The notes under the pieces are model-generated. The model saw only the letters and a program-made list of their open reading frames with translations. It did not search any database and had not been told where the DNA came from. A stretch of 64,000 bases of DNA, taken from contig NC_015726.1 in the NCBI RefSeq assembly GCF_000219215.1, forward strand, positions 3,534,001-3,598,000, read 5' to 3'. Each line of letters opens with the position of its first letter. The first letter of the stretch is position 1. This stretch comes from Cupriavidus necator N-1 (GTDB taxonomy: Bacteria > Pseudomonadota > Gammaproteobacteria > Burkholderiales > Burkholderiaceae). Positions 1 to 64,000 of this stretch are shown here, one piece after another. A program made the position numbers and the translations under genes.

Positions 1-993
1 AACAAGTTCAATCACGTGACCCAGGCCTGGCGCCAGCCGGGTTCCAGCTTCAAGCCGTTCATCTACTCGGCCGCGCTGGAAAAGGGCTTCTCGCCGGCCA
101 CGGTGATCAACGACGCGCCGCTGACGATCGGCCCCGATACCGGCGGCCAGGTGTGGGAACCGAAGAACTATGACGGCCGCTTCGAGGGCCCGATGACCAT
201 GCGCCGCGCGCTGGCCAAGTCCAAGAACCTGGTCTCGGTGCGGATCCTGCGCGCGATCGGCACGCAGTACGCGCAGGACTACATCACGCGCTTCGGCTTC
301 GAGGCGGACAAGCACCCGGCCTACCTGCCGATGGCGCTGGGTTCGGGCGCCGTGACGCCGCTGCAGATGGCGGGCGCGTACTCGGTGTTCGCCAACGGCG
401 GCTACCGCGTCAACCCGTACCTGATCCAGAAGGTGGTGGACGCGCGCGGCAACGTGATCTCCGAAACCCAGCCGCAGCGCGCCGGCAGCGACGCGGTGCG
501 GGTGCTGGACGCACGCACCGCCTTTATCGCCGACACCATGCTGCGCGACGTGGTGCGCATGGGCACCGCCAACAGCGCCAAGCAGCGCCTGGGCCGCAAC
601 GACCTGGCGGGCAAGACCGGCACCACCAACGACGCGGTCGATGCCTGGTTCGCCGGCTACACGCCCAACCTGGTGGCGATCGCCTGGATGGGCTACGACC
701 AGCCCAAGAGCCTGGGCGTGCGCGAAACCGGTGGCGGCCTGGCCCTGCCGATCTGGGTGGGCTACATGAGCAAGGCGCTCAAGGGCGTGCCGGAGTCGCC
801 CGAGCGCCCTGCGCCGGAAGGCGTGCTGATGGTGGGCGGCGACTGGACCTTCGAAGAGAACGCCGGCGGCGCCGGCGTGGCTTCGGTGGGCCTGGGCGAT
901 CCGTGGCCGGGCAAGCAGGAGGAATCGGCCACCGCGCCGGCCGACACCGAGGCCGAGAAGAAGAAGATCCTGGAGATGTTCGGCGGCGCCTGA
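1..993 (+). CDS. mrcA: Penicillin-binding protein 1A, C-terminal part (partial, 5' end outside window)
   Basis: Bifunctional class A penicillin-binding protein that polymerises and cross-links peptidoglycan at the inner membrane; only the transpeptidase part is present. The frame is open from base 1, giving 331 visible residues, so the glycosyltransferase domain lies to the left. The three transpeptidase signatures are in order: SSFK with the nucleophile Ser at visible residue 15, SKN at 74-76, and KTGT at 205-208. The 3' end is followed within 25 bases by a hairpin terminator. PBP1A (ponA/mrcA) is preferred over PBP1B because of the GSSFKPF context and the C-terminal tail; the family call is firm, the subtype slightly less so. 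Confidence 0.93.
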   Translation, partial: NKFNHVTQAWRQPGSSFKPFIYSAALEKGFSPATVINDAPLTIGPDTGGQVWEPKNYDGRFEGPMTMRRALAKSKNLVSVRILRAIGTQYAQDYITRFGFEADKHPAYLPMALGSGAVTPLQMAGAYSVFANGGYRVNPYLIQKVVDARGNVISETQPQRAGSDAVRVLDARTAFIADTMLRDVVRMGTANSAKQRLGRNDLAGKTGTTNDAVDAWFAGYTPNLVAIAWMGYDQPKSLGVRETGGGLALPIWVGYMSKALKGVPESPERPAPEGVLMVGGDWTFEENAGGAGVASVGLGDPWPGKQEESATAPADTEAEKKKILEMFGGA

Positions 994-1012
994 TCACGGC
1001 CGCCAGACAGCA

Positions 1013-1042
1013 GAAAGCCGGCCACGAGGCCGGCTTTTCTTT
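1013..1042. terminator. Intrinsic terminator between the PBP1A gene and cyaY (bidirectional)
   Basis: The arms aaagccggc and gccggcttt enclose a short cacgag-type loop and are followed by T-rich sequence on the plus strand. It sits between two convergent genes and can serve both. Confidence 0.8.
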
Positions 1043-1064
1043 TGCCCGCGAGGCAGGCTTTGCG

Positions 1065-1400
1065 TCAGCCCAGCGTGAGGGCCGCGCCGGCCTGCTCGCT
1101 GACGTAGCCCGACAGCGCCGCGTACAGCTCGCCGCCGTTGCGGGTGTCGATCCAGCGCTCGCCGTCGCGGCGGAAGTGGAAGCCGCCGGCGCGCGCGGCC
1201 ACCCACAGCTCCTGCATCGGCGCCTGGCTGTTGATGATGATCTTGGTGCCGTTCTCGAACTCCAGCTCCATCACGTTGCCGGTACGGCTGATCTCAATAT
1301 CGGCGTCGGCCGCGTCGGCGGCCGCCTCGACCGTGGCTTCGATGCGGTCCAGCTCCTGCGTGGCCAGGGCCAGGAACTCGCTTTCGCTCAAGGGGGGCAT
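1065..1400 (-). CDS. cyaY: CyaY, bacterial frataxin-like iron-binding protein
   Basis: Small cytosolic frataxin homologue that binds iron and modulates iron-sulfur cluster assembly with IscS. The product has 111 residues, the usual family length. The first half is an acidic helix rich in Glu and Asp (LSESEFLALA to about residue 35), followed by the beta-sheet part with the conserved pieces NGTKIIIN and QELWVAA and a Trp-containing RWIDT motif. It is convergent with the PBP1A gene and divergent from the lipoprotein-lysA pair, an arrangement known in Burkholderiales. Start chosen at the ATG giving MPPLSESEF; no longer frame is needed. Confidence 0.93.
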   Translation of the reverse strand: MPPLSESEFLALATQELDRIEATVEAAADAADADIEISRTGNVMELEFENGTKIIINSQAPMQELWVAARAGGFHFRRDGERWIDTRNGGELYAALSGYVSEQAGAALTLG

Positions 1401-1545
1401 GCTAAACTCCGAGACCGCCGTTGCCGCCGCTGCCCGGACCGGGCGTACGTGGCGCGAACGGCTTTTTTGTTAAGAATCCTTCGGATGCCCGGCCGTTGCG
1501 CGTCGGGCCATCCAACGCCTTGCCAACAGCCTAAAGGACGACCCG

Positions 1546-1779
1546 ATGCTGCGTCGTGTTGCGATTGTATCGGCGTTTGCCGCCGCCCTTGCGATGCCCC
1601 TACTGGGCGGATGCGGCATCCGCGGGCCGCTGACCATGCCCAAAGTGCCACCCGAGCCGACCCCGCCGACCGTGACGGACCCGGGCCTGGGCCGCGCCGA
1701 TGCCATGCCGGCCCCGCCTTCCACCCCTGCCCCCGCCACGCAACCGGCCTCGCCCCCTGCCGCCCCCACCACCCGATAA
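1546..1779 (+). CDS. lptM: Small lipoprotein of the LptM (YifL) type
   Basis: Predicted 77-residue lipoprotein with a type II signal peptide: basic start MLRR, a hydrophobic stretch, and a lipobox LGGC with the lipidated Cys near residue 23. The mature part begins GIRGPL, as in the LptM/YifL family, and continues as a Pro- and Ala-rich tail without clear fold. LptM assists assembly and oxidative maturation of the LptD lipopolysaccharide translocon in enterobacteria. Its position directly upstream of lysA (2-base gap) matches the position of yifL-type genes elsewhere. The family call rests on the lipobox, GxxGPL motif and context. Confidence 0.85.
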   Translation: MLRRVAIVSAFAAALAMPLLGGCGIRGPLTMPKVPPEPTPPTVTDPGLGRADAMPAPPSTPAPATQPASPPAAPTTR

Positions 1780-1781
1780 CC

Positions 1782-3041
1782 ATGACCGCATTTTTCCATC
1801 GCCAGGACGGCGCGCTTGCCGTCGAGCAGGTGCCGCTGGCGCGCATTGCCGCTGAATTCGGCACGCCGACCTATGTGTACTCGCGCGCGGCGCTGACCGC
1901 TGCCTACCAGGCCTACGCCGCCGCCTGCCAGGGCCGCAAGGCGCAGGTCCAGTACGCCATGAAGGCAAACTCCAACCTGGCGGTGCTGCAGGTGTTTGCC
2001 AAGCTCGGTGCCGGCTTCGACATCGTCTCGGGCGGCGAGCTCAAGCGCGTGCTGGCCGCCGGCGGCGACCCGCGCAAGGTGGTGTTCTCCGGCGTGGGCA
2101 AGAGCGCGGCGGAAATGGAACTGGCGCTGGCACACGACGTGCGCTGCTTCAATGTCGAGTCGATCCCCGAGCTGGACCGCCTGAACGAAATGGCCGGCCG
2201 CATGGGCAAGCGTGCGCGCGTGTCGCTTCGCATCAATCCGGACGTTGATGCGAAGACGCACCCGTATATCTCCACCGGCCTGAAGGGCAACAAGTTCGGC
2301 ATCGCCTTCGAGGACGTACTGCCGACCTACCGCGCCGCGGCCGCGCTGCCGCACCTGGAAGTGACCGGCATCGACTGCCATATCGGTTCGCAGATCACTG
2401 AGGTGGAGCCCTATCTTGAAGCGCTGGACAAGGTGCTGGACGTGGTCGAGGCGCTGGAGCGCGACGGCATCCGCCTGGAGCATATCGACGTTGGCGGCGG
2501 CCTGGGCATCACCTACACCGACGAAACCCCGCCGGACATCACCGGCTTTGCCACTACGCTGCTGGAACGCGTGGCCGCGCGCGGTCACGGCCACCGCGAG
2601 GTGCTGTTCGAGCCGGGCCGCTCGCTGGTGGGCAACGCCGGCGTGCTGCTGACGCAGGTGGAGTTCCTCAAGCCCGGCGCGGCCAAGAACTTCTGCATCG
2701 TCGATGCCGCCATGAACGACCTGGCACGCCCGGCGATGTACGAGGCCTACCACCGCATCGAGCCGGTGGTGCGGCGCGACGCGCAAGCGGTGACCTACGA
2801 CATCGTCGGCCCGGTGTGCGAATCGGGCGACTGGCTGGGCCGCGACCGCGCGCTGGCGGTGCAGCCGGGCGACCTGCTGGCAGTGATGTCGGCCGGTGCC
2901 TACGGCTTCACCATGAGCTCCAACTACAACACCCGCCCGCGTGCCGCCGAAGTGATGGTCGATGGCGCCACGGTGCACCTGGTGCGCGAGCGCGAACTGG
3001 TCGAGGACCTGTTCCGCGACGAACGCCTGCTGCAGGACTGA
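1782..3041 (+). CDS. lysA: Diaminopimelate decarboxylase
   Basis: Cytosolic PLP enzyme of the last step of lysine synthesis, meso-diaminopimelate to L-lysine plus CO2. The 419-residue product has the usual length. The PLP-binding Lys is residue 61 in YAMKAN. The alanine-racemase-like barrel follows, with the HIGSQ segment, the Gly-rich DVGGGLG phosphate-binding loop and the EPGRSLV segment. The C-terminal part has [10 protein letters not shown] with the active-site Cys, and SAGAYGF. The ATG start lies two bases after the lipoprotein stop, which suggests co-transcription. The frame stays open far upstream, but only this start gives a family-like N-terminus. Confidence 0.97.
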
Positions 3042-3062
3042 ATCCCAAAACGCCCGGCCCGC

Positions 3063-3746
3063 CTACGCGGCGGGCTGGCGCGCCCCCGCGGGCTTGCGCA
3101 GCCGCCACCACAGCCGCATCCCCAGCAGCACGAACACCACCGCGGCGTAGATCGACACTTCGCCAAAGTCGTTCTTGCCCGCCTTGTGCCACCAGTAGTG
3201 CAGGATGGCCAGCACGGCGATCGCATAGACCAGCTTGTGCAGCGCCTGCCAGCGCTTGCCGCCCAGCCAGCGCACCATGCCGTTAGTCGAAGTCAGCGCC
3301 AGCGGGATCATCAGCATGAAGGCAGTGAAACCGACCGTAATGAAGGGCCGCTTGTACACGTCCTTGATCATGTAGGCGAGGTCAAAACCGCGATCCACCC
3401 CGATCCACAGCAGGAAGTGCTGCAGGCCGTAGAAGAACGCAAACAGGCCCAGCATGCGCCGCAGCTTGATCAGCCAGTTCCAGCCAGTGAGGCGGCGCAG
3501 CGGGGTGATGGTCAGCGTCAGGCACAACATCACCAGCGTCCAGGTGCCGGTGGAGCGGGTCACGAATTCAAGCGGATTGGCGCCGAACTGTTCCGTGGCA
3601 CCCAGGTACAGCAGCCGTACGAACGGCAGCAGCGCCAGCAGCCAGAGCGCAAGCTTGAGCGCGCGCACGCGCTGCGGCGACAACGTGGCCAGGCCGACCG
3701 GCTTGCGCGCCGCCACGGCGGCGGCGCTGGTGGATGAGGTAGCCAT
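3063..3746 (-). CDS. msrQ: MsrQ, haem-binding membrane subunit of the periplasmic methionine sulfoxide reductase
   Basis: Inner-membrane b-type cytochrome that passes electrons from the quinone pool or flavin reductase to MsrP. The 227-residue protein has about six hydrophobic segments and belongs to the ferric reductase-like transmembrane family. Candidate haem ligands are the His residues in GLQHFLLW, ALHKLVY and ILHYWWHK. The ATG at 3746 is chosen because an alternative upstream ATG would begin at the msrP stop codon, while this one lies 14 bases after it. It is the second gene of an msrPQ pair read from the minus strand. Confidence 0.92.
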   Translation of the reverse strand: MATSSTSAAAVAARKPVGLATLSPQRVRALKLALWLLALLPFVRLLYLGATEQFGANPLEFVTRSTGTWTLVMLCLTLTITPLRRLTGWNWLIKLRRMLGLFAFFYGLQHFLLWIGVDRGFDLAYMIKDVYKRPFITVGFTAFMLMIPLALTSTNGMVRWLGGKRWQALHKLVYAIAVLAILHYWWHKAGKNDFGEVSIYAAVVFVLLGMRLWWRLRKPAGARQPAA

Positions 3747-3760
3747 GTGTTCGCCTTGCA

Positions 3761-4762
<1,002 letters not shown>

Positions 4763-4941
4763 GGTTTTCCTCGTTGCCTGGCCGTGCCGGCGCCGGTTGC
4801 GCCAACACGCTTGCAGAATTGGACTCTGGCCTTGGTCGGAGAGTGCGGGCCAGTCCTGACAGTTTTTTGTGCCTGCGTCGGAATGCCGCGGGTCATGAGG
4901 CGTCAGACGCACGCAATGTGCCGCCTGCACCTCGCGCCCGG

Positions 4942-5784
4942 CTATCCGCCCTGGTATTGCTGGTACACCACCTGCGCCAGCGTCAGCAGCCGCGCCCGTT
5001 CCAGCGGGCCCGCCAGCGCAAAGCCGAGGTCGCGGTCGATCCAGTAGAAGGCCATCATTGGGTCGCGGCCGGGGGCTGGCCGCCTGGTGCCCGCGCCTGG
5101 CATGCGCTCGACGCGGAAGCCCGTATCGGGCGTGCCCTGTGCCATGCGCCGCAGCTGCAGCGACAGGCGCGTACCGTCGTCCGCTTCATACATCAGGATG
5201 GCCGACGGGCCGCCCTCGGCCACGCCCAGCCGGCCGCCGATCAGGTGGAAGCCCTGCGCGCGCAGGTCCGGCACCTGCAGCGCCTTGCCCAGGCGCTTGG
5301 ACAGCCATGCGATCAGGTGGGCCTCTTCCGTCGCCGCGACTTCCACCGGGTGGCGCATTTCCGGAGCGTAGACCGCGTGCGTGGCCAGCGCCTCGCGCGC
5401 AAAGCGCTCGCCGGGCGCCATCGCCACGGACACGCCGCCAAGGCGGCCATGGGCCAGCCAGCCGAGAACGCCGCCGACAGACAGCAGCGCCACCGACGCG
5501 CAGGTGGCCGCCAGCGCCATGGTCCAGCGCGGCCGCCGTAGTCGCGCGTTGTCGCGCCGGCCATCGCCATGCAGCCCGGGCGGCAAGGCCGCGAGCGGCA
5601 CCGGTTCGTTCAATATCGGATCCAGCCCCCCGTGCAAGGCATCGGCCTGCCGGCGCCAGGCGGCAACCTGCGCCGCCGCGTCCGGGTGCTGCGCCAGGTA
5701 CGCCTCCACGGCCGCACGGCGCGCGCCGGAAAGCTGGCCATCGGCGTAGGCGTGGAGATCGGCTTCGTGGATGGCGGACATCAT
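4942..5784 (-). CDS. Anti-sigma factor, membrane-anchored (RsiW/ChrR-like, COG5662 type)
   Basis: Predicted 280-residue inner-membrane anti-sigma factor. The N-terminus (residues 5-50) has a zinc-finger-like anti-sigma layout, [13 protein letters not shown], but lacks the paired Cys of the classical HxxxCxxC motif. One membrane segment lies near residues 90-110 ([20 protein letters not shown]), followed by a periplasmic part with a conserved-looking [11 protein letters not shown] and FHLIGGRL, as in the COG5662 family. Its ATG overlaps the stop of the preceding sigma factor gene by four bases, so translation is probably coupled. The signal sensed is unknown. Confidence 0.85.
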
Positions 5785-6323
5785 TTCACCCGCTGCAGGG
5801 GCTTGCCGGAAGCCGCCGGCGCGGCAGCGGGCGCCTTGCCGTCGAGCAGCCGGCGCATCTGCTCGCGCGCCCGCGCCAGGCGCGACATGACCGTACCCTG
5901 CGGCACGTCGAGCACGCGCGCGGCCTCCGCATACGTCAGTTGCTCCAGGCTGACCAGCAGCAGCACCGCGCGCTGCGCCTCCGGCAGTTGCGCCAGCGCC
6001 TGCACCAGGTCGCGGCGCAGGCCGGGGTCGTCAGCGGGGGCGCTGACCTCGGGCAGCGTATCGGTGGTGACCACCAGTTCCTTCCTGCGCACGGTATTCA
6101 GGCGCAGGCGGTGCATCAGGGTCAGCAGCCACGGCAGCAGGCCATCGGCGCCGTCGCCCCACCAGGCGCCGGGGCGCAGGCGGAAGCGCCAGCGGTAGCG
6201 CAGCGCGCGCTCGAGCGTGTCCTGCACCAGGTCGTCGGCCAGCGCCGCGTCGCCGGTGAGGCCGCGCGCATGGCGCCGCAGCCGCGGCGCCAGCGCGACG
6301 AGCTGGCCGTCAAACCCTTCCAT
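5781..6323 (-). CDS. ECF-type RNA polymerase sigma factor
   Basis: Predicted 180-residue sigma-70 family factor of the extracytoplasmic function class. Region 2 covers about residues 8-80, with the DDLVQDTLERALRY segment for core binding and the -10 contact. Region 4 covers residues 110-165, with LPEAQRAVLLLV and the helix-turn-helix around YAEAARVLDVPQGTVMSRLARAR. It is followed by its anti-sigma gene with an ATGA overlap and preceded, 30 bases away, by a lipoprotein gene. The three genes look like one operon. No target promoter motif was resolved. Confidence 0.92.
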   Translation of the reverse strand: MEGFDGQLVALAPRLRRHARGLTGDAALADDLVQDTLERALRYRWRFRLRPGAWWGDGADGLLPWLLTLMHRLRLNTVRRKELVVTTDTLPEVSAPADDPGLRRDLVQALAQLPEAQRAVLLLVSLEQLTYAEAARVLDVPQGTVMSRLARAREQMRRLLDGKAPAAAPAASGKPLQRVK

Positions 6324-6353
6324 GCCGTGGCTGCGGTGGTGGCTGCTGAAGCG

Positions 6354-6782
6354 TCAGGGCTTGGCCACGTGCCAGACGTTGTTGAGGTTGTCGCCGGCGC
6401 GGTCGCCCGGCTTGGCGTCCTTGGCAAAGCGGTACAGCGGCATGCCGCGGTACGCCCACTGCTTGCCGCCGTCCTCGCGCGTGATGATGGTGTACTGTCC
6501 TGACGCATTGGTGCCAGGTGCTGCCATCAGCGGCGGCCAGTTGGTGGCGCACGGGCCGTTGCAGGCGCTCTTGCCGCTGCCGGCGGTGTCGCGGTCGAAG
6601 GTGTACAGCGTCAGGCCCTGCGGATCGGTCAGCACGCCACTGGTCACCTTCACCGTGGGCGGCATATTGCCGGCAGTGCCGCCCATACCGGCACAGCCGG
6701 CGAGCAGGACCGCCGCGCAGCCGAGCGCGAGCGCGGCGGGACGAACGAGGGATGCTGCAGCGTTACGACGCGGACTTGCCAT
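6354..6782 (-). CDS. Lipoprotein with secreted-repeat domain (COG4315 type), function unknown
   Basis: Predicted 142-residue lipoprotein. The start at 6782 has a GGAG ribosome site upstream; the longer frame adds eleven residues with poor support. The signal peptide ends in the lipobox LAGC, with the Cys near residue 30. The mature part carries the pattern GLTLYTFDRD, CNGPCATNWPP, YTIITREDGGKQWAYRGMPLYRF and NVWHVAKP, typical of the small secreted domain found in haem- or redox-associated lipoproteins. It is the first gene of a unit with an ECF sigma factor and an anti-sigma factor, so it may be a regulated target or part of the sensed system; that is inference. Confidence 0.85.
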   Translation of the reverse strand: MASPRRNAAASLVRPAALALGCAAVLLAGCAGMGGTAGNMPPTVKVTSGVLTDPQGLTLYTFDRDTAGSGKSACNGPCATNWPPLMAAPGTNASGQYTIITREDGGKQWAYRGMPLYRFAKDAKPGDRAGDNLNNVWHVAKP

Positions 6783-6892
6783 GATCTTGTTCTCCATGCA
6801 AACCGGTGCCGCCAACCGGCACCGCTCCTCAAGTAAACACCGGATGTGATGCCTTTATTCCTTTGGCGTCCAAAAAAATTAAAAAAAGACGA

Positions 6893-6920
6893 AAAAAAAC
6901 CTGCCCGGAGGCAGGTTTTT
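6893..6920. terminator. Bidirectional intrinsic terminator after ccsB
   Basis: The arms aaaacctgcc and ggcaggtttt enclose a cgga-type loop, with A-rich sequence on one side and T-rich on the other. It ends the resB-ccsB unit, whose last stop lies 22 bases away. Confidence 0.85.
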
Positions 6921-6941
6921 GCATTGCAGCATGAGGCCGCG

Positions 6942-8144
6942 TCACAGTTCGCCGTAGCTGTGCAGTCCCGACAGGAACATGTTGACGCCCAGGAACGCGA
7001 AGGTCGTCACCAGCAGGCCGACCAGCGCCCACCAGGCCGCCACCGTGCCGCGCAGGCCCTTCATCAGCCGCATGTGCAGCCACGCCGCGTAGTTCAGCCA
7101 GACGATCAGCGCCCAAGTTTCCTTCGGGTCCCAGCTCCAGTAGCCGCCCCAGGCCTCGGCCGCCCACAGTGCGCCCAGGATGGTGGCAATGGTGAAGAAG
7201 GCAAAGCCGACCGCGATTGCCTTGTACATCACATCATCAAGCAGCTCCAGCGATGGCAGGCGCTCGGCCAGGATGCCACGCTGCTTGAGCAGGTAGGCTA
7301 CCGAGACCATTGCCGCCAGCGCAAAGGTGCCGTAGCCGATAAAGTTGGCCGGCACGTGGATCTTCATCCACCAGCTTTGCAGCGCCGGCACCAGCGGCTG
7401 GATCTCCTGCGCATTGCGGCTGACCGTGTACCACAGCAGGAAGCCCACCGCGGCCGACACCACCAGCATCACGAACGGGCCCAGCGCGCGCGTGTCGTAG
7501 CGGCCTTCGTAGTACAGGTAGAACAGCGAAGTGATCAGCGTGAACAGCACGAACACTTCATACAGGTTGGAAATGGGGATATGGCCGATGTCAGTGCCGA
7601 TCAGGTAGGACTCATACCAGCGCACCAGCAGGCCGGTGAAGCCCAGCACCACCGCGCCCCAGCACAGCTTGCTGCCGATGCTGTAGCCCGTGTCCGAGCG
7701 CGTCGCCAGCCCGAGCCAGTAGAACAGCGTGGACAGGAATACCAGTGCGCTCATCCACAGGATGGCCGACTGGCTCGACAGGAAATACTTCAGGAAGAAA
7801 GCCTGGTCCGCGCGCGCCAGTTGCCCCTGGTAGAGCTGGATCGCGAACAGCGACAGCGCGGTGAGCGCCAGCATCAGCGGGCGCACCGCCTTCCAGTGCC
7901 AGCCGAGCAGCGCGAAGGTAGGCACGGCGCCGATCAGCACGGCCTTGTCGTAGCCGTCCATCCACTGCCCGTATTGCGACAGCGCCACGCCGGCGCCAAC
8001 CGCCAGCGCCAGCGCAAAGAGCCAGTCCACCCAGGTCAGGCGGCGCAGGAAGGAAGGTTCGAGATAGGCCTCGTCAGCCGCGCCGGTGTCGGCGCGCGTG
8101 GTGCCGCGCATGGCGGGACCGGCCTGGTTCACATTTGAGGACAT
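6942..8144 (-). CDS. ccsB: Cytochrome c biogenesis protein CcsB (CcsA/CcsB/ResC family)
   Basis: Polytopic membrane protein of system II cytochrome c maturation that exports haem and, with ResB, attaches it to apocytochromes. The 400-residue product has about eight hydrophobic segments. The tryptophan-rich haem-handling WWD signature is visible as WGGYWSWDPKETWAL near residue 330, and candidate haem-ligand His residues are present. The start at 8144 gives MSSNVNQAG; the frame runs to 8192, but that would overlap the resB end. It follows resB with a 16-base gap and is co-transcribed with it. Confidence 0.93.
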   Translation of the reverse strand: MSSNVNQAGPAMRGTTRADTGAADEAYLEPSFLRRLTWVDWLFALALAVGAGVALSQYGQWMDGYDKAVLIGAVPTFALLGWHWKAVRPLMLALTALSLFAIQLYQGQLARADQAFFLKYFLSSQSAILWMSALVFLSTLFYWLGLATRSDTGYSIGSKLCWGAVVLGFTGLLVRWYESYLIGTDIGHIPISNLYEVFVLFTLITSLFYLYYEGRYDTRALGPFVMLVVSAAVGFLLWYTVSRNAQEIQPLVPALQSWWMKIHVPANFIGYGTFALAAMVSVAYLLKQRGILAERLPSLELLDDVMYKAIAVGFAFFTIATILGALWAAEAWGGYWSWDPKETWALIVWLNYAAWLHMRLMKGLRGTVAAWWALVGLLVTTFAFLGVNMFLSGLHSYGEL

Positions 8145-8160
8145 AGCGTACCTGCTCAAT

Positions 8161-10347
8161 TCAGTGGGGAGTGCCGGCGGGCCCGGGCGCATCGCTGCGG
8201 CCCCCTGCGGCGCGGCCGATATCGTCGCGCAGCGCCGTGAATTCCTTTTCGAAATCCATCGTGCGGCGCTGAGTCGACATCGCCATCAGCACATGGCTGC
8301 CAGGCTCGGTGTCGCCCTCGGCGGGCTTGTCCTTCACCCAGATCCAGACCCGGCGCTCACGGATATAGAACATCGCGAACACGCCCAGCACCAGCAGCAG
8401 ACAGCCAAGATACACGATGTTCTTGCCCGGCGCACGGGTCAACTGGAACACGCTGGCCTTGATCTCCTTGAAGTCGTCGAGCTGCAGGAACACCGGCGCG
8501 CCGTAGAAGAAACTGTCCGACAGCGCGTTGATGGCCTGCTGCAGGAAGGTGCCGCTCTGGGCGCTGTTGGCCACCACCGGCAGCTTGTCCTGGGCGCGCG
8601 CCAGCTGCCACAGCTCCCACATCGAGCCGTTCAGGATCTTCAGGAGCACGTCGGCCGCCTTCTGCTGCTCGGCCGGGGGCACGGATTTCTCCAGGAAGGC
8701 CGCGATCGCGGTGAAGCCGCCCGGGGGCGAATCCGGCGAGGGCCGCGTGGCGCCGGCGAACAGGTCGAGCGCACGCAGCGAGCTTTCCGCCAGCTGGCGG
8801 CGCAGGTCGGCCTTGTCATCGCCTGGCATCGACGCCAGCGCAAAGCGGCGCGCGGCCTCGCCGCGCAGCGCGCGGTCCTGCAGCGCGGCGCGCAGGCGCA
8901 TCCAGTCGGCCACGCTGCCCTGGTCGTCGGCGGGGATGCGCAGATAGCGGAATTGTTCGCTGGGCGATTCGCGCATGCCGGCCAGGAACACCGACTGGCC
9001 GTCCATCTGCACCGGCACCATGTAGTTGTTGTACTCGCGCGCCTGGCCGGTGCGGTCGCGCAGCTTGTACTGCACCGACGGGCCGACGTTACGCAGCGTC
9101 TTGGCGCGGTCGGTGCTGGCGGCGGCGCCCAGGTGCTTCTCCAGCGTCTCGTTGAAGGACTTGCGCGCCACGCCGCGCGCGTCGGGCTTGCCCGAGGCAT
9201 CGGTGACGTTCTCGATATTCATCAGCCGGAAGTCGCTGAACTCGACCGTCAGGCCTTCGCTGTCGGCGCTGGTGCCGGTGCCCGCCAGCGGCTTGTTGCC
9301 GCCCACCGCGCCATCGATGGTGAAGGTGGCGTGGCCGCTGCCCTGCATCGGGTAGCCGACGAACTTCAGGCGCGAGCCGCCGTCCTCGAAGCTGGACTGG
9401 TAGATGGCGATGCCGTCGACGATCAGCGGCTCGTTCACCTTGATGGTGGCCTCGGTCTGCTTGCCGGTGGCGCGGTCGGTCACGACCACATCCGAGGCAA
9501 ACAGCTTGGGCATGCCGGTCTCGTAGAAATCGACTTTGAACTTTTTCAGCGTGATCGCGAACGGCAGGTCCTGCACCAGCGCCCCGTCGGCGATGTTCAG
9601 GATGGCGGTGGACACGGTCGAGCCCTCGGGCACGTAAGCGTTGCCGCGAAAGCCCGGGTTGCTCGCCGACAGCCGGTGCTGCGGCGGGATCTCGCTGATG
9701 ACCGCGTTGCCGCTGATCGGGGACTTGCCGCCCAGCCACATCTGCGCGCGGATCAGCAGGTCGCCATCCAGCAGGCCGCCAATACAGATCACCACGATAG
9801 CGGTGTGCGCCAGGATATAGCCGGCCTTGTTGGCCGCGCCGGCCTTGGCCGCCAGCAGCGTGGCGCCGTCATGCTCGACCGCCTTGAGGCGGTAGCCGCG
9901 GTTGCGCAGCAGCGCCGACAGGCGGCTCACCGCCTCGGTGCGCGGGCGCGCGCCGTCGAATTCACCGCGGTGATGGAAGGCGCGCAGGCTGCGCTCGCGC
10001 ACATGGTCCTTCCACGAGCGCATGTCCGCCACCATCTTGGGCGCGTTGCGGATCAGGCAGAGGCTGGTCGACACCACCAAAAAGGCCAGGATCAGCAGGA
10101 ACCACCAGGACCCGTAGACCTTCTGCAGCGACAGCGTATGGAACACATCGGCCCAGAACGGCCCGAACTGGTTGACGTAGTTGGGATACGGCTCGTTCTG
10201 CTTGAGCACGGTGCCGATCACGCTGGCGATGGAGATCACCGTCAGCAGCGCGATCGCGAAGCGCATCGAGGACAACAATTCGACCGCGTCGCGCAGCACG
10301 CGGTGAGAGGTCTTCAGGTGCAGCCCTGAAGTGGAAGCGGTCGACAT
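8161..10347 (-). CDS. resB: Cytochrome c biogenesis protein ResB
   Basis: Partner of CcsB in system II cytochrome c biogenesis, an inner-membrane protein with a large periplasmic domain. It has 728 residues, with hydrophobic segments near residues 30-50 (FAIALLTVISIASVIG), 80-100 and 170-190, and one more near the C-terminus (NIVYLGCLLLVLGVFAMFYI). The central 400 residues are periplasmic and hydrophilic. This length is usual for beta-proteobacterial ResB. The neighbouring di-haem cytochrome gene upstream is a plausible client. Confidence 0.95.
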   Translation of the reverse strand: MSTASTSGLHLKTSHRVLRDAVELLSSMRFAIALLTVISIASVIGTVLKQNEPYPNYVNQFGPFWADVFHTLSLQKVYGSWWFLLILAFLVVSTSLCLIRNAPKMVADMRSWKDHVRERSLRAFHHRGEFDGARPRTEAVSRLSALLRNRGYRLKAVEHDGATLLAAKAGAANKAGYILAHTAIVVICIGGLLDGDLLIRAQMWLGGKSPISGNAVISEIPPQHRLSASNPGFRGNAYVPEGSTVSTAILNIADGALVQDLPFAITLKKFKVDFYETGMPKLFASDVVVTDRATGKQTEATIKVNEPLIVDGIAIYQSSFEDGGSRLKFVGYPMQGSGHATFTIDGAVGGNKPLAGTGTSADSEGLTVEFSDFRLMNIENVTDASGKPDARGVARKSFNETLEKHLGAAASTDRAKTLRNVGPSVQYKLRDRTGQAREYNNYMVPVQMDGQSVFLAGMRESPSEQFRYLRIPADDQGSVADWMRLRAALQDRALRGEAARRFALASMPGDDKADLRRQLAESSLRALDLFAGATRPSPDSPPGGFTAIAAFLEKSVPPAEQQKAADVLLKILNGSMWELWQLARAQDKLPVVANSAQSGTFLQQAINALSDSFFYGAPVFLQLDDFKEIKASVFQLTRAPGKNIVYLGCLLLVLGVFAMFYIRERRVWIWVKDKPAEGDTEPGSHVLMAMSTQRRTMDFEKEFTALRDDIGRAAGGRSDAPGPAGTPH

Positions 10348-10385
10348 GTGCAGGGAAACCTAAAACAACGTGCGGCTTGGAAATG

Positions 10386-10426
10386 AAAAAAGGGCGGACA
10401 TGCTTTGGCAAGCAGGCCACCCTTTT
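10386..10426 (-). terminator. Intrinsic terminator downstream of the cytochrome c4-type gene
   Basis: Imperfect hairpin with outer arms aaaaggg and cccttttt-like sequence and inner arms gctt/aagc. On the minus strand the stem is followed by a T-run. It separates the cytochrome gene from resB. Confidence 0.6.
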
Positions 10427-10534
10427 CGATTGTGACAGGCGCGTTCGGTTGCATGCCGCGGCACACCCGCCGGAACGGGGGCCGCCAGACCAACGCGCCG
10501 GCGCCTGGCGGGCGCCAGCGGAGTCGCGGAATCG

Positions 10535-11194
10535 TTATCGAACGCCGGCGACGTAATCCGCCACCGCCTTGATCTCGGCATCCGACATCTTGGCGGCGAT
10601 GGTCGTCATGACCGGGTTGTTCTTGCGGGTGCCCTGGCGGAATGCCACCAGTTGTGCTTCGGTATAGTCCGCCCACTGGCCGCCGATGCGCGGGTACTGG
10701 GCGGGAATGCCGGCGGCAGTAGGACCGTGGCAGGCGGCGCAGGCGGGCACGCCCTTGGCAGCGATGCCGCCGCGGTAGATCTTCTGGCCGGCTTCGATGG
10801 TGTCCTTGTTCTTGGCGGTCGCCGGCTTGAGCGACTGCTTGGCCAGGTAGGCGCCGACGTTGCGCATTTCCTCGTCGGTCAGCACCGACGCCATCGGCAC
10901 CATGATCGCGTTGTTGCGTGCCTTGGACTTGAAGTCGGCCAGCTGCTTGTGGACGTACTCGGGATGCTGGGCGGCCAGCTTCGGGTTGGCGGCGGCGGCG
11001 CTATTGCCGGCGGCGCCGTGGCAGCTCAGGCAGGCGGGCACATTGCGGTCGGGGGCACCTTGCGTGTACAGCGTTTCACCCTTGGCCGGGTCAGCCTTTG
11101 CGGCGGCCTGCTCTGCGGCAGATGCCATTCCGGAAAGGGCGGCGGCAGGAACGGCCAAAGCCAGGACACCCAGAATCTTCGCAATGCGGTTCAT
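10535..11194 (-). CDS. Di-haem cytochrome c4-type protein, periplasmic
   Basis: Exported di-haem c-type cytochrome, probably carrying electrons to a terminal oxidase. The 219-residue precursor has a Sec signal peptide (MNRIAKILGV, hydrophobic core, cleavage near ASAAEQA at residues 24-28). Two CxxCH haem sites are seen: CLSCH at residues 55-59 and CAACH at 152-156. Each half also has a later Met that could be the axial ligand (IMVPMAS and PVMTTIA), the bilobal c4/c553 pattern. The start at 11194 is set by the signal peptide; the longer frame is mostly Arg-rich and not credible. The system II biogenesis genes lie directly downstream. Confidence 0.93.
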   Translation of the reverse strand: MNRIAKILGVLALAVPAAALSGMASAAEQAAAKADPAKGETLYTQGAPDRNVPACLSCHGAAGNSAAAANPKLAAQHPEYVHKQLADFKSKARNNAIMVPMASVLTDEEMRNVGAYLAKQSLKPATAKNKDTIEAGQKIYRGGIAAKGVPACAACHGPTAAGIPAQYPRIGGQWADYTEAQLVAFRQGTRKNNPVMTTIAAKMSDAEIKAVADYVAGVR

Positions 11195-11694
11195 TCGCAC
11201 ACCTTCTCTGAATTGTTTTGGATACCGTGATGCGTGCCGGCCCGGCGCTTTGCAGGCGGTGAGGACGCGCCGGTGCAAAGGCTGGTATCGTGGCGACCCG
11301 CGCGCGGCTGACCGATCCGCAAAGCGCTGGCCGTGGCGGCAGACCCCGCCAGCCCGCTCCCGCCGCCGCCGCACCCTCCGGTGCAACACGCAATGCGGGG
11401 CAAGGGCCCTGCCCACGATGGAACGACACACTAGGCTTCCCGCCCGGACGACGGCAGCCAAGGCACGCGGCCATGGATGCCACGCGTCACCCGTTCAGGA
11501 GACCGTTAACCGGCGTATTGTACAATAAGTTATGTGCCGGATTGATGCCTTGCGCCTTGTCATGCCCCTTTCGGGCTGCGCCAGATCAACCCCGGCGGGC
11601 GGCCTGGGCCGCCAGCCATCCCACCCTGGCGAGACCCCGGCCCCGGCATGCGCAATGCGCACAGCCTCCGCGGCCCGCCCCACCGCTCTAGCGC
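11195..11694. other. 500-base divergent intergenic region between the cytochrome gene and engB
   Basis: No credible gene is seen. The region must carry promoters for both divergent genes. A perfect 10-base palindrome, attgtacaat, lies at 11517-11526 in an AT-rich pocket; it contains TACAAT on both strands and may be a -10 box, but no good -35 was found. The rest is GC-rich without recognisable signals. Confidence 0.5.
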
Positions 11695-12396
11695 ATGTCC
11701 CTTCTTCACCAGGCCCGCTTCTTCATCACCGTGAACCACCTGCGCGACCTGCCCGCCACGGCCGTGCCGGAGGTGGCGTTCGCCGGCCGCTCCAACGCCG
11801 GCAAGTCCACGGCCATCAACATCCTGTGCAACCAGAAGCGGCTGGCGTTCTCGTCGCGCACGCCCGGGCGCACGCAGCACATCAACTATTTCTCGGTGGC
11901 GCCGGTCAAGGCGCCCGACCCGCTCGCCTTCCTGGTCGACCTGCCCGGCTACGGCTATGCCGAGGTCTCGGGCACGGCCAAGTACCACTGGCAGGGGCTG
12001 CTGAGCGACTATGTGCAGACGCGCCAGCAACTGTCCGGCCTGATCCTGATGATGGACGCGCGCCGTCCGTTCACGGATCTCGATTGCCAGATGGTGGAGT
12101 GGTTCCTGCCGACGGGGCGCCCCATCCACGTGCTGCTGACCAAGGCCGACAAGCTCACCAACAGCGACAACGCCAAGGCGCTGCGCGAGACCCGCAAGAT
12201 GCTGCAGGGCTACGCCGAGCAGATGGAAACGCCGGTGCCCATGACGGCACAGCTCTTCTCCAGCCTGAAGCGCCGCGGCATCGAAGAGGCGCAGGGCGTG
12301 ATCGCCGGCTGGCTGAACCTGCCGGAAGCGCAGAAGGCCGAAGCCAAGTCCGCAGCGGAGACGAGCGAGCCGCCTGCGGCCGACCCGGCGGTGTAA
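11695..12396 (+). CDS. engB: Ribosome biogenesis GTPase EngB (YsxC/YihA)
   Basis: Essential GTP-binding protein needed for maturation of the 50S subunit. It has 233 residues. The G motifs are in order: G1 GRSNAGKS at residues 31-38, G2-like RTPGRTQ, G3 DLPGYG, and G4 TKADK. The last 25 residues are an Ala/Glu-rich tail. The start is the first ATG of the frame after the long upstream region and gives [10 protein letters not shown], the family-like N-terminus. Confidence 0.96.
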
Positions 12397-12411
12397 TCAC
12401 CAGGTCAGCAC

Positions 12412-12530
12412 ACAAAAAAAAGCCCCGCTGCAAGCAACGGGGACAAACTTTCCCGCCGCAGGGGCGGGTACCCGCTCAGGGAGGAGTAGCGGGGGACACC
12501 GCGCCACGCAGGGCGCAACGCAAAGTGTCC
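12412..12530 (-). ncRNA. Candidate small RNA with four hairpins, an anti-Shine-Dalgarno loop and its own terminator
   Basis: Read on the minus strand, this stretch folds into four successive stems. Stem 1 is ggacac/gtgtcc (12525-12530 with 12494-12499), with an inner gcgcc/ggcgc stem. Stem 2 is cccgct/agcggg (12488-12493 with 12471-12476), with an 11-base loop ACTCCTCCCTG that is complementary to a Shine-Dalgarno sequence. Stem 3 is cccgcc/ggcggg (12463-12468 with 12452-12457). Stem 4 is ccccg/cgggg (12438-12442 with 12423-12427) and is followed by eight T residues. A -10-like TATCAT lies at 12542-12537, six bases before stem 1; no good -35 is seen. No protein-coding gene on this strand explains the terminator. 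Expression is inferred, not shown. Confidence 0.6.
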
Positions 12531-12564
12531 GCGAGTATGATAGCGGGCACGCTCAAAAGTTTAG

Positions 12565-13653
<1,089 letters not shown>

Positions 13654-13675
13654 GCGGCCAACGGACAGAGCGCCT

Positions 13676-14887
13676 ATGGAACTGCTAGGCTTCTCGGCCA
13701 GCCAGGTACACCCGCTCGCCTCGCTCACCGAGGCGGGCAACTTCCTCAACGGCAATGCCGCCGCGCTCTTCGTCTGGGCGGACTTTTCCACCGAGGAAGT
13801 CACCGCCGCGCCGGATGCCTGGCGCGAGAGCGTGCGCCAGCTTGCCGGCGCGCCGATCCTGGACCTGCACTTGACCGACGCCACCAATGCCGCGCATCCG
13901 TCGTATTTCGATACGACCAATGCGTACGACATGGTGATCTTCCGCAAGCTGACCTTCGAGACCAGCCGCGCCATCGCCGAGGCCGAGCCGCAGGATCCCG
14001 CGACCGGCACGGCGAAGCCGCCTGCTGCCGAGACCGCCGCCCGCCAGAAGCGCTATCCGCCCGGCTTCCTCCCGGCACTGGCCAGGATCGACACACAGCC
14101 GGTCACGTTCTTCATGTTCGACACGGTGCTGGTCACGGTGCGCTCGGGGCAGTCGCGCACGGTCGACCAGGTGCGCCAGCGCCTGCTGGAGCTGTGCCAG
14201 GCACCGCGCCCGCAGGCCACGCCCGTGCGCAACGGCCAGCCGCTGCTGCACGGCGTGCGCCCGCCCAGCCGGCCCGAGGACCTGATGCTGCGCCTGCTCA
14301 ATGCGATGGTCGACCGCTACCTGGAACTGCGCGCGCCGCTGACGCGCCAGCTCGACCGCTGGCAGCGCGCGCTGCTGAACTCGCGCCGCAGCTTTTCAAG
14401 CTGGGAGGGACTGCTGGATGCCCGCATCCAGCTGCGCAAGCTGGAACACCTGAGCGAAGAGCAACGCGACGCGCTGCAGGAATTCCGTGACAGCCTGCTC
14501 GATAACCGCTACAGCAGCGACCAGCCCGGCGGCCCGGCCAATGCGCCGGGACGCGACGAGGTGCTGCTGGTGCGCATCAACGACGTGATGGAGCACATCC
14601 AGCGCGTGCTGGCGCACGCCAGGCGACTGGAGGATTCGATCGAGTCGGCGGTGCAGATTCACTTCTCGGCGGTGGCGCACCGGACCAACCGCACCATGCG
14701 CACGCTGACGCTGATCACGGCGCTGTTCATGCCGCTGACGCTGATCACCGGCGTCTTCGGCATGAACTTCGACCGCATGCCCTGGCTGCGCGAGCCGGAC
14801 GGGTTCTGGTGGTCGATCGGCCTGATGGGCGCCGTGGCGCTGGGGCTGGCCGCACTGTGGGCGCTGGGGCGGCGGCTGGAGCGCTAG
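13676..14887 (+). CDS. CorA-family divalent cation transporter
   Basis: Inner-membrane channel-type transporter for Mg2+ or a related cation. It has 403 residues with a long cytoplasmic N-terminal domain, a helical stalk (about residues 200-340, many charged residues), and two C-terminal membrane segments. The first, near residue 350 (LTLITALFMPLTLITGVFG), ends in the signature GMNF that forms the pore entrance; the second is WWSIGLMGAVALGLAALWAL. Whether it moves Mg2+, Co2+ or Zn2+ cannot be read from the sequence; the N-terminus is divergent from E. coli CorA. Proximity to hemB, an Mg-type enzyme, is suggestive only. Confidence 0.9.
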   Translation: MELLGFSASQVHPLASLTEAGNFLNGNAAALFVWADFSTEEVTAAPDAWRESVRQLAGAPILDLHLTDATNAAHPSYFDTTNAYDMVIFRKLTFETSRAIAEAEPQDPATGTAKPPAAETAARQKRYPPGFLPALARIDTQPVTFFMFDTVLVTVRSGQSRTVDQVRQRLLELCQAPRPQATPVRNGQPLLHGVRPPSRPEDLMLRLLNAMVDRYLELRAPLTRQLDRWQRALLNSRRSFSSWEGLLDARIQLRKLEHLSEEQRDALQEFRDSLLDNRYSSDQPGGPANAPGRDEVLLVRINDVMEHIQRVLAHARRLEDSIESAVQIHFSAVAHRTNRTMRTLTLITALFMPLTLITGVFGMNFDRMPWLREPDGFWWSIGLMGAVALGLAALWALGRRLER

Positions 14888-14908
14888 CAGCGCAGCGCCA
14901 GGTACGCC

Positions 14909-16816
14909 TCAGGTACTGGTACGCGTGCCAAAGGCCCGCTCCAGGCTTTCCAAGAAGCGGTTGGCCGACTGGTAGCCGATCACGCGCACCGGGCGCTCGC
15001 GCCCGTCGGCCCCGAACAGGATGATGCCCGGCGGCCCGAACAGGCCGAAGCGCTTGAGCAGCGCCTTGTCGTCGGCATTGTTGGCGGTCACGTCCGCCTG
15101 CAGCAGCACGATCTCCGACAGCCGCGCGCGCACGCGCGGATCGACGAAGGTTATGTGCTCCATTTCCTTGCAGCTGACGCACCAGTCGGCGTAGAAATCC
15201 AGCAGCACCGGCTTGCCTGCGGCCGCGGCCTGCGCCACGCGGGCATCGAGCTCGGCCACGCTGCGCACGCGCTCGAAGCGCACCGTCTGCGCGCCAGAAG
15301 AGGCTTCTGCGCCACCGCGTGCCACGCTCAGGTGCGACAGCGGCTGCAGCGGATCGCGCCCGCCCGAGGCCACGCCGATCAGCACGATCGCCGCTGCGAT
15401 CGCAAACAGCACGCCCACGCCCTTGCCCACCCGCGCCAGGTTGCGCGGATCCGGGCCCAGGGCGTCAAAGGCGCCCAGGAACACCGCCGCCACCAGCAGC
15501 AGCACCGCCAGCGCCAGCATCGAGGCCCAGGCCGGCAGCACCGGCCCCAGCATCCACAGCGCCACGCCCAGCAGCAGGAAGCCGAAGAAGCGCTTGGTGA
15601 CCTCCATCCAGCGCCCGGCCCGCGGCAGTAGGTTGCCCGCGCCGACGCCCACCAGCACCAGCGGCACGCCCATGCCGAGCGCCATGGCGAACAGCGCCGC
15701 GCCGCCGATCACGGCATCGCGGGATTGCGCGATATAGGCCAGCGCCCCGGCCAGCGGCGCGGTGACGCATGGCCCGACGATCAGCGCCGAGATCGCGCCC
15801 ATCGCCGCCGCACCCGCCACCTGGCCGCCCTGACGGCGGTTCGACGATTCGGTCAGGCGGGTCTGCCAGCGCCGCGGCAGTTGCAGTTCGTACAGCCCGA
15901 ACATCGAGAGCGCCAGCGCCACCATCAGCGCCGCGAACAGTCCCAGCACCCACGGTGTCTGCAGCGCGGCCGACAGGCCCTCGCCCAGCAGCCCGGCAGC
16001 CACGCCGACCGCGGTGTACACCACCGCCATGCCCAGCACGTAGGCCAGCGACACCAGCAGCGCACGGCCGCGCGTGACGTGCTCGCCCACCACGATGGAT
16101 GACAGGATCGGCACCATCGGCAACACGCAGGGGGTGAACGTCAGCAGCAGGCCCAGGCCGAAGAACAGCGCCGCGATCAGGGCCAGGTTGCGGCTCGCCA
16201 GCGCACCGGCGATGCGGTCGCTGTCGTCGGCACGCAGCACCGCCGCCGCGCCGGGCGTGGCCGGCTCCGGTGCCAGCGCCGCCGCGGGCGCGTCCGAGCG
16301 CCCGCGCTTGCCGAACAGGTCGGCCAGCCCGCTGCTGCCGACCTTGTACACGCTCTCCATCGGCGGATAGCACAGGCCCTTGTCGGCGCAACCCTGCGAA
16401 GTGACCGTCAGCGACCACTTGCCGTCCGCCGGCGCCGCGTCCACCGGCACGCGGATGACCACGCTGTCGCGGTAGGTCTCCATCTCCTTGCCGAAGGTCT
16501 CGTCGAACTTGACCTTGCCGTGCGGATACACCGGCGTTCCCAGCTTTACGTCGGCGGGCTGCGCGGCAAAGGCGAAGCGCTCGCGGTACATGTAGTAGCC
16601 GGGCGCAACCTCGAAGCGCACCTCGACCGTCTTGTCGTCAAGCTGGCTCGCGGCGAAGCGGAAGGCCTGCTCCGGCGGCAGGAAGTCGTCTTCGGTGGCG
16701 GCATGCGCGCCGCCCGCCAGGCACACCCAGGCCAATGCCGCCAGCAGCGCTGCGGCAATATGCCGCGCCCAGTCCTGCCCGCGCGCGCGCTCCGGAAGTG
16801 CCAAACCGATGTTCAT
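14909..16816 (-). CDS. dsbD: Thiol:disulfide interchange protein DsbD
   Basis: Inner-membrane protein that carries reducing power from cytosolic thioredoxin to periplasmic thiol proteins (DsbC, cytochrome c maturation). It has 635 residues with the full three-domain layout: a signal peptide ending near AGGAHA, the alpha domain with the redox Cys pair in GCADKGLCYPP, the beta membrane domain with about eight helices and Cys in TPCVLPMVP and GPCVTAPL, and the gamma thioredoxin-like domain with WCVSC (Cys546 and Cys549). It is followed leftward by a convergent CorA-type gene and shares its strand with cutA. Confidence 0.96.
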   Translation of the reverse strand: MNIGLALPERARGQDWARHIAAALLAALAWVCLAGGAHAATEDDFLPPEQAFRFAASQLDDKTVEVRFEVAPGYYMYRERFAFAAQPADVKLGTPVYPHGKVKFDETFGKEMETYRDSVVIRVPVDAAPADGKWSLTVTSQGCADKGLCYPPMESVYKVGSSGLADLFGKRGRSDAPAAALAPEPATPGAAAVLRADDSDRIAGALASRNLALIAALFFGLGLLLTFTPCVLPMVPILSSIVVGEHVTRGRALLVSLAYVLGMAVVYTAVGVAAGLLGEGLSAALQTPWVLGLFAALMVALALSMFGLYELQLPRRWQTRLTESSNRRQGGQVAGAAAMGAISALIVGPCVTAPLAGALAYIAQSRDAVIGGAALFAMALGMGVPLVLVGVGAGNLLPRAGRWMEVTKRFFGFLLLGVALWMLGPVLPAWASMLALAVLLLVAAVFLGAFDALGPDPRNLARVGKGVGVLFAIAAAIVLIGVASGGRDPLQPLSHLSVARGGAEASSGAQTVRFERVRSVAELDARVAQAAAAGKPVLLDFYADWCVSCKEMEHITFVDPRVRARLSEIVLLQADVTANNADDKALLKRFGLFGPPGIILFGADGRERPVRVIGYQSANRFLESLERAFGTRTST

Positions 16817-16889
16817 GTCGCTGTTTCCTGTCTGTCTTGAACCGGGGTTACCTGCGTACCCGCTGCTGCGCTGCGGGCGCCGTTGCCCC

Positions 16890-17273
16890 CTACTTTGCCG
16901 GCGCTGCGGCGGTCTCGGTCTCGCTGCGGACCCAGGCCAGGTACGGCGCGTAACCCGCCGTCACCGGCCAGGCAATGAGCTCCGGCACGTCGTAGGGGTG
17001 ATGTTGCCGGATCACGGCCTCCAGCGCAGCGTAGCGTGCGCGCGTGGTCTTGATCAGCAACGGCCACTCCTGCGCGCGCTCCAGCTTGCCCTGCCACCAG
17101 TACTCGGACTCGACCGGCGCCAGGCGGTTCACGCAGGCGGCGGCGCGCGCCTGCAGCACTACCTGCGACAGGTGCGCCGCGGTCTCGGCATCGGGGGTAT
17201 TGGTGATCACGACGATCACCTCGGCCGGATCGCCCGGGGCGCCGGCATCCGGCTGGCTGGCATGGCTTTGCAT
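16890..17273 (-). CDS. cutA: CutA, divalent-cation tolerance protein
   Basis: Small trimeric cytosolic protein of the CutA1 family, linked to copper and other divalent cation tolerance; the molecular role is unclear. The 127-residue product carries the typical VVITNTPD, AACVNRL, ESEYWWQGK, EWPLLIKTT and HHPYDVPELIAWPV segments. The start at 17273 has AAGGAG six bases upstream; an ATG two codons earlier sits directly on that site and is less likely. It is immediately upstream of dsbD (73-base gap), an arrangement also seen in other proteobacteria, where dsbD and cutA form an operon. Confidence 0.93.
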   Translation of the reverse strand: MQSHASQPDAGAPGDPAEVIVVITNTPDAETAAHLSQVVLQARAAACVNRLAPVESEYWWQGKLERAQEWPLLIKTTRARYAALEAVIRQHHPYDVPELIAWPVTAGYAPYLAWVRSETETAAAPAK

Positions 17274-17310
17274 CGACATCTCCTTGCGGCAGGCACGGCA
17301 GCGGCCCAAA

Positions 17311-17340
17311 AAACAAAAGAGCCAGGCAGAAGCCTGGCTC
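17311..17340 (-). terminator. Terminator of the alpha ribosomal operon after rplQ
   Basis: Perfect arms gagccaggc (17319-17327) and gcctggctc (17332-17340) with an agaa-type loop; on the minus strand the stem is followed by TTTTGTTTTTT. It lies 54 bases past the rplQ stop. Confidence 0.9.
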
Positions 17341-17394
17341 GATTGTAAGCGGTGTGCCCGGACCCGTCGCCGCAGCGGCGGGCGGGAAACTACC

Positions 17395-17790
17395 TTATTC
17401 CGCGGCTTCTTCGGCCGGGGCTTCGGTGATTTCCGGACGATCCACCAGTTCGACCAGCGCCATCGGCGCATTGTCGCCCTGACGGAAACCGAACTTCAGG
17501 ATGCGGGTGTAGCCGCCCGGACGGGTGGCGTAGCGCGGGCCCAGTTCGGTGAACAGCTTGGTGACCATGTCGCGGTCGCGCAGGCGGGCGAAAGCCAGGC
17601 GGCGGTTGGCAACGGTGTCCTTCTTGGCCAGCGTGATCAGCGGCTCGACAACCTTGCGCAGTTCCTTGGCCTTGGGCACGGTGGTCTTGATCAGCTCGTG
17701 CTGGAACAGCGAGTTGGACATGTTGCGCAGCATCGCGAGACGGTGCGACGAGGTGCGGTTCAGTTTCCGCAGACCATGACGGTGACGCAT
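17395..17790 (-). CDS. rplQ: 50S ribosomal protein L17
   Basis: Large-subunit protein near the peptide exit tunnel. It has 131 residues and begins [12 protein letters not shown], the conserved L17 start, with [13 protein letters not shown] and [11 protein letters not shown] following. It is the last gene of the alpha operon, 135 bases after rpoA. A GC-rich hairpin (17898-17905 with 17914-17921) lies just past the rpoA stop in that gap, possibly a processing site. It ends in an acidic Ala/Glu tail. Confidence 0.98.
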
Positions 17791-17925
17791 GATGATTCCT
17801 TTCAGTTAAGTGTTTGACCAGCTCTTCTATCGTCCGATGCGGCTGGACGCGGGCCGGTAGTCATACGAGCCCCGGCCGAAGCCAGGGCGGTTACCGCGGT
17901 GCGGGACAAGTGCCCCGCACCACAA

Positions 17926-18906
17926 TTACTTCTCCAGACCTGCGGGCGGCCAGTTCTCGAGCTTCATGCCGAGGGTCAGGCCACGCGAGGCGAGGACTTC
18001 CTTGATCTCGTTGAGCGACTTGCGACCCAGGTTCGGGGTCTTGAGCAGTTCGTTCTCGGTACGCTGGATCAGGTCGCCGATGTAGTAGATGTTTTCGGCC
18101 TTCAGGCAGTTGGCCGAACGCACCGTCAGCTCCAGGTCGTCGACCGGGCGCAGCAGGATCGGATCGATCTGCGGCGTGCGGCTCGAAGCGGCTTCTGCCG
18201 CCGACTCGGTGCCTTCCAGCGCGGCGAACACGGACAGCTGGTCGACCAGGATGCGGGCCGACTGGCGGATCGCTTCCTCGGGCGAGATCACGCCGTCGGT
18301 TTCGATGTTCATCACCAGCTTGTCCAGGTCGGTACGCTGTTCCACGCGAGCGGATTCCACGGCGTACGACACGCGGCGCACCGGCGAGAACGAAGCGTCC
18401 AGCACGATGCGGCCGATGACCTTGCCCGACTCGTCGCCGAACTTGCGCACGTTGCCCGGCACATAGCCGCGGCCTTGCTCGACCTTGATCTGCATGTCCA
18501 GCTTGCCGCCGGCGGACAGATGGGCGATCACGTGGTTCGGGTTGATGATCTCGACGTCGTGCGGCAGCTCGATATCGGCAGCCGTGACCACGCCTTCGCC
18601 ATCCTTGCGCAGCGACACCGTGACTTCGTCGCGGTTGTGCAGCTTGAACACCACGCCCTTCAGGTTGAGCAGCAGGTTAACGACGTCTTCCTGCACGCCG
18701 TCGATGGTGGAATACTCGTGGACCACCCCAGCGATCGTGACTTCGGTCGGTGCATAGCCGACCATCGACGACAGCAGCACGCGACGCAGGGCGTTACCGA
18801 GCGTATGGCCGTAGCCGCGCTCGAACGGCTCCATCACGACTTTGGCGTGATGGTCGCCCAGAGGCTCGACGGCGATGATTTTTGGCTTGAGGAGTGCTGT
18901 TTGCAT
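17926..18906 (-). CDS. rpoA: DNA-directed RNA polymerase subunit alpha
   Basis: Alpha subunit that starts RNA polymerase assembly and contacts activators and UP elements. It has 326 residues: the N-terminal dimerisation domain with [21 protein letters not shown] near residues 28-48, a linker around 235-250, and the C-terminal domain with [16 protein letters not shown] and [15 protein letters not shown]. It sits between rpsD (167-base gap) and rplQ, the alpha-operon order. Confidence 0.99.
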
Positions 18907-18972
18907 TAGGTTGTCCTTTTCAATACCCTCGGCTCGTTACACCGATAAGGCTGACGTTTGGAACCTGAAAAT

Positions 18973-19021
18973 CCCATCGCGAGATGGGCGAAGCCCGACC
19001 GCGCACACAGCGCGTCGGGCT
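18973..19021 (-). other. Tandem hairpins in the rpsD-rpoA gap
   Basis: Within the 167-base gap lie two perfect stems: agcccgac/gtcgggct (18992-18999 with 19014-19021) and cccatc/gatggg (18973-18978 with 18983-18988). On the minus strand the second is followed by ATTTTC. They may slow or partly stop transcription, or mark an RNA processing site before rpoA. No function is shown. Confidence 0.55.
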
Positions 19022-19073
19022 GAAAGGGAAGCTTTGCGGCGAACGCAAGCTCTGGGCCGTTCCGCTCGCGTGA

Positions 19074-19697
19074 TTAACGCGAGTACAGTTCGACGATCAG
19101 GCTTTCGTTGATGTCGCCCGAGATATCGGCGCGATCCGGTACTTGCTTGAAGGTGCCTTCGAACTTCTTCGAATCCACCGCCACCCAGGTCGGGAAGCCC
19201 GACTGCTCGGCCAGCGACAGCGATTCAGCGATACGGACTTGCTTCTTCGACTGTTCGCGGATGGTGACGACGTCGCCAGACTTGATCTGGGCCGACGGCA
19301 CGTTCAGGGTCTGACCGTTCACCAGGATCGCCTTGTGCGACACCAGCTGGCGCGCTTCAGCGCGGGTCGAGCCGAAGCCCATGCGGTACACGACGTTGTC
19401 CAGGCGCGATTCCAGCAGTTGCAGCAGGTTTTCGCCGGTGTTGCCCTTGCGGCGGTCGGCTTCGGCGAAGTAGCGGCGGAACTGGCGCTCGAGCACACCG
19501 TAGATGCGCTTGACCTTCTGCTTTTCACGCAGCTGGTTGCCGTAGTCGGAGGTGCGGGCACCCGAGGTACGGCCGTGCTGGCCGGGCTTGCTGTCCAGCT
19601 TGCACTTGTCGGCGAGCGAGCGGCGGGCGCTCTTCAGGAACAGGTCGGTGCCTTCACGGCGGGAAAGTTTGGCCTTCGGGCCGGTATAACGTGCCAC
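19074..19697 (-). CDS. rpsD: 30S ribosomal protein S4
   Basis: Primary 16S rRNA-binding protein and, in many bacteria, autogenous regulator of the alpha operon. It has 207 residues and begins [16 protein letters not shown]. It carries the S4 RNA-binding domain around residues 97-160 ([25 protein letters not shown], cut short here) and lacks the N-terminal zinc Cys motif. It is separated from rpsK by 302 bases, much more than the usual short spacer, and that gap holds a terminator-like hairpin. Confidence 0.98.
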
Positions 19698-19999
19698 GTT
19701 GTCTTCCTTTGATCGATCGCGACGCCTTCAAGACGCGCCGCGAGTCCGCCAACGCAGTGCTTCCGCAGTGCATTTCTGCACCCGGGAGACCGTGACGGAC
19801 GGTGGGCTTATTAAGCGCGCCCCGTTGCCGGGAACGACGCTGCAAGCATGTACAGTGCGCCGGCATGGGAATGTGCCGTAAGCGACATTCCTTCGACGCA
19901 AAACGAAAACCTGCCGCATTAAAATGCAGCAGGTCAGCGAGCGATACTACCATATCCGGAACCGGCAGGTAAACCCACCGGGCCCGGACACACCAACGC
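19698..19999 (-). promoter_or_regulatory. rpsK-rpsD intergenic leader with promoter-like boxes and intrinsic terminator
   Basis: This 302-base gap splits the alpha operon. On the minus strand, TTACCT and TAGTAT spaced by 17 bases (about 19974 to 19946) could be a promoter. Directly after it comes a hairpin with arms ACCTGC-GCATT and AATGC-GCAGGT, followed by TTTTCGTTTT, a good intrinsic terminator or attenuator at about 19901-19935. The remaining 200 bases before rpsD show no gene. It is a candidate control region for rpsD-rpoA-rplQ; S4 feedback is a known theme in other bacteria but not demonstrated here. Confidence 0.55.
19901..19935 (-). terminator. Terminator or attenuator between rpsK and rpsD
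   Basis: The minus-strand stem ACCTGC/GCAGGT extends through GCATT/AATGC with one mismatch and a short TTA-type loop, followed by TTTTCGTTTT. It would stop or reduce read-through from rpsM-rpsK into rpsD. Confidence 0.7.
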
Positions 20000-20398
20000 T
20001 CAGATGCGGCGGCGCTTCGGCGGACGGCAGCCGTTATGCGGAATCGGCGTGACGTCTTCGATGATCGCGATCTTGATGCCCAGCGCGTTCAGCGCGCGGA
20101 CAGCCGATTCACGACCCGGGCCCGGGCCCTTGATGCGCACTTCCAGGTTCTTGATGCCCTGGTCTTGCGCCACGCGGCCGGCGTTCTCGGCAGCAACCTG
20201 GGCAGCGAACGGGGTCGACTTGCGCGAACCCTTGAAGCCCTGGCCACCGGCGGTCGCCCACGACAGGGCGTTGCCCTGGCGATCGGTGATCGTGATGATG
20301 GTGTTGTTGAACGAGGCGTGGACGTGCGCAATGCCGTCGGCAACGTTCTTCTTGACCTTTTTACGCGCGCGAGCGGCGTTATTCGGACCTTTTGCCAT
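20000..20398 (-). CDS. rpsK: 30S ribosomal protein S11
   Basis: Platform protein of the small subunit that helps form the mRNA exit cleft. It has 132 residues with the conserved [31 protein letters not shown] and C-terminal [17 protein letters not shown] end (here [16 protein letters not shown]). It follows rpsM with a 24-base gap in the alpha operon. Confidence 0.98.
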
Positions 20399-20422
20399 TA
20401 GTTTCTTCCTCTGCCTTCGGCT

Positions 20423-20788
20423 TTACTTCTTCAGAGCCACGCCGGCCTTGCGCGGACCCTTGCGGGTGCGGGCATTGGTCCGGGTACGCTGGCCGCGCAT
20501 GGGCAGGCCCTTGCGGTGACGCATGCCACGATAGCAACCAAGGTCCATCAGACGCTTGATGTTCATCGTGGTTTCACGACGCAGGTCACCCTCGACCGTG
20601 ACCTTGCCCACTTCGTCACGAAGCTTTTCCAGGTCGGCGTCGGTCAGATCCTTGACCTTCTTGTCAAACGGTACACCGGTGGCCTCGCAAATCTTGCGAG
20701 CGCGCGAGCGGCCGACACCATAAATGGCCGTCAGGCCGATTTCGGTGTGCTTGTGGTTCGGGATGTTAACCCCTGCGATACGTGCCAT
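20423..20788 (-). CDS. rpsM: 30S ribosomal protein S13
   Basis: Head protein of the small subunit that contacts tRNA and L5 across the subunit bridge. It has 121 residues beginning [14 protein letters not shown], with [11 protein letters not shown] and the basic C-terminal tail [14 protein letters not shown]. First gene of the alpha operon, 19 bases after rpmJ of the spc operon; no separate promoter was seen. Confidence 0.98.
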
Positions 20789-20807
20789 TCGTCAATCCTC
20801 TTTCCGA

Positions 20808-20924
20808 TTAGCCTTGGCGTTGCTTGTGGCGGGGATCCGACGAGCAGATCACGCGCACGACACCGTTGCGCTTGATGATTTTGCAGTTGCGGCAAATGCG
20901 CTTAACAGAAGCCAGCACTTTCAT
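20808..20924 (-). CDS. rpmJ: 50S ribosomal protein L36
   Basis: Smallest large-subunit protein, 38 residues, reading [20 protein letters not shown] to a KQRQG end. The zinc-ribbon ligands Cys11, Cys14, Cys27 and His33 are all present, so it is the zinc-binding form. It lies between infA and rpsM and closes the spc operon. It is too short for many gene finders but unambiguous. Confidence 0.97.
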
Positions 20925-20954
20925 AATTTTCCTCTTCCTTCAATTCCTGTTCGC

Positions 20955-21173
20955 TCACTTCGTCCGGAAGACGATTCGTGCGCGCGACAGATCATATGGG
21001 GTCAGCTCGACCGTCACCTTGTCACCCGGAAGAATCCGGATGTAGTTCATTCGCATCTTGCCGGAGATATGGCCCAGTACTACGTGGCCATTCTCCAGCT
21101 TGACCCGGAACGTCGCATTGGGCAGGTTTTCCAGGACCTCCCCCTGCATCTGGATGACGTCGTCTTTTGCCAT
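20955..21173 (-). CDS. infA: Translation initiation factor IF-1
   Basis: 72-residue OB-fold factor that occupies the A site during initiation. It begins [20 protein letters not shown] and has the conserved [20 protein letters not shown] core. It lies between secY and rpmJ in the spc operon, as in many beta-proteobacteria. A second infA copy may exist elsewhere in such genomes, but not in this window. Confidence 0.97.
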
Positions 21174-21196
21174 ACCTAGCCTGTACCGATCCGAAG

Positions 21197-22540
21197 TCAG
21201 CGCAAGGTCAGATTGCCCTTGAAATTCGCCTTCTTCAGCAGCGACTCATATTGCTGCGACATCACGTAAGACTGAACCTGAGCCATGAAGTCCATCGTGA
21301 CGACCACGATGATCAGCAGCGAGGTTCCGCCAAAGTAGAACGGAACGTTCCACCGCAGCACCAGGAATTCCGGCAACAGGCAGACCAGTGTGATATAGAC
21401 CGCACCAGCCAGCGTCAGGCGCACCAGAATCTTGTCGATATAGCGCGTCGTCTGCTCGCCCGGACGAATGCCCGGAATGAAGGCACCGCTTTTCTTCAGG
21501 TTGTCTGCCACTTCACGGCTGTTGTACACCAGGGCCGTATAGAAGAAGCAGAAAAATACAATCGCAGCAGCGTACAGCAGGATGTAGACCGGCTGGCCCG
21601 GCGACAGCGTGGCAGCCAGGTCCTTGACGAACCGGCCAACCGCACCCGTCGACTGGGACGTGAACCAGCCTGCAATCGTCGCCGGGAACAGGATGATCGA
21701 CGATGCGAAGATCGGCGGAATCACCCCTGCCATGTTCAGCTTCAGCGGCAGGTGCGACGACTGGCCGCCGTACACCTTGTTGCCGACCTGACGCTTGGCA
21801 TAGTTCACCAGGATCTTGCGCTGGCCCCGCTCGACAAACACCACGGCGAAGGTCACACCGATCACGATCGCCACGATGAAGATCGCCGCGATGATGCTCA
21901 TGGAACCCGTACGGACCAGTTCGAACAGTCCGCCGATCGCGTTGGGCAGGCCCGCCGCGATACCGCCAAAGATGATGATCGAGATGCCGTTGCCCAGACC
22001 ACGCTCGGTGATCTGCTCACCCAGCCACATCAGGAACATCGTACCGGTCACCAGCGTGATCACTGCCGTGGCCCTGAACATCAGGCCCGGATCCAGCACC
22101 AGCCCAGGCTGCGATTCCAGCGCCACCGCAATCGACAGCGCCTGGAACGTGGCCAGGACCACGGTGCCGTAGCGCGTGTACTGCGTGATCTTGCGTTGCC
22201 CTGCCTGCCCTTCCTTCTTCAGCGCTTCCAGCTGCGGCAGCACGATCGTCAGCAACTGCATGATGATCGACGCCGAGATGTACGGCATGATGCCGAGCGC
22301 GAAGACGGTAAAGCGCGACAGCGCCCCGCCCGAGAACAGGTTGAACATCCCGAGGATGCCACCCGACTGACTCTGGAAAAGCTTCGCAAGCTGCTCCGGA
22401 TCGATACCGGGCACCGGAATATGAGCGCCGATGCGGTACACGATCAGGGCCAGCACCAGGAACATCAGCCGGCGCTTGAGGTCGCCGTACTTCGCCGTGT
22501 TCCTGGCTTGCGCGCTTGCATTGGGTTTCGCCGTGGCCAA
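21197..22540 (-). CDS. secY: Protein translocase subunit SecY
   Basis: Main channel of the Sec translocon in the inner membrane, passing or inserting nascent proteins with SecE and SecG. It has 447 residues with ten predicted membrane helices; the plug region follows [15 protein letters not shown] sequence ([13 protein letters not shown] near residue 40), and the cytoplasmic loop [16 protein letters not shown] is conserved. It sits between rplO and infA. Confidence 0.98.
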
Positions 22541-22583
22541 ACGATGCTCCGACTATGACTGCCTATGCTGCGATAAATGCCTG

Positions 22584-23018
22584 TCAGGCTGCGATCTGGC
22601 CGCCGGCGGCTTCGATCGCGGCCTTGGCGCCAGCGGTGGCGCCCAGACCCTTGATCGTCACCTTGCGGGTCAGTTCGCCAGCCTTGATGACCTTGGCGCT
22701 CTTGACCAGCTCGCCCACCAGGCCAGCTTGCTTCAGGACCAGCAGATCGACTTCGGCCGCTTCCAGGCGCTCGATGTCACGCAGCGTGACTTCGGCGTTG
22801 AACGCCTTGGTCAGCGAGGTGAAGCCGCGCTTGGGCAGACGACGATACAGCGGCATTTGACCGCCTTCGAAGCCCACCTTGTGGAAGCCGCCCGAACGCG
22901 ACTTCTGACCCTTGTGGCCGCGACCGGCAGTCTTGCCCAGGCCGGAGCCGATACCGCGGCCGACGCGACGCTTGGCGTGCTTCGAACCGGCGGCCGGTTT
23001 CAGGTTGTTCAGTTGCAT
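22584..23018 (-). CDS. rplO: 50S ribosomal protein L15
   Basis: Late-assembly large-subunit protein. It has 144 residues beginning [20 protein letters not shown] with the glycine-rich basic stretch [22 protein letters not shown] cut into [14 protein letters not shown] here. Order rpmD-rplO-secY is kept, with gaps of 22 and 43 bases. Confidence 0.98.
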
Positions 23019-23040
23019 CTTGCTCTCCGAGTTCCCGGTA

Positions 23041-23223
23041 TCAGGCCAGAACCTTGACCAGGTACGAGACCTTGTTGATCATGCCGCGCACAGCGGGCGT
23101 GTCCTGCAGCTCCGACACCGAGTTGATGCGGCGCAGGCCCAGGCCACGAACAGTGGCGCGATGATCCTCGCGCGTGCCGATCAGGCTGCGCACGAGTTGC
23201 ACTTTTACGGTTTTCTGCGACAT
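23041..23223 (-). CDS. rpmD: 50S ribosomal protein L30
   Basis: 60-residue large-subunit protein. The start at 23223 gives [13 protein letters not shown]; the open frame runs 14 codons further into the rpsE-proximal spacer, but those residues are not L30-like. Conserved parts: [19 protein letters not shown] and [13 protein letters not shown]. It lies 10 bases after rpsE. Confidence 0.96.
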
Positions 23224-23233
23224 TGCGTTCACC

Positions 23234-23752
23234 TTAACCCAGGATGTCTTCGACCGACTTGCCACGCTTGGCGGCGATTTCGCCCGGCGTGCTCATCTTC
23301 TGAAGGCCGTCCAGCGTGGCGCGAACCATGTTGTACGGGTTGGTGGAACCGTGCGACTTGGTCACCACGTTGGTGACGCCCATCACTTCGAAGATCGCGC
23401 GCATCGGGCCGCCGGCGATCACGCCGGTACCTTCCTTGGCGGGCATCATCAGCACCTTGGCGGCGCCGTGCTTGCCAACGACTTCGTGTTGCAGCGTGCC
23501 GTTCTTCAGCGAGACCTTGACCATCTTGCGACGGGCTTCGTCCATTGCCTTCTGAACAGCAACCGGCACTTCCTTAGCCTTGCCCTTGCCCATGCCGATG
23601 CGGCCATCGCCGTCACCAACCACGGTCAGCGCAGCGAAACCGAGAATCCGGCCACCCTTCACCACCTTGGTGACGCGGTTGACCGAGATCATCTTCTCGC
23701 GGAGGCCGTCGTCGCGTTCGTCCTGTTGGACTTTTGCTTGCATCTTTGCCAT
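23234..23752 (-). CDS. rpsE: 30S ribosomal protein S5
   Basis: Small-subunit protein involved in mRNA unwinding and decoding accuracy. It has 172 residues with the double-stranded RNA-binding N-terminal half ([16 protein letters not shown]) and the C-terminal half with [18 protein letters not shown]. The N-terminus carries a short Gln/Lys/Asp-rich extension ([15 protein letters not shown]). Confidence 0.98.
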
Positions 23753-23773
23753 GACGTATCTCTCTCTATGCGC

Positions 23774-24130
23774 TTAGAACTTCAGGCCGGCTTCGCGGGC
23801 GGCGTCTGCCAGGGCCTTAACGCGGCCATGGAAACGGAAGCCGGCGCGATCGAACGCGACGGTTTCCACGCCAGCAGCCTTCGCCTTTTCGGCGATACGC
23901 TTGCCAACCACGGTGGCGGCAGCGGCGGTAGCGCCCTTGCCATCCAGTTCCTTGCGCACTTCCACCTCGGCGGTCGACGCGGAAGCCAGCACCTTGGTGC
24001 CGCACTCCGAGAAAACCTGGGCGTAAATATGCGAATTCGTACGGAACACGGTCAGACGATTGACTTTCATCTCCGCGATCTTGGCGCGGGTCTGACGTGC
24101 ACGGCGCAAACGAGCGTCTTTCTTGTTCAT
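23774..24130 (-). CDS. rplR: 50S ribosomal protein L18
   Basis: 5S rRNA-binding protein of the central protuberance. Start at 24130 gives 118 residues beginning [15 protein letters not shown]; a second ATG directly upstream (24133) would add one Met, and the AAGGGG site fits the inner one better. The C-terminal [19 protein letters not shown] is conserved. Confidence 0.97.
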
Positions 24131-24141
24131 CATTGCACCCC

Positions 24142-24675
24142 TTACTTCTTCTTGGTTTCCTTCAGGATGACGCGCTCGTCCGAGTAACGCACACCCTTGC
24201 CCTTGTAGGGCTCAGGCGGGCGGTACGCGCGGACTTCCGCGGCAACCTGACCGACTTTCTGCTTGTCCGCACCCTTGATGATGATCTCGGTCTGCGTCGG
24301 CGTTTCCGCCTTCACGCCTTCCGGCATCTCATGGATCACGTCGTGCGAGAAACCAAGCTGGAGCTTCAGCGCAGCGCCCTGCAGCTGGGCACGATAGCCC
24401 ACGCCGACGAGGTTCAGCTTGCGCTCGAAACCGGTGGTTACGCCCTTGACCATGTTGGCCACCAGAGCACGCATGGTGCCCTGCAGAGCGTTTGCTTCAC
24501 GCGATTCGTCAGCCGGGCTGAAGGTCAGCGTGTCATTTTCGACATTGACCTTGACCAGGCTGTGAATCGGCTGCGACAGCGTGCCGAGCGGGCCCTTTAC
24601 GGAGAGCACGCCAGCCGCCACGTTCACTTCCGCGCCCTTGGGGAGCGCGATGGGAGCCTTACCTACACGGGACAT
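24142..24675 (-). CDS. rplF: 50S ribosomal protein L6
   Basis: Large-subunit protein near the factor-binding site. It has 177 residues made of two similar domains, beginning [14 protein letters not shown], with the conserved C-terminal motif [14 protein letters not shown]. Confidence 0.98.
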
Positions 24676-24685
24676 GGTTCTCTCC

Positions 24686-25081
24686 TTAAGCGACGTAGCA
24701 GAGAACTTCGCCGCCCACGCCAGTGGCGCGAGCCTTGCGGTCGGTCATCAGACCCTGCGGGGTCGAAATGATCGCCACACCCAGGCCGTTCATCACTTGG
24801 GGGATGTCGCTGCGGCCCTTGTACACGCGCAGGCCGGGCTTCGAGACGCGCTCAATGCGCTCGATGACCGGACGGCCGGCGTAGTACTTGAGACCGATGC
24901 TCAGTTGTGCCTTGCCGCCATCTTCCTGGACGGCGTAGTCGTCGATGTAGCCTTCGTCCTTCAGGACCTTGGCGATTGCCACTTTCAGCTTCGACGACGG
25001 CATGACAACCGACGCTTTCTGCACGCCCTGGGCGTTGCGGATGCGCGTCAGCATATCGGCGATAGGATCGCTCATGCTCAT
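24686..25081 (-). CDS. rpsH: 30S ribosomal protein S8
   Basis: Primary 16S rRNA-binding protein; in E. coli it represses the spc operon by binding the rplE message. It has 131 residues beginning [18 protein letters not shown], with the C-terminal [18 protein letters not shown]. An ATG two codons downstream is possible. Confidence 0.98.
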
Positions 25082-25108
25082 ACTGTTTCTCCTGTAGCCT
25101 GTGCGTAA

Positions 25109-25414
25109 TTACCAGCTGGCTTTCGTCAGACCCGGGATTTCGCCCTTGAAGGCGATTTCGCGGATCTTGTTACGCGCCAGGCCAAACTTGCGGAAGGTAC
25201 CGCGGGGACGACCGGTGATCGCGCAGCGGTTACGCTGGCGAGTCGGGTTCGCGTTGCGCGGGAGCTGTTGCAGCTCGAGACGCGCGCTGTAACGCTCTTC
25301 TTCCGACTTCTCTTGGTCGTCGATAATGGCCTTGAGGTTGGCGCGCTTGGCGGCATACTTCGCCACCAGCTTGGCGCGCTTCTTCTCACGTTCAATCAGA
25401 GCCAGTTTAGCCAC
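25109..25414 (-). CDS. rpsN: 30S ribosomal protein S14, zinc-independent form
   Basis: 101-residue small-subunit head protein. It begins [15 protein letters not shown] and ends in the conserved GLTKASW. The zinc-binding CxxC pairs of the short form are absent; the conserved [10 protein letters not shown] segment is of the long C-minus type. Confidence 0.98.
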
Positions 25415-25423
25415 GGTTACCCC

Positions 25424-25966
25424 TTAATTGCGGAACGGGAACTTGAACGCACCGAGGAGTGCCTTGGCTTCCTCGTCGTTCTTTGCCGTCGTCGTGATGC
25501 TGATGTTCAGACCACGCAGTGCGTCGATCTTGTCGTACTCGATTTCGGGGAAAATGATCTGCTCTTTCACACCGATGTTGTAGTTGCCGCGACCGTCGAA
25601 CGACCGGCCCGACACACCACGGAAGTCACGCACGCGCGGCAGGGCCACGGTAACGAAACGATCGAGGAATTCGAACATGCGCTCGCCGCGCAGGGTCACC
25701 ATCGCACCGATGGGGTAGCCCTGGCGGATCTTGAAGCCGGCGATAGCCTTCTTGGCCTTCGTCACGACCGGCTTCTGACCGGCGATCTTGGTCAGGTCGC
25801 CCACGGCATTCTCAATGATCTTCTTGTCATTGATGGCTTCGCCAAGACCCATGTTCAGGGTGATCTTGGTGATGCGCGGCACTTCCATGACCGACTTGTA
25901 GCCGAACTGTTCGATCAGCTTCGGCACAACCTGTTCTTTGTAAAACTCTTGCAGACGTGCTGCCAT
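25424..25966 (-). CDS. rplE: 50S ribosomal protein L5
   Basis: 5S rRNA-binding protein that forms the intersubunit bridge with S13. The ATG at 25966 gives 180 residues ([12 protein letters not shown]), with GGAG six bases upstream; a TTG two codons earlier sits on that site and is not chosen. Conserved parts: [19 protein letters not shown] and [17 protein letters not shown]. Confidence 0.97.
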
Positions 25967-25991
25967 GCTCAACTCCTATACGTGCCCAGAA

Positions 25992-26300
25992 TCAAGCTGC
26001 CACGACGGCGCCGGTGGTCTTCAGCACGCGCACGCGCTTGCCGTCTTCCACCTTGATGCCGACGCGCGACGGCTTGCCATTGGCATCCACGAGCGCAACG
26101 TTGGAAATATGCAGGGGCATGACCTTGTCGACCACACCACCGGTAGTGCCCAGCATCGGGTTCGGGCGGGCATGCTTCTTGGCGATGTTCACGCCTTGCA
26201 CCGCAACCTTGTCGCCCAGGACGGCTTGCACGGTACCGCGCTTGCCCTTGTCCTTGCCGGTCAGCACAATGACTTCGTCGCCTTTGCGAATCTTGTTCAT
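25992..26300 (-). CDS. rplX: 50S ribosomal protein L24
   Basis: Assembly-initiator protein of the large subunit. It has 102 residues beginning [21 protein letters not shown], trimmed here to the KOW motif [16 protein letters not shown], and [13 protein letters not shown] follows. It lies 9 bases after rplN. Confidence 0.98.
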
Positions 26301-26309
26301 GGCGGCTCC

Positions 26310-26678
26310 TTACAGCACTTCCGGAGCGAGCGACACGATCTTCATGAAGCGCTCGGTACGGAGTTCACGAGTCACCGGCCCGAAGATACGGGTGCCGATC
26401 GGCTCGAGCTTGTTGTTCAGCAGGACGGCGGCGTTGCCGTCGAACTTGATCAGCGAACCGTCAGCGCGGCGCACGCCCTTGGCGGTACGCACGACGACGG
26501 CGTTGTAGATGTCGCCCTTCTTCACGCGACCGCGCGGCGCTGCGTCCTTGACGGTCACCTTGATGATGTCGCCAACGCTTGCGTAGCGGCGCTTGGAGCC
26601 ACCCAGCACCTTGATGCACAGCACTTCGCGCGCACCAGTGTTATCGGCTACTTCGAGCCGGCTTTCTGTCTGAATCAT
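26310..26678 (-). CDS. rplN: 50S ribosomal protein L14
   Basis: 122-residue large-subunit protein at the subunit interface. It begins [19 protein letters not shown] and has the conserved [13 protein letters not shown] and ITRELR-like [13 protein letters not shown]. First gene of the spc operon; a consensus promoter with an inverted repeat lies in the 279-base gap upstream. Confidence 0.98.
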
Positions 26679-26896
26679 GGTGTTTGTCTTCCCAACTTAA
26701 TCCGTCAGGTGCAAAAAGCGCCCATCGGTCAGTCTTGGTCCCGTCGGCTCCGGCATTGCGCCAGCTCCGTATGGGTTGATCAACTTTGAAGTCGGTAGGA
26801 ACCAGGCGATCTCAACAACTTGCTGAGGCCGCTCGGCCCTGGCTCGCTTCACAGGCCCGCCCGGGTGGTACTACAAAGGCGAACGCAACAAAGCGG

Positions 26897-26934
26897 AAGT
26901 CCAGGATTATAGCTACATAATCCTGGACTTGCAA
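26897..26934 (-). promoter_or_regulatory. spc operon promoter overlapping a perfect 14-base inverted repeat
   Basis: On the minus strand, TTGCAA (26934-26929) and a perfect TATAAT (26911-26906) are spaced by 17 bases. A perfect inverted repeat with 14-base arms (26897-26910 with 26917-26930) and a 6-base centre covers the spacer, the -10 box and one edge of the -35. The start point would be near 26899, leaving a leader of about 220 bases before rplN. The repeat could be an operator, or an RNA end-forming hairpin for the upstream S10 transcript, whose last gene stops 28 bases before it. Confidence 0.8.
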
Positions 26935-26957
26935 GTCAAGCTAAGAACGTGTTGTTC

Positions 26958-27236
26958 TTAGATGACGCGTGCAGCCTCTACCAGCCGGGAAACCACCCAG
27001 GACTTGGTCCGCGACAGCGGACGGCCTTCCTGGATCTCGACCTTGTCGCCTTCCTTGTACTGGTTGGCTTCGTCGTGTGCGTGGTACTTCTTCGAACGCA
27101 GCACGTACTTGCCGTACAGAGGATGCTTGACGCGGTTTTCCACCAAGACCGTAACGGTCTTGTCCATCTTGTCGCTCACGACACGGCCGACCAGGGTACG
27201 GCGAAGCGACTTTTCCGTTTGTGCAGCTTCAGTCAT
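26958..27236 (-). CDS. rpsQ: 30S ribosomal protein S17
   Basis: 92-residue OB-fold small-subunit protein. It contains [20 protein letters not shown] and the conserved [15 protein letters not shown] (beginning AHDEANQ). Last gene of the S10 unit here; its start overlaps the rpmC stop by four bases. Confidence 0.98.
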
Positions 27237-27427
27237 TTCGCGTTTGCCTTTTGAGTCAGCACGGTTTGCACACGCGCGATGTCCTTGCGAACCTTTTTCA
27301 GCTGGCTGGTGTTCTGCAGCTGTTGGGTCGCCTTTTGCATGCGCAGGCTAAATTGGGCCTTCAGCAGCTCGGAGAGCTCCTGGTTCAGCCCGGCGGCGTC
27401 CTTGCCGCGAAGTTCGGATGCTTTCAT
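27233..27427 (-). CDS. rpmC: 50S ribosomal protein L29
   Basis: 64-residue two-helix protein at the exit tunnel that contacts trigger factor. It begins [18 protein letters not shown] and has [14 protein letters not shown] [12 protein letters not shown]. It overlaps rpsQ by four bases. Confidence 0.98.
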
Positions 27428-27438
27428 CCCTGCTCTCC

Positions 27439-27855
27439 TTACGTCCCGACCTGGCGCACCACGAAATTGGTGGCGATCGGCAGCTTGGCGGCTGCGAGGC
27501 GGAACGCCTCACGCGCCAGGTCTTCGGTCACGCCATCCATTTCGTACAGCATCTTACCCGGCTGGATTTCAGCCACGTAGTACTCCGGATTGCCCTTACC
27601 GTTACCCATACGGACTTCGGCAGGCTTCTTCGAGATCGGCTTGTCCGGGAAGATCCGGATCCAGATGCGGCCGCCACGCTTGATGTGGCGGGTCATCGCA
27701 CGACGTGCCGACTCGATCTGACGAGCCGTCAGGCGGCCACGGCCCATGGCCTTCAGGCCGAATTCGCCGAAAGACACGGCGTTACCACGGGTAGCCTTAC
27801 CCGTGTTGCGGCCCTTCTGCTCCTTGCGGTATTTTCTGCGCTTAGGTTGCAGCAT
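27439..27855 (-). CDS. rplP: 50S ribosomal protein L16
   Basis: 138-residue protein near the peptidyl transferase centre. It begins [17 protein letters not shown] and has [20 protein letters not shown] (trimmed to [19 protein letters not shown]) and [19 protein letters not shown]. Two bases separate it from rpsC. Confidence 0.98.
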
Positions 27856-27857
27856 CG

Positions 27858-28658
27858 TTATTCTCCACTCTTCGCATCGCCAGGCGCACCGCGGCGACCG
27901 GCACCCGCACCGGCGCCACCGCGACGGTTGCCACCCGGGCGGCCTTCGCCTTCACGGCGGCGGCCTTCCGGACGACCCGGGCGACGACGACGGTCGTCTT
28001 GCGGCTCTTCCACCACCGGCGCGTCATTGCGGCCGAGGTGATCACCCTTGTAGACCCACACCTTGACACCGATGATGCCGTAGGTGGTTTCTGCTTCGGA
28101 GAAACCGTAGTCGATGTCGGCGCGCAGGGTGTGCAGGGGCACACGGCCTTCGCGGTACCACTCGGTACGTGCGATTTCGATACCGTTCAGACGGCCGGCG
28201 CTCATGATCTTGATACCCTGGGCGCCCAGGCGCATCGCATTCTGCATCGCGCGCTTCATGGCGCGGCGGAACATGATGCGGCGCTCGAGCTGCTGGGTGA
28301 TCGAGTCGGCGATCAGCTGAGCATCGGTTTCCGGCTTGCGGATTTCCTCGATGTTCACGTGCACGGGCACGCCCATGCGACGCTGCAGTTCAGCCTTGAG
28401 CAGTTCGATGTCCTCACCCTTCTTGCCGATCACCACGCCCGGACGCGAGCTGTAAATGGTGATGCGTGCGTTGCGGGCGGGGCGCTCGATCACGACGCGG
28501 CCAACCGATGCGTTCTTCAGCTTCTTCTTCAGGAAGTCTCGAACTTCGATGTCTTCCTTCAGCATGCCGGCGAACTTCGTGTTGCTGGCGTACCAGCGCG
28601 AAGCCCAGTTACGGCTGACAGCCAGGCGGAAGCCAGTCGGATGAATCTTCTGTCCCAT
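27858..28658 (-). CDS. rpsC: 30S ribosomal protein S3 with Arg/Gly-rich C-terminal tail
   Basis: Head protein at the mRNA entry channel with helicase activity. It has 266 residues, about 30 more than the E. coli protein. The KH domain (about residues 39-107) holds the GXXG-type loop [17 protein letters not shown]; the C-terminal domain has [20 protein letters not shown]. The extra residues form a tail rich in Gly, Arg and Ala after residue 222, as found in other Burkholderiales. Confidence 0.98.
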
Positions 28659-28667
28659 CGTGACTCC

Positions 28668-28997
28668 TTAGTTGCCGAGCGTCACAGTGATGTGACAGGT
28701 TTGTTTCTCGATGCGGTTGCCGCGGCCCTTCGCCCGTGCGGTGAAGCGCTTGAGCGAGGTTGCCTTGTCGACGAAGATCGATTTGACCTTCAGTTCGTCG
28801 ATGTCGGCGCCTTCGTTGTGCTCAGCGTTGGCGATGGCCGATTCGACCACCTTCTTCACGATCCCGGCAGCCTTTTTCGGGCTGAACTGCAGGACATTGA
28901 GCGCGCGCTCGATCGGCAGACCACGGATCTGGTCAGCGACCAGGCGCGTCTTCTGGGCGGAGATGCGGGCACCGCGATGAATCGCTTTCACTTCCAT
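28668..28997 (-). CDS. rplV: 50S ribosomal protein L22
   Basis: 109-residue protein whose beta-hairpin lines the exit tunnel. It begins [18 protein letters not shown] and has the hairpin region [19 protein letters not shown], the known site of macrolide resistance changes in other bacteria; nothing unusual is seen. Confidence 0.98.
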
Positions 28998-29006
28998 GAT
29001 GGCACC

Positions 29007-29282
29007 TTACCTCTTCGCTTTCTTGTCAGCCGCGTGGCCCTTGAACGTGCGGGTAATCGCAAATTCACCGAGCTTGTGGCCAACCATGTTTTCCGTAACG
29101 TACACCGGCACGTGTTGACGGCCGTTGTGCACGGCGATCGTCAGGCCAATGAACTCCGGCAGAATGGTCGAGCGACGCGACCAAGTCTTGATGGGCTTCT
29201 TGTCCTTGCCGCTCGAGGCGACTTCCACCTTCTTCAGCAGGTGGGCGTCGCAGAACGGACCCTTTTTAGCGGAACGAGTCAT
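29007..29282 (-). CDS. rpsS: 30S ribosomal protein S19
   Basis: 91-residue head protein paired with S13. It begins [18 protein letters not shown] and has conserved [22 protein letters not shown] and [17 protein letters not shown]. Confidence 0.98.
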
Positions 29283-29304
29283 ATCTTTAGCTCCTACCTA
29301 CCGA

Positions 29305-30135
29305 TTAACGCTTGTGGCGCTTCTGGACGATCATGCTGTCCGTGCGCTTGTTGCTGCGGGTACGGTAACCCTTGGCCGGGGTACCCCACGGCGAAACCGG
29401 ATCGCGACCAGCGGCGGTCTTGCCTTCACCACCACCGTGCGGGTGATCCACCGGGTTCATCACGACACCACGCACCGTCGGGCGGATACCGCGCCAGCGG
29501 GTGGCACCGGCCTTGCCGATGACGCGCAGGCTGTGCTCTTCGTTGCCCACTTCACCGATGGTGGCGCGGCACTCGATGTGCACGCGGCGCACTTCACCGG
29601 AGCGCAGGCGAACCTGGGCGTACAGGCCTTCACGAGCCAGCAGCACGGCGGAACCGCCGGCGGCACGTGCGATCTGCGAACCCTTGCCCGGCAGCATTTC
29701 CACGTTGTTGATCGTGGTACCGACCGGAATGTTGCGGATCGGCAGGTTGTTACCGGCCTTGATCGGCGCTTCCGAGCCGTTCAGCAGTTGCTGACCGGCA
29801 ACCATGCCCTTGGTGGCGATGATGTAGCGGCGCTCGCCGTCGGCGAACAGCACCAGCGCGATATTGGCGCTGCGGTTCGGATCGTATTCCAGGCGTTCGA
29901 CCTTGGCGGGGATGCCGTCCTTGTCGTTACGCTTGAAGTCGACCACGCGGTAGTGGTGCTTATGACCACCGCCCTTGTGGCGGGTGGTGATATGACCATT
30001 GTTGTTACGGCCCGACTTCTGGAATTGCTTTTCCAGCAGCGGAGCGTGCGGGGCGCCCTTGTGAAGGTCCTTGTTGACCACCTTCACCATCGAGCGACGA
30101 CCCGGGGAAGTCGGCTTGGTCTTGACGAGTGCCAT
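29305..30135 (-). CDS. rplB: 50S ribosomal protein L2
   Basis: 276-residue protein needed for subunit joining and peptidyl transfer. It contains the conserved [15 protein letters not shown] near the N-terminus and the [13 protein letters not shown] motif with the catalytically important His in the C-terminal third. Standard S10 position. Confidence 0.98.
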
Positions 30136-30137
30136 GA

Positions 30138-30452
30138 TTACTTGGCCTCCGCTTCAAAATTGATTTCCTGACCCGGCTTCAGCGAAACGTAGGCCTTCTT
30201 CACGTGGTTGCGACGCCCCATGAAACGGCCAAAACGCTTCTGCTTGCCCTTCTGGTTCAGGATCTGAACGGACTGCACCTCGACCTTGAACAGCAGTTCG
30301 ACTGCGGCCTTCACTTCTGCCTTGTTGGCATCGCGGGCCACTTCGAACACGACTTGTTCATTCTTGTCGGCGACCAGGGTTGCCTTTTCGGAAACCACCG
30401 GCGCGAGCAGCACCTGCATCAAACGATGATCGTTCTTGGCTACTTGCGTCAT
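30138..30452 (-). CDS. rplW: 50S ribosomal protein L23
   Basis: 104-residue exit-tunnel protein, docking site for trigger factor and SRP. It has [20 protein letters not shown] and [18 protein letters not shown]. It overlaps rplD by four bases. Confidence 0.98.
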
Positions 30453-31069
30453 TTCAGCAACTCCTCGATCTGCGCGACGGCTGCCTTGGTCACCAGCACC
30501 TTCTTGTAGTGCACGAGCGACAGCGGATCAGCCTGGCGCGGCTCGACAACTGCCACGTGCGGCAGGTTGCGCGAAGCCAGGTAGAGGTTTTCGTCGAGGC
30601 TGTCGGTGATGATCAGCACCGAGTCCAGGCCCATGGCCTTGAACTTGTCGGCCAAGAGCTTGGTCTTGGGCGCGTCGACAGTGAAACCGTCCACCACGTT
30701 GATACGACCTTCACGTGCGAGCTGCGAGTAAATCGAGCGCATGCCGGCACGGAACATCTTCTTGTTGACCTTCTGGGTGAAGTTCTCTTCCGGCGAATTC
30801 GGGAAGATACGGCCGCCCCCGCGCCACAGCGGCGAGGAAGACATACCGGCACGAGCACGGCCCGTACCCTTCTGGCGCCACGGCTTCTTGGTCGTGTGCT
30901 TGACCTCTTCACGATCCTTCTGCTTACGGTTACCGCTGCGAGCGTTGGCCTGGTAAGCGACGACGATCTGGTGAACGAGGGCTTCGTTGTAGTCACGGCC
31001 GAACACTTCGGGCGAAGCGTCAACGCCCGCACCGATCTGGCCATTGTCCTGGAGGAGCTTGAGTTCCAT
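30449..31069 (-). CDS. rplD: 50S ribosomal protein L4
   Basis: 206-residue protein, a primary 23S rRNA binder and, in E. coli, feedback regulator of the S10 operon. The extended loop [23 protein letters not shown] is conserved (here [14 protein letters not shown]). If L4 feedback acts here, the leader before rplC is the place to look; this is inference. Confidence 0.98.
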
Positions 31070-31081
31070 TACATGCGCTCC

Positions 31082-31732
31082 TTAAGCTTTGGCTTTGGCC
31101 TTGACGGCCGGGGTGACGATGACCTTGCCGCCCTTGGAGCCGGGAATGGCACCCTTGACCAGCAGCAGCTTGCGCTCTGCGTCGATCTTGGCGATTTCCA
31201 GGTTCTGCACGGTGCGGGTGACATCGCCCAGGTGACCGGTCATGCGCTTGCCCGGGAACACGCGGCCCGGATCCTGCGCCATACCGATCGAGCCCGGCAC
31301 GTTGTGCGAGCGCGAGTTACCGTGGGTGGCACGGCCGGAGGCGAAGTGATAACGCTTGATGGTACCGGCGTAGCCCTTACCGATCGACACGCCCTGCACG
31401 TCGATCTTCTGACCGACTTCGAACAGGTCGACCGACAGCGAACCGCCAGCTTGCAGTTCGGCAGCCTTGGCTGCATCGATACGGAATTCGCGGATGATTT
31501 CGCCGGCTTCCACGCCGGCTTTGGCGAGATGACCCGCCAGCGGCTTGGTAACGCGGCTTGCGCGTCGTGCGCCGAAGGTGACTTGAACCGCGGTATAACC
31601 GTCGGTCTCGTCCGTCTTGATTTGCGTCACGCGGTTGTCGCCGACCTCGACCACGGTAACGGGAATCGAATCACCGTCGTCCGTGAAAATACGGGTCATG
31701 CCAACCTTGCGACCTACAAGGCCAAGGCTCAT
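31082..31732 (-). CDS. rplC: 50S ribosomal protein L3
   Basis: Early-assembly large-subunit protein. The start at 31732 gives 216 residues ([17 protein letters not shown]), with GGAG six bases upstream; a second ATG four codons earlier sits on that site. Conserved motif: [17 protein letters not shown]. It is normally second after rpsJ in the S10 operon, but here it is the first gene of its unit and rpsJ lies 7.5 kb away. A strong promoter lies 138-166 bases upstream. Confidence 0.97.
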
Positions 31733-31824
31733 GGTTTGCTCCATTCCCAGCTGCGATTGGCCGGGGCTGATTGATACACGAAAACTGTGTTTGCTGTGGA
31801 CTTGCGCTAAAGAAGACTGCGCGC

Positions 31825-31863
31825 GGCCAAAGTGGCCAGCCCACTACCCGAGGAAACGGGTAG
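31825..31863 (-). promoter_or_regulatory. Structured 5' leader of the rplC transcript (two hairpins)
   Basis: Just after the predicted start point lie a ctacccg/cgggtag stem (31844-31850 with 31857-31863) and a ggcc/ggcc stem (about 31825-31838). They would sit at the very 5' end of the mRNA, about 95 bases before the rplC start codon. They could stabilise the message or regulate it; neither is shown. Confidence 0.55.
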
Positions 31864-31869
31864 CCTTAC

Positions 31870-31898
31870 ACTATATCGCAGCGGTTTGGAAAGGGCAA
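31870..31898 (-). promoter_or_regulatory. Promoter of the displaced S10 unit, upstream of rplC
   Basis: On the minus strand, TTGCCC (31898-31893) and TATAGT (31875-31870) are spaced by exactly 17 bases. The start point would be near 31863 and the leader about 130 bases long. This separate promoter is what one would expect if the island has cut rplC off from rpsJ. Confidence 0.8.
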
Positions 31899-32030
31899 TA
31901 TGAATTGCGGATTCGCCTGCAGTGTTGTAGGCAGGCTGCCGCAGTAGTGGCGCTTGCGTTGCTTGGGCTGTGGTGTGGAGGCGACGACGGGTAGTTTAAG
32001 CGCCGTAAAGTGCATCCAGGGATGGTTTGT

Positions 32031-32531
32031 TCAGGCGGCGATGCGCACGAAATCGCCGCCATAGAATACCAGCGGTTCGCCCTCCCCGGCGTCGAACGCC
32101 TCGACGGCGCCGACGATCAGCAGGTGATCGCCCACCAAGTCGGCCCGCTCCACGCGGCAGGCCAGCGTCGCCAGCGCCTCGTCCAGGTAGGGCACGCCGC
32201 GCTCGCAGCGCCGGTGGGCGACGCCCGCGAACTTGTCCGCCGACGGGGTGGCGAAGCGGCGCGCCAGTTCGCCATGGCCCGCGCGCAGAATGCTGACGCC
32301 GAAGGGCGCGCCGCGTGAAAACAGGCCCGCATTCGGCGAGTGCATCGCCAGGCTCCACAGGATCAGCGGCGGCGCCAGCGACAACGAGGCAAACGAGTTC
32401 ACGGTCAGGCCGACGGGCCGGCCCTGCGCCCCGCAGGCGCCGATGACGGCCACGCCGGTGGCATAGCGGCCGCAAACCCGGCGCAGCTCGCGGGGATCAT
32501 GGACGGAAGTGGCAGGCGTGGCGGCGTGCAT
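32031..32531 (-). CDS. Flavin reductase (StyB/IifD-like), partner of the flavin monooxygenase
   Basis: Predicted 166-residue NAD(P)H:flavin oxidoreductase of the flavin-reductase-like FMN-binding family. It supplies reduced FAD to the adjacent StyA-like monooxygenase. Visible features: the N-terminal RRVCGRYATGVAVIGA, the flavin-binding segment GLTVNSFASLSLAPPLILWS, GVSILRAGH and the C-terminal HLLIVGAVEAFDAGEGEPLVFYGG region (cut here). The gene starts one base past the monooxygenase stop, so both are translated in step. It is the last gene of the four-gene island operon, whose content fits iif/ind indole-oxidation clusters. Confidence 0.88.
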   Translation of the reverse strand: MHAATPATSVHDPRELRRVCGRYATGVAVIGACGAQGRPVGLTVNSFASLSLAPPLILWSLAMHSPNAGLFSRGAPFGVSILRAGHGELARRFATPSADKFAGVAHRRCERGVPYLDEALATLACRVERADLVGDHLLIVGAVEAFDAGEGEPLVFYGGDFVRIAA

Positions 32532-32532
32532 G

Positions 32533-33774
32533 TCAGGCGGCCTCGGCGACGTACTGGTTGATCAGCTGGTGGCAGGCCTGCGGATCCAGCCACCACGGGA
32601 AGTAGTCCGGCGGATTGTCGAAGCCGTTGGCGATGCGCGCGGCCAGTGCCGGCGCCTGCCCCGCGGCGCCCAGCAGCGCCAGGATATGCGGCGGCGGCGG
32701 GGTCAGCAGCGAGTTGGTCCACGCTACCACGTCGCCCGCGTACTGCCAGTACTGGTCGAAGGTGCGCTCCATCCAGGCCTGGTCGAAGGACTGGTCGCCG
32801 CGCGCCAGGATCGCATCGAGATAGACCTTGCAGCATTTGGCGGCGTTGTTCGAGCCCTGCCCCGTGATCGGGTCGTTGACCACCACGGCATCTGCCATGC
32901 CGAACACCAGCCGCCCGGATGGCAGCGTCAGCACCGGCTTGCGCACCGTTGGCGCGAAGCGACCGGCAAGGATGCCGTTGTCGTCGGTCAGCGCCACCCG
33001 CTCGCAGCGCTCGGCTTCCCACGGCAGGTAGGTCTGCAGGATGCGCAGGCTTTCGGCCAGGTGCTGCGCCGGGGTGCGCGCCTCGGCCCAACGGTCCATC
33101 GGGCCGCCCGGGATGCCTTCGAACACCATGATCTCGCACGGCCCGGACAGCGTCAGCGCGGGGAAGACGAAGTACTCGCCCACGCCCGGGATCAGGTTGA
33201 AGCAAACCCGCGAGAACGGCGTGCGCGGCTCCATGCCGGTCACATAGGTCAGCGCCAGCGCGCGCTGCGGCTTGTCGAAGGGGCTGCGGGAAGCATCGCG
33301 CTCGAAGCGGCTGACGATCTCGCCCTTGCCGGCGGCCAGCAGCACGAGGTCATGCTCGCGGGTCAGGTCCTCCAGCTCGTCCAGGCCGACATCGACGATG
33401 CGCAGGTCGCCGCCGCGTGCAACGAAGGTTTCCATCCACGCCGGCATCTTCAGGCGCTGGTCCACCGCCTGCGCCGGGCGGTCCAGGGGCGCGGCCCAGT
33501 CGATCGCGCGGGCACCGGCCTGCTCGGGATGCGGCACGGCCAGGCCGATGCCCTCCACCGGCGGGCAGGCATCGTCCCACCAGTTCAGCCCGAGCTCGCG
33601 CTCGGCCTGCAGCGCGCGGTCGAACATGCACTGGCTGGACATGACTTTCCCGCCGCGGATCTGCTCGGGTGTCCGGTTGGACAGCAGCGTGACCCGGTAG
33701 CCGTTGGCTTGCAGCCCGAGGGCCATTTGCAGGCCCGACTGGCCGGCTCCGACGATGGCGATGCGTTGGCTCAT
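32533..33774 (-). CDS. StyA-like FAD-dependent monooxygenase, probable indole/styrene epoxidase (IifC/IndA-like)
   Basis: Two-component flavoprotein monooxygenase of the styrene monooxygenase StyA group. Start at 33774 gives 413 residues, the StyA length, with GGAG upstream. The FAD-binding Rossmann motif GAGQSG is at residues 9-14, followed by VTLLSNRTPEQIRGGKV typical of StyA. Other family pieces are FNLIPGVGEYFVFPAL, MADAVVVNDPITGQGSNNA and the C-terminal FPWWLDPQ. StyA enzymes epoxidise styrene or indole with reduced FAD from a reductase; no styrene downstream genes (styC, styD) are present, whereas the neighbours match indole clusters, so indole is the preferred substrate. That last step is inference. 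Confidence 0.85.
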   Translation of the reverse strand: MSQRIAIVGAGQSGLQMALGLQANGYRVTLLSNRTPEQIRGGKVMSSQCMFDRALQAERELGLNWWDDACPPVEGIGLAVPHPEQAGARAIDWAAPLDRPAQAVDQRLKMPAWMETFVARGGDLRIVDVGLDELEDLTREHDLVLLAAGKGEIVSRFERDASRSPFDKPQRALALTYVTGMEPRTPFSRVCFNLIPGVGEYFVFPALTLSGPCEIMVFEGIPGGPMDRWAEARTPAQHLAESLRILQTYLPWEAERCERVALTDDNGILAGRFAPTVRKPVLTLPSGRLVFGMADAVVVNDPITGQGSNNAAKCCKVYLDAILARGDQSFDQAWMERTFDQYWQYAGDVVAWTNSLLTPPPPHILALLGAAGQAPALAARIANGFDNPPDYFPWWLDPQACHQLINQYVAEAA

Positions 33775-33804
33775 GATTTTCTCCTGAAGGTCGTCCGGCG
33801 GCAT

Positions 33805-34593
33805 TCAGCCGGCCAGCTTGCCGATGGCGGGCACATTCTGCTCCGGCCCCATGGCGGAATAGCCGCCGTCGACGGCATAGTCGGCACCGGTGACGAAGCT
33901 GGCATGGTCGGAACAGAGGAAGAGCACCACCTGTGCCACTTCATCGGGCTCGCCGACGCGGCCCAGCAGGTGAAACGGCGCGGCCACCGCATCGGTGCGG
34001 GCGCGGTTGCCGCCGCTGACCTCATCCATTAGCCGGCACCAGGTCCAGCCCGGCGACACCGCGTTGACGCGGATGCGGTCCGGCGCCAGGTCCATCGCCA
34101 TGCTCCGCGTCAGCTGCGCGATGGCGGCTTTCGACACCGGATAGAGCCAGCGCCCGGTCTGCGCCACGTTGGCCGAGATACTGGTGAAATTGACGATCGC
34201 GCCGCCGCCGCGCGCCCGCATGTGCGGATGCACCGCCTGCGCCAGCATCACGCCCGACACCACGTTGACGTCGAGCGCCGCCAGCCAGTCGGCCCGGCCC
34301 GAACGGAAGCCGTCATCGAGATAGGTGCAGGCCAGGTTGACCAGGCAGTCCACGCCGCCAAAGCGCTGCACCACCTGCGCCACGGCATCGCGGACCTGTT
34401 CGTCACGCGTGATGTCGGTGGCGATGAAGAGTGCGTTCGGCCCGAGCTGCGCGGCCACGCGCTCGCCGTTGGCGGCATCGATATCGAAGATCGCCACGCG
34501 CGCGCCGGCCTCGACAAAGGCCCGCGCCACGCCGGCCCCGATCAGCGTGGCGCCGCCGGTGACAATGGCCACCTTGCCCTGCAGTCCTTTCAT
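33805..34593 (-). CDS. Short-chain dehydrogenase/reductase (IifB-like)
   Basis: Predicted 262-residue NAD(P)-dependent dehydrogenase of the classical SDR family. The cofactor motif is TGGATLIGAG at residues 12-21, followed by DIDAANGE, which favours NAD. The catalytic Ser lies in IVNFTSIS and the Tyr/Lys pair in YPVSK; the usual NNAG is changed to NLAC. The C-terminus has the standard VTGADYAVDGG. The start at 34593 has AGGAG six bases upstream. In iif-type clusters the corresponding enzyme oxidises the indole dihydrodiol; the same role is proposed here from context. Confidence 0.85.
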   Translation of the reverse strand: MKGLQGKVAIVTGGATLIGAGVARAFVEAGARVAIFDIDAANGERVAAQLGPNALFIATDITRDEQVRDAVAQVVQRFGGVDCLVNLACTYLDDGFRSGRADWLAALDVNVVSGVMLAQAVHPHMRARGGGAIVNFTSISANVAQTGRWLYPVSKAAIAQLTRSMAMDLAPDRIRVNAVSPGWTWCRLMDEVSGGNRARTDAVAAPFHLLGRVGEPDEVAQVVLFLCSDHASFVTGADYAVDGGYSAMGPEQNVPAIGKLAG

Positions 34594-34676
34594 GCTTGTC
34601 TCCTGTGCCGGCAATCGCCGGCGATGGTTGCGGGCGGGCCTCTGCGGGCCCGTTCCGGACCTATGCCGCGCGCTGC

Positions 34677-35906
34677 CTACTTGCCATCGCTCTGCTGCCA
34701 GCGCGCCATCAGCGTGTTCGACGGCAGCGTCTCGTCCAGCAGCTTGCGCGCGGTCTCCACGCCCGCCACCGGCAAACCCGCCGGGTCCAGCTTGCCGATC
34801 TGCACCAGCACGCTGGCCTGGTCCCAGTAGATATGCTCGTGGTACAGCTTGTCACCGCGGAACTTGACGATGGCGATCAGCGGGATCTCCACGCGCTTGC
34901 CGGTGGGCGGCACGCCGGGCAGCATCCAGTCGATCTCGCAGGTATGCGTGAAGCAGAACAGCATCTCGTCGACGATCTGCGTGGCCCCGACCGTGCGCGA
35001 CAGCGGGATCAGCGTGGTGTCGGGCGGATTGCTGTGCACGAAATGGTGCTGGTAGAACCGCCGCAGCTGCGCGTAGCCGACGCCGCCGGTCATGGTCGGG
35101 ATATGGTTCACATAGGGCTGCGGCACCATCGTCGCCATGGTGGCGTCGACATCGCGGGTGGCGAATTCATACTCGCAGTGCTTGTCCCACAGCGCGGAGA
35201 AATCGTAATGCGGCCCCATCTCGCCGCGCAGCGCAGCGATCGAGCGCTGGTGCGCCATCAGCGCCGAGGGCTTGTCGAAGTGCTCGCCGCCCGTGCGTGC
35301 AAAGGCATGGTCTACGCCGGCGTAGACGTAGACCTCGATGTTCTCGCGCCCGGCCAGGGCTTCGCAGATCGCAGCCTGGGCCTGCGGCGGGCAGAATCCG
35401 TCTTTCTCGGCGATATGCAGCACCAGGCGGCCGCGCACGTTGGCGGCCTCGCCCAGCGCGTGCTCGATGCCCACGCCGTAGTACGCCACCGCGCAGGCCA
35501 CGTCGGGCAGCCGGCAGGCCGCCAGGTAGGCCAGCTTGCCGCCCAGGCAGAAGCCCAGCACGCCGGTCTGGCCGACGCATTCCGGCCGCGCCCGCAGTGC
35601 CTCAAGCGCGGCGCCCACATCCTGCACGCCCGTGGCTTCGTCGAACTGCTGGTACAGGCCCAGCGCCCGCTGGAAGTCCTCGCCGCGGTCGGTCAGCTCG
35701 ATCCCGGGCGCGATGCGCCAGAACAGGTCGGGCACCAGCACCGTATAGCCCTCCTCGGCGTAGTATTCCGCCACCTGCCGCATGGTCGCGTTGACGCCGA
35801 AGATCTCCTGGCACAGCACGATGCCGGGGCCCTTGCCTGCCGCCGGGGTGGCGAGATAACCGCTGAAACTGCCTTCGGGGGTCTGGATCTGGATGGTCTG
35901 GCCCAT
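34677..35906 (-). CDS. Dienelactone hydrolase-SnoaL fusion protein (IifA-like)
   Basis: 409-residue protein of two domains. Residues 1 to about 230 form a dienelactone hydrolase (alpha/beta hydrolase) with nucleophile Cys120 in GFCLGG, Asp169 in AEKDGF and His200 in VDHAF. Residues about 235-400 resemble a SnoaL/NTF2-like barrel (DFSALWDKHCEYEFATRDVD, YAQLRRFYQHHF, YHEHIYWDQAS). This fusion is known beside StyA-like indole oxygenases; a cofactor-free step forming anthranilate from 3-hydroxyindolin-2-one has been assigned to a protein in this position in the iif cluster. The mapping onto this gene is inferred from gene order and memory of that cluster. First gene of the operon. Confidence 0.8.
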   Translation of the reverse strand: MGQTIQIQTPEGSFSGYLATPAAGKGPGIVLCQEIFGVNATMRQVAEYYAEEGYTVLVPDLFWRIAPGIELTDRGEDFQRALGLYQQFDEATGVQDVGAALEALRARPECVGQTGVLGFCLGGKLAYLAACRLPDVACAVAYYGVGIEHALGEAANVRGRLVLHIAEKDGFCPPQAQAAICEALAGRENIEVYVYAGVDHAFARTGGEHFDKPSALMAHQRSIAALRGEMGPHYDFSALWDKHCEYEFATRDVDATMATMVPQPYVNHIPTMTGGVGYAQLRRFYQHHFVHSNPPDTTLIPLSRTVGATQIVDEMLFCFTHTCEIDWMLPGVPPTGKRVEIPLIAIVKFRGDKLYHEHIYWDQASVLVQIGKLDPAGLPVAGVETARKLLDETLPSNTLMARWQQSDGK

Positions 35907-36190
35907 GGCCTGCGCTCCTTGTCGTTCTCTTTCCAGTATCTGGTGGGACTGCCGTGCTGGCTTCCATGATGGTGGCTCCGCACCGCAGCAAACTAGCCGC
36001 TGGACGCAGCGGCTATCCGATTAGTGCAGGAAACTTCGGAATCGGTCAACGCCGCAGCGCTGACAGCGGGGCCATCCGCTATAGTGGATCGCGTGGGAAA
36101 CCGTGCCCGGCCGTCATGCCGGGCCGGCCCCGGAACCAGCGGCGCGCACGGTCACCGGCAGCGCCGCGGCCCCGCCAGAGGAGCGAGACA
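35907..36190. promoter_or_regulatory. Divergent promoter region between the island operon and the AraC-type regulator
   Basis: The 284-base region holds an 8-base inverted repeat, agccgctg/cagcggct (35995-36002 with 36007-36014), a candidate operator. Toward the regulator, TATAGT at 36080-36085 could be a -10 box, with CTGACA 14 bases upstream (36060-36065), a short spacing. GGAG lies before each start codon. No gene is seen. Confidence 0.45.
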
Positions 36191-37192
36191 ATGCAGCTGC
36201 CCCCCGCCGCCGGACCGCTGGCGAGCGCCCTGCTCGGCGATCCCGCCCGGTGCGTGTTCGCCTCGACCGACCTGGCCGAGACGCGCGCCGCGGTCGGGCG
36301 CGTGTTCAAGCCGCACCGGCTCGAGATACGCGGCCCCCGGTTGCAGGCACGCATGCACCATGCGCCGCTTGGCGCGGTCTCGTTCAACCGCCTGGCCTAC
36401 GGCGCCGACGTCACCATCGACCCCGGCCCGCTCGGCGACTTCCTGCTGGTGCAGATGCCGCTGCAAGGACAGGCCGAGATCCGCTGCGGCGACCAGCACA
36501 TCGTCTCCACGCCCGACTGCGCTTCGGTGCTGACGCCCAGCGATGCGCTGGCCATGCGCTGGAGCGCCGACAACGACCAGCTGATCGTGCGCATCGAACG
36601 CAGTGCGCTGGAACGCGTCTGCGCCGCCCACCTGGGCCGGCGCCCCGAGCAGCCGCTGCGCTTCGCGCTCGGCATGGCCTGGCGCAGCGGCGCCTGGTAC
36701 GAACTGATGCGCTATCTCGCCGCGATGCTGGAGACCGCGCCCGAGACCGCGCGCCATCCGCTGACCGCCTGCCAGCTGGAACAGCTGGTGATCGGCACGC
36801 TGCTGACCTGGCAGCCGCACAGCCTGTCGGACGCTTTGCGCGAGCACGGCAAACCGCTGGCACCACGCCATGTGAAGGTGGTAGAGGAGTACATTCACGC
36901 GAACGCCGCTGCGGAGCTGACGCCGGCCTTGCTGGCCGAGGTTGCCGGCGTCAGCGTACGCAGCCTGTTCGCCGGCTTCCGCGAGCATCGCGGCACCGGG
37001 CCGATGGCCTATCTGCGCACGGTGCGCCTCGAGCGCGTGCGGCACGACCTGCTGAACGACGCGTCGGTGTCGTCAGTGAGCGGGGCAGCGCTGCGCTGGG
37101 GCTTTGCCCATCTGGGGCGCTTCAGCGCGGAGTACCGGCGCGCGTTCGGGGAGTGCCCCGCGCAGACGTTGCGGCGGCGCGGGGCGGGCTAG
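36191..37192 (+). CDS. AraC/XylS-family transcriptional regulator (IifR-like)
   Basis: Predicted 333-residue regulator. The first 190 residues resemble the AraC-binding-like sensor domain of benzoate and p-cumate regulators (RLEIRGPRLQARMHHAPLG, ITVDPG-like VTIDPGPLGDFLLVQMPL). Two helix-turn-helix motifs follow from about residue 235: LTPALLAEVAGVSVRSLFAGF and the second around SGAALRWGFAHLGRFSAEY with the conserved FGECPAQTLR end. Start at 36191 is chosen for GAGG upstream; the frame continues to 35954 without family similarity. It is divergent from the catabolic operon and is its likely activator. Confidence 0.85.
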   Translation: MQLPPAAGPLASALLGDPARCVFASTDLAETRAAVGRVFKPHRLEIRGPRLQARMHHAPLGAVSFNRLAYGADVTIDPGPLGDFLLVQMPLQGQAEIRCGDQHIVSTPDCASVLTPSDALAMRWSADNDQLIVRIERSALERVCAAHLGRRPEQPLRFALGMAWRSGAWYELMRYLAAMLETAPETARHPLTACQLEQLVIGTLLTWQPHSLSDALREHGKPLAPRHVKVVEEYIHANAAAELTPALLAEVAGVSVRSLFAGFREHRGTGPMAYLRTVRLERVRHDLLNDASVSSVSGAALRWGFAHLGRFSAEYRRAFGECPAQTLRRRGAG

Positions 37193-37204
37193 GCTGGTGA
37201 TCGC

Positions 37205-38772
37205 TCAGTTCGTCGCGCAACTGTAGCTGGCAGCAAGACTGGCATCTCCCGACCCCGAGTACTTCGGGAATTTCGGGTACACGCACAGCGGCATGGTGCG
37301 CACCACGGTCTGCCGCGCGTCCATCTTCGAACTCTGCAGCTGTTCAGGGGCCACCGATTTCTCGACCCAGTCGATCATGCCCCCGAGATAGTCGACCTGA
37401 TCCGGGCCGACACCGCCTTGCACATGCCCGACACCCGGCTCGAGGTAGAAGCGTGCATTGGCCGCACCGGCGCCAGCAAGCTGGGGCATCGCCATGAAAT
37501 TGCGAACGTGGTCCCTGCCGCTGAGCGGCGAGTCGGCGCCGCCGTGCCACGAAATCAGCTACTTGCCCGATGACACGAATTGCGCGATGGCACGCATATC
37601 GTGATCCGCCCCAGCCTGCTGCAAGCCGGCGGCGATCGGCGGCAAGTCCCGCGTCACGTCGAACGTTGCCTGCAAGCTGCCCGGCTGCGTGGCGGGCAAC
37701 GTCTACGCCGCGTTGCCCGTGGCGATGGCGGCGAAGCCGCCGCCGAGGCCCACGTAGTATGGCAAGAATTCGCCAAAATCGGCCCAGTAGTAGCCCGCGT
37801 AGACCAGCGCGCCCGCCGCGTCGCTCAGCGGCCCGACCTGTTCCTGAACGGTGCGCAGCTGCCCGGGGGTCAGGCAGGTGGCCGCATCAGCCCCGGGGGC
37901 ACCGCACGCCAGCGCGGCCGGACTGAAGGTACAGGCGTTCGGGTTGGCGATGATGCCGTCCCTGATCCCATCCAGCCCGTCACATGCTGCGATCGCGGCA
38001 GCGTTCAGCGCTGTCCACTGGGCCGCGGCCGGCATGTCGGTCGGAACCGGCACGCCGGGCCAGGTTGAGCCACGCTGCTGTCTGCGTGGCCATGTTCATG
38101 GTTTCCGCGCCGGCGATGATCCCGTCATACTGGTCCGGCCAGCGCTGCGCCGCGATATAGGCATTGCGCCCGCCATTGGACGCGCCGTTGAAGTAGGTAT
38201 AGCTGGGTGCGCGCCCGTAGAACGCCTTGACTGCTGCCTTGGCGAAAGCGATCGTGGTGCCGACCGCGGCATAGGCATAGTCGGACTTCTCGGTTTGGCT
38301 CGTCAGGAATTCGGAGGGGTCGCCAGTACGGTTGCCGCCATTCGACGCGGCGTACGCAACGGCCCGCTGGAGCGGCTGGTACAGGGGGAAGCCGGCGCTG
38401 AAGCTCTCCACGGTTTTCACCTGCCCATCGAAACCTCCGCCACCCTGGTGCATCAGCCTGCCCGTCCAGTTGTCCGGCAGATCCACTTCGATGTCGAGCA
38501 ACGTGCCGCTGGTTGCCGAAACCTTGCAGTAGCCCGGCAGCCCGCCCGCCGCCTCGATGCGCTTTACCGCCGTTATGCTGGCCCCGCCGATGGCCCTGCC
38601 TTACAGCGTAGCGCACGCCGCCGTGTAGTCGACCGCGGCCACGGTTGAAGCTTCAGGCTGCCCATCGCCGCCGCCGCACTCACTGAGCGTGAGTCCGATG
38701 CCCAACGCCAGGGCAATGCCGATGGCATTGCCCGAGCGCGGACGCACGGGTCCGGTGAGTCCTTTCAAACAT
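37205..38772 (-). pseudogene. Decayed tannase/feruloyl esterase family gene
   Basis: The remains of a secreted esterase can be followed along the minus strand, but the frame is broken repeatedly. Near the start, the ATG at 38772 is one base out of frame with the signal-peptide-like sequence, which is readable only from a TTG at 38768. A TAA interrupts at 38601-38603. The main body reads LDIEVDLPDNWTGRL, GGNRTGDPSEF and the nucleophile region FNGASNGGRNAYIAAQRWP, with the Ser of GASNGG kept. A one-base frameshift follows near 38055-38065. TAG codons lie at 37703-37705 and 37559-37561 (before LISWHGGAD). The C-terminal VEKSVAPEQL ends at 37205. At least three stops and one or two shifts make it non-functional unless the assembly is wrong. 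Confidence 0.85.
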
Positions 38773-39268
38773 GATTGTCTCCTCTGGGGGGCGCCACGCT
38801 TAGGGTTGCGGCTTTGCCGTCACGACTGAAATAAGGTAAAGCCGCTGCGGGGGACGCGCCGGAGCGCCATTTCGCGCTCCCCTTTTTCAAGATTTCGAAC
38901 GCATGAAGAGGACCAGCACCGGGACGTTGAGCGGTGCGGGGATTGCTGCTTCTCGGGCAGGGCGCCGGGCACCATGACGGACACGCCGATCAGCGTAGCA
39001 GCGTTGGCGTCGCGGCTTTGATTTACATCACTTGCGCCAGTTGCAATCGACGTTAGTGATACAACATGATTCAATCAATCAGTGCTTATGTATCACTTTG
39101 CGGCGCGAGATGGCGGCAGCAACCGGATCGATTCGTCGCCCTCGCTCGCACGGTACGGGAGCAATCGGGCGAGCAAGGCAGCTGTATGCAAGCCTTGAAA
39201 ACAAAAACGGCGAACCATACGGTTCGCCGTTTTGCTGCAGCAGGCCGCGGGCGCGGCCCGAAGCATGA
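38773..39268. other. Island end region between the pseudogene and rpsJ
   Basis: No credible gene is seen in about 496 bases. It contains the rpsJ terminator (39204-39233) and a 9-base inverted repeat, agtgataca/tgtatcact, at 39055-39063 and 39089-39097, separated by 25 bases, which looks like a binding site. The stretch around 39000-39100 is clearly more AT-rich than its surroundings. Confidence 0.5.
39204..39233 (-). terminator. Intrinsic terminator directly after rpsJ
   Basis: Perfect 13-base arms (39204-39216 with 39221-39233) enclose the loop atac, and the minus-strand side ends in TTTTTGTTTT. It lies 36 bases past the rpsJ stop and closes the str-tufA-rpsJ transcript on the island side. 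Confidence 0.92.
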
Positions 39269-39577
39269 TTACACCTTGATCTCGACGTCCACGCCTGCCG
39301 GCAGGTCGAGCTTCATCAGCGCGTCAACCGTCTTGTCGGTCGGGTCGACGATGTCCATCAGGCGCTGGTGCGTGCGGATCTCGAACTGATCGCGGCTGGT
39401 CTTGTTGACGTGCGGCGAACGCAGGATGTCGAAGCGCTGGATGCGGGTCGGCAGGGGCACCGGGCCCTTGACGATCGCGCCGGTACGCTTGGCGGTATCC
39501 ACGATTTCCGCAGCCGACTGGTCGATCAGGCGGTAGTCGAAAGCCTTCAGGCGGATACGGATCTTCTGGTTCTGCAT
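39269..39577 (-). CDS. rpsJ: 30S ribosomal protein S10
   Basis: 102-residue small-subunit protein, also NusE of the antitermination complex. It begins [19 protein letters not shown] and has [21 protein letters not shown] (trimmed). It follows tufA by 78 bases. Normally it heads the S10 operon; here a terminator follows it and rplC is 7.5 kb away. Confidence 0.98.
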
Positions 39578-39655
39578 GATATTTCCTTAAAAGAGCGATT
39601 GGGCAACGTGCCCGTTGAATGGGGACATGCCCGACAGGCATGTCCCAGGAAGTGC

Positions 39656-40846
39656 TTAGTCGAGGATCTTTGCCACGACGCCGGCGCCGACGGTACGGCC
39701 GCCTTCACGGATAGCGAAGCGCAGGCCTTCTTCCATGGCGATCGGGGCGATCAGCTTGACGGTGATCGACACGTTGTCACCCGGCATGACCATTTCCTTG
39801 TCCTTCGGCAGCTCGATCGAGCCGGTCACGTCGGTGGTACGGAAGTAGAACTGCGGGCGGTAGTTGTTGAAGAACGGGGTGTGACGGCCGCCTTCGTCCT
39901 TCGACAGGATGTACACCTCGCCGGTGAAGTGGGTGTGCGGCTTGATCGAACCCGGCTTGCACAGCACCTGGCCGCGCTCGACGTCTTCACGCTTGGTGCC
40001 GCGCAGCAGCAGGCCAACGTTGTCGCCGGCTTGACCCTGGTCCAGCAGCTTGCGGAACATTTCCACGCCGGTGCAGGTGGTCTTCACCGTCGGCTTGATA
40101 CCGACGATTTCGATTTCCTCACCGACCTTCACCACGCCGCGCTCGATACGGCCGGTCACCACGGTGCCGCGACCCGAGATCGAGAACACGTCTTCCACCG
40201 GCATCAGGAAGGTACCGTCAACGGCACGCTCCGGCGTCGGGATGTAGGTGTCCAGTGCGTCGGCCAGGTTCATGATGGCCACTTCGCCCAGCTCGCCCTT
40301 ATCGCCTTCCAGCGCCAGCTTGGCCGAACCCTTGATGATCGGGGTGTCGTCGCCGGGGAACTCGTACTTGCTCAGCAGCTCGCGAACTTCCATCTCGACC
40401 AGCTCGAGCAGTTCAGCGTCGTCCACCATGTCGCACTTGTTCAGGAACACGATGATGTAAGGCACGCCAACCTGACGGGCCAGCAGGATGTGCTCGCGCG
40501 TTTGCGGCATCGGGCCGTCAGCGGCCGAGCAAACCAGGATTGCGCCGTCCATCTGGGCGGCACCCGTGATCATGTTCTTCACATAGTCAGCGTGGCCCGG
40601 GCAGTCAACGTGCGCGTAGTGGCGGTTGGCCGTTTCGTACTCGACGTGGGCGGTATTGATGGTAATACCGCGTGCCTTTTCTTCCGGCGCTGCGTCGATT
40701 TCGTCGTACTTCTTGGCGGCACCGCCGAACTTGGCTGCCAGCACCGTGGCGATTGCCGCGGTCAGCGTGGTCTTGCCATGGTCAACGTGACCGATCGTAC
40801 CAACGTTCACGTGCGGCTTGGTCCGCTCGAACTTTTCCTTTGCCAT
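39656..40846 (-). CDS. tufA: Elongation factor Tu (copy 1)
   Basis: GTPase that delivers aminoacyl-tRNA to the ribosome, 396 residues. G1 is GHVDHGKT at residues 19-26, then the switch [14 protein letters not shown] and NKCDMVDD. It follows fusA in the str operon. The protein is identical to that of the second copy at 59378-60568; by eye about seven base differences separate the genes, six of them in the first 100 or so bases of the coding sequence. Confidence 0.99.
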
Positions 40847-40927
40847 TTTTCAGCTCCTAATGGAATTCAGTCTTGTCGATTCATCACGCCGCCGCGCCCC
40901 ACGCGGGGTGCGGCGGCAAACAGCTTA

Positions 40928-43036
<2,109 letters not shown>

Positions 43037-43153
43037 TTTAATCCTCTATTCGTCCGTGAGGCGCCGGCATCTCATGGCCCGCGCCCCTAACACAAACGGG
43101 CGAGATGTGTAAAAACACAGCCCGCCCGGCAACCAACAAACGCTATCGCGCGC

Positions 43154-43624
43154 TTAGAAGCGGAAATGCGAGAACGCCTTGTTGGCTTCGGCCATGCGGT
43201 GCACTTCGTCGCGCTTCTTCATTGCGCCGCCACGGCCTTCCGATGCTTCCAGCAGCTCACCTGCCAGGCGCAGCGCCATCGACTTCTCGCTGCGTTTCTT
43301 CGCGGCCTCGCGCAGCCAACGCATCGCCAATGCCAGACGACGCGACGGACGGACTTCGACCGGAACCTGATAGTTGGCGCCGCCCACGCGACGGCTCTTC
43401 ACTTCCACCACCGGCTTCACGTTGTTGATGGCAACGGAGAACACTTCGATGGGGGCCTTGCCTGCCTTCTTTTCGATCTGGTCGAACGCGCCATAGACGA
43501 TACGTTCGGCAACCGACTTCTTGCCGTCCAGCATCAGCACGTTCATAAACTTGGCAACTTCAACGTTGCCGAACTTCGGATCAGGCAGAACATCCCGCTT
43601 GGGGACTTCACGACGACGTGGCAT
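43154..43624 (-). CDS. rpsG: 30S ribosomal protein S7
   Basis: Primary assembly protein of the small-subunit head and, in E. coli, translational regulator of the str operon. Start at 43624 gives 156 residues ([16 protein letters not shown]); the open frame begins 20 codons earlier without S7 similarity. Conserved [16 protein letters not shown] and [13 protein letters not shown]. Confidence 0.97.
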
Positions 43625-43849
43625 CTTCTTTCCTTTAGATTCAGTTGAGAGCGCGGTCAGTTTTTCCCGCTCTCCGGCCACCAACTAGCTTGCATGCGAT
43701 AGACAGCAAATTCGCCGGGTGACCACTTACTCGACGGCACGGTTGCCAAAAAGGCGCTCCGTTGTACCGCCGCCTGGTGACAGCACCATGACTCGCGCCA
43801 CAGGCTATCGTTTGTTGCTTCGGGTCTTTCCGACCCAGGCTGCTTAAGC

Positions 43850-44227
43850 TTAGGCTGCCTTCGGACGCTTCGCGCCGTACTTCGAACGAGCCTGCTTGCG
43901 GTCCTTCACGCCTTGCAAGTCGAGCGAGCCACGGACGATGTGGTAACGCACACCCGGCAAATCCTTCACACGGCCGCCGCGGATCAGCACGACCGAGTGT
44001 TCCTGCAGGTTGTGGCCTTCACCGCCGATGTACGAAATGACTTCGAAACCGTTGGTCAGGCGCACCTTGGCAACCTTACGCAGTGCCGAGTTCGGCTTCT
44101 TCGGCGTCGTGGTGTACACGCGGGTGCACACGCCACGGCGCTGGGGGCAGTTCTCAAGCGCCGGGCTCTTGCTCTTGACGACTTCAGAGACGCGCGGCTT
44201 GCGAACCAGTTGGTTGATAGTTGGCAT
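43850..44227 (-). CDS. rpsL: 30S ribosomal protein S12
   Basis: Decoding-centre protein, 125 residues, beginning [12 protein letters not shown]. The streptomycin-related segments are wild-type in form: [12 protein letters not shown] and [13 protein letters not shown]. First gene of the str operon; a consensus promoter lies about 280 bases upstream and 225 bases separate it from rpsG. Confidence 0.98.
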
Positions 44228-44576
44228 TGTTCAATCCAGCTTGGTTTGACGAAAAACGCCACTCGCACCGGCATGCGCCAGGATGGAGAGGCAACTACGG
44301 GTTTTGGGCGGGAGAGGTGAGCGGACGCGCTCTGGAGACGGGACTGTGCGGTAACAGCATGCCAAAGAGCGCGAGCCGGCACCCGGATCCCGCGTCTGCC
44401 GCCACCGGTCCATGGAAACCCAGTCCGGAAGGCTTGCCGGCAGCGGCCTAAAGGCCACTTGTCCGACGGGCGAGCGAAATCCAAAGCCAAAAACTCGAAT
44501 CTGGCATCCTAGCAGGGGAATCGTATACCGTCAAGCCGTATACCCTTTCCGGGACGCGCTGACGCTGCCCTCCCGC
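44228..44576 (-). promoter_or_regulatory. Long rpsL leader and str operon promoter region
   Basis: No gene is seen in this 349-base stretch between recQ and rpsL. It holds the str promoter (44506-44534) at its right end and a leader of about 270 bases before rpsL, unusually long. No clear stable hairpin with a T-run was seen in the leader. Confidence 0.6.
44506..44534 (-). promoter_or_regulatory. str operon promoter
   Basis: Minus-strand TTGACG (44534-44529) and TAGGAT (44511-44506) are spaced by 17 bases. GTATACG occurs twice on the minus strand, just before and just after the -35 box (palindromic gtatac at 44538-44543 and 44523-44528), 15 bases apart on one face and a half of the helix. 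Confidence 0.8.
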
Positions 44577-46424
<1,848 letters not shown>

Positions 46425-46549
46425 AGACAACGGAATTGCTGAAGCCGGAAAAGCCGTAACCATACCACTAAGGGACCCGGCTTCAGCGACCGCAGGGCAA
46501 ACTCTGCGACGTTTCTCACGAAAGCAAACGCCGCGTGCACACCAAAAAA

Positions 46550-46576
46550 AAGCCCGGCTGGATCAGCCGGGCTTTC
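46550..46576 (-). terminator. Terminator of the rpoBC operon
   Basis: Arms aaagcccggct (46550-46560) and agccgggcttt (46566-46576) with a ggatc loop; on the minus strand a run of T follows. It lies 35 bases past the rpoC stop. Confidence 0.92.
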
Positions 46577-46610
46577 GGGCCGCCTTGCGGCGGCAAACAG
46601 CTTACTGCGA

Positions 46611-50858
<4,248 letters not shown>

Positions 50859-50983
50859 TGCAACTCCTTGTTTCGCCACCGCCCCGGATTTGGTCCGGGT
50901 CGATGGCATTCATCCTGTGGGAAATCCTTCGCCTGTAGTGTCGACGGGGAACCGGCCGCAACCGGCTCCCCTCACCTGCCCGA

Positions 50984-55090
<4,107 letters not shown>

Positions 55091-55509
55091 GGGATCTCCG
55101 AATCATCGCAGGGCTGGCTGGACCTGGCCGGACCTGAGGTGTTCAGCGACTGGGAGGGGATTTGGCGGTTGGCCGCTACCAACCTCTGGCTGACGGTGTC
55201 CGCACGCTGCGGGCGGTGTGGTCGTCGCATCAAGCGCAACGCCTGTACTCGCCCGGGGGACACCCGACCAAACTTGTCTTCTGCAGTCGGTTCAGAAGAC
55301 AAACATCAGCAGCAACCCCTTAGTGTGCCACTGATGTTTGGCCTCTGCTGAGACTCCGGCATGCCCAAAGGCACCGGGGCTCGCAAACATCACTTTTTCA
55401 CGCGAAGAGTGCTTCTCAAAACACTTTCGCACAAGCGCAAAAAGGCTGGCGCCGGGAATTTCCCTTTGCCAGCCCCATCCGCGTGCCGGAAGGGCACGCG
55501 AGCAATGCC
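55091..55509 (-). promoter_or_regulatory. rplL-rpoB intergenic region with attenuator and structured rpoB leader
   Basis: In order from rplL: a cgcgtgcc/ggcacgcg hairpin just past the stop, then the attenuator at 55439-55474, then two perfect stems, aaacatcag/ctgatgttt (55301-55309 with 55331-55339) and ttgtcttctg/cagaagacaa (55274-55283 with 55293-55302), and about 180 bases of GC-rich sequence before rpoB. No gene is seen. An attenuator in this gap is known from E. coli; the double-stem leader is an observation here. Confidence 0.7.
55439..55474 (-). terminator. Attenuator between rplL and rpoB
   Basis: Minus-strand stem ggctggc/gccagcc (55468-55474 with 55444-55450) with an internal GGGAA/TTCCC helix, followed by five T. 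Expected to let only part of the transcripts enter rpoBC. Confidence 0.8.
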
Positions 55510-55884
55510 TTACTTGACGTCGACCTTTGCGCCAGCGTCTTCCAGCTTCTTCTTGGCTTCGGCAGCTGCAGCCTTGTCCACGCCTTCCTTGACGGGCTTC
55601 GGTGCGCCATCGACCAGGTCCTTGGCTTCCTTCAGGCCCAGGCCGGTGATTTCGCGAACAGCCTTAATCACGCCAACCTTGTTGGCGCCGACTTCGGCCA
55701 GGATCACGTTGAACTCGGTCTGCTCTTCAGCAGCGGCGGCACCGCCGGCGCCCGGGGCAGCAGCCACGGCCATGGCAGCGGCGGACACGCCAAACTTCTC
55801 TTCAAACGCCTTGACCAGGTCGTTCAGTTCCATCACGGACATCGCGCCAACGGCTTCCAGGATGTCGTCTTTGGTGATTGCCAT
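55510..55884 (-). CDS. rplL: 50S ribosomal protein L7/L12
   Basis: Stalk protein that recruits GTPase factors; 124 residues. Acidic N-terminal dimerisation part ([20 protein letters not shown]), an Ala/Gly-rich hinge around residues 38-53, and the C-terminal domain with [20 protein letters not shown]. It follows rplJ by 69 bases. Confidence 0.99.
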
Positions 55885-55953
55885 TTGAAATACTCCTACT
55901 AGATTTGATTCGGTATCGGTAATGCGATCTTTCGATGCGAGGCCTGGATTGCC

Positions 55954-56475
55954 TTAGGCGCCAGCAGCTTCCGCTTCCGCGGGAGCGCCTTCGGCGTTCT
56001 TGGCAGCCAGTGCAGCCAGCAGACGGGCGAAGCCCGACACCGGTGCCTGCATCACGCCCAGCAGCTGAGCAATCAGTTCGTCGCGGCTCGGGATCGATGC
56101 CAGCGCCTTCACGGCGGCAGCGTCGAGAACCTTGCCGTCATACGACCCAGCGCGCAGGACCAGCTTGTCGTTGGTCTTGGCAAAGTCGTTCAGAACCTTG
56201 GCCGACGACACTGCATCTTCGGAAATACCGTAGATCAGCGGACCGGTCATCTGCTCTGCGAGGCTTGCAAACGGCGTACCTTCGACGGCACGGCGGGCCA
56301 GCGTGTTCTTCAGAACACGCAGGTACACGCCTTGCTGCCGAGCGGTGGAACGCAGCTTGGTCAGATCGCCAACCGTAATGCCGCGATATTCGGCCACGAC
56401 GATGGTCTGGGCCTTGGCGACTTGCGCCGAAACCTCAGCAACGACGGCCTTCTTATCTTCAATATTGAGTGGCAC
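55954..56475 (-). CDS. rplJ: 50S ribosomal protein L10 (GTG start)
   Basis: Stalk base protein that holds the L7/L12 dimers; in other bacteria it controls its own operon through the leader. It has 173 residues and begins at a GTG codon ([14 protein letters not shown]), with TGGAG seven bases upstream; no in-frame ATG gives this N-terminus. Conserved [19 protein letters not shown] and [17 protein letters not shown]. Confidence 0.97.
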
Positions 56476-56898
56476 GGTTAAGCTCCAAAATGACGCTAGC
56501 CCTCCGGCAATACCGGAGTCTTCACGTCAGCACAAACGAACGGCGTCCGATTGGCCCGAATCACCCGGGACAGGCCCGGATTCATCAATCCCTTCGGGTG
56601 CGCCATCTGCGCTGGTTGCCCGGGGTTGGTCATGCACGGCACCTGGCCCTGCCTGTACGTCCCGGCCGATTAAGCCCGCATGCCTGACTGCGGTCATGTG
56701 GACACCAGCGGTCTTTGATAACCAGCGGCGACTGCCTGAACACCATGTGTCCGGCTGCCGCCACTGCCCAAAGCCTTGCTCCCTATCCTTGTCCCGCCGC
56801 TTGACAGAACCAGGTCCGGAGCCGATCCCCGCTTACGCCAGGATCTTCAATTCGCGGCCGACCGGTGTTATCGGGTCCGGTCAGCCCATGCCGTCAGC
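56476..56898 (-). promoter_or_regulatory. rplJ leader region (probable L10 leader)
   Basis: 423 bases between rplA and rplJ with no credible gene. Near the rplJ end, a ctccggta-type hairpin (about 56502-56519) lies just before the ribosome site; upstream are several GC-rich segments that could form the long-armed L10-binding structure found in this gap in most bacteria. The assignment rests on position and partial structure; a covariance search was not possible. Confidence 0.6.
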
Positions 56899-57594
56899 TC
56901 AGGCCGACAGCGAAGCTTGTTCCACGCGCACGCCAACGCCCATGGTGGACGAGACGGCGATCTTGCGCAGGTACACGCCCTTGCTCGTAGCCGGCTTGGA
57001 CTTCACCAGGGCTTCCAGCAGTGCGGACAGGTTGCTCTTCAGCGCTGCGTCTTCGAACGAGCGGCGGCCGATGGTGGCGTGGATGATACCGGCCTTGTCG
57101 ACACGGAACTGCACCTGACCAGCCTTGGCGTTCTTCACGGCCTGGGCCACGTCGGGCGTCACGGTACCGACCTTCGGGTTCGGCATCAGGCCGCGCGGGC
57201 CCAGGATCTGGCCCAGCGTACCGACGATACGCATCGTGTCCGGCGAAGCGATCACGACGTCGAAGTTCAGGTTGCCGGCCTTGACTTGCTCAGCCAGGTC
57301 TTCCATGCCGACGATGTCAGCACCGGCGGCCTTGGCGGCTTCGGCCTTTTCGCCCTGGGCGAACACAGCCACGCGAACCGACTTGCCGGTACCTGCGGGC
57401 AGCACCACCGAACCACGAACCACCTGGTCCGACTTCTTGGCGTCAATGCCCAGTTGCACGGCCACGTCGATCGACTCGTCGAACTTCGCCGAAGCGCAGC
57501 CCTTCACCAGGCCCAGGGCCTCGTCGATCGGGTAGAACTTGGTACGCTCGATCTTCGCCTTGTTGGCGGCGACGCGCTTGGAAACCTTAGCCAT
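56899..57594 (-). CDS. rplA: 50S ribosomal protein L1
   Basis: L1 stalk protein that helps move the E-site tRNA; 231 residues. Conserved region [19 protein letters not shown] and the C-terminal part with [17 protein letters not shown]. It begins immediately after rplK, with no spacer (stop and start abut). Confidence 0.98.
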
Positions 57595-58026
57595 TTACAG
57601 ACCCTCCACGGTGATGCCCATCGAACGAGCCGAACCGGCGATGGTACGCACGGCGGCGTCCAGGTCGGCGGCGGTCAGGTCAGCGTTCTTGGCCTTGGCG
57701 ATTTCTTCAGCCTGGGCGCGGGTGATCTTGCCAACCTTGTCGGTATGGGGCTTCGGCGAACCCTTGGCGATGCCAGCTGCCTTCTTGATCAGCACGGTCG
57801 CCGGGGGCGACTTCATCACGAAGGTGAAGCTCTTGTCGGCGAAGGCGGTAATCACCACCGGCACCGGCAGACCGGGTTCCATACCCTGGGTCTGGGCGTT
57901 GAACGCCTTGCAGAACTCCATGATATTCAGACCACGCTGACCCAGTGCGGGACCAACGGGCGGGGAGGGATTTGCCTTACCAGCCGGAATCTGCAGCTTG
58001 ATAAAGCCAATGATCTTCTTGGCCAT
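57595..58026 (-). CDS. rplK: 50S ribosomal protein L11
   Basis: Factor-binding-centre protein, target of thiopeptides and needed for the stringent response; 143 residues. Conserved [20 protein letters not shown] and the C-terminal [12 protein letters not shown]. It lies 159 bases after nusG. Confidence 0.98.
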
Positions 58027-58185
58027 CTCTACTCCAATCCGGATCGCCCTTTCGGGATGCGATCCTGTTGAGTCGTAACGCGCTGTCGCCGCACCTTCGG
58101 CACGGCCTCACGCTCCTCTTGGCGCCGCCACCGGGGCGTCGCCGTTGCCAGTTGCCGCCCTTTCAGGCCGCAGCCGGCAAATTCC

Positions 58186-58767
58186 TTAAACCTTCTCGAC
58201 CTGGCCGAACTCGAGCTCGACCGGCGTGGCACGCCCGAAGATCGTGACCGAGACGCGCAGGCGCGATTTCTCGTAGTTCACTTCTTCCACGTTGCCGTTG
58301 AAGTCGGTGAACGGGCCGTCCTTGACGCGCACCATTTCGCCCACTTCGAACAGCGTCTTGGGACGCGGCTTCTCGACCCCTTCCTGCATCTGGGTCATGA
58401 TCTTGTCGACTTCGCGCTGCGAAATCGGGCTCGGGCGGTTGCGGGCGCCGCCCACGAAACCGGTGACCTTGCTGGTGTTCTTCACCAGGTGCCAGGTCTC
58501 GTCGGTCATTTCCATTTCCACCAGCACATAGCCCGGGAAGAAACGACGCTCCGTGACCGACTTGTGGCCGCCCTTGATTTCCACGACTTCTTCGGACGGC
58601 ACCAGGATGCGGCCAAACTTGTCCTGCATCTCGGCGCGTTCGATGCGCTCCTGCAGCGCGCGCTGCACGCTCTTCTCCATGCCGGAGTAGGCATGCACGA
58701 CATACCAGCGCTTCTTCGACGAAGGCGATTCCGGCGCGGTGGTTTCCTGCTGAGCGTTATCCGTCAT
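58186..58767 (-). CDS. nusG: Transcription termination/antitermination protein NusG
   Basis: Elongation factor binding RNA polymerase and linking it to Rho or the ribosome; 193 residues. NGN domain with [21 protein letters not shown] (trimmed) and [17 protein letters not shown] motif with [18 protein letters not shown]. The first 17 residues are a Thr/Gln/Pro-rich extension. It follows secE by 10 bases. Confidence 0.98.
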
Positions 58768-58777
58768 GTGCTACCTC

Positions 58778-59158
58778 TTATTTCCAGCCCAGCACGAGCG
58801 AGAAGACGACCCACTCGATGAGCTTGTCAGCCGACCACAGGAACAGCGCCATGACGACGACAAAGACGAAGACCAGCCCCGTCATTTGCCCGGCTTCCTT
58901 GCGCGTCGGCCAGACGACCTTGCGAACTTCCCGATACGACTCCTTGGCGAACCCGATAAAGTCCTTGCCTGGTACGGACACCAGTGCAACCACGATACCC
59001 AGTGCAATACCACCGAACAGTGCGGCGCCACGTACATAAGACGGTTGCTGTGCCAGTGCATAGAAACCGATGACGCCCGCAACCACCAGCAGCACCGCCA
59101 CGCCAAGCATCCACTTGCCGCTGCTGGCGTTCACGGTTTCAACATTGGGATTGGCCAT
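58778..59158 (-). CDS. secE: Protein translocase subunit SecE
   Basis: Clamp of the SecY channel. Start at 59158 gives 126 residues (MANPNVETVNASSGK) with three membrane segments, near 18-37, 46-65 and 95-120, and the conserved amphipathic SYREVRKVVWPTRKEA before the last. This three-helix form is usual in proteobacteria. The frame runs three codons further to 59167 but the internal ATG is better supported. Confidence 0.96.
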   Translation of the reverse strand: MANPNVETVNASSGKWMLGVAVLLVVAGVIGFYALAQQPSYVRGAALFGGIALGIVVALVSVPGKDFIGFAKESYREVRKVVWPTRKEAGQMTGLVFVFVVVMALFLWSADKLIEWVVFSLVLGWK

Positions 59159-59217
59159 GTTTCGCAAACGAGACTAAGCCGCGTCACGATTGCTCTTCGC
59201 GACGCGGCTGATTGATT

Positions 59218-59293
59218 TGGCAGGGGCAGAGGGAATCGAACCCCCAACCTTCGGTTTTGGAGACCGACGCTCTGCCAGTTGAGCTATACCCCT
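59218..59293 (-). tRNA. tRNA-Trp (anticodon CCA)
   Basis: 76 bases including an encoded CCA end. The acceptor stem AGGGGTA pairs with TGCCCCT; the anticodon loop reads CTCCAAA with CCA at its centre; the T-loop has GGTTCGATTCC. It lies between tufB and secE, as is common, with a hairpin (agccgcgtc/gacgcggct) in the spacer before secE. Confidence 0.97.
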
Positions 59294-59377
59294 AAAACAA
59301 CTGTGGGGCCGGCGCTGGCGCCAACCCCTTCTGGCAACGAACGCGGCCGGTTGGTGCCGCGTTCGCTATCAAACAAC

Positions 59378-60568
59378 TTAGTCGAGGATCTTTGCCACGA
59401 CGCCGGCGCCGACGGTACGGCCGCCTTCACGGATAGCGAAGCGCAGGCCTTCTTCCATGGCGATCGGGGCGATCAGCTTGACGGTGATCGACACGTTGTC
59501 ACCCGGCATGACCATTTCCTTGTCCTTCGGCAGCTCGATCGAGCCGGTCACGTCGGTGGTACGGAAGTAGAACTGCGGGCGGTAGTTGTTGAAGAACGGG
59601 GTGTGACGGCCGCCTTCGTCCTTCGACAGGATGTACACCTCGCCGGTGAAGTGGGTGTGCGGCTTGATCGAACCCGGCTTGCACAGCACCTGGCCGCGCT
59701 CGACGTCTTCACGCTTGGTGCCGCGCAGCAGCAGGCCAACGTTGTCGCCGGCTTGACCCTGGTCCAGCAGCTTGCGGAACATTTCCACGCCGGTGCAGGT
59801 GGTCTTCACCGTCGGCTTGATACCGACGATTTCGATTTCCTCACCGACCTTCACCACGCCGCGCTCGATACGGCCGGTCACCACGGTGCCGCGACCCGAG
59901 ATCGAGAACACGTCTTCCACCGGCATCAGGAAGGTACCGTCAACGGCACGCTCCGGCGTCGGGATGTAGGTGTCCAGTGCGTCGGCCAGGTTCATGATGG
60001 CCACTTCGCCCAGCTCGCCCTTGTCGCCTTCCAGCGCCAGCTTGGCCGAACCCTTGATGATCGGGGTGTCGTCGCCGGGGAACTCGTACTTGCTCAGCAG
60101 CTCGCGAACTTCCATCTCGACCAGCTCGAGCAGTTCAGCGTCGTCCACCATGTCGCACTTGTTCAGGAACACGATGATGTAAGGCACGCCAACCTGACGG
60201 GCCAGCAGGATGTGCTCGCGCGTTTGCGGCATCGGGCCGTCAGCGGCCGAGCAAACCAGGATTGCGCCGTCCATCTGGGCGGCACCCGTGATCATGTTCT
60301 TCACATAGTCAGCGTGGCCCGGGCAGTCAACGTGCGCGTAGTGGCGGTTGGCCGTTTCGTACTCGACGTGGGCGGTATTGATGGTAATACCGCGTGCCTT
60401 TTCTTCCGGCGCTGCGTCGATTTCGTCGTACTTCTTGGCGGCACCGCCGAACTTGGCTGCCAGCACCGTGGCGATCGCTGCCGTCAACGTGGTCTTGCCA
60501 TGGTCAACGTGACCAATCGTGCCAACGTTCACGTGCGGCTTGGTCCGCTCGAACTTTTCCTTTGCCAT
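59378..60568 (-). CDS. tufB: Elongation factor Tu (copy 2)
   Basis: Second gene for EF-Tu, 396 residues, same protein as the copy at 39656-40846. The start at 60568 is the same [10 protein letters not shown]; the open frame runs upstream into the tRNA-Thr spacer only by chance. It lies between tRNA-Thr and tRNA-Trp, the tRNA-tufB arrangement known in other bacteria. Upstream sequences differ from copy 1, while the coding parts are nearly identical, which points to gene conversion. Confidence 0.99.
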
Positions 60569-60613
60569 TTCGCGACTCCTGTCTCGGTAGCGATATTGCC
60601 AGTGCGTGGTATT

Positions 60614-60688
<75 letters not shown>

Positions 60689-60725
60689 GAAACTTGACGT
60701 ACTACTCTGACAGCAACCGCGCGAC

Positions 60726-60799
60726 TGGAGCGGGTGAAGGGAATCGAACCCTCGTCGTAAGCTTGGAAGGCTTCTGCTCTACCATTGAGCTACACCCGC
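60726..60799 (-). tRNA. tRNA-Gly (anticodon TCC)
   Basis: 74 bases with encoded CCA. Acceptor arms GCGGGTG and CACCCGC pair; anticodon loop CTTCCAA with TCC. Confidence 0.97.
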
Positions 60800-60850
60800 C
60801 CGGTTCTTTCCTGCTTCTTCACCGGCACTGCCGGCTGCTGTCTTGCATTC

Positions 60851-60936
60851 TGGTGGAGAGGGCTGGATTCGAACCAGCGTAGGCGTAAGCCAACAGATTT
60901 ACAGTCTGCCCCCTTTAGCCACTCGGGCACCTCTCC
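60851..60936 (-). tRNA. tRNA-Tyr (anticodon GTA)
   Basis: 86 bases with the long variable arm of tRNA-Tyr and encoded CCA. Acceptor arms GGAGAGG and CCTCTCC pair; anticodon loop CTGTAAA with GTA. First gene of the tRNA-tufB unit, about 8 bases after the predicted transcription start. Confidence 0.97.
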
Positions 60937-60950
60937 GCAGAGAACTATCG

Positions 60951-60979
60951 ATTATGGGGCTTCTCACCTTGCCTGTCAA
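60951..60979 (-). promoter_or_regulatory. Promoter of the tRNA-Tyr-Gly-Thr-tufB-secE unit
   Basis: Minus-strand TTGACA (60979-60974), a perfect -35, and CATAAT (60956-60951) are spaced by 17 bases, with AT-rich start region ATAGTT next. The start point would be near 60944. Confidence 0.9.
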
Positions 60980-61179
60980 GCACTTTCCGTTGCGGATGCT
61001 GTACTTGGGCAGACCAGGGAAGGCGTTCCAGCGTGGCGCTTGAACCGCCTGATCGCTCCCACAAGCGCAGTTTAGATTTCTGCGTTCTCACCCTATAGGG
61101 GCTTTCCAGCGCGGCTCCTGGAGGCTCTGAGGCGGCCTGGCAGGGCCGCGAGGCCACGCGCGGCGACGGCCGGAAAAGA

Positions 61180-61216
61180 CAAAACCCCTCGCAGCACACG
61201 CTGTCGAGGGGTTTTG
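61180..61216 (-). terminator. Terminator of the rRNA operon
   Basis: Arms aaaacccctcg (61181-61191) and cgaggggtttt (61205-61215) with a 13-base loop; on the minus strand the stem is followed by TTTTGTC. It lies just past the 5S gene. Confidence 0.9.
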
Positions 61217-61225
61217 GGAATAAGA

Positions 61226-61340
61226 GCCTGGCGATGACCTACTTTCACACGGGTATCCGCACTATCATCGGCGCGGAGCTGTTTCACGGACCTGTTCGGG
61301 ATGGGAAGGGGTGGTTCCAGCTCGCTATGGTCACCAGGCA
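61226..61340 (-). rRNA. rrf: 5S ribosomal RNA
   Basis: About 115 bases. It starts TGCCTGGTGACCATAGCGAG and contains the conserved CCATCCCGAACAG and GTAGGTCATCGCCAGGC end. The ends are set by pairing of TGCCTGG with CCAGGC and may be off by a few bases. Confidence 0.95.
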
Positions 61341-61464
61341 TAAGGGGTTGCAGCGCTGAGGTTGAGGTCAACGCTGCGAATAGGGATGTAGTTGGGGTTG
61401 TGCGTCTTGTGTCAACTGTTTCGGCACAGTCACGATCACACACCAGGCAAAACACACTGGTTAT

Positions 61465-64000
<2,536 letters not shown>

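Follow-up and report, generated by a model that had tools for sequence, protein, structure and literature searches.

The ribosomal genes rpsJ and rplC of Cupriavidus necator N-1 are separated by 7,536 bp of DNA in which five genes are intact and a sixth, for a tannase, is a pseudogene; judged by homology the intact genes form an iif/ind-type indole-to-anthranilate cassette and not a new island. The best explanation, to which we give a probability of about 0.8, is that the cassette was acquired long ago at a transcription boundary that already existed, was inherited mainly vertically and then decayed repeatedly. The window, i.e. the whole stretch of DNA analysed, is 64,000 nucleotides long, and its relevant features are the following:

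31082..31732, minus strand: rplC (L3), lead gene of the downstream unit
31742..31769, minus strand: leader hairpin upstream of rplC, 6-pair stem, octaloop CAATCGCA (R2 match C3:3565742-3565769)
31870..31898, minus strand: promoter-like site upstream of rplC, TTGCCC-17-TATAGT
32031..32531, minus strand: flavin reductase (IifD/IpoB-like), PF01613
32533..33774, minus strand: flavin-dependent indole/styrene-type monooxygenase (IifC/IndA/IpoA-like), PF17885
33805..34593, minus strand: short-chain dehydrogenase, SDR (IifB/DhoB-like), by sequence comparison
34677..35906, minus strand: DLH-SnoaL protein, hydrolase (IifA/DhoA-like), PF01738 and PF12680
36188..37192, plus strand: AraC/XylS-type regulator (IifR/WhpR-like), PF14525 and PF12833, AndR model below its cut-off
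37205..38772, minus strand: tannase/feruloyl esterase pseudogene, fragments in broken frames, PF07519 on two pieces
39204..39233, minus strand: intrinsic terminator after rpsJ, 13-pair stem, loop of 4, T-rich 3' tail, A-rich 5' side
39269..39577, minus strand: rpsJ (S10), end gene of the upstream unit

S10 and L3 each had one match in the N-1 genome. The gap length confirms the split of about 7.5 kb described in an earlier note on this DNA, and the gene content agrees with the five metabolic or regulatory genes and one pseudogene, unlinked to translation, reported there; the reading frames of the flavin reductase, StyA-like oxygenase, SDR, DLH-SnoaL and AraC genes are all open. The view that such splits are rare also held. 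Among the matches listed, the match-to-match offset between rpsJ and rplC was below 900 bp in 121 of the 126 comparable family genomes outside the genus (144 searched, with at least 134 S10 and at least 134 L3 places). In the order sample it was below 1,000 bp in 106 of 112 genomes; this sample takes in the N-1 window and three family genomes, and its L3 list omits G301, which is without an S10 match. An assembly error, previously raised in the form of a wrong join, is excluded as the source of the cassette, since 30 other genomes carry it at the same junction.

Gene order and protein families agree with iifABCD and iifR. The gap encodes a two-component indole-type flavin oxygenase (PF17885) with its flavin reductase (PF01613), a DLH-family IifA and an SDR IifB, in the order A-B-C-D, and an AraC/XylS regulator IifR, the gene of which is divergent from the enzyme genes. 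IifA is likewise described as a PF01738 protein, of 416 aa, in PMC4577076. Against the StyA model the cassette oxygenase reached 216 of 550 bits, below the model cut-off, while it scored 642 bits to PDB 7z4x compared to 144 to the styrene monooxygenase 3ihm; it was also strong against 9lrq (602 bits), an entry with an unrelated name. The 7z4x protein (entry title: putative dehydrogenase/oxygenase subunit (flavoprotein)) is presumably an indole monooxygenase. Among the gap proteins scanned there was no IifE/IpoC outer-membrane protein (MetA pathway), which we do not take as pathway-defining because its role is ruled out in a review. By homology with iif clusters, the AraC regulator would activate the operon of enzyme genes, the flavin oxygenase would form indole-2,3-dihydrodiol, the SDR would form 3-hydroxyindolin-2-one and the IifA-like hydrolase would give anthranilate. 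We infer both the substrate, indole, and the regulation from sequence. A protein search with the cassette hydrolase returned 6,723 proteins at E ≤1e-20, 120 of which were listed, and added little.

At the rpsJ-rplC junction of 55 comparable Cupriavidus genomes (60 searched), the cassette was full in 31, partial in 9 and absent in 15. The full cassette had the same place and orientation in all 31, G003 being counted as full with its oxygenase gene in two pieces. In Cupriavidus sp. IDO, which is reported to degrade indole, the cassette is also at this junction. The gap measured 5.4-6.1 kb in the 30 other cassette-bearing genomes, and what had been regarded as one 7.5-kb island is instead the cassette together with a tannase remnant found only here. 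A tblastn comparison (E ≤1e-8) with the 54 remaining junctions of the genus gave no tannase match, i.e. the remnant, the upper limit of which was placed by eye at its first ATG, is limited to N-1 among the 55 genomes. The tannase gene would have joined the gap in the N-1 lineage and then decayed.

Empty sites include those of a six-genome basal clade of the genus. The partial cassettes lie in the tree among full ones and their breakpoints vary, but the hydrolase gene is retained in 9 of 9, split in two in one of them. Cassette decay has been repeated, and the hydrolase gene is the part that persists. Its dN/dS was 0.04-0.14 in six pairs that include a partial genome, compared to 0.03-0.11 in five full-full pairs; the hydrolase is thus under selection and may therefore have a role beyond the indole pathway. 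Among the best 80 of 447 named oxygenase loci, S10 or L3 adjoined 18, namely 16 from Cupriavidus, one from 'Burkholderiaceae bacterium 16' and one from 'Ralstonia sp. 25mfcol4.1'; S10 or L3 was beside none of the other 62, 33 of which had the same five-gene block.

The stem of the rpsJ terminator begins at 39233, 36 bases beyond the gene, just as the earlier note had placed it, and its 13 pairs with an A-rich 5' side let it be read as bidirectional. The promoter site claimed before rplC was found as well, but the sequence is only near-consensus (9/12 matches) and not consensus. The scan counts are weak evidence by themselves (terminator-like sites: 3, shuffles 4.2, sd 2.2; promoter-like sites: 2, shuffles 0.8, sd 0.9), and the flanking signals are credited because they are conserved. 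A similar terminator hairpin and promoter-like site were seen by eye at empty Cupriavidus sites, those of the basal clade included, and in the four genomes examined of the sister genus g24. Both signals would therefore predate the insert, and the suggestion that they are adaptations to it does not stand; nor does the insert lie inside one operon, as it sits between two units which already had their own ends.

We propose that the rpsJ unit with its strong terminator and the rplC unit with its own promoter and leader would have met before the insertion. An ancestor of most Cupriavidus species would then have acquired an iif/ind-type cassette in the space from terminator to promoter, and the insert would have been tolerated because the ribosomal units kept their signals. 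The cassette would then have been passed on mainly vertically, eroding repeatedly while the hydrolase gene stayed. Arrival in an ancestor was the better of the two options offered earlier. We infer a single acquisition, with tolerance through the older boundary. It is possible, but rather doubtful, that there were two or more gains, the cassette spreading from one Cupriavidus lineage to another through homologous recombination across conserved rpsJ/rplC flanks, as opposed to a single gain followed by several losses. Equal-weight parsimony on the presence of some or none of the cassette needs a minimum of 4 changes, and the cheapest history by hand count has two gains, whereas one gain at the base of a 49-genome clade takes about 5 changes. 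Two gains are cheapest because the empty genomes G008, G052, G026, G029 and G034 cluster with genomes that carry the cassette, with supports of 94 and 86, not starred, in a quick tree with 17 open forks. Divergence of the AraC gene also seems out of step in the pair G018/G049, which hints at recombination. However, all carriers share place and orientation, and for each of the five genes the distances correlate with those of the ribosomal genes (Spearman 0.81-0.90, pairwise and uncorrected for relatedness). A flavin-reductase remnant is kept in G059, so near-complete loss does occur.

Read-through could give the position a function: no minus-strand terminator was found by the scan from 32031 to 31898 (the closest one, which is weak, falls within the reductase gene), and the enzyme genes and rplC share direction, so indole-induced transcription from the reductase gene could raise expression of the rplC operon. 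We consider this improbable, as the full cassette is missing in 24 of 55 genomes and rplC has its own promoter-like site. A recent, strain-specific island, with a terminator and promoter evolved to mend the operon, is very improbable. The tannase remnant, unique to N-1 among the 55, would fit it, whereas the cassette occurs in 30 other genomes and terminator and promoter are also present where it is absent. Neither integrase nor transposase was among the seven gap proteins scanned, and no direct repeat of at least 16 nt pairs the two gap ends, where the earlier note had advised looking for such scars. Similarity among the direct repeats found did not exceed 88 %, and in no case were both ends paired; an inverted repeat of 94 % (35580-35595 / 39247-39262) was rejected as a scar, one copy being inside the hydrolase gene. 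Still less credible is a rearrangement or assembly join of separate blocks, for which no supporting evidence was found: the same junction occurs in other genomes, several of them on megabase-size contigs, and the empty sites show rpsJ adjoining rplC.

A second oxygenase cluster elsewhere in the genome was present in 7 of 9 partial, 4 of 31 full and none of 15 empty genomes (partial against full, Fisher p 0.0005), the partial genomes G046 and G057 being those without it. When relatedness was considered, five independent pairs gave about two for a connection, none against and three no difference, which is a hint only that cassette decay is linked to this cluster. The two oxygenases of N-1 are 59 % identical.

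The leader hairpin sits between the promoter-like site and the rplC start codon, and appears in the predicted fold of the rplC leader. It precedes a ribosomal-protein gene and is conserved across genera: with the octaloop CAAYYGNA it was found in 122 of 126 upstream regions of family and order (failures G005, L209, L215 and L218), corresponding to 120 of 124 genomes, as G000 and G067 were entered twice. These were 80 family genomes, 25 further ones from the order sample picked by model R1, and 19 without an R1 match (20 of 80 eligible fetched, every fourth with one swapped; one was unreadable). R1 matches in the order sample were directly before rplC in 27 of 30. In the wider class, the hairpin was present in 10 of 39 sampled genomes (of 114 eligible, about every third in L3-list order; shuffles were simple letter shuffles). 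Alignment A1 held 19 of 23 distinct versions and A2 43 of 51, 8 close variants having been dropped by hand. Over 43 rows, 256 of 258 cells were paired, with two-sided changes in all 6 pairs, compared to 11-47 % in controls with a slid alignment; rows were admitted only with the loop pattern and a minimum of 4 pairs, and pairing is therefore favoured.

With strict filters and E ≤0.5, R2 had one match in the N-1 genome, the rplC site itself, and no such hairpin was found upstream of rplC in E. coli. Rfam 15 gave no match for the hairpin, a single sRNA match, below threshold and overlapping the end of rpsJ, in the window part searched, two sub-threshold matches on 18 order loci and none at gathering score on 8 further loci. 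The fold of the whole rplC leader is not unusual (z -1.78; 11 of 200 shuffles fold equally well or better). The covarying hairpin, with a stem of at least 6 pairs, is a candidate ribosomal-protein leader RNA and may be new. That it is an undescribed regulatory RNA over the rplC-led ribosomal operon, perhaps via L3 or L4 binding, we put at slightly below even odds. If so, the RNA would occur widely in Burkholderiales but patchily elsewhere in the Gammaproteobacteria, and it would serve the rplC-led unit as the E. coli S10 leader, which is bound by L4, serves rpsJ. Such independent control would help to explain the uptake of foreign genes by the gap. The hairpin provides a ready test case for ribosomal control beyond the E. 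coli model.

A supposedly untouchable ribosomal operon can apparently host foreign genes for much of a genus's age, because the break falls on a transcription boundary that is older, and within the genus the stages can be followed from empty site through full cassette to hydrolase only. The split was not found in titles and abstract beginnings of literature on rpsJ-rplC, the S10 operon, rplC leaders and Cupriavidus promoters, nor were papers found joining a Cupriavidus indole oxygenase with a ribosomal protein. The location may already be noted in the papers that first described the ind cluster of Cupriavidus, reportedly including Qu et al. 2017. PMC11434297 had no match to five gene terms.

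With the iif operon of Acinetobacter (iifABCDE and iifR; PMC4577076, PMC6221969) the Cupriavidus cassette shares the order A-B-C-D, the Pfam families of A, B and D, the C-type flavin oxygenase and the AraC/XylS regulator, but it is without an iifE-like gene, its regulator is divergent and it lies between rpsJ and rplC. IifA/B are homologous to DhoA/B and IifC/D to IpoA/B (PMC12538310), and the gene set is the same as in the WHOP dhoAB-ipoABC-whpR of Pseudomonas savastanoi (PMC12538310), except that the cassette is a single compact block without ipoC, ant and cat genes. The GS cluster of Providencia rettgeri (PMC9871250) has AraC, SDR, StyA-like and reductase genes in common with the cassette, but a PF04199 cyclase in place of the DLH-type gene; the set formed with this cyclase, an oxidoreductase and a MetA protein matches the second cluster of N-1. 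The leader hairpin is a structured element directly before a ribosomal-protein operon, as are ribosomal leader RNAs such as the candidates of PMC7247131 and the S10 leader of E. coli. In the main text of PMC7247131, however, rplC appears once, in a row for an L4 leader from Archaeoglobi, and in E. coli the leader is located before the gene for S10 (PMC2704228).

In the window, rpsJ and rplC are 7,536 bp apart, and the claim of the earlier note that the ribosomal operon is split by metabolic and regulatory genes and a pseudogene was borne out. The gap contains five genes (the cassette), i.e. an AraC regulator gene on the plus strand and DLH-SnoaL (hydrolase), SDR, StyA-like oxygenase and flavin reductase genes on the minus strand, as well as tannase fragments. 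The features of the junction are:

39269, minus strand: end of rpsJ
39233-39204, minus strand: 13-pair terminator after rpsJ (site scan)
31898-31870, minus strand: near-consensus promoter TTGCCC-17-TATAGT, 5' of rplC (site scan)
31742-31769, minus strand: hairpin with 6-pair stem and octaloop CAATCGCA, directly 5' of rplC (covariation)
31732, minus strand: start of rplC

The promoter that had been described for rplC was present as a promoter-type site, near-consensus rather than consensus. Three terminator-type sites were found in the scanned stretch compared to 4.2 in shuffles, a count not above chance, and the case for the signals therefore rests on their conservation. The GC content is ~0.68-0.71 in the cassette and ~0.59-0.63 in the adjoining ribosomal genes, which was read as the contrast that highly expressed genes usually show and no proof of foreign origin. 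By eye, an inverted repeat (GTGATACA...TGTATCAC, 39056-39096) was seen in the stretch that separates the tannase remnant from the terminator of rpsJ; it looks like a putative operator left over from the tannase gene.

Genus genomes with an empty junction had, by eye, a terminator right 3' of rpsJ and a promoter and leader 5' of rplC, as did the four genomes examined from the sister genus, which we take to be Ralstonia. When short gaps were compared with full ones by BLAST, the match was the stretch adjoining rplC. In a tree of 76 rows (quick method) this genus was sister to Cupriavidus, the basal clade of which consisted of six empty genomes. Together, the signals and the empty basal clade indicate that the transcription boundary is older than the cassette insertion, and the suggestion that terminator and promoter are adaptations to the insert was not upheld. 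A second hairpin of the rplC leader (CTACCCG...CGGGTAG, 31844-31863, minus strand) lies at its promoter end; its stem letters are changed in the sister genus and in genome G062, with pairing apparently retained (by eye).

The hairpin directly 5' of rplC was paired in 114/114 cells of a family alignment (19 distinct versions; two-sided changes at three pairs) and in 256/258 cells of an order alignment (43 distinct rows; two-sided changes at 6/6 pairs, in 52 cells compared to 16.7, sd 2.7, in shuffles). Just 11-47 % was paired when the order alignment was slid as a control. The search model R1 matched in 29 of 120 genomes of the order, presumably Burkholderiales, and 27 of the 30 matches were directly 5' of rplC. 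Upstream regions were readable in 19 of 20 sampled order genomes in which R1 had no match: the loop pattern was found in 16, a variant in two and neither in one. In the class, 39 of the 134 genomes searched had matches to model R2 (46 matches in all, E <= 0.5); 12 of the 30 loci examined, and 8 of the best 9, were before rplC, so that weak matches are mostly chance. In a wider-class sample not chosen by model, the hairpin, with at least five pairs, occurred in 10/39 genomes, compared to 0.075 % of letter shuffles; none was found before rplC in E. coli K-12. No Rfam 15 family matched the hairpin in the window stretch and order loci searched. Where rpsJ and rplC are close the hairpin occupies their short spacer, so that it is not necessarily a 5' leader at every locus. 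Any function of the hairpin is putative.

The junction comparison across relatives showed that the separation is not general. Of 144 family genomes searched outside the genus, 134 had a listed S10 place and 126 were comparable, with both places listed on one contig and strand. The genes were close in 121 of these 126 and far in five. Of the 134, those left out were G098, with the genes on opposite strands, G066, G077 and G086, with the genes on separate contigs, and G074, G116, G140 and G166, for which there was no L3 place among the matches listed. In the order sample the genes were close in 106/112 and far in six, the window among them. Four of the five far family genomes were examined (G064, G073, G093 and G108; the fifth is G079), and, judged from translations alone, their gaps (loci L057, L058, L059 and L060) contain quite different genes, e.g. 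amidase-like, FAD-dependent dehydrogenase-like and xanthine-dehydrogenase-like ones. As G064 and genus group g15 form one clade in the tree, the far gaps of these four genomes, which belong to other genera, may represent a single further event.

Within the genus (60 genomes), S10 was matched in 56 and L3 in 58, one of them under the cut-off; 55 genomes with both on the same contig were compared. G006, G021, G045, G047 and G051 were left out; G006 has rpsJ and rplC on two contigs, the former with the cassette oxygenase. The cassette was full in 31 genomes, partial in 9 and missing in 15. The hydrolase alone is retained in 8/9 partial genomes (in G037 with SDR scraps, in G042 as a match in two pieces), while G014 is without regulator and oxygenase and has a shortened SDR. 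Since the hydrolase sits within the block, the hydrolase-only state needs deletions on either side, and the breakpoints vary. For the hydrolase, dN/dS was 0.04-0.14 in six pairs with at least one partial genome (two of these pairs consist of partial genomes only) and, among full genomes, 0.03-0.11 (five pairs). In G003 (L005), classed as full, the oxygenase gene consists of two pieces that overlap, which marks one more stage of decay. G059, classed as empty, has a reductase remnant inside its 540-bp gap. About 480 bp of the 710-bp gap of G052 (L049) had no match to any full cassette.

At least four changes between some and no cassette are required on the tree. This allows two gains; one gain with four losses costs, by our own count, one step more. 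The divergence of all five cassette genes tracks that of ribosomal genes (Spearman 0.81-0.90, 30-39 genomes), a pattern that speaks for mainly vertical inheritance of the cassette. Among the best 80 of 447 named oxygenase loci, S10 or L3 was beside the oxygenase in 18 (16 Cupriavidus, 'Burkholderiaceae bacterium 16' and 'Ralstonia sp. 25mfcol4.1') and in 0/62 of the others, 33 of which have the five-gene block as in the cassette.

Another oxygenase gene, with ~60 % identity, is found elsewhere in eleven genus genomes including that of the window, alongside AraC, SDR and reductase genes (11/11 stretches); no DLH homolog was found in these stretches at E <= 1e-10 (11/11). Its association with decay of the cassette is suggestive only. 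G006 has yet another, more distant oxygenase cluster. The second cluster in the window's genome is:

G000:C1:2553700-2561400 (L163): AraC, SDR, oxygenase, reductase, FAD oxidoreductase (amine-oxidase-like), PF04199 cyclase and MetA protein genes

The same gene set, with the FAD gene, PF04199 cyclase and MetA, is reported for Providencia. The cassette oxygenase scored 642 bits to PDB 7z4x compared to 144 to styrene monooxygenase 3ihm, and was under the cut-off of the NCBIfam StyA model. IifA is described as a dienelactone hydrolase (PF01738), IifB an SDR, IifD a flavin reductase and IifR an AraC/XylS regulator (PMC4577076); IifC with IifD forms the dihydrodiol, the IifB step leads on to 3-hydroxyindolin-2-one and the IifA step to anthranilate (PMC6221969); and dhoA/B are homologous to iifA/B and ipoA/B to iifC/D (PMC12538310). 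By homology, the cassette would be expected to act as the iif systems do. The order A-B-C-D is common to both, whereas the regulator of the cassette is divergent and iifE, present in the iif system, is absent from the cassette.
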